The notes under the pieces are model-generated. The model was given only the letters and a program-made list of their open reading frames with translations. It was not told the origin of the DNA and searched no databases. The translations under genes were made by a program, and so were the position numbers. Of a stretch of DNA of 64,000 nucleotides, positions 1 through 64,000 are shown one piece after another. Positions within the stretch are counted from its first letter, which is position 1. Every line of letters starts with the position of its first letter. Origin of the DNA: Hexactinellida sp. DTS-2022 (lineage: Eukaryota; Porifera; Hexactinellida); the NCBI GenBank assembly GCA_028753945.1, contig JAPNXP010000007.1:4402001-4466000 (forward strand), given 5' to 3'.

Positions 1-870
1 TTGTGCAATTTTGAACAATAAATGGTTTCGTTAAGTTGAAGCACATATTATTGAGTGCATAGCCTATTTTAATGGTTACAACTTGATACATGTATAATGT
101 ATATGGGGACCAAATTATTGAGGCCCTGTCACGTCAAAATTGGTCCGAGTCAAAACTACGTAGTTCGGCCGGACTAATTTTGGCCGACAAAATTGGTCCG
201 GCCGGACTAATTATAAATATTACTAGAATAAATAGTGGTACTACTACTACATTAATATATAGATATTGATTATCCTATGCAAGTTCGCACTAGTGGGATC
301 TGTTGTAACAACTTTAATACGATCTAACAATAATAATATATATTCATGTGCAAGAGATCTAGGCCGGCCCTATTTTGGCTGGTAGGACCAGTTTTAGCCT
401 GCTAAAATTGGTCCCGGGTCATTTTTCGGTGAACCATATTGATTCGTCGGATAGTTTTGGCCCGGACCAAATTTCCGTGACAGTCCCACCACGCTCGGAT
501 TGCTCTATTGGAGTCGACTCCCCAATCTCAAGTGAGGGGCGAGCGAGAATAACTTTTATTTGATTATCATTCAGGCGCGTAAATTTGTAAGGAATCTTTT
601 ATTGAGAGATGCTAAATTGAGAAAAATTGAGAGATGGTCTCATAGACTTCATACAAATTGAATATCTTAGGCTCGTGTTTTAGCTTCGGAGAATTTTTTT
701 CCGTCAAAAGAAAAGAACTAAATTCGCCCCAATATTTTTACAAATAGAGCCCCTGCACAGCTCTGCCCATCAACAGAGAACGGACATCTAACATTGACAG
801 CGAAGAATTAGTGGACAGCTTTGTGAGTCTCTCGGATAGGTGAATGGAGTTGACTCATAAATTAGGTGTA
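1..870. other. Gene-free AT-rich stretch with GGCCGG-containing repeats
   Basis: No convincing exon. Between about 125 and 480 several degenerate segments resemble each other around a (TTGG)CCGGAC core, for example near 170-205 and 365-475. Similar core words recur at about 4827 and 5370. Short open frames here lack codon structure and splice context. Confidence 0.5.
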
Positions 871-1150
871 CAGATACTGTGACGTGTGGAGGCGGTACCA
901 ACCGTTTAAGGTCACTCACTCCCAGGAGGTCTAGGTGCTGCTGGAGCGGTAAGAGATACGCGCGAGAGAGCAGGCCTAGGTGTGCGCCGACAGATGGAAG
1001 TTGTTCCCATCTGGACGTTGGTCGGGCACAACGGTCGCAGGTAAACGTACCAAGGGTAAAGGACTGGATCATCCTCCTGATGAGGTCTCTGGAAGGCCGA
1101 AACCCTGAGAGGTTGGTGACACCTCTTGGATCATTGGAGCTAACGTGATG
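870..1150 (+). other. GC-rich block of unknown origin with a hammerhead-like core
   Basis: This block is clearly richer in G and C than its surroundings and is open on both strands (89 codons plus, 136 codons minus), which a high-GC block produces easily. I do not recognise the translations. Positions 1077-1114 fit a hammerhead ribozyme core: CTGATGA (1077-1083), a four-pair stem GGTC/GGCC (1084-1087 with 1095-1098), GAAA (1099-1102), then CC/GG pairing with a final T-T (1103-1114). Stem I is weak. It could be the end of a retroelement. Confidence 0.25.
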
Positions 1151-1599
1151 GCAGCACGATCCAAAAAGGTCCCAAACCTTCCATGACATTTGGTGCATTG
1201 ACCTAAAATGTCATGTCTTAATTATAACCTTCTTAATTATGAATTTTTTCTTCCTTCAGGGTTATTAATTAATTATTATTATTAAGCGACTCTAAATCTA
1301 TTAGTTCCTAAATAGGAACTAGATTTAATGGGAGTATTTATCCTGCTACTTCCCCATGTGATTATATTTTCTCTTCAGAATAAAACTGGACATAATTAAT
1401 ATATATGAAACACTACATTTAGATACCTGTTTATAGAATCTCTTTATGATAATGAGAATTACCTCAACAAGTATATTATAATGTATAGTGGAAACTCTGT
1501 GTTCAGGAAACTCACGTCTATTGATAGTTATTATATTAATTGGGTGCTATCTTGCTATTTACTCGTAATATAAACAAGGCACTACAAGGCATGAAGATA

Positions 1600-2300
1600 G
1601 GAGCACTTATATGCCACGGCACTTACACCAATACCGGCAACACGAGCCCTTCGGTCTCGGTCGCTTTACGACGGATCGGTGCTACGCACCTTAAGTTAAC
1701 GGCCGCTGTGCTGCTTACTTCTCACCCTTTCTGCCATATGGATAATGGTAGAAAGGGACGTTATATACATCCCTTAATAAAATTTCCATAGTTTTAACTT
1801 GTTTTTAATATTAGAATTTAATAAATGCGAAATCCGTGTTCAGCATTCTTGTTTACTTATAATACCCGTTGAAAGATAACTTCTAGCTTAATTTGGAATT
1901 TCATCAATTTGTTTACATTTTTTGTAAACAACAACAATAAATATTCATATTAGAAATTTATAAATGCGAAATTCGAAATCAGCACACTTGTTTACCTATT
2001 ACAGTAACTCCGCTTAATAGAGTCACCCTGGGACCAAGTCACTTTGACCCCATTAAGCGGAAATCTATTAACCGTAAATATTTTAAGCCAAAATGTAATT
2101 CCGTATTTTAAATCCTGTGAAATTTTGACCCGATTAAGCAGTGAAATCTATTAACCGGTGGCTCTATTAAGCGGAGTTGACTGTATAACATTTGGAAGTT
2201 AGTTTATATCTCATATATAAATGCGATTTCTATTCCCCCATCACTTTAATACAATCCGGGCAAAGAAACAAACACACAAACACACACAATCGAGATTTAA
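1600..2300 (+). repeat. Dispersed repeat family 1, copy A
   Basis: Shares long near-identical segments with 52195-52870: the block around 1640-1770 (ACGGATCGGTGCTACGCACC, then AACGGCCGCTGTGC) and the tail around 2205-2290 (TTTCTATTCCCCCATCACTT). The second copy is in the same orientation. Copy A contains a small MITE at 2002-2183. No coding capacity is evident. Confidence 0.7.
2002..2183. mobile_element. Pogo/Tigger-type MITE with TA target site
   Basis: The ends are CAGTAACTCCGCTTAATAGA and its inverted counterpart CTATTAAGCGGAGTTGACTG, flanked by TA on both sides. The CAGT...ACTG termini with a TA duplication fit pogo-like members of Tc1/mariner. About 180 bp, non-coding. Confidence 0.75.
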
Positions 2301-3215
2301 TAATATACATTACTTTAAAATAATTAATTAATATAACATACACCGAGAGATTCGCTTTCTCCGCCTGGTTAAAAATAATCTCTCGATATGTTGGTAATTT
2401 ATGTATGGGAGTATCAGCTATTCAGTTTGGATGGGAATCTGAAATTTGTATTCAATGAGGTTAACCACATATTGGAATCCTTTGGAAATGGGATTCCATT
2501 TTGCAGGTAGTCAATCCTAGTATTAAATTTTGGCTCAACTTTTCGGGGGTACAACCAATAATCGGGAGGGTGCCAAAATCTTAGAAGATAATTTTTGGGC
2601 AGTTCAATAAAGTAAATAATATTCTGGGGTTCCTATAAAGGAACACGTAGCTTATACAGGATTGTAAGTAATAAGACAATACCCGCCACACTTTTACTCA
2701 AAAATATAAAAACCCTACGCCTTTGGAGTGTCCGCTCTTCAGAATTTGAAGCGAGCTCATTTAATGTTGTGCTAGAGTTTAGATTGATTCTATTTACAAT
2801 TATACCCCTGATAAGTATAACAAACAGAACATCCATCTATCCGAATTCCTCTTGGAACAAGAAAATAAAATCTGAATTGTAAAGAACTTTCCCAAAGTGA
2901 ACATACATAATTACTGCTAAGCTATTTAGAAGTTATATAATTTCCCTTTCAGATAATACGATGGAACTAGTTATAGTGTGAGCACCAGTGTATAGATTAA
3001 TTGCTCTATTTCACATTATTGTGTTTGGGTGTGGCGACAATATTTTTAAATAAGAGATTTTATTTAGAATATATTTATATTTTGAACTAAATTTGTACTT
3101 GTTTTATTTCATATAATAGCTATAGAAACAGACTTTACTGTAGCATCTAGAATTCCTCAAATACGAACTGATTTTATCTGCTATGCTATAATTCATGCTC
3201 ATTAATATATCCAAG
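2300..3215. other. Unassigned AT-rich DNA
   Basis: I see no supported exon, RNA gene or clear repeat. The reverse-strand open frame at 2633-2836 (67 codons) has no splice context or recognisable domain. Confidence 0.4.
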
Positions 3216-3507
3216 CAGGGGCGGCATACTGGTGTACGGCTGGTGCCACTTTTAAGGATGGACAGCTTTGCAATACCACCTCTATCTGTTCGAAATTAAA
3301 CAATTCATTGATAATTTAATGATTTTTCATACCTATAAACTGTATTTTAGACAGGTTATAACTTGTAAGTATAAATTCCGCCGTAACACTTTATACTGGT
3401 ACGGTGTAACCGGACCACATACAAATACCTGGTGCTGCTTCGCCGGACCACATTTTATAATGTAAATTCCCCGCCGTACCACTTTTCGAAAGGACGTGCC
3501 GCGCCTG
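3216..3507. mobile_element. Probable hAT-like MITE
   Basis: Starts CAGGGGCGGCA and ends TGCCGCGCCTG, an 11-bp imperfect inverted pair, with further inverted similarity inside (GTGTACGGC against GCCGTACCAC). I could not see an 8-bp target duplication in the immediate flanks, so the hAT assignment rests on the termini only. Confidence 0.5.
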
Positions 3508-3690
3508 CAATATTTCATAGAAATTTCTAGAATGGCTGATAAAATATTTTAATGAAATACTGAATAGAACCCGATTAATTTGAGATTAATTGAGGCACAC
3601 ATTCTTTAAAATTAATACTTATTTTCAAAAGCCAGGATGCCATTTCTTGTATTCGATTACACGCGCATTTATTCACATTGTTGTTGTTCT

Positions 3691-3902
3691 TGTACCTATA
3701 GTTTCTAAGCGATCGGGTTGACCGCTGAGCATAACACAACTCAGATGGCAACCCGATCACTTTGAAACAACTGTGGCATCATAATGTGTTTGTGTGTCAT
3801 CTCAGTTGTTAACACGCTCCCGTCTCTAAGTGGTCGGGTTGACCCATGAGGATTTCACAATACTCAGACGGCAACCCGATCACTTTGAGTTGAGAGCGTG
3901 TT
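3691..3902 (+). repeat. Left arm of a long inverted-repeat pair
   Basis: About 210 bp found again as its reverse complement at 8312-8523. The arm contains two diverged internal copies of a module with GATCGGGTTGACC... and GGCAACCCGATCACTTTGA, so each arm is itself roughly palindromic. It could be the terminal repeat of a 4.8-kb element or one of two independently inserted MITEs. Confidence 0.75.
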
Positions 3903-6901
3903 CGAATATAGAATGTTAAACTCTCCATAACTTCTCCTTTTATATCTACAGAATTTGGAACCTTATAGTACTATGGCCTAATGCAATAATAATCTGATAA
4001 GCCATTCAACGTAATTTAATACATAAGCATTCCTATAACTCCAATAGTTGATATGCTTCAACTACACTCATTTGAACTGTGGCTTTACAGCACAATAGAT
4101 TTAATTTCAATGGTCTAAATTCACATTCCATCTGCAATAACCTTTACGTAGTTATATTCAGAAACTTGCAAAATATATTTCTGAGGTCCTTAAGATGATT
4201 AAAAGAACAAAATATTTTGTTCCAGTTTAACAATTAAATAAATTCCTGTTTGTCCTGATTTAAATCGGGCTTGCTGAGTGTAATATTAAATAGTTGAATA
4301 TACTGTTAGATTGTACTAAATATTTTTAACTAGGCTAAGTTGTTAATCTCCCCGTATAACGTAGAAACCAATGTTTTAACCGAATTGTTAATATTCGGAG
4401 GTCTACAACGTATTAGGCGTATTAAACATAGAAACACTAAACATTTTAAGCTAGTACGTATCTAAAAGGTGAAAGAGTTTGATGTATAACGGTAAAAAGA
4501 GAGTATCATTACTGTCTCAATAAATCGACTATTGTACATCATTCCCTCAAAAATATATTTGTATGATATAACTTCTGTAACTAAGAAATGTTTGTAATAT
4601 GTAAATCAGGTTCTTTATTACGTATTATAAATTTAAGGCACGAAATGTAGTATCAAAGTGCATGACATCTGTTACCAATCTTGCAATCTTAGAATATCAA
4701 CTATGACGATGTTGACCATTTGGTAACATAATTTCGCACATCATCTCCTTCTGTCAATGTTTTATGTTTGCAAGAGGAGCCTCAAATTACCTTGTGTCAA
4801 TTTGTTGAAACTATGAAAATTTTTGCCCGGCCGGACCAAATTATACCCGCCAACCTATTTGAGTCGTGTCCCTGTACCGGGCTGCAATATTCCCATGTAC
4901 ATTGAACAAAATCCGTGAGACACACCCAAAATTTTTCATCGCCCGCTGCGTTCGCTCGTCTAGGGAATCCCTGTACACTTTTGCTGATAATAATTACACT
5001 AACCAAGACATTGCATTGTGTAAATTTGTGATTAACGCAGAATTAATGTAATATATACCATCATGTTATTATATTTATTAAAGTTGATACAAATAATATT
5101 AATCACTTTGGAAAGGGGGGGAATATAATTGTATAGACTGTACAGGTTAAACCTGTATGCTTGAATAGGAACTGTAAATTTACACAAACAAATGATAAAT
5201 TTTGAGGGTGTAGACATTTTTAGGAATTACGTATTTGCTCTCAGAATCAGAAATTTATCCCAAATAAAAATACTTTTACAAATGTAATAAATCCTGTACG
5301 CCTGTACAGAACTACCAATACAGTATAGGGAATCCTAGTATGGTTGGCAGATATGCTAAAATTTGAATCCGGACCAAATTTGCACACGGAACAAATACCA
5401 CTTAGAATAAATCACACTTGACTTTCCATATTATAATCAACCTGGGTATAACGATCACTTGTACATAAGGTCAATTTGGCTAGTCCCTTGGGTGGTTGTT
5501 ATTAACAAGTAAGGTATATCAGGGGTTGGAAAATGGCTGCCCGCGAAATAATTCTTGGACCGTTGAAAATATTGGTTAGAAATTAGAACCTTTAAATATT
5601 ATCAAAAATGTCTTTCTTATGTAACCCATTGCGCCAAAATTTTAAAATTTTGGATTTTAAAATATAAATTCATAAATACGTAGCATTGCATAAGCACACA
5701 TCACATACTAGTATTTTCAAATTCGATACCTACTTATTTATTTTTTAACAAATGATTTCCGATTACCTATGTTATTTGCAATAAGCCAATAACTGGAAAT
5801 AATTTGTAGTAGAATCAGTGGATATTCGCTAAATATATTCATAAATGGTTATTTAGTGGCCCAACTCAAATATAATTGCTCGAACTCGATATTAATGCTA
5901 TTGGGTTCTTATAATAATATTCAATATTCCTTTAAAAATGAATTATTTATTGAATATACATCATACTCCAACCCCAATTGCAAATCTCATATTTCATTAG
6001 AATATAACATAGTTGTTTCTTCAAATTCGTTCAAGACTTGTCTTCAGTTAAACAATTAAACCAATAACAGCTATTCATAACAAACAATAGGTGATTATTA
6101 TTAGTAATAAGTTTCTGATGTGTCCGTAGCCTTTTTTATTTTGCTTAGGAATTAATAGAATTAAAATTATTTAAATTAAAACACATTAATCTTCCAGTTC
6201 TGTTCTAGATCAGTAATGTCTCTACTATGTCTCGAGTATGTGCTGTGTCCGCATTCCACTGATAGATTGGCATTGCTATGAATATGTTAATAGATAATGT
6301 TTGCGTAGGATCAACTCAGTACATTCCTTTACTTTTAATCAGTAACCAAAATATTCACGTCTCCTAATTAATTACAAACTACTAATGGATTTTAAGAATA
6401 TTCTATCAAAGTTATTTTATTTAATGCATGCAAATGGCTGTATTTCCTCAGCTTTTAATTTTCATAAAGGGAGTAGGATGTCCTTCGTTTATGAATAAAT
6501 TACTATTTAATTGTTCAATAAATTAAATTATCATCAAAAGAGAGTTATTACATAACTTAGGGTGTAGTTACAGCATAGGGCGTATCTATCCAGTTTAATT
6601 AATCTTATGATGATTTAATGTTATTGTACTTTCACTAGTGAGGTATAATCATGGGAGGCAACACTTAGTTTGGGCAATAGTTCCAAGTACTCAATTAATA
6701 TTTCCTATTTGAACCTTAGCATGCTTTGAAAATATTTTGTTTTTACTGCAATTTGTGTGATTAACACACTTGGATCTATTATTCTTATACATTACTGTAT
6801 GCAGTAGGGAGTTAAAATTGTTCTCTTTTAACAGGGGTGCTAAAATCGTTCCTTGGCCTGCTCAGATATAATCATAGCAAATTGAGATTTAAAACTATAT
6901 A

Positions 6902-7601
6902 CAGTGGAGTTGCTTTATTAGCAATTCGGATTTTATTGCAAAAATAGTTGCGAATAGGCGGAATTCCTAATAGGGGAATTTTCTTTAAAATAGTAAAAGA
7001 TGATTTTACGTAGTAAGTCGTGATTATCATGCTCTTAATTAATATAGTAAGTACTAGAAATAATAATGAAAATACACATTATCATCCTCCTCATGGTATT
7101 TCTTGATCAGCTACTGGTTTCAGAAGAGCGTACATTTTTCCTGGATGATGGTGAAAAGGGCAATGGACCCGGAAAGGTATATAACAGAGACCCCACTTTG
7201 GATAGTAAAACATTTTGAAATAAATATATAAATAATTTAAAAATATTTTAAAGTATTGAAATTATGAGAGCATATATTTATTGAGGAAGTTTATTAAGTC
7301 AGATGATCAACCTAAATATGTCGACACAATACGCATCTGTACGTGCTAATTTTTAGTGTTAATCATAATAATTATACTTTTTTTGTTTGTCAATTTGCAA
7401 CTTTTTGCTGCTTGGGGAACACATCTACAACACTTGGCACAAGAAAATAGGTTGCTAATAAATGAATATTGTTATTAAGCGAGTTGCTAATAGGGGAACT
7501 CGACTTTATAGAATTTCCCATCTTTTTGATCGGGACCTGTAAATAGGTTGCTAATAGAACAATGTGCTAATAGGGGCTTTGTTAATAAAGCAACTCCTCT
7601 G
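6902..7601. mobile_element. 700-bp pogo-type MITE carrying an internal open segment
   Basis: Ends are CAGTGGAGTTGCTTTATTAG and its inverted counterpart AATAAAGCAACTCCTCTG, with TA on both sides. The motif TTGCTAATAGGGG is repeated several times near the right end. The middle (about 7020-7440) has no inverted symmetry and includes an ATG frame with a signal-peptide-like start, as if host sequence had been captured. Confidence 0.65.
7066..7218 (+). CDS. Small signal-peptide-like exon or ORF inside a MITE
   Basis: A 50-codon frame begins MKIHIIILLMVFLDQLLVSE, a classic short basic start followed by a hydrophobic run and a polar cleavage-like region, then reads into a Gly/Asp-rich segment. An AAG|GTATAT at about 7174-7181 would be an acceptable splice donor, so this may be a first exon rather than a complete gene. 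It is internal to the pogo-type MITE. No downstream exon could be assigned and expression is unknown. Confidence 0.35.
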   Translation: MKIHIIILLMVFLDQLLVSEERTFFLDDGEKGNGPGKVYNRDPTLDSKTF

Positions 7602-7828
7602 TATTTAAATTATTATAATACGAATTTATTATTATCTAATAAATTATTGATAGTAAAGTAACAGATTACATATAGATTAAATTTAACTATAGATAAGTTG
7701 TAATTTTAATTTTACACATGAATTAGAAAAAGCGTAGGTAGTTCAATGTCCCGGTAATTCTTATCCTACCTATTAGAAGGTAGAAAATATTGTTACGTTT
7801 AATTAATTGCATTGTACCGACTTCTATT

Positions 7829-8053
7829 TCATGACCAATCAATAAGACAATAGAGTGTACATGGTTGGAAGGATTCCAGACATAAAATAATATTAAAACC
7901 ATTCTCCACTAGAACTTCATAGAACAATCCTAAATGTTTGGAATGTGCAATCGTATTTTGTGGAGTTTGTGGTATGAATTCCTTTAACAAATTTAAGTTA
8001 CTATTAAATGGATCTTGATCGTCTATTAAATCGTCAATAGGAATTTCAGACAT
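7829..8053 (-). CDS. Unrecognised 74-codon ORF, low confidence
   Basis: Reverse-strand frame starting MSEIPIDDLIDDQDPF, acidic at the start and then mixed. A piece of its middle (GTGGTATGAATTCCTT) recurs about 100 bp away near 8066-8081, suggesting local duplication. No domain is recognised and no splice partner was found. It may be a remnant exon of the surrounding 4.8-kb interval or chance. Confidence 0.15.
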   Translation of the reverse strand: MSEIPIDDLIDDQDPFNSNLNLLKEFIPQTPQNTIAHSKHLGLFYEVLVENGFNIILCLESFQPCTLYCLIDWS

Positions 8054-8311
8054 TATTTATTGAATTTGTGGTATGAATTCCTTAAATAATTTATGTTGCT
8101 AAAATATGGATTCTTAGTTATTAAAGCCAGTATAGTCAATTTGCATAGTTTCCATTGATTGCTTAGGAATGCTGAAATAATATATTACCAATTAACCAAC
8201 TGATAACCAATTAGATGCATTCCTGATTTCATAAGAGGTTACTAGGAATAATATTGCATTTAGAATAATATAAAAGTAGAAAGTTTATTCAATTAATCAG
8301 TTAAATTTACC

Positions 8312-8523
8312 AACACGCTCTCAACTCAAAGTGATCGGGTTGCCTTTTGAGTATTGTGAAATCCTCATGGGTCAACCCGACCACTTAGAGACGGGAGCGT
8401 GTTAAGAACTGAGATGACACACAAACACATTATGATGCCACAGTTGTTTCAAAGTGATCGGGTTGCCATCTGAGTTGTGTTATGCTCAGCGGTCAACCCG
8501 ATCGCTTAGAAACCATAGGTACA
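8312..8523 (-). repeat. Right arm of the long inverted-repeat pair
   Basis: Reverse complement of 3691-3902 with a few substitutions (for example CCTTTTGAG here against the complement of CTCAGACGG there). The outer edge is followed by ACAACC at 8521-8526. Confidence 0.75.
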
Positions 8524-8639
8524 ACCATGGATTAACGAACTAGGTCTAACTCACGAAGATTAATATTAGGGGCATACCACTATTCTACCAAGAGGCGGCG
8601 CCAGGATTTCGGCAGGGGAGAGGGGGCTCAAATAGAAAC

Positions 8640-8870
8640 ATGTACAATAATGATGCGGACATGTTGGTCACATCACATTATTAATATGCTTACTCATTAC
8701 CGCATGATGATGTAATCTTTAAAGTTCAAAGTCTAATTTGACTATTTTATGACTATTTACGCTATACAACATGACCAACCGCAAAGCGGTTGGTGTATGG
8801 CTGTTTTCTGTTTCAAAGCGACCTAACAAGCGAAGCGCGCTTGTCCTTCCTTAAAATGTCGACTTTTGCT
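8640..8870 (+). repeat. Diverged fragment of the foldback family
   Basis: Contains ATGATGCGGACA, TATGCTTACTCAT, GCATGATGA and CAACCGCAAAGCGGTTGG in the same order as the foldback elements at 12066-12992 and 58123-59847. It lacks their outer arms. Confidence 0.65.
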
Positions 8871-9293
8871 AATGTATATACACTGAAACCTCCCTTATCC
8901 GGCAACTGTCGTCCGTAGGGTGCCCGTAACTAGGAATTTCCAGGATTTCAGAAAAAAACAATAGTTAGTGCATGTGTAATCCCAAAGTGTATAATCCACA
9001 CTTTCTAGATTCGTTCAAATATCAAAAACTGATGTTTTAAACGGGTTATGGATAAATTATTATATAACTTAGTCATTAATTAGCATTATTAATTGATAAA
9101 TAAATGCATATAGCTTGGCTTTATGCAAATAAATGAGCCCGTGTCTGAGAGGTCCGGATTTCGGAGGTTTGAGCGTATATATTTTACTTTTAAATTTTGC
9201 ATTATTCATCTACGTTGCTGGTGATTATAGCCAGTTTAGTGGTGGATGATGGCCTACTAATCCAGAATGACAGTAGTTATTGTTTAGTGCAGA

Positions 9294-9365
9294 GGTTCTC
9301 AACAGCGGGGTCGCGATTCTATGTGGGGTCGCCATAAATATTTCATGGGGTCGTCGAATAATTTC
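9294..9365 (+). mobile_element. Possible hAT terminus (partial)
   Basis: CAGAGGTTCTCAACAGCGGG followed by GTCGCGATT resembles the CAG-rNGGTTCTCAA termini common in hAT elements. No partner terminus or target duplication was found, so this is a fragment at best. Confidence 0.3.
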
Positions 9366-9511
9366 TTGAGGTCTTAATGTCACCAATATTAATGACATTT
9401 TATCAGATTCCTTATTTGGAACTCAATTAATGTAACTGAAACTCCGTTAAATGGGCATTTTTACGTGATTATACCCCATAAGCCGAGTAAAACACAATAT
9501 GAAGCTTGTAG

Positions 9512-9910
9512 CAGTGGCGGCGTTAGAGGGGGCGCAAGGGGCGCAGAATTTTAGGCAATAATTATACGTTAAAATTTGGACTGTTGGACGTCACTTCTAA
9601 GTATTTTAGATGAGAAAAAAACTTGGTTAATGATTCAGAAATAATAGTATAATAAACTTTCATATAATAACTTTATAATAACTTCTAAACTTCAATAATG
9701 AATATTAGAAACTAAGGCATTCGTTACATAGGGTTTGTATTAAGTTGAGTTCGCTTATTATGAAGTCTCTCCATTATGGACACAATTTTTGGACCCTTGA
9801 ATGTTCATAATAAAATAACCTGACTGTATAAATAATATTCCACCTCCCGCACCTTTTTCGTGATAAATTCGTGATAAAAAACTAGGGGCCCCCCATCAAC
9901 GACGCCTATG
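9512..9910. mobile_element. Probable GC-tipped MITE
   Basis: Left end CAGTGGCGGCGTTAGAGGGG; right end reads, on the other strand, CATAGGCGTCGTTGATGGGG. The resemblance of the tips marks an imperfect TIR. The interior is AT-rich and non-coding. No 8-bp duplication was seen. Confidence 0.45.
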
Positions 9911-10126
9911 AATCAGGATGATATACAAGTAATTTATTTTATGTAGCCTAAAAGGGACAATTCAATTTTGTTTTTAAACAAATGGTGAAATTCATAATGA
10001 ACTAGAGGCTAGCTTACAACAGGTATAATGGGTAAATGGATATGCTGATTTGGAAATTGACATTTTTTAAATTTTAGAATTTGAATAAATATTCATATTC
10101 ATTGTTGTTTACTATCGTATATTACA

Positions 10127-11308
10127 GGGCCGTCGAGAGGGGGGGGTAGGCGGGTTAATTACCCCGGGGCCCGGGGCCCGAGAGGGCCCGAGAAATTCTG
10201 TCTGTGAAGGTATACATGGGCTTTATAGGCTCTATTAGGTAGACAAGTCAAGGTAAATACAGACATCGCTGGGTAGAGTAATACCTTGGTTATTTAATCC
10301 TTCCTAGAAACCCGGTCCTGACTTACTTTGTAACAGTTATATAATTTTCCATAACTAACTCAGGTACGGGATCCGATCCAAACGACAGCCACGCGTAAAT
10401 AGGCTAACACAGGCTTTTACCCAGGAAAATCTTTCTCCGCGCCTAGATTAAGTTTGAGCTCGCTCACAAGCGCCTAAAATACTCAATTTGTATAACGCTA
10501 TGGTAGCACCTCTCGATTTTCGAGCACCTAAAAATTTTTCTTTCAAATTAAGCGCCTAGACAGGGCCGTAGGAGCAGGTGCGGCCATGGCCGCACCAATA
10601 ATTTTAGTGACCACACAAATATTCGGGAACACATTTAAGTCACCGACAATTATAGGAGCGGCATAATGGTATTGGTAAACACAACTGCGTGCTGCTGCCA
10701 CCGCCAAACTGTTCGTAACCATTATTATAATATCGTATTTGTAACCATTAGATTCTTTTCCAAGTAGCAACTCTTGCTACTCTTCAATAAAGACTATAAA
10801 ATTTTATTAGTATTATTGAATTTATGAATTTCCCTTAGTGGAGTAACTAAAAACATAGAGTCTAAGCGCGTATAAAGAAGAAAAGATTCATGTATGTTTA
10901 TAATAAATATGGTTACGTCACTGTGCCGCACCAATAAATGTTGGCGTGCTACGGGCCTGCTAGAGGCGCGTCGCGCACGCCTGGATGATAACCTGGCTAA
11001 CAACCTTTTTGTTTCTTTCACTGTTTAGAACAATAAGTCACAAACTGTGATGTCCTCTTATTAACATAAATCTGGTGCCAAAATAAATTGTATATCATAA
11101 ACTCTATAGCTATATAGCTAAAGGTTATTTGAAGATTCCTAAAAATATGAGTTAATAGGATTTAATTTATTTAATAATTAAAATATATATAATACGAATG
11201 CGATAGTTTGCGTTTAGTTTATTCACTTCACGATAACGGAAAAAAATATCAGAGGGGGCCCGAACCCAAAATTTTGACCCGGGGCCCGCTCGCGCTCTCG
11301 ACGGCCCT
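10127..11308. mobile_element. hAT-like non-autonomous element
   Basis: Termini CAGGGCCGTCGAGAG (left) and CTCTCGACGGCCCTG (right) are a perfect 15-bp inverted pair. The flanks carry CGTATATTA and CGTATATAC, a near match to a hAT target duplication. It contains the smaller element at 10561-10959. No transposase frame was found. Confidence 0.7.
10561..10959. mobile_element. Nested hAT-like MITE
   Basis: Left tip CAGGGCCGTAGGAGCAGG; right tip, complemented, CAGGCCCGTAGCACGC. Both ends carry GGTGCGGC / GCCGCACCAATAA internally. The bases CTAGA lie on both outer flanks. The element sits inside 10127-11308. Confidence 0.6.
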
Positions 11309-11545
11309 GCGTATATACGTAATAATATATTCGTATTTGTTTGAATGTTCAGAAGTGGTTGATTCTCAGCTGGGGGCTCAAAGTTCTCCAGAGGGCTCAG
11401 CCCCCCTAGCCCCCTCAAAGCTACGGGCCTGGATTATACCCGGGTATGAAGTGGGCTAGCCCACAATATACCCCCCTACCCTAAATTATGCCCGTGTGGA
11501 TACCATCTGGGCTAAGACAGAAAAATAAAAATAAATAAATTACAA
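11300..11545. repeat. Element tip and TATACCC palindrome
   Basis: A GC-rich tip reading, on the reverse strand, CAGGCCCGTAGCTTTGAGGG starts at about 11431 and points left; its partner is unknown. It is followed by GATTATACCCGGGTATGAAG with CCCACAATATACCCCCC, which recurs as a palindromic repeat at about 63530-63680. Confidence 0.5.
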
Positions 11546-12065
11546 GAATTTTGCAACCCCAGCAAATACTACAGAAAAATACTACTAGCTATAATGACAG
11601 CTCAATTTTGACAGGTAACAGTTCTAAAGTAAAAGGTGTATTGGGTTTGTAAAACAGTTGATTAGAAGTTAGAACCAAAATAGCCAAAATAACTAGGAAT
11701 ATTCTATAAGGTGTAACTACTAGATTACTAACAGTCCATTTCAGTCATGCGTACAGGATTCCTGTACACAACAGGGATTTCAACCATTTTGGTTGCTCTG
11801 CCCAAGCGTACAGGGATGTATTAAATTTATATATGGATTACTAGTTTGGAAACGAAACATTATTGATTGTCTGTCGAATAATATCTAAAAATGCCTAAAC
11901 CATAAAAATGTAGCAGTTTGTTTTCTGTAAACTAATACCATATTCAAGCGTACAGGGATTCCCAGTACAGTCTATATACTTCAATATTTTCTCCGTTCGT
12001 AAGTGATTATTTTGATTTATGTCAAACTTAATAATAATAAATAACATGATCATATATCTTGACAC

Positions 12066-12992
12066 CATAGACTCCTTAAGTAAAGGACTGGAACGTCGCG
12101 ATCTCGGGGGTTTTAACTTGAGTCTGAGAGGCTCCAATTATAAAAATTGATTAAGTATTAAGTTTTCGAACTCCAAATGTGATTTTTGGCATATAGGGGT
12201 AACTTTTGGCACCCGTCAATAATTTGAGGTTTTCACTCAAAATTTCTCACACCTCGACATTGTCACATTTCGAGAACCCTGAAAAATCACTTAATCGCAC
12301 ATAATTCGCGCACTCTAAGAGATAAAAATCTAAAAATTTAATAGAACATGTACATTAATGATGCGGACACTTTGGTCACACCAGATTGCCGATATGCTTA
12401 CTCATCATCGCATGATGACGTCATCACTAAAATTTCACATTTTTAAATTTGACTATTTAGGCCTATTTACGCTTTATAATCAATGTTAGAAGTGTATAAA
12501 CCATACACCAACCGCAAAGCGGTTGGTATGTGGTTGGGTTCTTCCGCAAAGCACGCTAGTATCTATATAGATTGATTCTACAGTATATCTATATATACTA
12601 GTGCGCTTCGCTTGCTAGGTCGCTTTGCGGCAGAACCCAACCACATACCAACCGCTTTGCGGTTGGTGTATGGTTTATACACTTATAACATTGATTATAA
12701 AGCGTAAATAGGCCTAAATAGTCAAATTTAAGTGCGCGAATTATGTGCGATTAAGTGACTTTTCAGGGTTCTCGAAATGTGACAATGACGTCATAACTTG
12801 TCGAGGTGTGAGAAATTTTGAGTGAAAACCTCAAATTGTTGACGGGTGCCAAAAGTTACCCCTATATGCCAAAAATCACATTTGGAGACCGGAAACTTAA
12901 TGCTTTATCAATTTTTATAATTGGAGCCTCTCAGACTCAAGTTAAAACCCACGAGATCGCGACGTTCCAGTCCTTTACTTAAGGAGTATATG
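12066..12992. mobile_element. Foldback (long-arm palindromic) transposon with 8-bp TSD
   Basis: Almost the whole 927 bp is an imperfect palindrome. The ends are CATAGACTCCTTAAG (left) and CTTAAGGAGTATATG (right). The flanking 8-mers CTTGACAC at 12058-12065 and 12993-13000 are identical, a clean target duplication. The arms include CAACCGCAAAGCGGTTGG and GAACGTCGCGATCTCG. Compared with the left arm, the right arm lacks about 120 bp. Non-coding; related to 58123-59847. Confidence 0.92.
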
Positions 12993-13203
12993 CTTGACAC
13001 ACATAATACAACGCTTGGTTAGTGTAATTCGTTTCAGTATAAGTGTAGATTTAAATTTTAGACGAGCGAGCGGAGCGAGCGAGAAAAACATATGGGGTGT
13101 CCAGGGATCTTGACCGATGTACAGGGGAAAATTGGAGCCTCGTACATGGATATAACTCAAATGGATTGGCAAATGTGAACTCAACAAATTGAATTCAATA
13201 GTA

Positions 13204-14163
13204 TCAATGGATCAGAACAATTAAATAGTTACAAAATGTTTTACCAAGAGGGGGAATTGCCTCCCTATGCCCCCCCGTAGTGACGCCCCTGCTAGCTCGG
13301 AGGCCTCTGGCATCGGGAGCAGCGCCGCTACAGCTGCAACAGCCGGGTATATCCAGGAGCGGGGCGAACGCGAGAGCTGGGAGGTGTCGGATGCGCATAG
13401 CCAGCTCCTCGTCCTGGCTGTAGGCTGCCTGCAGGCCAGCAGCCTGCACCTTGCGCCATACGTTCTGCGTGAGGTGGAAGAAGCAGCACTTGACCAGTGT
13501 GTCCGGCCACACCGCCTCAAAGCTGTTAATCGCAGCCTTCTCGAAGTCCAAGAGCATCTCCCTCGGCTGGGCAAGGGGACAGAGTAGGCGAATCTGCTCC
13601 CACATCCTCCTGTAGGTAGCCTCCGTCTTGTTGGGCAGCAGCACGAACAGACTCGGCAGCAGGTGACCATCCCTCATGATTTGAGGCCCTCCACGGAGTG
13701 CATGCACCACATACACCTGGGCGAAGAGGGAGGGAGCCGTCTTAAAGGTGCCGTCAGCCATCCAGTAGCCCGACAGTCGCAGCATCTCCAGGTTGCGCTG
13801 TGTCCCGAAGATGAGGATCCTCTGCGCCTCCGGTCCCGAGTCGTAGAGGAGGAACTGCTCCCCCTTGGGTGTCTGCTGGTACTCTGCCGGTAGCACCAGC
13901 TCCTCCAAACCGGCAGGCTGCACCGGGGCTGCCAGCTGCTGCACGCGCTGGCGCTGTATTGTCCGCTTCAGGCTGTCCAGCTTGGGTAGCTTAGCAGCCG
14001 TGCCCTCAGATACCGTCACCTCAGATACCGTCACCATACTCTCCCCCACTATGTGGTGCGAGCTGTCCTGCGACTCCCGTGCCCGCCTTTTGATGCCTAT
14101 CTTGGTCTCACAGCAGCTCACTGCCTGCTCGTCAGGGGCGTGGAGGTGCTCATTCGGGTACAA
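13204..14163 (-). pseudogene. Truncated MULE-type transposase
   Basis: The 319-codon frame contains the core of a Mutator-like (MULE domain) transposase: MADGTFKTAPSLFAQVYVVH with the first catalytic Asp at about residue 137, LLPNKTEATYRRMWEQ, then LLDFEKAAINSF with the second catalytic Asp, and CCFFHLTQNVWRKVQ. After LALAFAP-like sequence the reading becomes unrelated and meets a hAT-like tip (CAGGGGCGTCACTACGG on the minus strand, from 13291), so the third catalytic residue and C-terminus are lost. The 5' end is also open: a stop lies just upstream and no ATG is used. The frame is much more GC-rich than its neighbours, pointing to recent arrival or foreign base composition. Inactive as it stands. 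Confidence 0.85.
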
Positions 14164-14190
14164 CTATAGTATTGTACCCAAAAGGAGGAG

Positions 14191-14295
14191 GTATTAAAAA
14201 GTACTCAGCGCATAGAGTAGATTATGCGCTAGCGCATTGAGTACATAGATTATGCGCTAGCGCATACATAGACTTTGCGCAATTATACACTGGAG
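14191..14295 (+). repeat. KDZ element left TIR, outer part
   Basis: Carries two copies of the palindrome ATGCGCTAGCGCAT and then TAGACTTTGCGCAATTATAC. The same order, inverted, occurs at 22985-23027 and 24408-24476. It is cut from the inner part of the TIR by the B insertion. Confidence 0.85.
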
Positions 14296-14316
14296 CGTGA
14301 CCTACGTTACAATAAG

Positions 14317-15988
14317 GGACATACCTAATTTCCGGAACGGGACGGTATGGAACGGTACCATTCCGGAAAATCAAAGTACCTAAATTACGGAATTCCGCGG
14401 AACGGTTCTGGAAAATATGAATACCTAATTTCCGGAACGAAAATATTCCGGAAATTCAAATGCCTATTTTCCGGAATATTCGATTCCGGATATTATAAAT
14501 GCCTAATTTCCGGAACAAAATTATTCCGGAAATTTAAATGCCTATTTTCCGGAATTTTCGATTCCGTAAATCTTGATCCCTAATTTACAGAACAAAGGTA
14601 CCTGTTTTGACGGAAATGGACCCCCTACAGATTTGGACCGGGGGGTCCATTTCCGTCAAATATGTAAATATAGATAGTGTTTGACGGATTTGGACCCCCC
14701 TTTAACTTGATAATCAAGTCATCAAAATTGAGCCTTTACTTCCTGTTTGTCATCATACATGCTTACTTCCCAACTCTCTTGATATTACTCTTATTTGAAC
14801 ATTTCTGTAAATTTGTGTCATTTATCAATACACTATCAAAGATATACTGAGCACTCAAGTTAATTATTCTGTATATCTGTGAAACTCAGGCCCCTTGATT
14901 ACAGGCAATTCCAAAAATTAGAGAAATTAATGAAGATTACAATAAGTAAAATTGAGTTTTAGTAAACTCATAGGTTATTTACTATGTTATTAAAGGGGGA
15001 TCCAAATCCGTCAAACACTATCTATATTTACATATTTGAGGGAAATGGACCCCCCGGTCCAAATCTGTAGGGGGTCCATTTAAGTCAAAACAAAATGCCG
15101 ATCGAAAGATATATGCAATTCCGTGGATACTCTACCGAACCCCGAGTAAACCAAAATAGTGATTCCAATTTCCAACCTTCCTTTCCCGTCTTACCCTCTA
15201 AAGTCCTATTTTATTTCTTTACCCCCGGCCCCCGCTTAGTCCGAAATCGCTAAATGTAGGGATGAATCCAGTGATATGGACTAGACCTCTGCGCGGGGCA
15301 AGATAATAAATGCGGGTTGCGGGTCAAAGGATCTGAATATTTTGTGGGGCGGGGGCGGGGGCGGCACCCGCATACGACCCGCGCAGATGCCCCTTAAAAA
15401 AGTATTATATTATTATTGGAGCAAGTCATAGTAACTAAGTGTCGCACTTAGGAAGGAGGGCAGTGATACAATGTGCTTTAACAATGAGAGTAATCATTAA
15501 AAACGTTCGCAAGTGCCTAAACACTAAGTATGTATAAGTGACACGTGTTGATGTGTAGACTGTAGACAAGGTGGTATAGTTAGGAATACCAGGGTTTCAT
15601 TTAAACATTGACTCAAGTGATGGCAAAATTATGGTTTTCAGGAATAAGGGATGGCGATGCAAAACGCGGGATCCCTAAATCGCTAGTGATTTAGGGCACC
15701 ACAAGAACACAATAGGTTAGCTATTTCGGCCCCTGGGTCCTTAAACGCGCTTACGCCAGTTTGTTTCAATTTATCCTCATAATTTAGCACATTTAGTACA
15801 AAATAGTATGTCAGGATGCAAGACCAAATGTTTCTAAAGTCTATAATAACCAATACCTTGGGGGCTATCCCGTTCCGTAATTTAGGTACTTAGATTTCCC
15901 GGAATGGTACCGTTCCGTAATTTAGGTACTTTGATTTTCCGGAATGGTACCGTTCCATACCGTCCCGTTCCGGAATTTAGGTATGTCC
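14317..15988. mobile_element. Element A (CCGGAA-rich TIR family), copy 1
   Basis: Tips GGACATACCTAATTTCCGGA and its inverted copy ending GGTATGTCC. The flanking 8-mers ACAATAAG and ATAATAAG differ at one base and fit an 8-bp duplication within element B. The left arm is an array of about 30-bp degenerate units built on ATTCCGGAAAT. A central CTAAATCGCTAGTGATTTAG palindrome lies near 15677-15696. It contains nested element C. Non-coding; a second copy is at 23028-24407. Confidence 0.85.
14604..15091. mobile_element. Element C, foldback MITE inside element A
   Basis: Tips GTTTTGACGGAAATGGACCC and GGGTCCATTTAAGTCAAAAC. Next to each tip is a second inverted pair (TGACGGATTTGGACCCCCC against GGGGGATCCAAATCCGTCA). 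The other A copy at 23028 lacks it, so it is a later insertion. Non-coding. Confidence 0.8.
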
Positions 15989-16450
15989 ATAATAAGGCCT
16001 GTTCACTAGTGTTAAATTTTGGACCATGGATGTCGTTTAAGTCCATTGATTCTTTTTAGAATAAATGTTATAGTCAGAGATAATTAACCAAGTAGTAATC
16101 CAGAAGAAGTAAAATATTATTGGGTTTAATACCAAGCACATTTGAAGTAAATTAATGTTGCAATAGTACAAAATATTAAAGAAAACATGAAAGTGAATAT
16201 AAATTTTTAGCAAATAAACATTTGAAGAACAATAACAACTAATTGGGTTTAATTTTATTTATTTTTCGAGAAGTTTCGACACGAACCGACTGCAAGGGTA
16301 GCAAGGCATTCATATTTTTTGTTCTGGATTACTACTTGGTTAATTATCTCTGACTATAACATTTATTGTAAAAATATCAATGGACTTAAACGACATCCAT
16401 GGTCCAAAATTTAACACTAGTGAACAGGCCTTATTATAACGTAGGTCACG

Positions 16451-16840
16451 ACTGGGGATACTCAATTAGATTTTCGTACACGATTTAGTTCATCTCTTCA
16501 AAATTAATTATTTGTTATTTCTAACGTCTAATAGCTTTTGTTTTTGTTTTATTGTTCATCCCAATAATGAAACGAAATCACGTTAGCAACCTATCTTTAC
16601 AAAAGCAATTTCTGAGACAATTTTAAAGACTAAGAAATAAAACCACAGAATACGAATTTCAATCATGCAATCAGTTTCCAGCTAATACAGTGGCACAATC
16701 TAAATTGACACGTGGTTAAATTCTTAGCATCCTAACCGTTTCTATGACCAGTTGATATGTCAGCGGAAAGATCTAACGTGGAATAATCGCTGTCGAAATG
16801 TCTCATATAAATAAAAGAATGCGAAGCTCAATTTATCAGA
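16451..16840 (+). promoter_or_regulatory. KDZ element left TIR, inner part, with TATA-like promoter
   Basis: About 360 bp that recurs inverted, roughly 98 percent identical by eye, at 22617-22985. The inner edge contains TATAAATA at 16806-16813, 28 bp before the ATG of the protease gene. The mirrored copy puts the same motif before the transposase gene. Confidence 0.75.
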
Positions 16841-17055
16841 ATGCCAAGAATCACTAAAGGAAACGTCAAAGAGCATCTCTTTGCTGCAGTACAATCGTTT
16901 ACTCAACTAACTGGTGAACAAGTTGGGATCGTACTAACATGGAAAGGGAATTTGACTGTAATAGGGAAAGAACCATTCAAAGAGTATGTGAACGAACACC
17001 GGAGGGATATCCAAAAATCTCTGTTAACCACTACTCAGATAACAATACCGTCACC

Positions 17056-17488
17056 CAGGGTTGTTTGATTTAAATCAAGTGATTTAAATCATTGATTTAA
17101 ATCATGATTTAAATCAATGATTTTTATTAATAAAAATCATGATTTAAATCAAAAATCTGATTTTAATCAAAGAAGTCTGATTTAAATCAAAAAGTCGGAC
17201 TTTTTTGATTTAAATCAAGACTTTTTTGATTTAAATCAGATTTTTTATGTCTATTGTTTTTTGCGAAAAGAAAAGAAATACATTGATAATGAGTCAAATT
17301 ACATTGATAATGAGTCACTAACAATGTAATTAATCTATTAGCCAAAGAATATACGCCAGTGTGATATAGATTGCAAAAAAAAACAATTAAAATCAAAATT
17401 CTGATTTAAATCAAAAAAATCTGATTTAAATCAAAAAAATCGGATTTTTTTGATTTTTTTAAAAAAATCATGATTTTTATCAACCCTG
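17056..17488. mobile_element. hAT-like MITE inserted in protease exon 1
   Basis: Tips CAGGGTTG and CAACCCTG with a perfect 8-bp duplication CCGTCACC at 17048-17055 and 17489-17496. The interior is dominated by GATTTAAATCA repeats in both orientations. The exon frame is continuous across the site if the MITE and one duplication are ignored. Confidence 0.95.
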
Positions 17489-17716
17489 CCGTCACCTCTA
17501 CCACAATTATCGTCACCTCTACTACCAGTACTACCTCCACAAGATCCTAAACAGAAGGAAGTACTAGACTTGCTCGATTCTAGACTTGATCCATCCAGCA
17601 TTTCAATGGAGAGACTACGAAACTTTCTCTCTACTGCAATCAGAAATTCTACTGGTAAGTATTCATTTTCTTTAAGTAATTAATACTTAACTAAGGTCTT
17701 AAGACCTTAACTAATA

Positions 17717-17815
17717 CAGTAGAACCTGCATAATCCGACACGTTGGGATGAGATATATCTACCGGATTAAGGCGAATTCCGGATTATAGTGGGTCGGATC
17801 ACGCAGCTTCTACTA
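17717..17815. mobile_element. Pogo-type MITE in protease intron 1
   Basis: Left tip CAGTAGAACCTGCATAATCC after TA; right end GGATCACGCAGCTTCTACTA, degraded at its last bases. About 100 bp and intronic, so it does not affect coding. Confidence 0.65.
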
Positions 17816-20800
17816 TATAGAGTTTAATTTAATATTAATTTTTGTATATTCTAGATGGTAGGTATTGGTCAAAGAGATCATGTCCCAAATGGTGAGATCC
17901 AACTATCGAGTTTCGCAACCTTAAATCTGGCTATAGTAAAGATATGCTGATAAAACTGAATTTAGCGTACAGAGCATCTCATTCTCTTACTTCTCCGATA
18001 CGGGATAGATCACCTTATTCATCCCCTACACATACCTTAGAATCTTATCCGAGTTCTCCATTATTGTCACCTCCATCTGGTTTTTCAGATGTCAACAATT
18101 CTCCGCAACGTATAACACCGGATTCCACACATTCTACTGTATCGGACTCCAGCTTATTTCAGGCTGCTGATTCTGACAGTTCAAATTTAGGCCAAGAGGT
18201 CGAGATATACGCAGATAGTTTGGATGGTAGTGACAGTAAGTGTAGCAGCGAACAACCCGAACCTTATTTTCCCGCCCGAAAGATTATTTTTGAACCTCAA
18301 ACAATAATAAGTGTAAACCGCGACGACGACCTTGCAACTGCTTTGAGTGAACTATCGGATAAAGATACTCTACTTACGGATACTACAAATCACGCGTTCA
18401 TGGTATGTTAAATTTATTCTTTTTCATCGGAATTCTTACGCTAGCGTCTTATAAATTGCTAAAATAGTTTGGTTATTCATTAATCTTTATTTCATAGACT
18501 ATTCTCCGTAATCAATTCCCTCGTGTTCGTGGCCTCCAAAACATTATTGAGAGTTATGCTGCTTATAAACCTCATCCACGAAATAGTATCCAAATTCATC
18601 ATGACAACTCTAGGACACATTGGCTGGTTTCCTGTGCCGATCGTAATGGTGTGGTTAATGTATTTGATTCAATGTTTGATAAAACTACAGAGGAAGTTGA
18701 TATCCAATTATCACAGATTTACCCTCCGAAACATTGGTTCAAGTATGTTAGACAGGAATTGCAACAACAAGTAGGCCCATCAGATTGTGGGTTATTCGCT
18801 ACAGCTGTGTGCACGGCTCTTGTTCTTGAAGTAAATCCTTCACAATGTGTATGGGATCAAAGCCAAATGCGCTCCCATCTGTCGAAATGTTTAATTCAAC
18901 AAGATTTATCTCTGTTTCCAACACTTAAGAAGGCAATTCTTGTTCAAGTTATAAATAGGAAGTCTATGTCTTTCCGTTTGTATTGTTTGTGTGACATGCC
19001 TGAATTTTTTAGTAAATACATGACCCAATGCATTGACTGCAAGAATTGGTTTCACAATCCCTGTGTCAATCTCCCTGATGCAAACCTGAAATGTAGTAAC
19101 TTTACAGAAGTGTTTAAATGTCCTAATTGTAGCCCTATAGTTTGTTAATTGTAATTCTTTTATTTGGATAATGTATTACATTGTATATTATAATTTATCA
19201 CAATTGAACAAATTTATTTAATGTTTCTCTGTTGGTTTGACTTAGGAAATAACGAGTTGTATAGAATATATTTTCCACTTTCATATAAGACAACTGTGGA
19301 GAAATACGCCGTAATCTAGAGTATAGCTGTTCACAGACTTGGGAGTTGATAGTTTTAATTTCTCTTGTTTGAATACTTCGCATTGAGTAGGCTGGATTGC
19401 ACTTGTGGTTGATGGAGTGAAATCGGTCAATCAAAAAAGTTGTCTTTCGAAATTGTCTTGGATCTCTAAAAGCCCAAATAGTTTAGTTTACAAGCAAATA
19501 CGTATACAAGTACATAATGGATATAGTGATAATTTGTACTGTACATATATACAATTAATAATTAAAGTACTTAGGTAGTTACCTTATTAGACATGTGTTG
19601 TGTAGATTACACGCATTATCGTATATAACATATTTAGGGGGTATCATAAAGTACTGCATCAAAATGTTGAAGATTGTAACAGTCGATTCCCCTGAAGTCA
19701 GTATTTTAAAACCATACATATACCATGACGGCAAGACATGGTTACCATTCCGGGGGATAGGATCTTATGTTTCGGATAAGTTTTCTTACATCCTTGTTTA
19801 TCTTTTCGATCGTCAAGATCATAATTTGGCAATCTAAATAAATTAAACAATGGTTATACAAAACTATTAGATTAACCTAATACATTACTCACCTGTATTG
19901 TTGTTCAAAAGCTGGAAAATAGTTAAAGTAGTCCTGCTCAACGTAGACGCGAACAGGCTTTCTGGTTCTGCTAGTGTATAAATTTTCTACCTTATCAATT
20001 ATTTTAATAACAAACCGGAAACTAAAGGATGGAGACGGATTAATTCTGACGGCATTACTTGCACTTCGTAAGATAGAAAAAGAGGTTTGAAGTTGACCAT
20101 TTTCTTGTACAGCAGATCAATCTCGCAAACTTTTCTCGGTATACCAACTGATAAATCGACAACTAATGCTAATTCTTCCTCATCCAAAATTGAAAACTGA
20201 AAAACTCCAGAAATAGGCTGAGTTGTAGACAGATAGCTAAGAATCAATGAAACATGCTTATTAATAGGTTTATAGGTCATGTTTCCTCCGCTGTTAATAA
20301 CAGTGTAACTGTTGGCTACATATTCATTAAAACACCCAGGGTCAAGATCCATCATTAAAATCCCGAATGCTTGTGGAGATAACCCATCTGTTGAGTAGTG
20401 TTGTAACGCTCTTCGCAGCTTGCTATTTGTGATCCATACGCGATTTTCCATTGGTATGTGCGCTATTGGGATATCTTCTTTCGGAACAGATTCAGTGGGA
20501 ATTTCTTTATTAGTACCTAAAGTGACCCCATCAAAAATTACAGTCTCTGGCGCAGTTACACAAATTGGACAGGAAAAACACCGAGAATAATCAATAGCAC
20601 TGAGTCTAAGGTAAGCATTCCAAGCTAAATGCATCGTGTGATACTTGAGAAAGTTGGTACTTCCCATTCTCTTCAATTTATTGTTTTTGGCATTATTAAA
20701 GATTAAGAAAGTGATTATAGTAAAAAGTTCATCAACTTATAATTGCAAAATATTGAACTAAATTACTATCTCTTTAAAATAAATACCTGACAAACGCATA

Positions 20801-20949
20801 AAGTGGATTTCTTGAAGTCCTCATTAGTTCGCTATACTCGTACAGCAGCCCGTAATGGATCAAGTAGTGGTCATTTAGGTTTAAGAGAAGATGTTCATGG
20901 CCTTGATAGCCTTGCTCACATTTACAAGGGCCATCACAGATTGATGTAT

Positions 20950-21314
20950 AAGGCCATATAAAATAAATAACTTGTTTATCATCCCCGTCCGTCCCTATAT
21001 TTACCCCCCGTCCGGATCTATTTTATTCTTATTTTATGAACATAATCGTACAGATATTAACTATAAACTTGTGTAAAGTACTCCTAATTTAGCAATATTT
21101 AATTAGTCTTGTATTTAGAACATTACTTTCATTATTGGGCATTGTCTTGTGATTTTATAATTTAATTTAAATATTAATATTCATTGTTTGGCATAGGGTA
21201 ATGTTTTTTGCATATTAACGGAAATAAAAAATAAAAATAAAATCCCGTCCGCCGTCCGTATTTTCTGAAAAAATACGGATGATAAACAAGTTATTTATTT
21301 TATATGGCCTAAAC
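20950..21314. mobile_element. MITE at the edge of transposase exon 4
   Basis: Tips AGGCCATATAAAATAAATAA (complement at the right end, about 21290-21314) and the first base of the left end near 20950. The inner part has CCGTCCG words. It occupies intron 3 and reaches the 5' edge of exon 4, probably displacing the splice acceptor. Confidence 0.7.
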
Positions 21315-22008
21315 TAAATATATAATGTTAGTAACTATACTATTAAGCAGCACATAGAATGATAAATACATACCTCGGTGTTTGGGTAATAGTATTACGT
21401 CGCTTTCTGTATAAAGAATAATTCCTTTATGATGGGGTTTGCATGAACTTGAAGGGATATATTTGTGCCCATTGTTGCAATATGCGTTTTCAGAGTTTAA
21501 GTGTTCAGGAAGATTCAAGCCATCTGATAATTGGTTGATATATATTTGCTTCATTTCTGGTGTCAGTGAATGCGGAATGGGTGTGTTCGTCACCGTTTTG
21601 AAAATCATCGGATGATATTCTTTAACAGACATATTTGAGTCGGGCGCAATACTATGCTGGTACTCGCTTATGGTTTTCTTTTCTGGACAAGGACCTTTAC
21701 AATCAATGCAATAGAAACAATTATCAGTTAATTTAAATGTGTGTAGATCAGTTTCGTTTAGAATACAAATGAATTTCTTCGAAAATATATGAAGGTGATG
21801 AGATCTTATGGTAATAGGACAGGAAGATGGGATAACTACATTGGTCTTCTAACGCAATTTTATATGTTTTTATGTGTAAACAATCAACTTCTAGGCACTG
21901 ATTACAAGAACCATTTTTGATAATCACAATACGACCTTGAACGAGATGAACGATATCTAGAAATGAACAATAATATGTAAGTTATTTTGAATGAAAAATT
22001 AGTAAGTA

Positions 22009-22162
22009 CAGTAGAACCTCAATAGTACGAAAACGATTAATACAAATTTCCGTTTCGTACGAACACAATCTTGGACCCTTCAAAGGATTTTCAATGCTAA
22101 TTTGGATAAGACGAGCAAATTTTTACTGTCCCTTGGTGTTCGTAATAATGAGGTTCTTAATG
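22009..22162. mobile_element. Pogo-type MITE in transposase intron 2
   Basis: Left tip CAGTAGAACCTCAATAGTAC, right end AATGAGGTTCTTAATG, flanked by TA on both sides. Intronic. Confidence 0.7.
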
Positions 22163-22584
22163 TACGTCATAAATTAATCTTAATTAAAGGGTGATCCAAA
22201 TTTTTAAATAAAATTTACCAGATTCTTCATTGATTTCATAATCATACATCAAGATTATTTCCGACCCGGATAATTGCAAAACTCCAGAATGTTGGAGGAG
22301 AAGTATCAAATACTTTTCTTCAGGACTCGATTCTGAAACTTCCATCATCAAATCGTGTTCCTGATACGATGATTCGTGATCTGAGAAATAATCATTAATC
22401 TGAGTTCCTTCAGCTGAGTTGAGTTGAGGCGAAATTTTTCCTGGAAAAAAGAAAATTTATAGTACGCACAGTAAGCAAGATAAAGTTTATACTTACCCAA
22501 TTCAAATTCAAAATAACTATCTTGTTCAGGTTCTTGTGAGGACACAGGAGACATGTTGATATCTTCCATTATGTAGTCTGCCAT

Positions 22585-22985
22585 TTCTAATTTGATAGAT
22601 CAGTTATGTGGCTCAAATTTATTTATATGAGACATTTCGACAGCGATTATTCCACGTTAGATCTTTCCGCTGACATATCAATTGGTCATAGAAACGGTTA
22701 GGATGCTAAGAATTTAACCACGTGTCAATTTAGATTGTGCCACTGTATTAGCTGGAAACTGATTGCATGATTGAAATTCGTATTCTGTGGTTTTATTTCT
22801 TAGTCTCTAAAATTGTCTCAGAAATTGCTTTTGTGAAGATAGGTTGCTAACGTGATTTCGTTTCATTATTGGGATGAACAATAAAACTAAAACAAAAGCT
22901 ATTAGACGTTAGAAATAACAAATAATTAATTTTGAAGAGATGAACTAAATCGTGTACGAAAATCTAATTGAGTATCCCCAGTGTA
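22585..22985 (-). promoter_or_regulatory. KDZ element right TIR, inner part, with TATA-like promoter
   Basis: Inverted copy of 16451-16815. On the minus strand ATATAAAT lies at about 22621-22628, some 37 bp before the transposase ATG at 22584. It thus provides the same promoter-like sequence as the left TIR, facing inward. Confidence 0.7.
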
Positions 22986-23027
22986 TAATTGCGCAAAGTC
23001 TATGTATGCGCTAGCGCATATTAAATA

Positions 23028-24407
23028 GGACATACCTAATTTCCGGAACGGGACGGTACGGAACGGTACCATTCCGGAAAATCAAAGTACCTAAATTACG
23101 GAATTCCGCGGAACGGTTCCGGAAAATATGAATACCTAATTTCCGGAACGAAATTATTCCGGAAATTCAAATGCCTATTTTCCGGAATATTCGATTCCGG
23201 AAATTATAAATGCCTAATTTCCGGAACAAATTTATTCCGGGAATTTAAATACCTAATTTCCGGAATATACGATTCCGTTAATTTTGATCCCTAATTTCCA
23301 GAACAAAGATACCTCCTTTCACTTAACCCACGATCGAAAGATATGTGCAACCCCGTGGATGCCCTACCGAGACCCCGAGTAAACCAAAATAGTGATTCCA
23401 ATTTTCCCGTCTAAAATTCCTATTTTTTATTCTTTTACCCCCGGCCCTAAATCATTAGCGTTTTAGGGCCCGCTTAGTCCGAAATCGCTAAATGTAGGGA
23501 CCAGTCCAGTGATGAGACTAGACCTCTGCGCGGGTTAATTAATTAATTCATTAATGCGGGTCGCGGGACCCGCAACCCGCGGATTCATGCGGAACAAAGG
23601 ATCTGAATATTTTGCGGTGCGGGGGCGGCACCCGTATACGACCCGCGCAGAGGACTCCTTAAAATATTACAATACTATTAGTCATACTAACTAAGTGTCG
23701 CACTCAGGAAGGAGGGCAGTGATACAATGTGCATTTTACAACAAGAGTTATCATTAATTAAAAACGTATGTAAGTCCTTAAACACTAAGTATGTATAAGT
23801 GACACGTGAACACTAAGTGCACGTGTCGGACGTGTAGACTGTAGACAAAGTGGTGTAGAGCACCACCATCACCAAATGTTCTCACGCACGTACACATTAC
23901 ATACTGATGAAATCTGAGTTACTACCTAATTGAAAGTCCAACTAATACCACTCCTGTAATTTATTTATAGTTAGGGTTCCAGTATTTAAATTGTTAATTT
24001 AGGTACTTGAGCTGGGATAGATCAACTAAAGATTGATTAATTAAACCTATACGATATATTCAATCTATGCAAAACGTGGGGTCCCTAAATCGCTAGCGAT
24101 TTAGGGCACCCCTAGAACACAATAGGTTAGCTATTCGGCCCCTGGGTCCCTAAACGCCCTTACACCGGTTTGTTTCATTTTATCTTGATAATTTAGCACA
24201 TTTAGTACAAAATAGTATATCAGAATGCAAAACCAAATGTTGTTAAAGTCTATAATAACCAAATTAACCAATAACTTGGGTGTCTATCCCGTTCCGTAAT
24301 TTAGGTACTTAAATTTCCCGGAATGGTACCGTTCCGTAATTTAGGTACTTTGATTTTCCGGAATGGTACCGTTCCATACCGTCCCGTTCCGGAAATTAGG
24401 TATGTCC
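23028..24407. mobile_element. Element A family, copy 2, inside the KDZ right TIR
   Basis: Tips GGACATACCTAATTTCCGGA and the inverted GGTATGTCC at 24399-24407. It lacks element C. It contains the central palindrome CCTAAATCGCTAGCGATTTA near 24088 and internal GC-rich GGGTCGCGGGACCCG. It separates the palindromic motifs of the right TIR. No clear target duplication is visible. Confidence 0.85.
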
Positions 24408-24485
24408 TATTCTATGTACTCTATGCGCTAGCGCATAATCTATGCGCTAGGGTATGCGCTGAGTACTTTTTAATACATGAAAAGG

Positions 24486-24845
24486 ATTTGAATTTCCGGA
24501 ATAATTTTGTTCCGGAAATTAGGTATTCATATTTTTCCGGAACCATTCCGCGCAATTCCGTAATTTAGGTACTTTGATTTCCGGAATGGTACCGTTCCAT
24601 ACCGTTGTCGGAGTGCCAGCGGTCCCCCATGTCAGATGTCCCCTCGGACATGTGGCCCTAGAGTCAGATGTCCCCCTTAGGGTCAGATGTCCCCCCCCCC
24701 TCGGACTCCTCACCCTAAGATCAGATGTCCCCCCGGACCTGTGGCTCTGACACTAGTGTAATAGGTCCGGTCCGGGGGACATTATTTGGGGGGGACCGCT
24801 GACATTATGACACCGTCTCCCGTTCCGGAAATTAGGTATATCCAA
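24486..24845 (+). mobile_element. Element A family, right-end fragment
   Basis: Begins with TGAATTTCCGGAATAATT and ends CCCGTTCCGGAAATTAGG... at 24845, i.e. the right arm of an A element. It starts just outside the KDZ element and contains the element at 24606-24812. Confidence 0.75.
24606..24812. mobile_element. 207-bp TIR element with CCGT duplication
   Basis: Tips TGTCGGAGTGCCAGCGGTCC and GGACCGCTGACATTATGACA, flanked by CCGT on both sides (24602-24605, 24813-24816). Inside, CAGATGTCCCC is repeated at least four times. The uninterrupted A copies show the empty site. Confidence 0.8.
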
Positions 24846-24879
24846 AATATTGTAGATGTGCAGAATTAAGTTTTGAATT

Positions 24880-24976
24880 AAAAATATAATATTATTATTG
24901 GAGCAAGTCATACTAACTAGTGTCGCACTCAGGAAGGAGGGCAGCGATACAATGTGCATTTACAACGAGAGTAATC
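24880..24976 (+). repeat. Left half of a split element A fragment
   Basis: Matches the A interior (15403-15494; 23675-23762): GGAGCAAGTCATACTAACTA, GTCGCACTCAGGAAGGAGGG, ending GAGAGTAATCATTAAA. The A sequence continues, without gap, at about 50886, 25.9 kb away in the same orientation. Confidence 0.75.
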
Positions 24977-25021
24977 ATTAAATCGAAAATTGCAGCTGTG
25001 CCGACACATGCTCCTTTGGAG

Positions 25022-26211
25022 CAGACCTGGGGCTGATTACTAGTGAGTGATTACGATTACGATTACGATTACGATTACGATTACGATTACATCCTTCAGA
25101 AAAAGCTTGATTATGATTACGATTATGATTACGACTACGATTACACGAAATGGTGTAATCGATTACAATTGATTACAATTTCATTTTCCTTACGATGCAA
25201 CACGATCGTTCCGATTAAGCCCCGGAGTTTCATGCGCACGAAAAATAAGGCCCGTGTGCATGGGGTAGCCACCAAGAATTATTTGTAGGGGCCGGATATA
25301 TCTTTGGGGGTGCAATTAGAGATGCACCGGATCCGGATCTCGCCGGATCCTGGATCTACAGATCCGGCCGGAACCGGATTTTACATATTCCACCAGTCTA
25401 ATACGGACGTGTTAGATGATATGAACACGATTTAGGGAATACAAGACTCTAACATATCTTACGATAAGATTAAAGTATTATAATTGTCACGTACACACTT
25501 AATCAAAATACTAACTGAGTCCAGCTGACAGTTTTTAAGTATGTGCTAACCGAAATATAATAGATATATTTTACTTGAGAATAAAAATCGGTAGGTCTTA
25601 TCTGAGGAACTTCTTATCCGATTAGGTATTAACCGAATTATTTATAATGCATTTGATAGGGGGAAAAATCAATATTAGAGAATAGTGCGTATTATCCGAG
25701 AGTACGTCTTAAGCCGAGTAGTAACTAAGCGAGTTCCACTGTAAGTAATTGTCTATTCAATTTAATACATTTTTAAGCAATCCAGATCAAACGTGAGTTC
25801 GAAGTTTCTTATCCATATTTTCCTCAATCTGTCAATCAAAGATAGTTAGTTAGTATAGTTTATCCGCATACAGTTCGGATCCGGTGGATCCGGTAACCTC
25901 ATCTCGGATCCGGTCGGATCCCGGATCCACCACAAATGGGGAAGTCCGGCCGGATCCAGGATACGGTGCACCTCTAGGTGCAATGAGATCAGTGAACCCT
26001 TAAACTATATCCTTATTTAAAGTTATTGTGCAAAATTTGGGGGGTCTGGTGCCATACCTGGGGCTGATTACTAGTGGGTGATTACGATTACGATTACGAT
26101 TACGATCACATCCTTCAAAAAAAGCTTGATTATGATTACGATTACGATTACAGGAAAAGTTGCAATCGATTACAATCGATTACGATTGTAATCGTAATCA
26201 GCACAAGCCTG
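25022..26211. mobile_element. hAT element rich in GATTAC repeats
   Basis: Tips CAGACCTGGGGCTGATTAC and AATCAGCACAAGCCTG with a perfect duplication CTTTGGAG at 25014-25021 and 26212-26219. Both ends carry arrays of GATTAC/GATTAT hexamers; TAATCGATTACAAT occurs inside. Contains the element at 25317-25976. Related copies lie at 52930 and 57203. Non-coding; the 81-codon frame of repeated Tyr-Asp is just the hexamer array. Confidence 0.92.
25317..25976. mobile_element. Nested GGATCC-rich hAT-like element
   Basis: Tips TAGAGATGCACC and GGTGCACCTCTA with a perfect 8-bp duplication GGTGCAAT (25309-25316 and 25977-25984). The empty site is visible in the sister element near 57461. The subterminal regions are built from CCGGATCC words. 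Confidence 0.92.
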
Positions 26212-26298
26212 CTTTGGAGGCACTATATTTTGATGGTGGTTTATTGATAGTGCCTCCAAAGGAACATGCTGTGGGCACAGGCTGCAATTTTGTATTTT

Positions 26299-27016
26299 TT
26301 TTTCGCCAAGTCATCAACGCCTCAAGGTGTCAAGATCCATTTGTTAATTGGTCCGAGTCACAAGGAACGGTAGATAAATTTGAAGTTTGTGTCTATCATC
26401 ATAAACCATCTTGAGTTTACTGCCATTCATTAATTATGTATTGATAATAAACTATATTATTAGTAATTTATTTTAGCAATGTTATCCACGGTTGGTTGAG
26501 TTGAGTCAACAAATTCCTTATATTATATTATTTTATTTAATCCATTGTGTAGTAATACTACAATTTAATAGAAGCCAGCTGGAATTTATAAGTTAAATCA
26601 ATATAATTATCGCAAGTTGAATCAATAGATATTGATTTAACAAGTTAAATCAATATAATTATTACAAGTTGAAACAATAGAATTAGATTTCACAGTTTAC
26701 TGAAAGTGAAGTGGAGTAAACACAGGGGATTGGCACCCCAATAATGGCATAAACATAGGCTAAAATTGAACATTTGTGATTTGCTAAAAGGTGTAGAATT
26801 TATTTCTCTATCCGTACATGTAAATTTTATCAAGCTCAATATTAATTATTTAATGTTATGAGCCATAATTAGTTTAAATAGGTGTTAAAATAATTTGATC
26901 AAAAATCGTAACCCCAGGTGCAAATTAGACGGTCACCCCGCATCTGCATGCCAAGTTTCAGCCCTCAATGTATAAAGGTGTGGCCAGGGCACCTGCTACG
27001 GAGAAAGAAAAAAAAA
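26299..27016 (+). repeat. Remainder of first long unit
   Basis: Aligns with the long repeat units of 37-50 kb: TCAAGGTGTCAAGATCCATT, GCAATGTTATCCACGG, AGAAGCCAGCTGGAATTTAT, then ATCGTAACCCCAGGTGCAAA and CTACGGAGAAA before the next hairpin. Non-coding. Confidence 0.8.
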
Positions 27017-27141
27017 ATCAAAAATTGCAGCCTGTGCCGACGCATGTTCCTTTGGTGGCACTATATTTTGGTGGTGGTTTATTGATAGTGCCTCCAATGG
27101 AACATGCTGTCACCCTGTCAGCACAGCTGCAATTTTGGATT
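27017..27141. repeat. Hairpin repeat H2
   Basis: Near-palindrome CAAAAATTGCAGCCTGTGCC ... GGACATGCTGTC...GCTGCAATTTTGG with a loop GCACTATATTTTGGTGG. Its right arm has an extra CACCCTGT before GTCAGCAC. Confidence 0.8.
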
Positions 27142-27695
27142 TTTTTTTCGCCATGTCATCATCACTATGAAGGTGTTAAAATATTTCAAAAGGTGTTACA
27201 GAAGGCATCGACCCTTAGAGTGGCGGAAGTTTCCATTTAGTTCACTTCATTTTAGAGATATTCAAGTTTGAGTAGAATATAATAGCTGATGACTCAGCAT
27301 TTTTTATGTGAGTGTTGGGTCATCACCCAACTTCAACTAACCCATTTTAAATATCGAATTAACAAAATTGTAAAAACACATTTTTTTGACGATGTCATCA
27401 TCAGCTCAAGGCGTCAATACGTGGCATGAGGATCAATTGATAAATTGGAAGTTTGTTTCTATCTTATTTGAATTCTGAGATTTATGATATTTAATTAATT
27501 AGTATAAATAATTATTAATATTATTTATAATATAACACCAATTTCAATGTCAACTTACAATTATTAAGTTAAATTATTTTGTCATAAATAATTAATTAAT
27601 TAATTTGGTTATCAAATTTCAATTCCGCACACTCGATAACCCCTAATACACAAATTGGAAGGATCTATATAAGTCATATACTGACTGAATTAATT

Positions 27696-27817
27696 AAAAT
27701 CCAAAATTGCACCTGTGCCGACAGCATTTCTTTTGGAGGCACTATCAATCAACCAACCACCAAAATATAGTGTCTTCAAAGGAACATGCTATCGGTACAG
27801 ATGTAATCTTAGATTTT
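27696..27817. repeat. Hairpin repeat H3, next to receptor R1
   Basis: AAAATCCAAAATTGCACCTG...CAGATGTAATCTTAGATTTT with a diverged right arm. It ends about 95 bp before the R1 start codon. The loop is in the opposite orientation to H2. Confidence 0.75.
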
Positions 27818-28267
27818 TATATGTAAATATAAATCCTTTTAACACCTATTCATGTTTGTTCTACGAATCAGAAGCCTTTAGTAACTACTTAGTTTAGAAG
27901 GTTCCAAATTAGAATGATTTCTGTCTTCACCTTGATATTATTCAGCTGCTTTGCTACTGTTCAGCTACAGAGTAAGTCTGCTACAAACATTCCTATACTT
28001 GTATTACTAACTCCATCTCTCTGTAGACAGCAGTGTGACATTCTCTCCTGACCCTCCCTGCATCGGAGATGAAGTGGAGATGTTATGCTTCGTGGTGCCT
28101 GATGGTCACATGTTCATAGATAGCACAGCCCTCGTATCATTCAATGTATCAATAGCTGCTTCGCCCACTACTATCAACAGTAACACTCTCTCAGGAGTAG
28201 ATCTGAGCAGATACACTGCTGACATAACTAACCTGAATATTAGCATTGAGAGACCAGGGGTTAGACT

Positions 28268-28642
28268 CAGAGGCGGCGCCACGCTGGGGCAAGGTGGGGC
28301 AAATGCCCCACCTGGCCTTCGGCTTGCCCCACCACTGGTGGGGCAAGCCTTATCAATAGCTTATAATTTATTTGGGCGCTTTTGAAGTTTTTTTCGCTCG
28401 TCTTCTTAATAGTACGCTTTTTTAACCCAATTTTGTAGCATGGATTACGTTTGAATTGGTTTTCATGTTTGCAAGCCTATCGGAAAGACGAATGGGGCTC
28501 ATATTGTAGTAATAGTACTAGCACTATTGTGTGTCTACCGATATTATTTGATAGTGGTTTTATAGTTAAACATTTTGCCCCATCTCAAATGTCCTTTGCC
28601 CCGGCCAGCCCCATCGCTCATTTTGGTCTCGCGCCGCCACTG
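28268..28642. mobile_element. hAT-like MITE inside the R1 Ig exon
   Basis: Tips CAGAGGCGGCGCCACG and CTCGCGCCGCCACTG with a perfect duplication GTTAGACT (28260-28267, 28643-28650). It adds 383 bases including the duplication, not a multiple of three, and contains stops. Inside, GGGGCAAGG / GCCCCACC words pair near the left end. Confidence 0.95.
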
Positions 28643-28946
28643 GTTAGACTGACTATATCTAACTACCAGGTTTCTGATGGTGCTACTATCTTTGGATGTC
28701 ATGGCTTGTTCAGTGGCATAGTTGCCTCTGCTGCTCTTATATCTGGATCCCCACAGTCACTAGTTGGTATGGTATACTATACTATAGGAATTAATTTAAA
28801 AATATTATTTAGAACTTTCTGTTCATTGTTGTTATAAACTCAAACTTTAATATCTGTGAAATGTAGTTGGTTATAAGGAATCTTCCAACGCACTTAGGAT
28901 CGTTACTTCCGAAACAACTTTGTGACTATGGTGAGGATGACATGAC

Positions 28947-29083
28947 AAAAAATCTAAAATTACTGCTGTGCAGACACAGCAGTCAATTTCTTTTTCTTTT
29001 TGAGGCACTACCTCACCCAACCACCAAATTGTAGTGCCTCCAAAGGAGCATTCTGTCTGCACAGCTGTAATTTTAGATTTTTT
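28947..29083. repeat. Intronic hairpin I1 in R1
   Basis: AAAAATCTAAAATTACTGCT...AGCTGTAATTTTAGATTTTT, the receptor-type variant of the hairpin, in intron 2. The loop region contains TTTCTTTTTCTTTTTGAGGC shared exactly with I3 in R3. Confidence 0.85.
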
Positions 29084-30086
29084 GTTATTGGTGTTGAGTT
29101 GTATTCTCCAAATTTTTTATAGGCTATTCATTGGTTAACTCTCCTCCTTTGTATCTCTCATATGACCAGTCGGCTGGCATGCTAACTATTGATTGGGTAA
29201 GTTGTTGTTGTTGTTATTGTTAATCTTATATTATTATTACTTTATTAACAGGGTTTGGTTCCAGGGAACGAGCTTCTCCTCCTTGTCTACTTGCTACAGC
29301 TTAACTATTCCCATTCTCAGTATGGGACTACTAACCAGTTTGCTTACTCATCTTATTTCTCCCTTATCTCTGACACCAGTATCTATTCCGTACAACTAAC
29401 TCCCCATAACTTCCCTACATCAGACGGAGTAGTGACTAACATCACAGCTTGCATCTCTATAGCTAGCCAGTGTGGCACTGCATTCAGTGGAGATATGATG
29501 TGCGGATTCTTTAACTCAGGTAGCTTTATAAAAGCAAAATTACGTGTCTCCAAGGCTTTTATTTTTCAAAGATTTTTAATTTTTAATTTACAGAGAATCC
29601 TCCTACCACTACTCAGCCCACTACTCCTACCGTTATTGTGCTAACGAGTACACCTGCTATAGTCACCACTGGTAAGGTTATGTTGTGCTAATAGTAGAGG
29701 AGGTATGTTAACTGTGCTATTGTTATTGTTGTTATTTGTTTAGATGCCACTCAACCTACTCAACCTATTCAAATTACTCGACCTATTCAATCATCATTCC
29801 TTATTAGTGAGCTGCTATTTAATATCACAATGTCTATATTTAAATACTCTACTCTTAAAGGCATTGTCACAAATTTAGATTTTTGGGCCATGGCTACAAA
29901 GACTCGTGTATTTTCTCGATTTTATAATATTATTAATATACTATTTTAGTTATATTTCCTGGAGCAATAGTAGGAAGAGTGGCTGTACTATTAATATTGG
30001 TACTAATCCACCTCATTATATCTCTATGCATCTGCTTCTGTAAGAAATCTAAAGGTGAGTTGCATTAGCTTATTCTTATATTACTA

Positions 30087-30235
30087 CAGTAGAACCTCGT
30101 TAGTACGTTCGCCTTATCCGGAATTCGTGTTAACCATTGTAATTTGTATTGAAAATGTTTTTAAGGGGACTGAAATAGTGTTCGTGTTAACCGGAATTTC
30201 GTATTAACCGTGATCGTACTAGCGAGGTTCTACTG
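30087..30235. mobile_element. Pogo-type MITE in the last R1 intron
   Basis: Tips CAGTAGAACCTCGTTAGTAC and GTACTAGCGAGGTTCTACTG with TA on both sides; 149 bp. It lies 23 bp before the last exon. Confidence 0.9.
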
Positions 30236-30784
30236 TATTTATGACAGTAATCCCATAGACAAATCCCCTTCTGTTCCTATACAGCCTCACACCTACGAAT
30301 ACATAGATTTTAACGAAATAACTCCACCAATTAAACCAGATCCTCCCTACTACACACCTATGTCTAATCTATCTGCCAAGCAGCCTAATAGCCCTTATGC
30401 TAATCTGAAATAACTAACTTAATGAATTGTATATTTTTTAAAATCTACTTTTATATGTATATATGAAAGAGCTCTATTTTATTAAACTTTGTTTTTCAGA
30501 CTGAAGATAAATGGTTTTACTTCTCCTTATGAGAATACTAATATTATAATGTATCCATTCAAATGTACAGGAATAGGTATTGTCTGTTTTAGATTTGGAT
30601 TTAGATTTGCAAAAATTGAATGCTACTTTTTGAAAATTCGTTTGAATATTTTTTTACTTTACAGATTGGATGATAATTATTGTTATTTGGTAAATTTGGT
30701 ATTTCAGAATTACGTATATGAGATTTTGTTAATTTGTTTGCAAGAATAGTATATGTATAATTTTCGATTATTTGTTAATTAGCT

Positions 30785-32919
30785 ATGAAATTGTTTTTGT
30801 TGTTGCTGTTTATTTCTTGTATTGAGTCATCTCATGGACAAGGTTTGTTCAATATGATATACATAATATGACGATACTTATTATTGTCCCTCTCTAGGCA
30901 ACAGCATATCATTTTCTCCCAATATAGTACATACCTCTCTGCCTAGGAGAGGAGGTACAAATGGTTTGCTACATAGTGCCTCCTCCTACTACCACGTTTG
31001 CATTCGATACAGCTCAAGTATCATTCAACGGATCATTTCCTGCTAGTCTTGCTGATATAAACAATAACAATATTGTAGGGGGAGTAGACCTTACGAGGTA
31101 CTCTGCTAACACAGATGGATTGGGTGTAACTACCAGCAGACCTGGCATTAGACTGATTATAGCCAGCTACATTCCTTCTGACAGTAATACTGTATTTGGA
31201 TGTTATGGAACATTTCCTAATACAACTTTATCTGATTCCCTAGTTTCTGGAATGCCTTTGGGTTTAGCTTGTGAGTATTCTTATTCATGTAGTTTTGTTA
31301 GTTTGTTGTTCTGTTTGTTTATTTATAATTATCAGTTTTAGAAATATATTCGAAATCCTTCTAGCTCCTCCCTCCACTCCCATCATTACTCCATCTCTCT
31401 CCTCTCTGTCTGCTACTGACTGCACTAACACACTAATAAGCTGGCCATCTCCTGCTAGCGACAGAGCTATAGACAGATACTACGTGTTCCGTAACAGCTC
31501 TCTCCTAGCTGATATTCCTGCTAGTAACACTCAGTATACAGATACTGATCAGCTGATGGTTAATACTCCCTACAGCTACTCTGCTATAGCTAACAGCTGT
31601 ACTGGCAACTCCACTGCAGGAGTAGATACTGTTGTTATAGCAGGTGAGAAGTATATTTGTGTGATGACATGACACAAAAAATCTAAAATTACTGCTGTGC
31701 AGACAACTTTTCCTTTTGGAGGCACTATCACCCAACTACCAAATAGTAGTGCCTCCAAAAGAACATGCTGTCGGCACAGCTGTAATTTTAGATTCTTTGT
31801 TGTTTGGTGTCCAGTGAAGGAGTAGAGAAGGTCTTAATGAATGTTTGCATTGCTGTGTCTAGGCTATCAGTTGTCGGACTCTCCTCCTTTCTTCATTAAC
31901 TACACCAGCTCCGACAGTATGCTACTGGTTGATTGGGTGAGTGAACATCTTGGTTCCGGTTCCAATATCCACTAACCTTACTTAGACCCTCAAACCTAAC
32001 CAGGGAGCCCCTATTCTCCTCCAGTACAGTCTCAGTCTGCAGTACTCCCACTCCCGAGAGGGCACTAACTACTCGTTCTCCCTCTCCACTCAGTTCCCCC
32101 TGCTGTCCTCTGCTGGCACTATGCGCTCCGTTGCTATCACTACGCACAACTTCAGTTCGGAGGACGGACTGCAGACTCAGGTCGCTGCCATCATTAGCAT
32201 TGTGCAGCAGTGCGGGAGCTCCTTCATGGGGGCGGAGCTGCGGGCTGACTACAACTCATGTAACTCATACACTTCGTACTCTTGTTGTTGTTGTTTTATT
32301 GTTGTTGTTGTTGTTTCTAGCTAATCCACCTACAAGGCCTACCACCATTGCTCCTCCTTTCACGACACCTAATGGCACTACTATGTCATCACCAACAACA
32401 CCACCAATAATGACATCAACATTACCAACACGACCATGTGAGTTCTTTTATTAGATCCCTTAACATTAACCATAATAAGACATGAGATGCAAATCCCATT
32501 CTATATTACGTATTGAGTGAGGAAGTCCTAGTGCGTTATGTCTAACGGGACTAAATCCATTGAATGTTGAAACGTTATACTCAAGACCTATTATATATGC
32601 TTTCGTCCTGTTAGGGCCTGTTTGCCAATCCCCATTGGAACTCGTATTAATTATCCTCCTTATACTGATAATTCTCGTACTCCTCTCTATAATACTCGTG
32701 ATGGGAATATATATGTTTGTTATGTACAGAAAGAACAAACACCTGCAGTCTCTCCCCAAAGAGGCCCCTAATCCCTACGAGTACATAGATCTAAATGTAG
32801 TATCCCCCCTGTCAACTGATATCCCCTCTCCCCCTAAGGACTCTGCTTACTACTCCCATATGCAGTCTGTAGGCACTCAGAACACCAGTGATACTCACAA
32901 CTACGCTAACCTTAAGTGA
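30785..32919 (+). CDS. R2: Ig-FN3-FN3 type I receptor, one frame break in exon 2
   Basis: Exons 30785-30842, 30898-31270, 31365-31643, 31863-31936, 32004-32259, 32321-32437, 32615-32919; total 1462 bases, one more than a multiple of three. The extra base falls between SISFSPN and the matching LCLGEEVQMVCYIV (about 30919-30931). Parts: signal peptide MKLFLLLLFISCIESSHG; Ig-like domain (Cys in VQMVCYIV and TVFGCYG); FN3 domain with conserved TLISWPSP and YSYSAIAN; second FN3-like domain split after LLVDW; Thr/Pro stalk; transmembrane helix (LELVLIILLILIILVLLSII); tail YEYIDLNVV, YYSHM, HNYANLK. Membrane helix and tail share one exon, unlike R1 and R3. Could be a pseudogene or a sequencing slip. 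Confidence 0.8.
31676..31797. repeat. Intronic hairpin I2 in R2
   Basis: AAAAAATCTAAAATTACTGC...GCTGTAATTTTAGATTCTTT in the intron after the first FN3 exon, the same intron position as I3 in R3. Confidence 0.85.
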
Positions 32920-33069
32920 TGCTTGTTGTTGTTGTGGTTGTATATATTATTATTAGTATTGCTATTTTGAATATACTAGTTGTTTTTTGAACTCTAATTG
33001 TGCATATTTGCAAGTTTTAAATTTTATTTTAAAATATACTATATCTTTTTTAGCTTTTTAATGGTGACA

Positions 33070-33300
33070 CGTACTAGTGCCTGCAATTAACTGATTGGAT
33101 ATATGAGTTTGCTCTCGACCAATTAAATGGCAGTCCTAGTTAGGCATTCTATAATGTACACTTGACAATATTTAAACTTGTTTCTAGTATTTACCACCCC
33201 TCTGCCAAATTTTAAGTCTGTATCTCTTACCAGTTCTTGAATAAATTCTAAACAAAAAAACACCCATTGTGATTTAATGATATTAGAAAGAGGAATGTCG
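33070..33300 (+). promoter_or_regulatory. R3 upstream segment with a distant duplicate
   Basis: A stretch before R3 (CAGTCCTAGTTAGGCATTCT, TTTAAGTCTGTATCTCTTAC, CATTGTGATTTAATGATA) has a diverged, co-oriented counterpart at about 54285-54520. It may be a receptor-type promoter or a dispersed repeat; no TATA box could be fixed. Confidence 0.4.
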
Positions 33301-33355
33301 AATTTATTAATTACTAAGTCTATTCCTGCTTAGCTACCAATAAGCCCATAAACAG

Positions 33356-36300
33356 ATGTTAGCGTCAGAACACAGAGTATGGATTCTCAGTGGATTAATA
33401 CTGATACTAACACGGGTTGGATATAATCAGATATCTTGTGAGATATTAGTGTGTTTCTATGTATGTACTGTGTAATTTACTGTTCCCTCTCCAAGGTACA
33501 GTGACTATAGACCCTGGATTCGCCTGTGTGGGAGACAGAATAACAGTTAACTGCACTCTGGCAGTACCAGGAGCTGGTGATATATTTTCCTCCCTCGATG
33601 CTAACTACATTGTCGGAACTGAAGATACTCCGCTTAGTCCTGCTACCGTTGATAGTAATATTGTGAGTGGAGGGGTCGATCTGTCCAAGCTAATGTCCGT
33701 TAGTGTACTCGGCAACAGCACGTTTGTAGAAGGTAGACTGATTCTACTCTCCTACTCGTCTGAGGACAATAACGTTAGACTAGGGTGTGGGAATGAATAT
33801 CGCATCAACGGAAACAGTGCTAACAGAGATGTACTGAGAGAGACTCTCAATGTTATGCAAGCTGGTAATTTACTTATAGCCAACAAGCTGTAGAATCGTA
33901 TTATTAGCTCCCCCTACCATTCAGCTCTCCCTACGGCTGTTGCTCTGTCCGTCTCGCTGACTTCTCTCACTCCCGCCACTTGTTCGGGAGTGGTTAGAGT
34001 GGCATGGACACCTGGCGCTACCGACAGGTCCATACTCTCCTATTCCCTGTCCCTCGACGGAGATACTCTGGGGACATTCAGCCCTTCTGTTACAAGCAAT
34101 GATAGCAGTCTTATCGTAGCAACGGATACGATGTATAGGTATTCTGTAACTGCTAGCAGCTGTGCTGGTACCTCTACTCCATCCAATGGGAGTATATCTA
34201 TTCAGAGTAAGTTGTTGTAGTTGTTGTTGTTGCTACCTCCCGAAACACGTTTGTGAAATGGTTTGACACCTCTAGCTCTGTAGTGAAGATGACATAACAA
34301 AAAATCTAAAATTACTGCTGTGCAGACACAGCAGTCAATTTCTTTTTCTTTTTGAGGCACTACCTCACCCAACCACCAAATTGTAGTGCCTCCAAAGGAG
34401 CATTCTGTCGGCACAGCTGTAATTTTAGATTTTTTGTTATTGGTGTTGAGTTGTATTCTCCAAATTTTTTATAGGCTATTCATTGGTTAACTCTCCTCCT
34501 TTGTATCTCTCATATGACCAGTCGGCTGGCATGCTAACTATTGATTGGGTAAGTTGTTGTTGTTGTTATTGTTAATCTTATATTATTATTACTTTATTAA
34601 CAGGGTTTGGTTCCAGGGAACGAGCCTCTCCTCCTTGTCTACTTGCTACAGCTTAACTATTCCCATTCTCAGTATGGGACTACTAACCAGTTTGCTAACT
34701 CATCTTACTTCTCCTTTATCTCTGACACCAGTATCTATTCCGTACCACTAACTCCCCATAGCTTCTCTACACCAGACGGAGTAGTGACTAACATCACAGC
34801 TTGCATCTCTATAGCTAGCCAGTGTGGCAATGCATTCAGTGGAGATATGCTATGTGGATTCTTTAACTCAGGTAGCTTTATAAAAGCAAAATTTTGTAAA
34901 AATTTTTTTTCCTAATAAAGCAAATTTTGTTTCGCTCAAAAACCTGTTTACACAAATTTCTAGCTGTTTGAATTTAATGATTCAGCTAAACAAGCTACGT
35001 ATATCAATCTTGTTCTGTTAGTAATTTTCTTGAATCATCGATGAGACATTAAATGAAGCAGAAAACTTTACTAAATTAGTCATTGGCAACACTAATTATT
35101 TAAGTTTATTTACAGAGAATCCTCCTACCACTACTCAGCCCACTACTCCTACCGTTATTGTGATAACGAGTACACCTGCTATAGTAACCACTGGTAAGGT
35201 CAATTCCTATTATTCAATTCGTATTATGAGTAGGTGGTAGTGAGGAGCTATATTAACTCTGTTATTGTTATTGTTTGTTTAGATGCTAGTAAACCTAGTC
35301 AACCTCCTCAAACTACTCAACCCACTGAAGCACTTCCTATTGGTGAGTTGTATTATATTTTATATCCAGTAACTCTACTCCTGTGACAGTATTCTTATAA
35401 TGTGATACAAGCAGGGTATTATACAGGACTCAAATTGAACGCTCCTAATTGCCCTAAGGTCACTATAGTAGGAATTATGTACGCCTAAAAGGTTAGTTTT
35501 GTATTACTCTTGGGGACTTTAGGCAGTTTTCGCGCCCCTAAACGAAAAATATCCCAATTTATACGCCTCTAGGCGTATGTGCGCGCTCCTGGATAAAACC
35601 CTGGGTATAAGGCCTTGTCACAATTTTAGATTTTGGGACAATGATTACATAAGTCACTCGTTTATTATCTCTATTTCACACTATTATTGTTATTATTATT
35701 ATTTGTAGGTATAATAGGACTGGCCGTAGGAGCAGCAACAGTAGTACTATTCATATTAATCATAATCCTTGTTGTTGTTATGCTGTGTATCTGTTGTGGT
35801 ATGAAATCCAAAGGTGAGTAGTTATCGTTTTATGCGTTTCAACTGTTACATTTATAATACAGTAGAACTCGTTTGGGAATAAGTACGTATTATCCGAGTT
35901 TACCCTACATAGAAATACATACTGCTTTATATATTAGTACCGGTTATAAGCACATCGTCGGGAACTGCACTTAATCTTCTTATAACCAACATGTTCTTAT
36001 AACCGGCATAAATTATACAGGGTATATGGCAACCGTTTTCCAACATAGTGTTCTTATATCCGATATGTTCTTATAACCGGTGTGCTTATATCCGACATCT
36101 ACTGTATATACAAACCCAGGTACGTTATAACCGAGTTATACTGTGATATAATCTCATAGATCATCCTTCCACTGTACAAAAGCAACCAATCTATGATGAG
36201 ATTAATGAGATGCCTCCTACTCATTACGACTATATAGATATTGACACTCTGGCTAACAAGAATAACAGTACACATAAACCTCCGTTAGTTAAACTGAAAC

Positions 36301-36392
36301 CTGGAGACACTCATACATACGCACACATGAATCCAGTTACCAGTGATGAAATGGTTCTACCTTCCCCTTATGAAAATCTAGCTCCTAGCTAG
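33356..36392 (+). CDS. R3: intact Ig-FN3-FN3 type I receptor with tyrosine-motif tail
   Basis: Nine exons: 33356-33437, 33496-33864, 33925-34206, 34475-34548, 34604-34871, 35116-35193, 35283-35342, 35709-35813, 36160-36392. They sum to 1551 bases, 516 residues, open throughout. Parts: signal peptide (SGLILILTRVGYNQ); Ig-like domain with Cys in ITVNCTLA and RLGCGN; FN3 domain (VVRVAWTPG ... YRYSVTASSC); second FN3-like domain split after LTIDW with ITACISIASQCG; Thr/Pro stalk; transmembrane helix (GIIGLAVGAATVVLFILIII); tail PIYDEIN, HYDYIDIDTL, TYAHM, SPYENL. YxxM is the known binding form for PI3-kinase p85 SH2 domains, YxN for GRB2, and S-x-Y-x-x-L matches the ITIM pattern; signalling is inferred. 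AATAAA at about 36493 may serve polyadenylation. Confidence 0.88.
34299..34436. repeat. Intronic hairpin I3 in R3
   Basis: Almost identical to I1 of R1 (one visible difference, TCGGC for TCTGC) and in the intron before the split FN3-like domain. Confidence 0.85.
35860..36143. mobile_element. Composite pogo-type MITE in the last R3 intron
   Basis: Left tip CAGTAGAACTCGTTTGGG, right end AACCGAGTTATACTG. A second inverted set (ACCGGTTATAAGCACATCG ... TTATATCCGACATCTACTG) lies inside, so one MITE probably inserted in another. R1 has a different pogo MITE in the corresponding intron. Confidence 0.6.
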
Positions 36393-36399
36393 TAATATG

Positions 36400-37060
36400 A
36401 TACTATATCAAATGTACATTCTAAATGCTTGTTTAATTCTGTATATAATTTGGTTTTTAAGAGATTGGACATTTGCTTTTATAAATATTTGCAATAAATT
36501 TATATTATTAAAACTCGATTGTTGTCTGTCTGTTTGTTTGTTTGTTTGTCCGGATTATATTAAAGTGATGCGGGAATAAAAACAGCATTATAATCATAAA
36601 CAAATAAAATAATTTAATTGATTGCTTTGTGATAATAAATTCGAGAAGTAACTTAAGAGTGTAAAAATAAAAAACTGATTCCCAGTTGTAAATTGTATAT
36701 ATACTCTGAGTATGTCACAGGTGTTCACATAAGTGGAACTATACTAGACTACAGAGAATAACACCTGCATACAAACATCTGCTATTCTGTCTGTGATACA
36801 GATAGCAACACCTGTAACAGTAGCACGAAAAGTATAAATACCGTCAAGTTGCGAGATGTAGAGCAGAATAAATGCTCTTATAAGATCCACTATCGCTCCA
36901 ATAACTTAGAAGCTAGCTTTCTAAATATAGCAATACTTTCTTCAATAAACAGTTCTCAGAATCCCATTATTTACCTGATAAACATATAAACAACACATTA
37001 GTATACTGTTATAATATTAAAGGAGTACAAACGAATACTTATAACAAACATATAATAAAT
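36400..37060. other. Spacer between R3 and the long-unit array
   Basis: Holds the R3 3' region and a short GTCTGTCTGTTTGTTTGTTT run (36522-36550). No exon is supported. Confidence 0.5.
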
Positions 37061-40000
37061 AAATAAAATCCAAAATTGCAGCCTGTGCCGACAGCATGTT
37101 CATTTGGTGGCACTATATTTTGGTGGTGGTCTATTGATAGTGCCTCCAATGGAACATGCTGTCGGCACAGGCTGCAATTTTGGATTTTTTTTCCACCAAG
37201 TCATCATCACCATAAAGGTGTTAAATTATTTCAGAAAGGTGTTTCAGAAGGCTACGACCCTTAGAGTGGTGGAAGTTTCCATTTTGCTCACTTCGTTTCA
37301 AAGATATTCAAGTTTCAGTAGAATATAATAAGTGATGAATCAGCATTTTTTATGTGCGTGTTGGGTGATCACCCAAAACCAACCGACCCATTTGAATTAT
37401 ATAATTCACAAAATTGTGAAAACACGTTTTTTTACGATGTCATCATCACCTCAAGGTGTCAAGATCCACTTGTATAGATGGTACGTGGCATAAGGACCAA
37501 TTGATAAATTGAAAGTTTGTTTCTATCTTATATCATTTCTGAGATTAATGATATTTAGATAATTAGTATAAATATTTAATTAATCTATTGATAATTTAAC
37601 ACCAATATTATGTACATCAAAATAAATTAAGTTCAATTATTTGCAATAATTATTAATTTAAATTGAATTTCACTATCATATTTGAATTCAGCGCACTCGA
37701 TAACCCCAATAATCTAATTGGAACCGTCTCTATAAGTTAAACACAGAGCGAATTAATTAGAATTAAATATGTCATGTATCCATTGTGCAAGAATATTCTA
37801 AGCAGAAATAAATATAATCACATAATCTGTCGTTGTTAAGGAATGTAGAATCTTAGTTTTCAATTGGAAAATAGAAGCCTACTCGATCTCACAAGTTGAA
37901 TCAATATAATAATAACGAGGTGAAACAATAGAATTAGATTTAACACTTTCAATTGAACTGATGTGTTAGTAAACAAAGGAAACTTGCAACTCATTTGTGA
38001 CACAAACTAAGTCCAATTTAAAATTCGTGCACTGTGAAAAGGTGTAGAATTTAATTCTCTATCGAATGCATATAATTTTAATATTCGGGCACTATTTATT
38101 GTTGGTGTTTGAGGATTAAACACTTATAAAAATGTGTCCAAAAATTTTTAATCAAAAATCGTGACCCCAGGTGCACATCTGTAACCCATGAGACACATAT
38201 CCTGAAAATTTGGGCTCTTAGTTAGTAAAACTCTGTTCAGTAGAGAGGCTACGGACTAATAATAATAATAAAAATCCAAAATTGCAGCCTGTGCCGACGC
38301 ATGTTCCTTTGGTGGCACTATATTTTGTTGGTTATTTATTGATAGTGCCTCCAAAGGAACATGCTGTCCGCACAGGCTGCAATTTTGGATTTTTTTTTCG
38401 TCATTTCATCATCACTATGAAGGTGTTAAATTATTTCAGAAAGGTGTTTCAAAAGGCTACGACCCTTAGTGAGTTGGAAGTTTCGTTTTTGCTCACTTCG
38501 TTTCAAAGATATTCTCGTTTCAGTAGAATATTATAAATGATGAGTCAGCATTTTTTATCTGCGTGTTGGGTATTCACCCAACTCCAACCAACCCATGCGA
38601 AATATTTAATTAACAAAATTGTAAAAACACATTTTTTTGACGATGTCATCATCACCTCAAGGTGTCAAGACCCATTTGTAGAGGTGTTACGTGGCATAAG
38701 GATCAATTGAGTAATTGGAAGTTTGTTTCTATCTTGTATCATCTCTGAGATTTATGATATTTAATTAATTAGTATAAATAATTATCAATATTATATATAA
38801 TTTAACACCAATTTCAATGTCAACTTACAATTATTAAGTTAAATTATTTTGCATAAATAATTAATTAATTAATTTGGTTATCCAATTTCATTCCGCACTC
38901 TCGATAACCCCTAATAAACAAATTGGAAGCATCTATATAGGTAATATACTGACTGAATTAATTATAATTAATTACGTCAGTATATTAACAGTGCAATAAT
39001 ATTCTCGCAGAAGTAAATATAATCACATAATCTGTCGTTGTTATGAAATATATAATCTTTTTTTTCAATAGGAAAATAGAAGCCTACTCAATCTCACAAG
39101 TTGAATCACTAGAATTATCGCAAGGTGAAACAATAGAATTAGATTTAACACTTTCAATTGAACTGAAGTGTTAGTAAACAAAGGAAACTAGCAACTCAAT
39201 TGTGGCACTAACGAAACCCAATTAAAAAATCCGTGCACTGTGAAAAGGTGTAGAATTTAATTCTCTATCCGTACATGTAAATTCTATCAAGCTCAATATT
39301 AATTATTTCATGTTATGAGCTATAATTAGTTTAAATAGGTGTTGAAATCATTTGATAAAAAATCGTAACCCCAGGTGCAAATTAGACGGTCCATACGCAC
39401 CTACATGCCAAGTTTCAGCCCATCAACTATAAAGCTCAGGCCAGGGCACCGTCTACGGAGAAAAAATAAAAATAAAAAATCCAAAATTGCAGCCTGTGCC
39501 GACGCATGTTCCTTTGGTGGCACTATATTTTGGTGGTGGTTTATTGATAGTGCCTCCAAAGGAACATGCTGTCGGCACAAGCTGCAATTTTGGATTTTTT
39601 TTCGCCTAGTCATCATCACTATGAAGGTGTTAAATTATTTCAGAAAGGTGTTTCAAAAGGCAACGACTCTTAATGAGTTGGAAGTTTCGTTTTAGCTCAC
39701 TTCAATCAAAGATATTCAAGTTTTAGTAGAATATAACAACTGATGACTCAGCATTTTTTAAGAGCGTGTTGGGTCATCACCCAACATGAACTAACCCATT
39801 TTTAATATCGAATTAACAAAATTGTAAAAACACATTTTTTTAACGATGTCATCATCACCTCAAGGTGTCAAGACCCACTTGTATAGGTGGCACGTGCCAT
39901 AAGGACTAATTGATAAATTGAAAGTTTGTTTCTATCTTCTATGATCTCTGAGATTTATGATATTTAATTAATTAGTATATATAATTATTAATATTATTTA

Positions 40001-42356
40001 TAATTTAACACCAATTTCAAAGTCAACTTATATTTATTAAGTTTAATTATTTTGTCATAAATAATAAATAAATTAATTTGTCCATCAAATTTCAATTCCG
40101 CACACTCGATAACCCCTAATAAACAAATTGGAAGCATCTATATAAGTCATATACTGACTGAATTAATTATAATTAATTACGTCAGTATATTAACAGTGCA
40201 ATAATATTAACGCAGAAGTAAATATAATCACATAATCTGTCGTTGTTGTGGTAAGTAAAATCTTAACGGTTCTATAATAAACCATCTTTAGTTTAATGCC
40301 ATTCATTCATTACTTATTGATAATAAATTAAATTATTAGTTATTTATTTTAGCAATGTTATCCACGGTGATTTGAGTTTAGTCAACAAATTCCTTATATC
40401 ATTATATTTTATTTAATCCATTGTATAGTAATACTACAATTAAATAGAAGCCAGCTGGAATTTATAAGTTGAATCAATATATTTATCTCAAGTTGAAACA
40501 ATAGAGTAAGATTTAACAAGTTAAATCAATATAATTATTACAAGTTGAAACAATAGAATTAGATTTAACACTTTTACTGAAATTGAAGTGTGAGTAAACA
40601 AAGAAATTCCAAACCCCATTTATGGCAGAAATTAAACATATTTTTGAAAATATTCCTCTCCCATCAGACGCAGAATTTTATGGTGAATCCAAATGTGAAA
40701 TAAAATTTGGGGGTTTAGTAAAACATATTTTGAGTTATGGACCAGACAAATTTTGAAAGGTGTTAAAGATGTGTCAAAAATTCGTTAATCAAAAATCGTA
40801 ACCCCAGGTGCAAATTAGACGGTCCATACGCACCTACATGCCAAGTTTCAGCCCATCAACTATAAAGCTCAGGCCAGGGCACCGTCTACGGAGAAAAAAT
40901 AAAAATAATAATAAAAATCCAAAATTGCAGCTGTGCCGACGCATGTTCCTTTGGTGGCACTATATTTTGGTGGTTGTTTATTGATAGTGCCTCCAAAGGA
41001 ACATGCTGTCGGCACAGCTGCAATTTTGGATTTTTTTTTCGCCTAGTCATCATCACTATGAAGGTGTTAAAATATTTCAGAAAGGTGTTTCAGTATGCAA
41101 CGACCCTTAGAGTGGTGGAAGTTTCCATTTAGCTCACTTCATTTGAGAGATATTCAAGTTTCAGTAGAATATAATCTGTGATGACTCAGCATTTTTAAAG
41201 TGCGTGTTGGGTATTCACCCAACTCCAACCAACCCATGCGAATTATTTAATTCACAAAATTGTGAAAATACATTTTTTTGACGATGTCATCATCACCTCA
41301 AGGTGTCAAGACCCACTTGTATAGGTGGTACCTGGCATAAGGACCAATTGATAAATTGAAAGTTTGTTTCTATCTTGTATCATCTCTGAGATTAATGAAA
41401 TTTACCTAATTAGTATATATATTTAATTAATAAATTAATAATTTAACACCATTATTATGTACAGCAAAATAAATAAAGTTTAATTATTTGCACTTATTAT
41501 TAATTTAAATCGAATTTCACTATCATATATGAATTCAGCGCACTCGATAACCCCAATAATCCAATTGGAAAATTCTATAAGTTAAATACAAAAGGAATTA
41601 ATTATAATAAATTACGTCAGTACATTAATTGTGCAAAAAGAATATTCTCGCCGAAATAAATATAATCACTTAATCTGTCGTTGTTGTGGAATGTAAAATC
41701 TTAACGGTTCTATCATAAACCATCTTTAGTTTAATGCCATTCATTCATTACTTATTGATAATAAATTAATTTATTAGTTATTTATTTTAGCAATGTTATC
41801 CACGGTGAGTTGAGTAAAGTCAACAAATTCCTTATATAAATTAATTTAATTTAATCCATTGTATAGTAATGCTACAATTAAATAGAAGCCAGCTGGAATT
41901 TATAAGTTGAATCAATTTAATTATCGCAAGTTGAATCACTAGAGTAGGATTTAACAAGTTAAATCAATATAATTATTACAAGTTGAAACAATGGAATTAG
42001 ATTTAACACTTTTACTGAAATTGAAGTGTGAGTAAACAAAGAAATTTCAACCCCCATTTATGGCAGAAATTAAACCATTTATTGAAAATTTTCTTCACCC
42101 ATCAGACGCAGAATTTTATGGTGAATCCAAATATGAAATAAAATTTGGGGGTTTAGTAAAAGAATTTTTGAGTTATGGACCAGACAAAATTTGAAAGGTG
42201 TTAAAGATGTGTCAAAAATATCTTAATCAGAAATCGTTACCCCAGGTGCAAATTAGACGGTCCCATCGCACCTACATGCAAAGTTTAAGCCCATCAACTA
42301 TAAAGCTGTGGCCAGGGCACCGTCTACGGAGAAAAAAAAAATAATAATAAAAATAA

Positions 42357-42530
42357 TAAAGGCAGTGATTCTAATACTGGGCCACTATACTATAGTATAG
42401 TCGGCACAGTAAAAATAAAGGCAGTGATTCCAATACTGGGCCACTATACTATAGTATAGTCGGCACAGTAATAATAAAGGCAGTGATTCCAATACTGGGC
42501 CACTATACTATAGTATAGTCGGCACAGTAA
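42357..42530 (+). repeat. Minisatellite of 57-bp palindromic units, 3 copies
   Basis: Unit: AAAGGCAGTGATTC(C/T)AATACT, GGGCCACTATACTATAGTAT, AGTCGGCACAGTA. The core ACTATACTATAGTATAGT is an 18-bp palindrome. It lies exactly between CTACGGAGAAA and the hairpin of one long unit. Confidence 0.92.
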
Positions 42531-43664
42531 AAATCCAAAATTGCAGCCTGTGCCGACGCATGTTCCTTTGGTGGCACTATATTTTGTGGGTTGTTTATTG
42601 ATAGTGCCTCCAAAGGAACATGCTGGCACAGGCTGCAATTTTGGATTTTTTTTCGCCATGTCATCATCACTATGAAGGTGTTAAATTATTTCAGAAAGGT
42701 GTTTGAAAAGGCAACGATCCTTAGTGAGTTGGAAGTTTCGTTTTAGCTCACTTCATTTGAGAGATATTCAAGTTTCAGTAGGATATAATATGTGCTGAGT
42801 CAGCATTTTTTAGGTGCGTGTTGGGTATTCACCCAACTCCAACCAACCCATGCGGATTATTTAATTCACAAAATTGTAAAAATACATTTTTTTACGATGT
42901 CATCATCACCTCAAGGTGTCAAGATCCACTTGTATAGGTGGTATGTGGCATAAGGACCAATTGATAAATTGAAAGTTTGTTTCTATCTTATATCATTTCT
43001 GAGATTAATGATATTTAGATAATTAGTATAAATATTTAATTAATCTATTGATAATTTAACACCAATATTATGTACATCAAAATAAATTAAGTTCAATTAT
43101 TTGCAATAATTATTAATTTAAATTGAATTTCACTATCATATTTGATTTCAGCGCACTCGATAACCCCAATAATCCAATTGGAACTGTCTCTATAAGTTAA
43201 ATAAAAACTGAATTAATCATAATTAAATATGTCAGTGTATCCATTGTGCAAGAATATTCTCGGATAAGTAAATATAATCACATAATCTGTCGTTGTTATG
43301 AAATATATAATCTTAGTTTTCAATTGGAAAATAGAAGCCTACTCGATCTCACAGGTTGAATCAATATAATAATCACAAGTTGAAACAATAGAATTAGATT
43401 TAACACTTTTACTGAAATTGAAGTGTGAATAAACAAAGAAATTTCAACCGCTTTTTATGGCATGAATAAAACCGTTTATTAAAAATTTTCTTCTCCCATC
43501 AAACACAGAATCTTATGATGAATCCAATAGTAAAATAAAAATAGGGAGTTTAGTATAACATTTTTTTAGTTATGGATCAGAAAAATTTTTAAAGGTGTTA
43601 AAAATTTGTCAAAAATTTGTTAATCAATAATCGTAACCCCAGGTGCACATCTGTAACCCATGAG

Positions 43665-44191
43665 CAGTGTTCCCTTTAAGGCACTCAAAAATTTCCGTAC
43701 GGAAATTTGCTTGCTTTTGCCAAAGGAAAATACGGAAATTTTACGGATTTCGGACCCTTAAAACGGAAAATTTCATTTATAGGATTATAAGGATTATTAT
43801 ATTGTTAAGATTCTTATTGATGTATGCAAAAATAGTGTGGCGAAGAGTCTAGTCATTTTCACTTCAGAATTCCTCTACCAGAAAGCCACTCTTTTGTACC
43901 ACTTCGTAATCGTAATCTTCCTCATCGCTTTCCTCAGAATCCGGTTCGAAATCAGAGTCTGCGAAGTAGTCTTCTTTAGTTTCGGGATGTACAGGTTGTC
44001 CAGCGCTGTCTCGCTTCACTGAAGGGAAGTCAACGTGGTAGTTCTAGTCACGCCTCTTGTCCTTTTGCCCGAGTACGGTAGAAAATGAAATCTGAGAACG
44101 GAATTTTTTCCCCACAGGAAGAGTCGTCACGGAAATTATATTAACTTCACGGATCCAAAGGATCCGTTACGGATTCTTAGAGGGAACACTG
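43665..44191. mobile_element. hAT-like element inside the long-unit array
   Basis: Tips CAGTGTTCCCTTTAAGGC and CTTAGAGGGAACACTG with a perfect 8-bp duplication CCCATGAG (43657-43664, 44192-44199). On the minus strand (about 44037 down to 43864) an acidic frame reads YFADSDFEPDSEESDEEDYD and ends at a stop, apparently a surviving C-terminal exon of a parent gene. Confidence 0.9.
43864..44037 (-). pseudogene. Acidic C-terminal coding remnant within the hAT element
   Basis: About 50 codons open to the left tip of this strand, rich in Asp and Glu and ending VVQKSGFLVEEF before a TGA. CCCTTCAG just before it could be a splice acceptor. I do not recognise the protein; it may be the end of the element's lost transposase or a captured host exon. 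Confidence 0.4.
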
Positions 44192-47100
44192 CCCATGAGA
44201 CACCCATCCTAAAAATTTGGGCTCTTAGTTAATTAAACTCTGTTCTGTGGAGTGGCTACGGATTTTAAAAAAAAATCCAAAATTGCAGCCTGTGCCGACG
44301 CATGTTCCTTTGGTGGTACTATATTTTGATTGTGATTTATTGATAGTGCCTCCAAAGGAACATGCTATCGGCACAGTCTGCAATTTTGGATTTTTTTTCG
44401 CCCAGTCATCAACGCCTCAAGGTGTCAAAAACCATTTGTTAATTGGTCCGAGTCACAAGGAATGGTAGATAAATTTGAAGTTTGTTTCTATCGTAAACCA
44501 TCTATAGTTTACTGCCATTCATTCATTATACTATATCGATAATAAATTATATTATTAGTTATTTATTTTAGCAATGTTATCCACGGTTAAGTTTAATTAA
44601 GTCAACAAATTCCTTATATTATAATATTTTATTTAATCCATTGTATAGTAATACTACAATTAAATAGAAGCCAGCTGGAATTTATAAGTTAAATCAATAT
44701 AATTATCGCAAGTTGAATCACTAGAGTAGGATTTAACAAGTTAAATCAATATAATTATTACAAGTTGAAACAATGGAATTAGATTTCACAGTTTTACTGA
44801 AATTGAAGTGTGAGTAAACAAAGAAATTTCAACCCCCATTTATGGCAGAAATTGACCCCTTTATTGAAATATTTTTTTCCCATCAGACGCAGAATTTTAT
44901 GGCGAATCCAAATGTGAAATAAAATTTGCGGGTTTAGTAAAACAATTTTTGAGTTATGGACCAGACAAAATTTGAAAGGTGTTAAAGATGTGTCAAAAAT
45001 TTGTTAATAAAAAATCGTAACCCCAGGTGCAAATTAGACGGTCCTATCGCACCTACATGCCAAGTTTTAGCCCATCAACTCCAAAGCTCTGGCCAGGGCA
45101 CCGTCTACGGAGAAAAAAAAAAAAAATCCAAAATTGCAGTCTGTGCCGACAGCATGTTCCTTTGGTGGCACTATATTTTGTTGGTGGTTTATTGATAGTG
45201 CCTCCAATGGAACATGCTGTCGGCACAGACTGCAATTTTGGATTTTTTTTCGCAAAGTCATCATCACTATAAAGGTGTTAAATTATTTTTTAAAGGTGTT
45301 TCAGAAGGCCACGACCCTTAGAGTGGTGGAAGTTTCCATTTTGCTCACTTCGTTCCAAATATATTCAAGTTTCAGTAGAATATAATAAGTGATGAGTCAA
45401 CATTTTTTATGTGCATGTTAGGTGATCACCCAACTCCAACCAACCCATGCGAATTATTTAATTCACAAAATTGTAAAAATACATTTTTTTGACGATGTCA
45501 TCATCAACTCAAGGTGTCAAGATTTACTTGTATAGGTGGTACGTGCCATAAGGACCAATTGATAAATTTAAAGTTTGTTTCTATCTTATATCATTTCTGA
45601 GATTAATGAAATTTAGATAATTAGTATAAATATTTAATTAATCTATTTATAATTTAACACCAATATTATGTACATCAAAATAAATTAAGTTCAATTATTT
45701 GCAATAATTATTAATCTAAATTGAATTTCACTATCATATTTGAATTCAGCGCACTCGATAACCCCAATAATCTATTTGGAACCATCTCTATACGTTAAAC
45801 ACAGAGCGAATTAATTAGAATTAAATATGTCATGTATCCATTGTTCAAGAATATTCTAAGCAGAAATAAATATAATCACATAATCTGTCGTTGTTATGGA
45901 ATGTAGAATCTTAGTTTTCAATTGGAAAATAGAAGCCTACTAGATCTCACAAGTTGAATCAATATTATAATAACGAGTTGAAACAATAGAATTAGATTTA
46001 ACACTTTCAATTGAACTGAAGTGTTAGTAAACAAAGGAAACTTGCAACTCAATTGTGGCACAAACTAAGTACAATTTGAAAATTCGTGCACTGTGAAAAG
46101 GTGTAGAATTTAATTCTCTATCGAATGCATATAAATTTAATTTTCGGGTACTATTTATTGTTCCTGTTTCAATATTAAACAGGTGCAAAAATGTGTCCAA
46201 AAAAATGTAATAAAAAATCGTGACCCCAGGTGCACACCTGTAACCCATGAGACACCCATCCAAAAAATTAGGGCTCTTAGTTAATAAAACTCTGTTCTGT
46301 GGAGTGGCTACGGATAAATAATAATAATAATAATAAAAATCCCAAATTGCAGTCTGTGCCGACGCATGTTCCTTTGGTGGCAGTATATTTTTTGGTTGTT
46401 TATTGATAGTGCCTCCAAAGGAACATGCTGTCGGCACAGGCTGCAATTTGGGATTTTTTTCCGCCAAGTCATCATCACTATGAAGTTGTTAAATTATTTC
46501 AGAAAGGTGTTCCAGAAGGCAACGACCCTTAATGAGTTGGAAGTTTCCATTTAGCTCACTTCATTTGAGAGATATTCAAGTTTCAGTAGAATATAATCTG
46601 TGATGATTCAGCATTTTTTAAGTGCGTGTTGGATATTCACCCAACTCCAAGCAACCCATGCAAATTATTTAATTTACAAAATTGTAAAATACATTTTTTT
46701 GAAGATGTCATCATCACCTCAAGGTGTCAAGATCCGCTTGTATAGGTGGTACGTGGCATAAGGATCAATTGATAAATTGGAAGTTTGTTTCTATCTGATA
46801 TAATTTCTGAGATTAATGAAATTTAGCTAATTAGTTTAAATATTTAATTAATTTATTAATAATTTAACACCAATATTATGTACATCAAAATAAATTAAGT
46901 TCAATTATTTGAAATAATTATTAATCTAAATTGAATTTAATTATCATATTTGAATTCAGCGCACTCGATAACCCCACTAATCTATTTGGAACCATCTCTA
47001 TGAGCGAATTAATTAGAATAAAATTCGTCATGTATCCATTGTGCAAGAATGTTCTAAGCAGAAATAGATATAATCACATAATCTGTCGTTGTTATGGAAT

Positions 47101-50100
47101 GTAGAATCTTAGATTTCAATTATATAATAGAAGCCTACTCAATCTCACAAGTTGAATCACTAGAATTATCGCAAGGTGAAACAATAGAATTAGATTTAAC
47201 ACTTTCAATTGAACTGAAGTGTTAGTAAACAAAGGAAACTAGCAACTCAATTGTGGCACTAACGAAACCCAATTAAAAAATCCGTGCACTGTGAAAAGGT
47301 GTAGAATTTAATTCTCTATCCGTACATGTAAATTCTATCAAGCTCAATATTAATTATTTCATGTTATGAGCTATAATTAGTTTAAATAGGTGTTGAAATC
47401 ATTTGATAAAAAATCGTAACCCCAGGTGCAAATTAGACGGTCCATACGCACCTACATGCCAAGTTTCAGCCCATCAACTATAAAGCTCAGGCCAGGGCAC
47501 CGTCTACGGAGAAAAAATAAAAATAATAAAATCCAAAATTGCAGCTGTGCCGACGCATGTTCCTTTGGTGGCACTATATTTTGGTGGTTGTTTATTTATA
47601 GTGCCTCCAAAAGAACATGCTGTCGGCGCAGGCTGCAATTTTGGATTTTTTTTTCGCCATGTCATCATCACTATGAAGGTGTTAAATTATTTCAAAAAGG
47701 TGTTACTGAAGGCATCGACCCTTAGAGTGGTGGAAGTTTCCATTTAGTTCATATAATTTTAGAGATATTCAAGTTTGAGTAGAATATAATAGCTGATGAC
47801 TCAGCATTTTTTATGTGTGTGTTGGGTCATCACCCAACATCAACTAACCCATTTTAAATATCGAATTAACAAAATTGTAAAAATACATTTTTTTGACGAT
47901 GTCATAATCACCTCAAGGTGTCAAGACCCACTTGTATAGGTGGTACCTGGCATAAGGACCAATTGATAAATTGAAAGTTTGTTTCTATCTTGTATCATCT
48001 CTGAGATTAATGAAATTTATCTAATTAGTATAAATATTTTATTTATTTATTTATCATTTAACACCATTATTATATACAGCAAAATAAATTAAGTTCAATT
48101 ATTTGCAATTATTATCAATTTAAATTGAATTTCACTATAATATTTGAATTCCACGCACTCGATAACCCCAATAATCTATTTGGAACCATCTCTATACGGT
48201 AAACACAGAGCGAATTAATTAGAATTAAATATGTCAGTACATTAATTGTGCCAAGAATATTCTCGCTGAAATAAATATAATCACTTAATCTGTCGTTGTT
48301 GTGGAATGTAAAATCTTAACGGTTCTATCATAAACCATCTTTAGTTTAATGCCATTCATTCATTATGTATTGATAATAAATTATATTATTAGTAATTTAT
48401 TTTAGCAATGTTATCCATGGTTGGTTGAGTTGGTCAACAAATTCCTTATATTAAATTATTTTATTTAATCCATTGTATAGTAAGACTAGAATTAAATAGA
48501 AGCCAGCTGCAATTTATAAGTTAAATCAATTTAATTATCGCAAGTTGAATCAATAGAGTAAGATTTAACAAGTTAAATCAATATAATTATTACAAGTTGA
48601 AACAATGGAATTAGATTTAACAGTTATACTGAAACTGAAGTGTGAGTAAACAAAGAAATTTCAACCCCCATTTATGGCAGAAATAAAACTCTTTATTGAA
48701 AGTTTTCTTCTCCCATCAGACGCAAAATTTTATGGTGAATCCAAATGTGAAATAAAATTTTAGGGTTTAGTAAAACATATTTTGTGTTATGGACCAGACA
48801 AATTTTGAAAGGTGTTAAAGATGTGTCAAAAATTTGTTAATAAAAAATCGTAACCCCAGGTGCAAATTAGACGGTCCCATCGCACCTACATGGCAAGTTT
48901 CAGCCCATCAACTATAAAGCTCAGGCCAGGGCACCGTCTACGGAGAAAAAATAATAAAAATAATAATAAAAAATCCAAAATTGCAGCTGTGCCGACGCAT
49001 GTTCCTTTGGTGGCACTATATTTTGGTGGTGGCTTATTGATAGTGCCTCCAAAGGAACATGCTGTCGGCACATGCTGCAATTTTGGATTTTTTTTTCGCC
49101 ATGTCATCATCACTATGAAGGTGTCAAATTATTTCAAAAAGGTGTTACACAAGGCATCGACCCTTAGAGTGGTGGAAGTTTCCATTTAGTTCACTTCATT
49201 TTAGAGATATTCAAGTTTGAGTAGAATATAATAGCTGATGACTCAGCATTTTTTATGTGAGTGTTGGGTCATCACCCAACATCAACTAACCCATTTTAAA
49301 TATCGAATTAACAAAATTGTAAAAACACATTTTTTAGCGATGTCATCATCACCTCAAGGTGTCAAGGCCCACTTGTATAGGTGGCACGTGCCATAAGGAC
49401 CAATTGATAAATTGAAAGTTTGTTTCTATCTTCTATGATCTCTGAGATTTATGATATTTAGCTAATTAGTATAAAAATTTATTTATTTATTATTTAACAC
49501 CATTATTATATACAGCAAAATAAATTAAGTTCAATTATTTGCAATTATTATCAATTTAAATTGAATTTCACTATAATATTTGAATTCCACGCACTCGATA
49601 ACCCCAATAATCTATTTGGAACCGTCTATAAGTTAAATACAAAATGAATTAATTATAATTAATTAAGTCAGTCATTAATTGTGCAAGAATATTCTCGCCG
49701 AAATAAATATAATCACTTAATCTGTCGTTGTTGTGGAATGTAAAATCTTAACGGTTCTATCATAAACCATCTTTAGTTTAATGCCATTCATTCATTATGT
49801 ATTGATAATAAATTATATTATTAGTTATTTATTTTAGCAATGTTATCCATGGTTGGTTGAGTTGAGTCAACAAATTCCTTATATTATATTATTTAATTTA
49901 ATCAATTGTATAGTAATACTAAAATTAAATAGAAGCCAGCTGGAATTTATAAGTTAAATCAATATAATTATCGCAAGTTGAATCACTAGAGTAGGATTTA
50001 ACAAGTTAAATCAATATAATTATTACAAGTTGAAACAATAGAATTAGATTTAACACTTTACTGAAATTGAAGTGTCAGTAAACAAAGAAATTTCAACCCC

Positions 50101-50394
50101 CATTTATGGCAGAAATTGACCCCTTTATTGAAAAATTTCTTCTCCCATCAGACGCAGAATTTTATGGCGAATCCAAATGTGAAATAAAATTTTGGGGTTT
50201 AGTAAAACATTTTTTGAGTTATGGACCAGACAAATTTTGAAAGTGTTAAAGATGTGTCAAAAATTTGTTAATACAAAATCGTAACCCCAGGTGCAAATTA
50301 GACGTCGACTCCGAATCTACATGCCAAGTTTCAGCCCTCTATGTATACAGGTGTGGCCAGGGCACCTGCTACGGAGAAATAATAATAATATAAA

Positions 50395-50885
50395 TAAAGG
50401 CAGTGATTCTAATACTGGGCCACTATACTATAGTATAGTCGGCACAGTAATAAAGGCAGTGATTCTAATACTGGGCCACTATACTATAGTATAGTCGGCA
50501 CAGTAATAATAAAGGCAGTGATTCCAATACTGGGCCACTATACTATAGTATAGTCGGCACAGTAAAAAATAATAATAAAGGCAGTGATTCCAATACTGGG
50601 CCACTATACTATAGTATAGTCGGCACAGTAAAAAATAATAATAATAATATTAAGGGCAGTAAGACCAATACTGGGCCACTATACTATAGTATAGTCGGCA
50701 CAGTAAAAATAAAGGCAGTGATTCCAATACTGGGCCACTATACTAAAGTATAGTCGGCACAGTAATAATAAAGGCACTAAGACCAATAATGGGCCACTAT
50801 ACTATAGTATAGTCGGCACAGTATAATGATAGCTAACCAAAGCACTAAGACTAATACTGGGCCACTATACTATAGTATAGTCGGC
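50395..50885 (+). repeat. Minisatellite of palindromic units, 8 copies, at array end
   Basis: Same 57-bp unit as at 42357-42530, eight times, with variable AATAAT linkers and slowly increasing divergence to the right (GGCACTAAGACCAATA variants). One unit has ACTAAAGTATAGT instead of the perfect palindrome. It stands where the next hairpin would be expected and marks the right edge of the 25.9-kb interval. Confidence 0.92.
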
Positions 50886-51090
50886 ACAGTAAAAACATAT
50901 GCCCCTAAACACTAAGTATGTATAAGTGACACGTGTCGGACGTGTAGACTGTAGACAAGGTGATGTAGAGCACCACCATCACCAAATGTTCTCTCGCACG
51001 TACGCATTGCATACTGATGAAACATGAGTTCACTACCAAATTAAAAGTCCAACTAATACAACTCCTGAAATTTATTTATAGTTAGGGTCT
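50886..51090 (+). repeat. Right half of the split element A fragment
   Basis: Continues the A interior from where 24976 stopped: CCTAAACACTAAGTATGTAT, GTGTAGACTGTAGACAAGGT, GAGCACCACCATCACCAAAT, and ATTTATTTATAGTTAGGGT. Confidence 0.75.
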
Positions 51091-51540
51091 TAGGCAGAGT
51101 TCGTTCAGTTCGTTCAACGGGCAGACCTTCGTTCGTTAAGTTCGTTCAATTCGTTCGATCAGTTCGTTCAGTTCAGATGAGTTGGTGGTGGTTATTAGGT
51201 ATGAAAAGCAGGTATAAGTAGTGATCTATTTATATTTACTTTTCTAGTGATATATTTATATTCTACGTATGGATTAATGATTCAGTATTTCTAATTTATC
51301 GATATTCAGTTTAGTTCTTTCAGTTCGTTCGTTCAGTTCGTTCATTCAGTTCGTTCAGCGTAAATACCATAAAAGTTCAAGTTCAGTTCGTTCAGTTCAA
51401 GTTCAATAAGTTCGTTTGTGAACCTTCCCTGGAATCATTCCCAGTTCAAGTACCTAAATTAAGAATTTACATAACGCATCCCTAAGACCCTAACTATAAA
51501 TAAATTACAGGAGTTGTATTAGTTGGATTTTTAATTTGGG
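51035..51540. repeat. Foldback segment with GTTCGTTCA repeats
   Basis: Arms of about 55 bp (TCCAACTAATACAACTCCTG at 51048 and its complement CAGGAGTTGTATTAGTTGGA near 51510). The middle has many TTCGTTCAG-type words (51105-51170, 51310-51420). Non-coding. Confidence 0.7.
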
Positions 51541-52190
51541 GAGTTTTACCAAAAAGAGGGAGGTCGAAGATGAAAAGCGGGAGACTCAAAATATATACTA
51601 TTTCTTTGAATCTATCATGAATAGAACGTTACAATATGATTAATTTTACGTTTGAATATCTACAATTAGGAAACGCTTATTTCTCAAGTTCTATCTATCA
51701 AATTTCTTCTCGCGTATCTCGTATTCACCCAATGTATGCAATAATACAACAAAACGAAATAGCTAGATTATTGAATTATAATTTTTTTACAAAGTAAGTT
51801 TTTTTATTAGACATACGTAGATGTAGTAGATTTAAATATCTTCAAAAGTTCTCGCCATTTATGGACATTTTTCTAGAGATTTCGAGGAATTTCATGACGA
51901 TTAGGCTACCAAATTTGTAAATGTGTTTTAAAGCTTATTCCACTTGGTTGCACTGATTGACATATAAATTAAACGAGAAAAAATTCAGCATCATATCTGG
52001 TATAACAACTTTATGGAGCATGTAAGCCACCCGATAAATTTTTAAGAATTTCTTCCAAATTCGAATTAAAACATAATAGTACAGTGTAATAATAAGCGGG
52101 CTAAATAATCTTAACTAACAAGTACATGAGTAGAACAAAAGTTGGTACGCGTATATATGTAGACTAATTTTTGCACAAAAATCCAGTTAT
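51541..52190. other. Unassigned AT-rich DNA
   Basis: No supported exon or repeat seen. Confidence 0.4.
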
Positions 52191-52194
52191 TTTA

Positions 52195-52920
52195 CTTATA
52201 CGAGCCCTACGGTCTCGGTCGCTTTGCGACGGATCGGTGCTACGCACCTCAAGTTAACGGCCGCTGTGCAGCCTTACTCCTCACCCTTTCTGCAATGGAA
52301 AATGGTAGAAAGGGACGTTATATACAACCCTTTCTACCATTTTCCATAGTTTTAACTTGTTTACCAATAATACCCATCAGAAGATAACTTCTAGGTCGAT
52401 TTTGAATTTTAACAACAACAACAAATACTCATATTATAATTTTATAAATGCGAAATTCGTGTTCAGCATACTTGTTAACCTATAATATCCGTTGAAAGCA
52501 AACTTCTAGGTTGATATTGAATTTTCATTAATTTGTTTACCTATTTTGTGTCAACAACAACAACAATAAATATTCATTTATAAATTTTATAACGCGAAAA
52601 TCGTGTTCAGCATACTTGGTTACCTATAATACCCGTTGAAAGCTAACTTCTAGATTGATTTTGAATTTCATTTATTTGTTTACCTATTTTGTGTAAACAA
52701 CAACAATAAATATTCATATTAGAAATTTGTAAATGCGAAATTCGAAATCAGCATACTTGTTTACCCCTTATGACATTTGTTTACCAATTATAACATTTGA
52801 AAGTTAGTTTATATCCCAATATTAATTGCGGTTTCTATTCCCCCATCACTTTAATACAATCCGGAAAAACAAACACACACACACAAACAAACAAACAAAC
52901 AAACAACAATCGAGATTCAA
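52195..52920 (+). repeat. Dispersed repeat family 1, copy B
   Basis: Co-oriented with 1600-2300. It contains three tandem diverged segments with AATTTTATAA.GCGAAATTCG / GTTCAGCATACTTG (52440, 52570, 52730), more than copy A. TTTCTACCATTTTCCAT at 52336 is the complement of ATGGAAAATGGTAGAAA at 52296. Confidence 0.7.
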
Positions 52921-52929
52921 TAATACGAG

Positions 52930-53100
52930 CAGGCTTGGGGCTGATTACGATTACAATCGTAATCGATTGTAATCGATTACAACTTTTTCTGTAATCGTAA
53001 TCGTAATCATAATCAAGCTTTTTTGAAGGATGTAATCGTAATGGTAATCGTAATCACCCACTAGTAGTAACCAGCCCCAGGTATGCCACCAGACCCCCCC
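52930..53100 (-). mobile_element. GATTAC-type hAT fragment, reverse orientation
   Basis: Starts CAGGCTTGGGGCTGATTACG and reads to CAGCCCCAGGTATGCCACCA, equal to the right part of the element at 25022-26211 inverted. Confidence 0.75.
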
Positions 53101-53159
53101 CCCCCAAATTTTCACTCGGACCCCCCACCCCTGATGTAATGCGGCAACCCTGATGTAAT

Positions 53160-53245
53160 GCGTACGTGCGAGAGAACATTTGGTGATGGTGGTGGTCTAC
53201 ATCACCTTGTTTACAGTCTACACGTCCGACACGTACTGGTGTTGA
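53160..53245 (-). repeat. Element A interior fragment, reverse orientation
   Basis: CGTACGTGCGAGAGAACATT ... CTACACGTCCGACACGTA is the inverse of the A interior seen at 23815-23900 and 50930-51005. Confidence 0.65.
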
Positions 53246-53439
53246 AGTTAGGAGGTGAACGTGAACGAACTGAACGTGTGTTAATTTGAAATGAACTGAA
53301 TTGAGTAAAAAATAGAAGAATACGGGAGTATGACACTTGTGCACAGAGACATTTGTGTACAGAAAGTGAGACATTTGTGTACATCAATTATTGTGGTTTG
53401 TTATTGATTTAACATTCATTTCCGAATTAATTAACACAA

Positions 53440-53945
53440 GCTGCTCGTCCGCGCTACGCGCGTTCTTATAACTTGCACTCGGGCATGTGGCCCTCGCTTG
53501 TATTCATGGCAAATACCTTTTCAAATGTTATGCCGGTTGTATTTAAATACTGTGGAATGTAACGGAAATTTAACGAAAATTATACATCAATTTCCTTACT
53601 TCAAGTTTTTTGCCATTTTGGAATAAAAAGTACGATCTGTGACATTCGTAATCTTTCTCCCCCCTCGAAAGTGACGTTCGAAGGCCTCATACGCAGGTTA
53701 ATTATATTACGGGAAATCATTCAGGAATTATAATAGCTGGCCGCTAGCCTGTGTACAAATGACCGTTGTATAGAGTAACCTTTAGCAGATTCTACTATAC
53801 AGTATGTAGGTAGCAGATCCCAACCTTATTGAGCTGTGGCCCCCTAAGCAGTATATTTAAGCTGATAAGCCGCACTACGCGCGTTCTCAGCAACTTATTC
53901 TCGAGCCTTCGGCCCTCGCGTGTACTTACAACAATTTGATTCCTT
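53440..53945. repeat. Two related GC-tipped segments
   Basis: CCGCGCTACGCGCGTTCTTA (53449) and GCCGCACTACGCGCGTTCTC (53870) are each followed by a CTCG...GGCCCTCGC word. Likely remnants of one repeat family. Confidence 0.4.
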
Positions 53946-54284
53946 AATAGATTAGACAATTTTGTTACTTCAGAAAGAAAGTAAACAGCTCAAACTTTTA
54001 GACTAAATCATAATAATAATTCTTGCTAAAAAAGTCATTGATACGAAAATTATTCTTAACTGACAAATATATCTTTTTTCGGGTTTATGAGTAGCAAATC
54101 TGAAATCTAATTGATTAATTAATCAAAAGTTTGGAAATGAAGAGTTAATAAGGTGGAATTAAATTTGAAGTTTGAAAGGTTTTATTTTAACTATTTATGC
54201 GATTAATGGGACTATTAAAGTACTAACTTAGAGGGTAAAATTTATTGGTCAAATGTATTGACCCAGAATTATTTGTGTTTATTT

Positions 54285-54520
54285 TTTCAGCCAATTAAAT
54301 TACAGTTTCAGTTAGGCTTCCTATAATACATACTTAACAAATGATAGATTTGACACCTTTTGAGAGGGAAGACATGAATATTTTTCTTAGATATTAGAAC
54401 TTGTTCCTAGAAACATTATTTCCCACCTCCCTTCCAAATTTAAAGTCTGCAGCTCTTACCAGTTCCTCAATCAATTCCGAACAAAACAAAAAAAATCATT
54501 GTGATTTAATATATAAGATT
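54285..54520 (+). repeat. Diverged copy of the R3 upstream segment
   Basis: CAGTTTCAGTTAGGCTTCCT, TTTAAAGTCTGCAGCTCTTA and CATTGTGATTTAATATATAA follow the order of 33130-33290. No receptor exon follows within 2 kb. Confidence 0.5.
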
Positions 54521-54932
54521 GCCTACGCGGCTACGCCATAAAGTAATTATAAGGCAATGTATCTCAACCTTTTGTTCTTGTGGCACCCTATCTCATTTCA
54601 TGCGTTTTCGCGGCACTCCTTAATTAAAGATTGGGGCAGATTAATGAAAATAGTAAGGAAAATCAAAAGAGTTGAATTTACATATTATACGAACTCTTTG
54701 GTCTGGTCGTTCCGCGACGGTTCTCTATAACACACTAGCTTCGCGGCTTCTGATTGTTTACTCTGAATTTTTACTACCTTGTGGACAACAAAGATACACT
54801 TAAGATTGTTACCAATGTTATATTCGTAATCAACATAAGTGATTTATCATAAGTTGTTGGTCTGTCTCACTACAAATTCTTGTACTTTCCTATACACTGA
54901 TTGCGATAAGTGGAAAAACAGCCCTTGATATA

Positions 54933-55116
54933 CAGTAAAACCTCCCAAAGCGGCACCTCCGAGTAGCGGCAACCTCCGAGAAGCGGCACAAAATCATTCT
55001 CCCGATGGGTCCCGCTATGGGAGGTTTACCTTACGAGCAACCTTCCAAAGCGGCAACCTCCGAGAAGCGGCACAAAATCAGTCTCCCGATGGGTGCCGCT
55101 TTGGGAGGTTTACCTG
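54933..55116. mobile_element. Pogo-type MITE, CGGCA-rich
   Basis: Tips CAGTAAAACCTCCCAAAGCG and CGCTTTGGGAGGTTTACCTG, flanked by TA on both sides; 184 bp, with a tandem duplication of CGGCAACCTCCGAGAAGCGG inside. Confidence 0.88.
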
Positions 55117-55146
55117 TATGTCATTTACCACACCTCTCTGAAAGTG

Positions 55147-55990
55147 TTAATCCTGCTCGAAATCAACCAAAAGGTAAATTGGTTTGGAGTATGGACACAA
55201 GCGTTTGATACTATTCCACATCCTTCTGTAATAAAATAGTTCTTGCCAGGAAAAGTATGACATAAATGCACGGGAGCCAATGCCCATTATGAAACGGATA
55301 AATTGCTCAAACCAGTGCGCGGGTACTACTTTGAAAGGATCCAAATTGAAGAAAATGATAGGATATTCTAGATTTCTTCTGTCCCAAACATAATAATCCT
55401 ATCTAATTCGGGCCCGAATCATAAACAATTCTTCGCTTGACAACGCCATTGTTTCTTACCTTTACTGTCGCGATAAAAGTTGTAGATAAATCCTTCAAAC
55501 GATAATTTATCCCGTCCCATTTGATGATTTTATTATCCTAAATTCAGGACCATCAATATTGGACATACTTTTATTTTGGTGGCTTATGGCAGGAACAATT
55601 ACACCATGACATGAATTATCTGGTATGGATATTGTCTCGTTATCGGGTTGTAAAGATTGGATGCTACTCAGTTGAAATTTGGAATCTTCAGATAGAGCAC
55701 AACTGTCAGGTGTCGATGTTGGGTGCATTATTTCACGCAATACTTGCTGTAATCCTAATGCATTTTCCTCAGCCTCCAAATTCAATTGCTCATTGTGTTG
55801 CTCTCTACCATGGCAGTAAAAATGGAGATCTGAGAGAATATTGAAAGCTTGATGATTGTTAATCAGATCAACACTGGCTTCACCTGTTGATTTCCAGGCT
55901 ATTAGCCCTTCTTCCTCTTTATAATTCCCCCATCTCATTATAGCAATTTTAGGTGTAATTTTCAATTTGTATACTTCTTCCAAATAAAGA
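55147..55990 (-). pseudogene. MULE/FLYWCH-type transposase relic
   Basis: Minus strand. The N-terminal piece (55507-55983, 158 codons) starts near MEEVYKLKITPKIAIMRW and ends FRIIKSSNGTG. Next, in broken frames, DGINYRLKD and RDSKGKKQWRCQAKNC (55420-55520) resemble a FLYWCH zinc finger. The third piece (55147-55344) contains YRRMWNSIKRLCPYSKP and LLVDFEQD, aligning with YRRMWEQIRLLCPLAQP and MLLDFEKA of the MULE at 13.2-14.2 kb. Several frame breaks and a missing first catalytic motif make it inactive. Codon composition is AT-rich, unlike the first MULE. Confidence 0.7.
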
Positions 55991-57200
55991 TTCCAAGGCT
56001 GATAAATCCATCATCTAGCACCGAAGAAAGTTGTTCAAAAAGAGAATCAGTACTCCGTAACGGGTAACAAAGCGCTATAAAAATTTCTGAAGGTGTTTCC
56101 AACAATTGTGACAACCATCTATCAGATGACGCTCGCTACGTATTCAAGTAGTATCCATTTTAGCTGAATATTCTTTTCCCATGGAATCGACAAATAATCC
56201 ACATTATTTAGGAAATTTAGGTTGATTGAACATCATGAATGTTTATTACTGATTAAAGAAATGAATAATTTTTTATGCATTCTACTAAAATTGTTCAGAT
56301 TAATGTAATAATCAGCATTAGTTTGAGCCTAACACTAAAGCTGCACACAAATGTAGACAACAAGTCAATACTGCACTGTAATTTTATTTAATATTGAGCT
56401 TATTTAAAGTGATCTCTCCCGGGTTGATTTGAAGTTTATTAATTAATAAAGTTATAAACCACTCTTAATCTTGTTACCAAGCGGTATAATCTACAATGAT
56501 AATATCTAGCATTGACTCAATAAAATGTATGTTGAAATTTTAGTTAGGGCATATACAATCTCAAGAAGATGAGAGGGAGAAATTCGGTATTAAATTATTT
56601 GAATTCTTGGCAAATAGTCCTGGTTAAACCACAAGTTTCTACTATATTATCATTAGAATTAGTTCTTATTGTATCATACAGTCTAGTGATCACGCTTAAT
56701 TGTGTCATTTTGGTCCTACATTCTTTCTAGAAAGTAGCCTAGCATTAATTTTGAGTCAATTCACGTTTGCTGAAGGGCATTTGAATAATATTAAACATCA
56801 GAATGCTATCATTTAAAATGCTAAATATAAAGTTCAACGTACATAAATCATATATTACACGAGTGATATAAATACATATTAATTTTGGTGTGACCTCGGA
56901 AGTGTTTCCACCAGATTCCTGTAAAGATAACCGCTGTATTACAAACACTGATCTGATCTCAGGCTTCGAAGCCTTCGTAATATATCATTGGATTATAAAC
57001 TGTAGCTAACGGTTCACTTACATTAGTTTATTACAATTGCTACTAGCTTGAACTAATATTAAAGTTTCACAATAATAAGTTCACGATACTAGACTAGTTT
57101 CTATTTTATATCGTGTAGATTCAACCCCTGTTGCCTGACCCACTCAAATTGATGTTCAAGAATTCTATAGTAACGATACTCGTGATGAAGCACCACTCTT
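55991..57200. other. Unassigned AT-rich DNA
   Basis: No supported exon. The reverse frame at 56745-56948 has no domain or splice context. Confidence 0.4.
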
Positions 57201-57202
57201 GA

Positions 57203-58055
57203 CAGACCTGGGGCTGATTACTAGTGAGTGATTACGATTACGATTACGATTACATCCTGCAGGAAAATCTTGATTATGATTACGATTACGATTACAGGAA
57301 ATGTTGTAATCGATTACAATTGATTACAATTTCAATTTCTTTACGATGCAATTACGATCGTTCCGATTAAGCCCCGGAGTTTCATGCGCACGAAAAAAGG
57401 CACGTGTGCATGGGGCTAGCCACCAATAATTATTTGTAGGGGCCGGATATATCTTTGGTGGTGCAATGAGATCTGCGAACCCTCAATCTATATCCTTATT
57501 TAAAGTTATTGTGAAAAATTTGGGGGGGGGCCTGGTGCCATACCTGGGACTGATTACTAGTGGGTGATTACGATTACGATTCCATCCTTCAAAAAAGCTT
57601 GATTATGATTACGATTACGATTACAGGAAAAGTTGTACCTTATTATAGGAAATTAACGCGGCATGATATTAACGCGAAGGAAATTAACGCTCCATGAAAT
57701 TAACGCGAATTGGAGCTGAACATTTTCAAATACATTAAATTAACGCGAATAAATTTTATAAAAAAATTTCAGGATTATTAATCTCCTGATTGAATACTAT
57801 TATTGTGCCCAAATATGCTTCCAATCTACTTGATAGACATGGTATATCCTCTCAAACTAGTAGCACATCTGAAAATATGTAGCTCGGAAGTTTGTCCATC
57901 CATTGTATAATTTTGCTAAATAGCAAGAAATTAAGGTCATGGAAATTAACGCGATTTGGAGAAATTCGCGTTAATTTCATGGCGCGTTAATTTCCTATAA
58001 TAAGGTAATCGATTACAATCGATTACGATTGTATTCGTAATCAGCCCCAAGCCTG
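57203..58055. mobile_element. GATTAC-type hAT element, second copy
   Basis: Tips CAGACCTGGGGCTGATTAC and GTAATCAGCCCCAAGCCTG. CTCTTGA occurs close to both ends, offset by two bases, as a probable aged duplication. It lacks the GGATCC element of the first copy but has its own insertion at 57638-58005. Confidence 0.85.
57638..58005. mobile_element. TIR element with AATTAACGCG arms and TA duplication
   Basis: Tips CCTTATTATAGGAAATTAAC and GTTAATTTCCTATAATAAGG are perfectly inverted and flanked by TA. GAAATTAACGCG-type words recur inward on both sides. 368 bp, non-coding. Confidence 0.92.
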
Positions 58056-58122
58056 AGTCTCTTGACCCACTCTATCGCTCTAAAAGTTGTTGCGCCTGTT
58101 AAAATAACTTATGGGATAATTA

Positions 58123-59847
58123 CATAGACTCCTTTAGACAGGAGCGGTCCTTGAGCCGGGTTCTAAATCCGCCCCCCTAGGCAAATTTGAAGCCGTGCCG
58201 CCCTCCAAATTTTCGAATACATGTCCTAATTTAGTAGTGTATCGTATTGGGAAAATTAACAACAAAAGAGGTCAGGTTGGAACTAGACCTTATTCGGGCG
58301 GGCCCGCGCACCCAGGGGTGAGTGATATTTTGGAAATATTTATGAGGGAGCGGGAAATTGGGCCATATCAGGTGCTATCTCCATGTTCATAATATATTAA
58401 GTTGGACGAAATTTCAACTATGCATACTTAGGATGTGGGATACCTAACTCTAGATTTATCAGGTTCCTGATTGGAACCTGATAAACCGGGGAAGTTACGG
58501 CCTTGCTAAATTCTAAAACAAACAAAACATTGAGTATTTGGAAATTAGGAGGAAAAAGTATTTAGAGAATTGGGCCATTTAGTTTACGGATTATAAAATA
58601 AAATTGGGTGAAAAATAAGTCTAATTGATGTGTGTTTTGGACTATGGGTGTGGGATAATCAGAGGATGAGCATTTTCAATTTACATAAGCAAGTGATCGT
58701 TGTGTGTACTTCAATTGTTCACTCAGTTTACAAATATGCCGCCCCTAAATTGTTCCGCCCTAGGCGACTGCCTAGTTCGCCTAGTGGAAGGACCGGCCCT
58801 GCCTTTAGATAAGGACTGGAACGTCGCGATCTCGGGTATTAACTTGAGTCTGAGAGGCTCCAATTGTAAAAATTGAAAAAGCATTAGATTTCCGGTTTTC
58901 AAATGTGATTTTTGGCATATAGGGGTAACTTTTGGTACCCGTCAACAATTTGAGGTTTTCACTCAAAATTTCTCACACCTCGACAAGTTATGACGTCATT
59001 GTCACATTTCGAGAACCCTGAAAAGTCACTTAATTCGCGCACTCTAAGAGATAAAATCTAAAAATTTAATAGAACATGCACATTAATGATTCGGACACTT
59101 TAGTCACACCAGATTTCCAATATGCTTACTCATTATCACATGATGACGTAATCACTAAAATTTCACATTGTTAAATTTGACTATTTAGGCCTATTTACGC
59201 TTTATAATCAATGTTAGAAGTGTATAAACCATACACCAACCGCGAAGCGGTTGGTGAGTGGTTGGGTTCTCCCGCAAAGCGACCTAGCAAACGAGGCGCC
59301 CTAGTCTATATAGATATACTGTAGCATCAATCTATATAGATAATAGCGCGCTTCGCGGCAGAACCCAACCACACACCAACCGCTTCGCGGTTGGTGTATG
59401 GTTTATACACTTCTAACATTGATTATAAAGCGTAAATAGACCTAAATAGTCAAATTTAACAATGTGAAATTTTAGTGATTACGTCATCATGTGATAATAA
59501 GTAAGCATGTTGGCGATCTGGTGTTACCAAAGTGTTCGCATCATTAATGTGCATGTTCTATTAAATTTTCAGATTTTTTTCTCTTAGAGTGCGCGAATTA
59601 TGTGCGATTAAGTGACTTTTCAGGGTTCTCGAAATGTGACAATGACGTCATAACTTGTCGAGGTGTGAGAAATTTTGAGTGAAAACCTCAAATTGTTGAC
59701 GGGTGCCAAAGTTACCCCTATAGCCAAAAATCACATTTGGAAACCGGAAATCTAATGCTTTTTCAATTTTAAAAATTGGAGCCTCTCAGATTCAAGTTAA
59801 AAACCCCGAGATCGCGACGTTCCAGTCCTTATCTAAAGGAGTCTATG
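58123..59847. mobile_element. Foldback transposon, second copy, carrying a nested hAT
   Basis: Tips CATAGACTCC and GGAGTCTATG with perfect 8-bp duplication GATAATTA (58115-58122, 59848-59855). Arms match 12066-12992, including CAACCGCGAAGCGGTTGG near the centre. The left arm is interrupted right after its tip by the element at 58139-58801. Confidence 0.93.
58139..58801. mobile_element. hAT-like element nested in the foldback arm
   Basis: Tips CAGGAGCGGTCCTT and AAGGACCGGCCCTG with perfect duplication CCTTTAGA (58131-58138, 58802-58809). CGCCCCCCTAGGC near the left end pairs with GCCCTAGGCG near the right. No transposase frame. Confidence 0.93.
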
Positions 59848-59855
59848 GATAATTA

Positions 59856-60570
59856 TGATAAGAGTGTACTTTTACTTTACTCTATCTAGTGTGTATAATG
59901 ATCAATGTTCGAATTTGTGAATATACTATTATTTAGAATATATTGATTATACGTATTATGCATTCTCAAGTACAGTCAGGTTCTCTTAGGAAAATTTAAG
60001 GAGCAAATGTTATGCTCATAATAGAGAGATATCATAATATGCAAACTCAGCTTAGTAAACACCCAATATAAGTTGCTAACTTGGGAGCATAGGGCTTGTT
60101 CATAATAAAAAGTTTTTCTTATTATGCAAACAAAGTTTGTTCACAATAAGCAGATCTGACTGCACCGGCACACTTATCCAATGTAAGTACAACATATTTT
60201 AATTAAAAATTCCCAGAGAATTATAGGAGCTGAGGCTGAAATTATTGATAAAATAGATATTTACGTATATTCTCGCTTAAATTCTTGAATATTAGTTTGA
60301 AGACATTGCCCCAATAAAAACTAGTCAATAAAATTGTTATTACTTATCACTCAAATTCCCATTTTCACTTTCTCAGGATTTAATAAACCACAAGGAACCT
60401 GGTAGTCATGGTGTTTAGTGTACAAAATGCTCTCTTGGTAATCTAATGTTTGGATTGGCGGGGATACGAATTAATGTGTTTCAGATGCATTATGTGATAT
60501 TAATAAATATATAAATACAAAAAATTCCAGAAATGCCAATATGCACTTAATATAATTTACAAATATATAA
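59856..60570. other. Unassigned AT-rich DNA downstream of the 7TM-like gene
   Basis: No supported exon. The pair CTCATAATAGAGAG and CATAATATGC-like words near 60015-60125 hint at a worn MITE. Confidence 0.35.
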
Positions 60571-61676
60571 TCACAGTAGAAGAGGGTTCCTGAATTTAGT
60601 TTTGTATCCTGTTTTGCCGTTCACTCGTCTCCAGATGATAATTGACATTCTATACAGTCCAATTGATGTGTAGGGAAGAATTATGCAAATAGCACCAATA
60701 TATAAGAACAGATAGATAACAAGGTTAACGGTTGTTGTAACGTTATTAGCAATAGGATGGTGTCGTATTTTGCAGAAATTGAAGTTGCTACTTTCGAAAT
60801 AAATGTTGTCCCAAACTATGATGGAAACAATTAACGTATTAGATAGTATGTCTGTTATAAATAAGAATGATGCCCCGACCCATAATATAGAGAGGAATCT
60901 CGCAAAACTCTTTTGCATTTTAGTCATTTTTTTGCATAATGTTCTATTTATTTACTGATTTTGAGGTCTACTATTGTCCAGTTAACTACCATCTTCAATC
61001 TTCTTGAGTGTTTAACCATCAAAACAAATAAGATTGATTCAAATACACAATGAATAACCCTCATGATTACTGTCAAAATACAAATCAGAGTACACACCTG
61101 ACGAATAACTATATATATCGCAGTGATGCCCAAGTAATAGCGAATATTTGTCGATTTAATCCAACTTTTCTGAGCGTATCTCGCTGATAGATAGATACAG
61201 AGACTTGTCAATAGAGACAGACTTATCATAAATAGATTTGTTGCCAATGTATCAGTGTAAAGCATAAGTTTTACATTCACTTTATCAATGAGAATTTTGC
61301 CACTCTGATAAAATAACACATTTAATTGATGTGGAAAAGTGTCATTGGTTTCTGTTAAACCAAATTCATTCAAGTAGTTTGATTCGATAAAGATTGGGCT
61401 TATTGTATTGGGTATCAAGGTTAATGAAATTCCTAATGGTTCTAAAATATTCATAGCGAAAAGGAATAAATGTTTAACAAACTCTGTTTTTGCATTGTAA
61501 GCTTTATCCTGAGAGTCTGTGCTACTATCCAGATTTCTCAGAGAAGCTTTGTATCTATTCCAATTATGTTGAATAGCCTGCAACAAATACACGAACCAGA
61601 AGAAAAATGCTGTTAGAAATAGGACATATATTCCAGAGCTAACAACTGCCCATAGCAGAGATGTTTTTGAAAACAT
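60571..61676 (-). pseudogene. Candidate seven-pass membrane protein, one frame break
   Basis: Two intronless frames lie head to tail: 61676-60948 (242 residues) and 60927-60571 (118 residues), 20 bp apart and shifted in frame. Together about 360 residues with seven hydrophobic segments: LLWAVVSSGIYVLFLTAFFF, LFLFAMNILEPLGISLTLI, LFMISLSLLTSLCIYL, YLGITAIYIVIRQVCTLIC and an adjoining VFESILFVLMV in the first frame; FLSILWVGASFLFITDIL and TVNLVIYLFLYIGAICIIL in the second. This suggests a single gene split by an indel near GTAAATAAATAG (60945-60957), or two genes. The layout recalls a GPCR-like receptor, but no family motif such as DRY or NPxxY is visible. Function unknown. Confidence 0.6.
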
Positions 61677-62214
61677 TACTAGATAATATTGAGGGGAATA
61701 GTTTATATTTATACAATATACAGATAGGAATTGTAATCAATAAAATCTTCAGGACTTGATTACTAATTGCATTCATTGCATAACTTAAAAAATATGAGAC
61801 GGCGATTACGGATTATTAATACACCATTTGATTTCATTTAACAAACCCTCATTATTTTGTCTTGTATCTTGACTATTGGGCACAAATTTACACAGACCAT
61901 TGGTAAGCCTTTAGAATTTTCCGTGACACCTTAACCTAAATCCCAAATGTGATGAAACCATAAAAAATGCCTCACTAACTTGAGTTCTAGATAGCAGAGT
62001 ACTTATAGTGTCCCCTTAACTAGTGGCTAGAATTTCCAATACCTTTCCAGCAATATTTACTCATAGTATCTCATAATATCGACATAAATTATGTATTTGT
62101 ATAGTAAACTTCGGGTATAACGAAACGTATCGAGACTTTATGCTTAATAATATCGTTTGAGCAATTATAAATACAAACATTCGCTATCTCCTGTTTGGTT
62201 ATCAAATTGGTATG
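61677..62214. other. Unassigned AT-rich DNA upstream of the 7TM-like gene
   Basis: No supported exon; ATTTATACAATATA near 61707-61720 on the reverse side could be promoter-like but is not distinctive. Confidence 0.35.
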
Positions 62215-62222
62215 CTCAGGTC

Positions 62223-62411
62223 CAGGGACGGATTATCCAATAGGCACAGTAGGCACTGTGCCTAGGGCCTACGAAAAATTTGGGGCCTAATTGCCAGGGT
62301 TGCCGTGTGGAGGGAATTTTAATTCCCATTCCCATACCCACGGCAACCCTGCTAATTGCTGCCTGGTATCCTCAAAGTGCTTGGGCCTACAATGACCTTA
62401 ATCCGACCCTG
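62223..62411. mobile_element. hAT-like MITE with perfect 8-bp TSD
   Basis: Tips CAGGGACGGATTA and TAATCCGACCCTG; duplication CTCAGGTC at 62215-62222 and 62412-62419. Inner words GGGCCTACGAAAAATTTGGG and TTGGGCCTACAATGA. It carries a 57-bp element inside. Confidence 0.95.
62295..62351. mobile_element. 57-bp miniature hAT-like element
   Basis: Perfect 13-bp TIR CAGGGTTGCCGTG / CACGGCAACCCTG and perfect 8-bp duplication CTAATTGC (62287-62294, 62352-62359). The whole element is a hairpin with GGGAATTTTAATTCCC in its middle. Confidence 0.93.
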
Positions 62412-62419
62412 CTCAGGTC

Positions 62420-63283
62420 TTTTAAGAACACACCGAGTGTGTATTAGCATACCATTGTGAAACCTATATTTATGGAAATCAGTCTATTTCTTTACATTAA
62501 GCCATCTTCAATAAACAACTAGTTGCTTTGACTAGATAAGTTTCAATCAAAGAAATTGGAGATGATTACTGTTGAATCATGCATGATCTAATTTCCTATG
62601 AGTAGTAATAATCTTTATTAACTTCAACTGGGTCATTTATATTTCGTAATTAGTAATTATAATATGCCATTTTTACACCAGGTGCATTTCATAAAGGGAT
62701 ATTTTAAATTTTATTGTTGTATTTGCAAGCTTTGTTTCATCGGATTTTATTATAGAATAGTGGAAAAGTAAAATATTCAGGGGCGTAACCTTCACTATTG
62801 GCCTCGCCAGATTTTGGGAATAGTGGAAATTAGTACAGACACCCTCGCTAGTCCGAACAGGAGATCCAAAACTATTAACCGTATACTTTTTGGGAAAAAT
62901 CTTAAATATTTGAATATTACAATTGAATATTACAAAGTATACTACGTACGTATATGTTTAGTTTGAGTTAAAAAGGATTTGAACAAGTTTGATTCGGTCT
63001 CATTTTATAGAGACATATAGAAAATGTGTAAGGAAACTAACTATGCAATAGTAGCAGCTTTGAGTTTAATTCTAACTTGAAGTAAATCTATTTACAACTT
63101 ATCTTAATGATAGATATACGTAGATAACTAATGCTTAATCTATACTGGTTATGCATTGACACTCTAAGGCTTAGTAACTACGCTGTAGGTCTCTACTTGA
63201 CATCAAGTATCCCTCCATTCAATATAATTCGTACCTTTTTGGTTTCCTCTTATCTCTAGAGGATCTCCTTACTGGCGGCCCTT
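62420..63283. other. Unassigned AT-rich DNA
   Basis: No supported exon or clear repeat. Confidence 0.4.
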
Positions 63284-63502
63284 CTACTTCAGCCATTTTT
63301 TTTCTTCAGCCACTTCTTCAATATGGTCGTATTCCGATACCGTTATCTCTGGTTCGTATACTTCGTGTGTCTCCGATATGTTGTCTTTTGGTACTAAGTG
63401 ATCGGCTAGCCACCTGATTGTAACTTTGCTATTATCTACCTGAATCCACGAGGCTTTCCCTCCTTCTCGTTCGATTTTAGCACTCGGGTACTTGAAGTCC
63501 AT
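63284..63502 (-). CDS. Short ORF, possible retroelement polyprotein tail
   Basis: Reverse-strand 72 codons: MDFKYPSAKIEREGGKASWI followed by QVDNSKVTIRWLADHLVPK and an acidic end (EPEITVSEYDHIEEVAEE). The composition is protein-like and the frame runs to a stop at 63284. It may be the last part of a retroelement or a last exon; I cannot name the family. A GC-tipped palindromic repeat begins just upstream at about 63510. Confidence 0.35.
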   Translation of the reverse strand: MDFKYPSAKIEREGGKASWIQVDNSKVTIRWLADHLVPKDNISETHEVYEPEITVSEYDHIEEVAEEKKWLK

Positions 63503-63504
63503 AA

Positions 63505-63690
63505 CTTTGTACGGCCCCTGGGCCTGATATACCAGTGTAACAGCCCAGATTATACCCCCCTCCTCGAATATACCCGGGTATAATCTGTCCTAGCCTAGAC
63601 TATACCCCCGGGTATGAAGTGAGCAAGCCCAAAGTATACCCCTTTGGGGGTATAATCTGGGCTAGGACAGATTATACTCCCTACCTACCG
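63505..63690. repeat. TATACCC palindromic repeat, second copy
   Basis: CAGCCCAGATTATACCCCCC and GGGTATAATCTGGGCTAGG are inverted; CCCGGGTATAATCTGTCCTA lies between. Related to 11425-11520. Probably a MITE. Confidence 0.65.
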
Positions 63691-64000
63691 TATATTGTGT
63701 CATGTGCAAAAATGTGGGGCGTCTGGTATAATCAATGTATACATAAATCCAATCATACACGATGCAACTTTGTTGCATCACTTGAATGCAACATTGTAAT
63801 AAACAAGGTGCAACAATTTTGCATGAATATCGAACACTCAACAATATTCATGAAATATCGCAAAAACAATTTGTATGCAACATTCCAAATATACGATGCA
63901 AATTTGTTCTACTATCTAACTTTCTTCGTATATTAACAAATAAACGTATGTTCCATCTCTAAGTTGAATAATTCTCGAATCTAACGAATTATTCATGAAC
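63690..64000. other. Unassigned end of window
   Basis: Contains short repeats of GATGCAA.TTTGTT and TGCAACATT (63760-63900). The 105-codon plus-strand frame over this stretch begins in the TATACCC repeat and shows no domain. Confidence 0.35.

Follow-up and report, generated by a model that had tools for sequence, protein, structure and literature searches.

A predicted KDZ-type transposase gene converges on a gene for a predicted NRF1-type, Ulp1 and PHD protein in a hexactinellid transposon

The window (the whole 64,000-nucleotide stretch that was analysed) carries what is quite probably a KDZ-class cut-and-paste transposon, in which the transposase gene converges on a gene for an NRF1-type/Ulp1/PHD accessory protein whose dimer would bind palindromes in the terminal inverted repeats (TIRs). 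The element had been recognised in the earlier note at positions 14191..24476; its presence was corroborated here, whereas its exact ends were not, as the real ones lie 3 bases further out (14188 and 24479). That note mentioned neither the NRF1-type domain nor the palindrome arrays, and likewise left out the nested insertions and the death of the window copy. The features of the locus, with the target-site duplication (TSD), are as follows:

14188..24479, whole element including nested insertions; conserved termini GAGG/CATG plus TATTAAAAAG, TSD 7/8
14180..14187, left TSD, AAAAGGAG
14188..14293, plus strand, outer left TIR, holding GCGCTAGCGC palindromes at 14226 and 14254
14294..16437, nested later insertion or insertions in the left TIR, foreign to the element (TIR contiguous in other copies)
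16451..16815, plus strand, inner left TIR, ending in a TATA-like CATATAAATAAA right before the plus-strand ATG
16841..17654, plus strand, exon 1 of the plus-strand gene, predicted NRF1-type dimerisation domain and start of the DNA-binding domain (from ORFs, homology to the L057 N-terminus and a family alignment with the relative copy L029)
17855..18402, plus strand, exon 2, remainder of the predicted NRF1-type DNA-binding domain and linker
18498..19148, plus strand, last exon, predicted Ulp1-type protease domain and PHD finger
19198..22584, minus strand, predicted KDZ-type transposase gene with a broken frame; comparison with L057 suggests about 7 exons
22618..22982, minus strand, inner right TIR
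22979..23025, minus strand, continuation of the right TIR, with GCGCTAGCGC at 23008
23026..24407, CCGGAA-rich repeat nested in the right TIR by later insertion (TIR contiguous in other copies)
24408..24479, minus strand, outer right TIR, with GCGCTAGCGC at 24425
24480..24487, right TSD, AAAAGGAT

The ends, which were placed by eye to fit both termini and flanks, read GAGGTATTAAAAAGTACTC on the left and ...CTTTTTAATACATG on the right, and the sequences flanking the window copy are identical at 7 of 8 bases. Duplications of 8 bp, which had been suggested as a check at intact copies, were present: across 12 elements, a count that leaves out window-family copies without one end (C5, C6, C13 (two) and C2:2621k), the flanks matched at 8/8 bases in seven, at 7/8 in three (one after a 1-nt slide), at 6/8 in one and at 4/8 in one, the latter being L064, with no convincing TSD. 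Long TIRs around both genes were also found, as claimed before, although not uninterrupted: both genes sit within an inner pair of 365 nt with 99% complementarity, and the repeats are split by insertions. As about 3.5 kb of the span corresponds to these nested later insertions, the element proper measures about 6-7 kb. A relative of the CCGGAA-rich repeat in the left TIR showed long matches in all 40 of the genome candidates scored (40 of 337).

Both gene models were inferred from the DNA sequence, with the end of exon 1 and the limits of exon 2 of the plus-strand gene set by hand. This gene runs from an ATG at 16841 to a stop ending at 19148, and the minus-strand gene from an ATG at 22584 to a stop ending at 19198, the two stop codons lying 49 bp apart in convergent orientation. 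Exon 1 is interrupted by an insertion (about 17060-17490), and exon 2 contains an in-frame TGA (17893-17895) where relative copies have a tryptophan codon. Matches to the transposase gene were recovered by tblastn as separate pieces (21746-21375, 20950-20789, 20694-20014, 20011-19892, 19838-19716 and 19716-19231). With the insertion and the TGA in the plus-strand gene and frame breaks in the minus-strand gene, the window copy is dead.

The two separate convergent genes described in the earlier note stay together in other copies. Transposase places numbered 101 in the genome; 73 of them had an Ulp1 place at 6 kb or less among the matches listed, where chance would put 0.015 Ulp1 places that close to a transposase place, and 71 of these 73 pairs were convergent; no Ulp1 partner was found within 6 kb for the other 28 among the matches listed. 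In 64 of the 71 convergent pairs, the matched exons are separated by 0.4-1.3 kb. In addition, each of the seven places in the genome matching the KDZ profile PF18758 has a convergent Ulp1 place at a distance of 120-205 bp.

Profile searches placed the minus-strand protein within KDZ, as had been proposed, through the intact relative L057, whose spliced protein matched PF18758 with 35.4 bits (E 1.2e-8; curated cut-off 26.6). The minus-strand gene is thus a predicted KDZ-type transposase gene. The window copy's own exon reached 17.9 bits, and its family membership rests on the relatives because its own exons score below the Pfam cut-offs. Six of the seven PF18758 places exceeded the cut-off, one of them only together with its neighbours. 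Candidate D, D and E residues were present in 12/12 sequences of nine families, window included, and TIRs are a Zisupton feature. Two other readings of the locus bear on these data. The element could belong to a separate superfamily merely resembling KDZ, as the PF18758 match is modest and restricted to profile positions 76-217, and the CxC4 cysteine cluster (21.7 and 20.3 bits) falls under its cut-off of 26.9; however, the former score lies over the curated cut-off, the CxC4 matches have E values of 2e-4 and 5e-4, and the 8-bp TSD is as reported for Zisupton, so that we regard this reading as very unlikely. The TSD is also 8 bp in a Dileera and 7 bp in Kyakuja (PMC12730594), and none is reported for a nematode Zisupton (PMC9297572). 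The other reading, that the two genes belong to different elements nested by accident, could appeal to the nested insertions, frequent at this very locus, but it is rejected by the convergent pairing and the short distance between matched exons, both maintained in families that often show only 30-45% identity between matched proteins, and its probability is negligible.

A dimerisation and DNA-binding domain of the NRF1 type is predicted at the N-terminus of the Ulp1/PHD protein. PF10491 was matched by 13/14 family sequences at E<=0.01 (best 1.5e-9), and the domain profile retrieved from the PDB human NRF1 (8k4l, 1.9e-11) and the NRF1 entry 8k3d (2e-10), with the next match at 0.14. The host genome has its own NRF1 gene (173.7 bits), and hhalign of the element domain with it gave a probability of 95, covering parts of both subdomains. 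Human NRF1 reads TpG through R206 (PMC10810270), whose equivalent in the alignment is R in 15/15 element rows; the equivalent of W234 is W in 15/15. At the position of N242, the second residue with which NRF1 reads bases, 9/15 rows have N. The equivalent of R244, also a base-reading residue, is R or K in 6/15 rows (K in host NRF1), with no clear pattern among the element rows.

The idea that the element recently acquired its domain from the host's own NRF1 was considered and rejected, a rejection that concerns recent capture and not the older direction of descent. In a tree of the 15 element rows and the two NRF1s, human and host NRF1 clustered apart from the element rows (100/100), the host row being on a long branch; human and host NRF1 are 36% identical, versus 16-23% between the NRF1s and four element rows.

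Both terminal repeats carry arrays of a family-specific palindrome, with a spacing of 21-25 bp, in seven of the eight full elements, and a single arm holds up to 14 sites. Across these eight elements, all the dominant palindromes (76/76) were located in TIR arms, and their number was above the maximum of 200 simulations in seven; L060 showed a single perfect palindrome per arm, not above chance. The exact human NRF1 site, GCGCATGCGC (PMC10810270), was found in 3/8 full elements (L057, L058 and L064), a figure biased upward, as L064 was fetched after already appearing in the list of GCGCATGCGC sites. Other families have the palindromes CCGCATGCGG, TCGCATGCGA, GCACATGTGC, GAGCATGCTC and GCGCTAGCGC. 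Genome-wide, 151 tandem GCGCATGCGC pairs were detected, versus 0 for the reversed control. Among the matches listed there were 17 site clusters, all on contig C1, 11 of them no more than 2.5 kb away from the nearest element gene, when 1.5% of C1 falls within 4 kb of such a gene; the other six had no detected element gene nearby. The array was absent in four (L067, L068, L072, L074) of the ten upstream stretches L066-L075.

A weak lead concerns the N242 position. For the nine rows with N, palindromes of the CATG kind have a half-site ending in C, and C occupies the position in L060, L061, L062 and L070. Half-sites of the last three end in G or A, and the rule is unreadable in L060, which has GCGCTAGCGC. 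As these four C-bearing rows form one tree group (93/91), the correlation would represent one event at best. Exceptions are L069, which has K, and L075, which has a gap; the window family, with N, has mostly GCGCTAGCGC, and the palindromes of L071 are imperfect.

Regarding the rest of the accessory protein, the C48 profile was matched by 6/9 members at E<=1 (best 8.1e-4), with bit scores of 19.3 (L058) and 13.9, under the cut-off of 20.7, and the PHD profile by 9/9 at E<=1; the window copy's own exons gave no C48 match up to E 1. Searches of the PDB with profiles returned the PHF2 PHD finger (4.6e-14) and the Ulp1-like SUMO protease 6dg4 (7.8e-5), and H41, D57, Q91 and C97 are invariant across the nine rows of the protease alignment. 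The last dozen residues of the L057 Ulp1 protein look frame-shifted with respect to L037 and L040, and a single-sequence structure model of the window Ulp1 exon was unusable (mean pLDDT 34.8). The coding exons are under purifying selection: six coding pieces compared between L057 and L058 showed pS values of 0.68-0.81 and pN values of 0.14-0.31, and dN/dS of three divergent Ulp1/PHD pairs agrees with this result. The near-identical Ulp1/PHD pair L050/L037 gave a dN/dS of 0.60, from few changes.

Starting from what can be read in the sequence (gene content, convergent pairing, TSDs, domain homology, palindromes confined to the TIRs of the elements examined, and purifying selection), we propose that the plus-strand gene product would be an accessory protein in three parts: a dimerisation and DNA-binding domain of the NRF1 type, a C48 protease of the Ulp1 type, and a PHD finger. 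In both TIRs, its NRF1-type dimer would bind the palindromes, which recur about every 22 bp in most families, and most likely would mark the element ends for the transposase. As each TIR also resembles the promoter of one gene, and may act as such for one gene apiece, binding would both mark the ends and set transcription. The protease may strip SUMO, its presumed substrate, from the transposase or from chromatin at the ends. The PHD finger, as a putative histone reader, may anchor or guide the complex on chromatin carrying H3K4 methylation, the order of these steps being likewise presumptive.

It could be argued instead that the palindromes serve the host's NRF1 as a promoter activator, the NRF1-type domain of the element competing with it or acting otherwise, given that the host has such a gene and that three elements carry the exact human site. 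We consider this unlikely, as other families have different palindromes and their own domains have diverged too, and so many sites per arm resemble end recognition more than one promoter box. An explanation that we judge even less likely is that the second protein is a passenger that only counters host silencing, with the transposase alone recognising the ends; Ginger1 and Mutator are among several unrelated transposons that do have Ulp1 domains (PMC2836005), but the presence of the NRF1-type domain in nearly all the family sequences tested and the confinement of the counted palindromes to the ends speak against a passenger of this kind. An accessory protein that would bind the TIRs is our preferred reading.

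To our knowledge, the ancestry of NRF1, a vital animal transcription factor, is unknown. We tentatively suggest, as a possibility rather than a probability, that its DNA-binding part descends from a KDZ end-binding subunit, in which case the GCGCATGCGC promoter site would be a fossil transposon terminal repeat, and the families described here would show domain and palindrome co-diversifying. The origin of this essential factor becomes directly testable, and in these families nature supplies a range of NRF1-type domains, each lying next to the site that it presumably recognises, so that recognition could be read by swapping.

Fish Zisupton has one coding sequence, in contrast to the two genes on opposite strands found here. 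Among the titles and abstract beginnings of the matches listed from the open-licence literature, there was no NRF1-type domain in a transposon and no two-gene Zisupton. The element shares with Zisupton and KDZ the PF18758 domain, a multi-exon gene, TIRs and an 8-bp TSD (PMC12730594), and differs from them in its two convergent genes, its NRF1-type, protease and PHD accessory, and its palindrome arrays; the TIRs are as in Zisupton, unlike the described Kyakuja families, which are without them. With NRF1 (P3A2, EWG), the accessory protein has in common the dimerisation and DNA-binding domain and the W234 and R206 equivalents, whereas it is transposon-borne, fused to a protease and a PHD finger, and divergent in sequence. 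The element joins KDZ transposons, a separate convergent gene for a SUMO-type protease, and an NRF1 DNA-binding domain with NRF1-type sites in the ends, a combination absent from the open-licence papers listed. Ginger1-9_HM also bears an Ulp1 protease and a PHD finger (PMC2836005), but there they form the C-terminal part of the transposase, which is of the integrase type and unrelated to the one described here, and not a separate gene. Finally, RAGL/ProtoRAG likewise have two convergent genes between TIRs, one for a transposase and one for an accessory protein, in most cases with a PHD finger at its end (PMC7204232), although with another transposase, a kelch domain instead of the NRF1-type and protease domains, and a 5-bp TSD. 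By analogy only, this parallel with the RAG transposon suggests that chromatin-reading partners of transposases arose more than once.

The KDZ-type transposon in the window was organized as follows; the limits given for it in an earlier note (14191..24476) were accurate to three bases, and the long terminal inverted repeats (TIRs) described there are present, both of them split by later insertions.

14188-24479: whole element, with termini GAGG and CATG, then TATTAAAAAG, oriented inward
16451-16815 and 22618-22982: inner TIR pair, 99% complementarity across 365 nt
14294-16437 and 23026-24407: later insertions, one per TIR
16841 (start) to 19148 (stop), plus strand: plus gene, directly after the left inner TIR
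22584 (start) to 19198 (stop), minus strand: minus gene (transposase), directly after the right inner TIR

Other copies showed an uninterrupted TIR at both insertion points. The spacing of 49 bp noted earlier between the stops of the convergent genes was recovered in the window, the corresponding gaps being 83 bp and 106 bp in L057 and L058, two related loci of the same genome. As a TATA-like CATATAAATAAA is found at the inner end of both TIRs, each TIR looks like a promoter. The window copy is non-functional; in its plus gene, exon 1 is interrupted by an insertion and a TGA occurs at 17893-17895, and the reading frame of its minus gene is broken. The exon 1 insertion (~17060-17490) is small, with CCGTCACC on either side and ends CAGGGTTG, and is hAT-like by look only. 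Another small inverted-repeat insertion (~20951-21309) lies within an intron of the transposase gene. Other repeats were also present: a CCGGAA-rich repeat with ends GGACATACC has one copy in each TIR (14317-15988 and 23028-24407), the 5' end of its family giving long matches in all 40 of the candidates that were scored, out of 337 genome-wide, and a MULE transposase ORF (13207-14163, minus strand; PF10551, 40.7 bits, cut-off 27.6) lies just left of the element.

The 8-mers beside the window element, AAAAGGAG and AAAAGGAT, are 7/8 identical. Among twelve elements, from which window-family copies without one end were excluded, the 8-bp target-site duplication anticipated in the earlier note matched at 8/8 in seven (C2:3374k, C16:3322k, L057, L058, L060, L061, and L065), at 7/8 in the window, L062, and, after a one-base slide, L063, and at 6/8 in a diverged C11 copy; no duplication was found in L064 (4/8). 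Element ends were chosen by eye to fit both the conserved termini and the flanks, and thus the test was not blind; even allowing a one- or two-base slide, a chance origin of an 8/8 match is very unlikely.

The inner TIR gave 18 matches across the 112-Mb genome. Protein searches yielded 151 Ulp1 matches (150 listed) and 115 transposase-exon matches, merged into 136 Ulp1 places (among the matches listed) and 101 transposase places. Again among the matches listed, 73 of these 101 had a Ulp1 place within 6 kb, convergent in 71 cases, with the matched exons 0.4-1.3 kb apart in 64 of the latter. The other two pairs, one divergent and one same-strand, involve Ulp1 places that each also have a convergent partner, and for 28/101 transposase places no Ulp1 partner was found among the Ulp1 matches listed. 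In an independent check, all seven places matching the KDZ profile PF18758 have a convergent Ulp1 place at a distance of 120-205 bp. Because families often only 30-45% identical retain the convergent plan, the Ulp1 gene and the transposase gene are one unit, in agreement with the two separate convergent genes first proposed from the window.

Assignment of the minus-strand protein to KDZ, also proposed there, was borne out through L057, whose spliced transposase (781 aa, uninterrupted, GT-AG introns) scored 35.4 bits against a cut-off of 26.6. The last exon of the window transposase, 51% identical to L057 across the core, reached 17.9 bits by itself against the same cut-off. The motifs LDG, YDNAC, and CEQ, present in 12/12 sequences from nine families, are candidates for the D-D-E catalytic residues.

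The second protein of L057 has 516 aa in four exons, its final dozen residues being apparently frame-shifted with respect to its relatives L037 and L040. Its last part comprises a Ulp1-type domain, with H41, D57, Q91, and C97 invariant in a nine-row alignment, and a PHD finger. Profile searches against PDB retrieved the PHD fingers of PHF2, BPTF, and PHF8 (best 4.6e-14), which read H3K4 methylation, and the Ulp1-like SUMO protease 6dg4 (7.8e-5). The C48 protease profile matched six of nine members at E<=1, L058 scoring 19.3 bits, under the cut-off of 20.7.

The first ~155 residues of the same L057 protein are homologous to NRF1, with a match above cut-off to PF10491, the profile of its dimerisation and DNA-binding region. 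Against PDB, a ten-piece alignment retrieved human NRF1 at 2.5e-8 and 4.2e-8 (next match, 0.58), and a wider one of 14 families did so at 1.9e-11 and 2e-10 (next, 0.14); PF10491 matched 13/14 members at E<=0.01. PF11001 (fungal YDR124W-like) also matched the WWP stretch of alignment members (A1, A3), in 3/10 members at E<=1 (best 5.6e-4) and 1/14 at E<=0.01, perhaps reflecting a wider fold family. According to PMC10810270, in the NRF1 crystal structure TpG is read by R206 and the rest of TGCGC by N242 and R244. Across 15 element rows plus human and host NRF1, R206 and W234 are each conserved in 17/17, N242 being N in 9/15 element rows and R244 being R or K in 6/15.

The commonest 10-bp perfect palindrome was counted in eight full elements of different families, giving 9 copies in L057, 18 in L058, 2 in L060, 10 in L061, 8 in L062, 8 in L063, 6 in L064, and 15 in L065. 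All 76 lie in the TIR arms and none elsewhere in the loci, with a basic spacing of 21-25 bp in seven elements and one per arm in L060. The maximum was two copies in 200 simulations per element, above which stand all except L060, and at most two in eight stretches of the window that lie beyond the element and served as controls. The palindrome of L057, L058, and L064 is the human NRF1 site, GCGCATGCGC, L064 having been fetched only after appearing in the list of these sites; those of the other five are GCGCTAGCGC, CCGCATGCGG, TCGCATGCGA, GCACATGTGC, and GAGCATGCTC. In the window element, GCGCTAGCGC occurs four times, always in TIR pieces and nowhere else within the 64 kb (0 expected), and the C2 and C6 copies of its family also contain GCGCATGCGC, absent from the C16 and C11 copies. 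Ten further upstream stretches included five with arrays of 2-6 perfect palindromes (L066, L069, L070, L073, and L075), one with an imperfect array (L071), and four in which no array was found. Genome-wide, tandem GCGCATGCGC pairs numbered 151 vs 0 for the reversed control. The pairs listed, all on contig C1, form 17 clusters, of which 11 have an element gene no more than 2.5 kb away (baseline, 1.5% of C1 within 4 kb of one) and six are distant from any.

Arrays of NRF1 sites with no element gene detected nearby were located on C1 near 3942018, 11492501, 11521952, 14820615, 14824941, and 15117184; those near 14820615 and 14824941, separated by 4.3 kb, may together represent a non-autonomous element. 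In L070, the terminal array appears twice, flanking a stretch that resembles a piece of Gypsy-type integrase.

Six pieces compared between L057 and L058, including both NRF1-type exons, differed by 0.68-0.81 at synonymous sites and by 0.14-0.31 at non-synonymous sites; as synonymous change is nearly saturated, the direction alone, that of purifying selection, was used. We infer a mechanism in which an NRF1-type dimer would bind the palindrome arrays and carry the protease and PHD finger to both ends and both promoters, the ends thereby being made ready for the transposase, perhaps via removal of SUMO-dependent silencing. Speculatively, several dimers might wrap the evenly spaced sites.

When the whole genome was searched with PF10491, host NRF1 scored 176.5 bits and nine other places matched weakly, at 24.9-25.7 bits, eight of them, among the matches listed, within ~4 kb of an element gene (exception, C1:14549328). 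Host NRF1 is a single uninterrupted 507-aa ORF on C1 (L059, 1517-3040). An hhalign comparison of the element domain with this host protein covered parts of both the dimerisation and the DNA-binding subdomains. A recent capture from this host's NRF1 seems unlikely, since human and host NRF1 group together, apart from the 15 element rows, with 100/100 support in a tree where the host row is flagged as a long branch. On the single genome compared, NRF1 may either derive by domestication from an element of this kind or have been captured by one before animals diversified.
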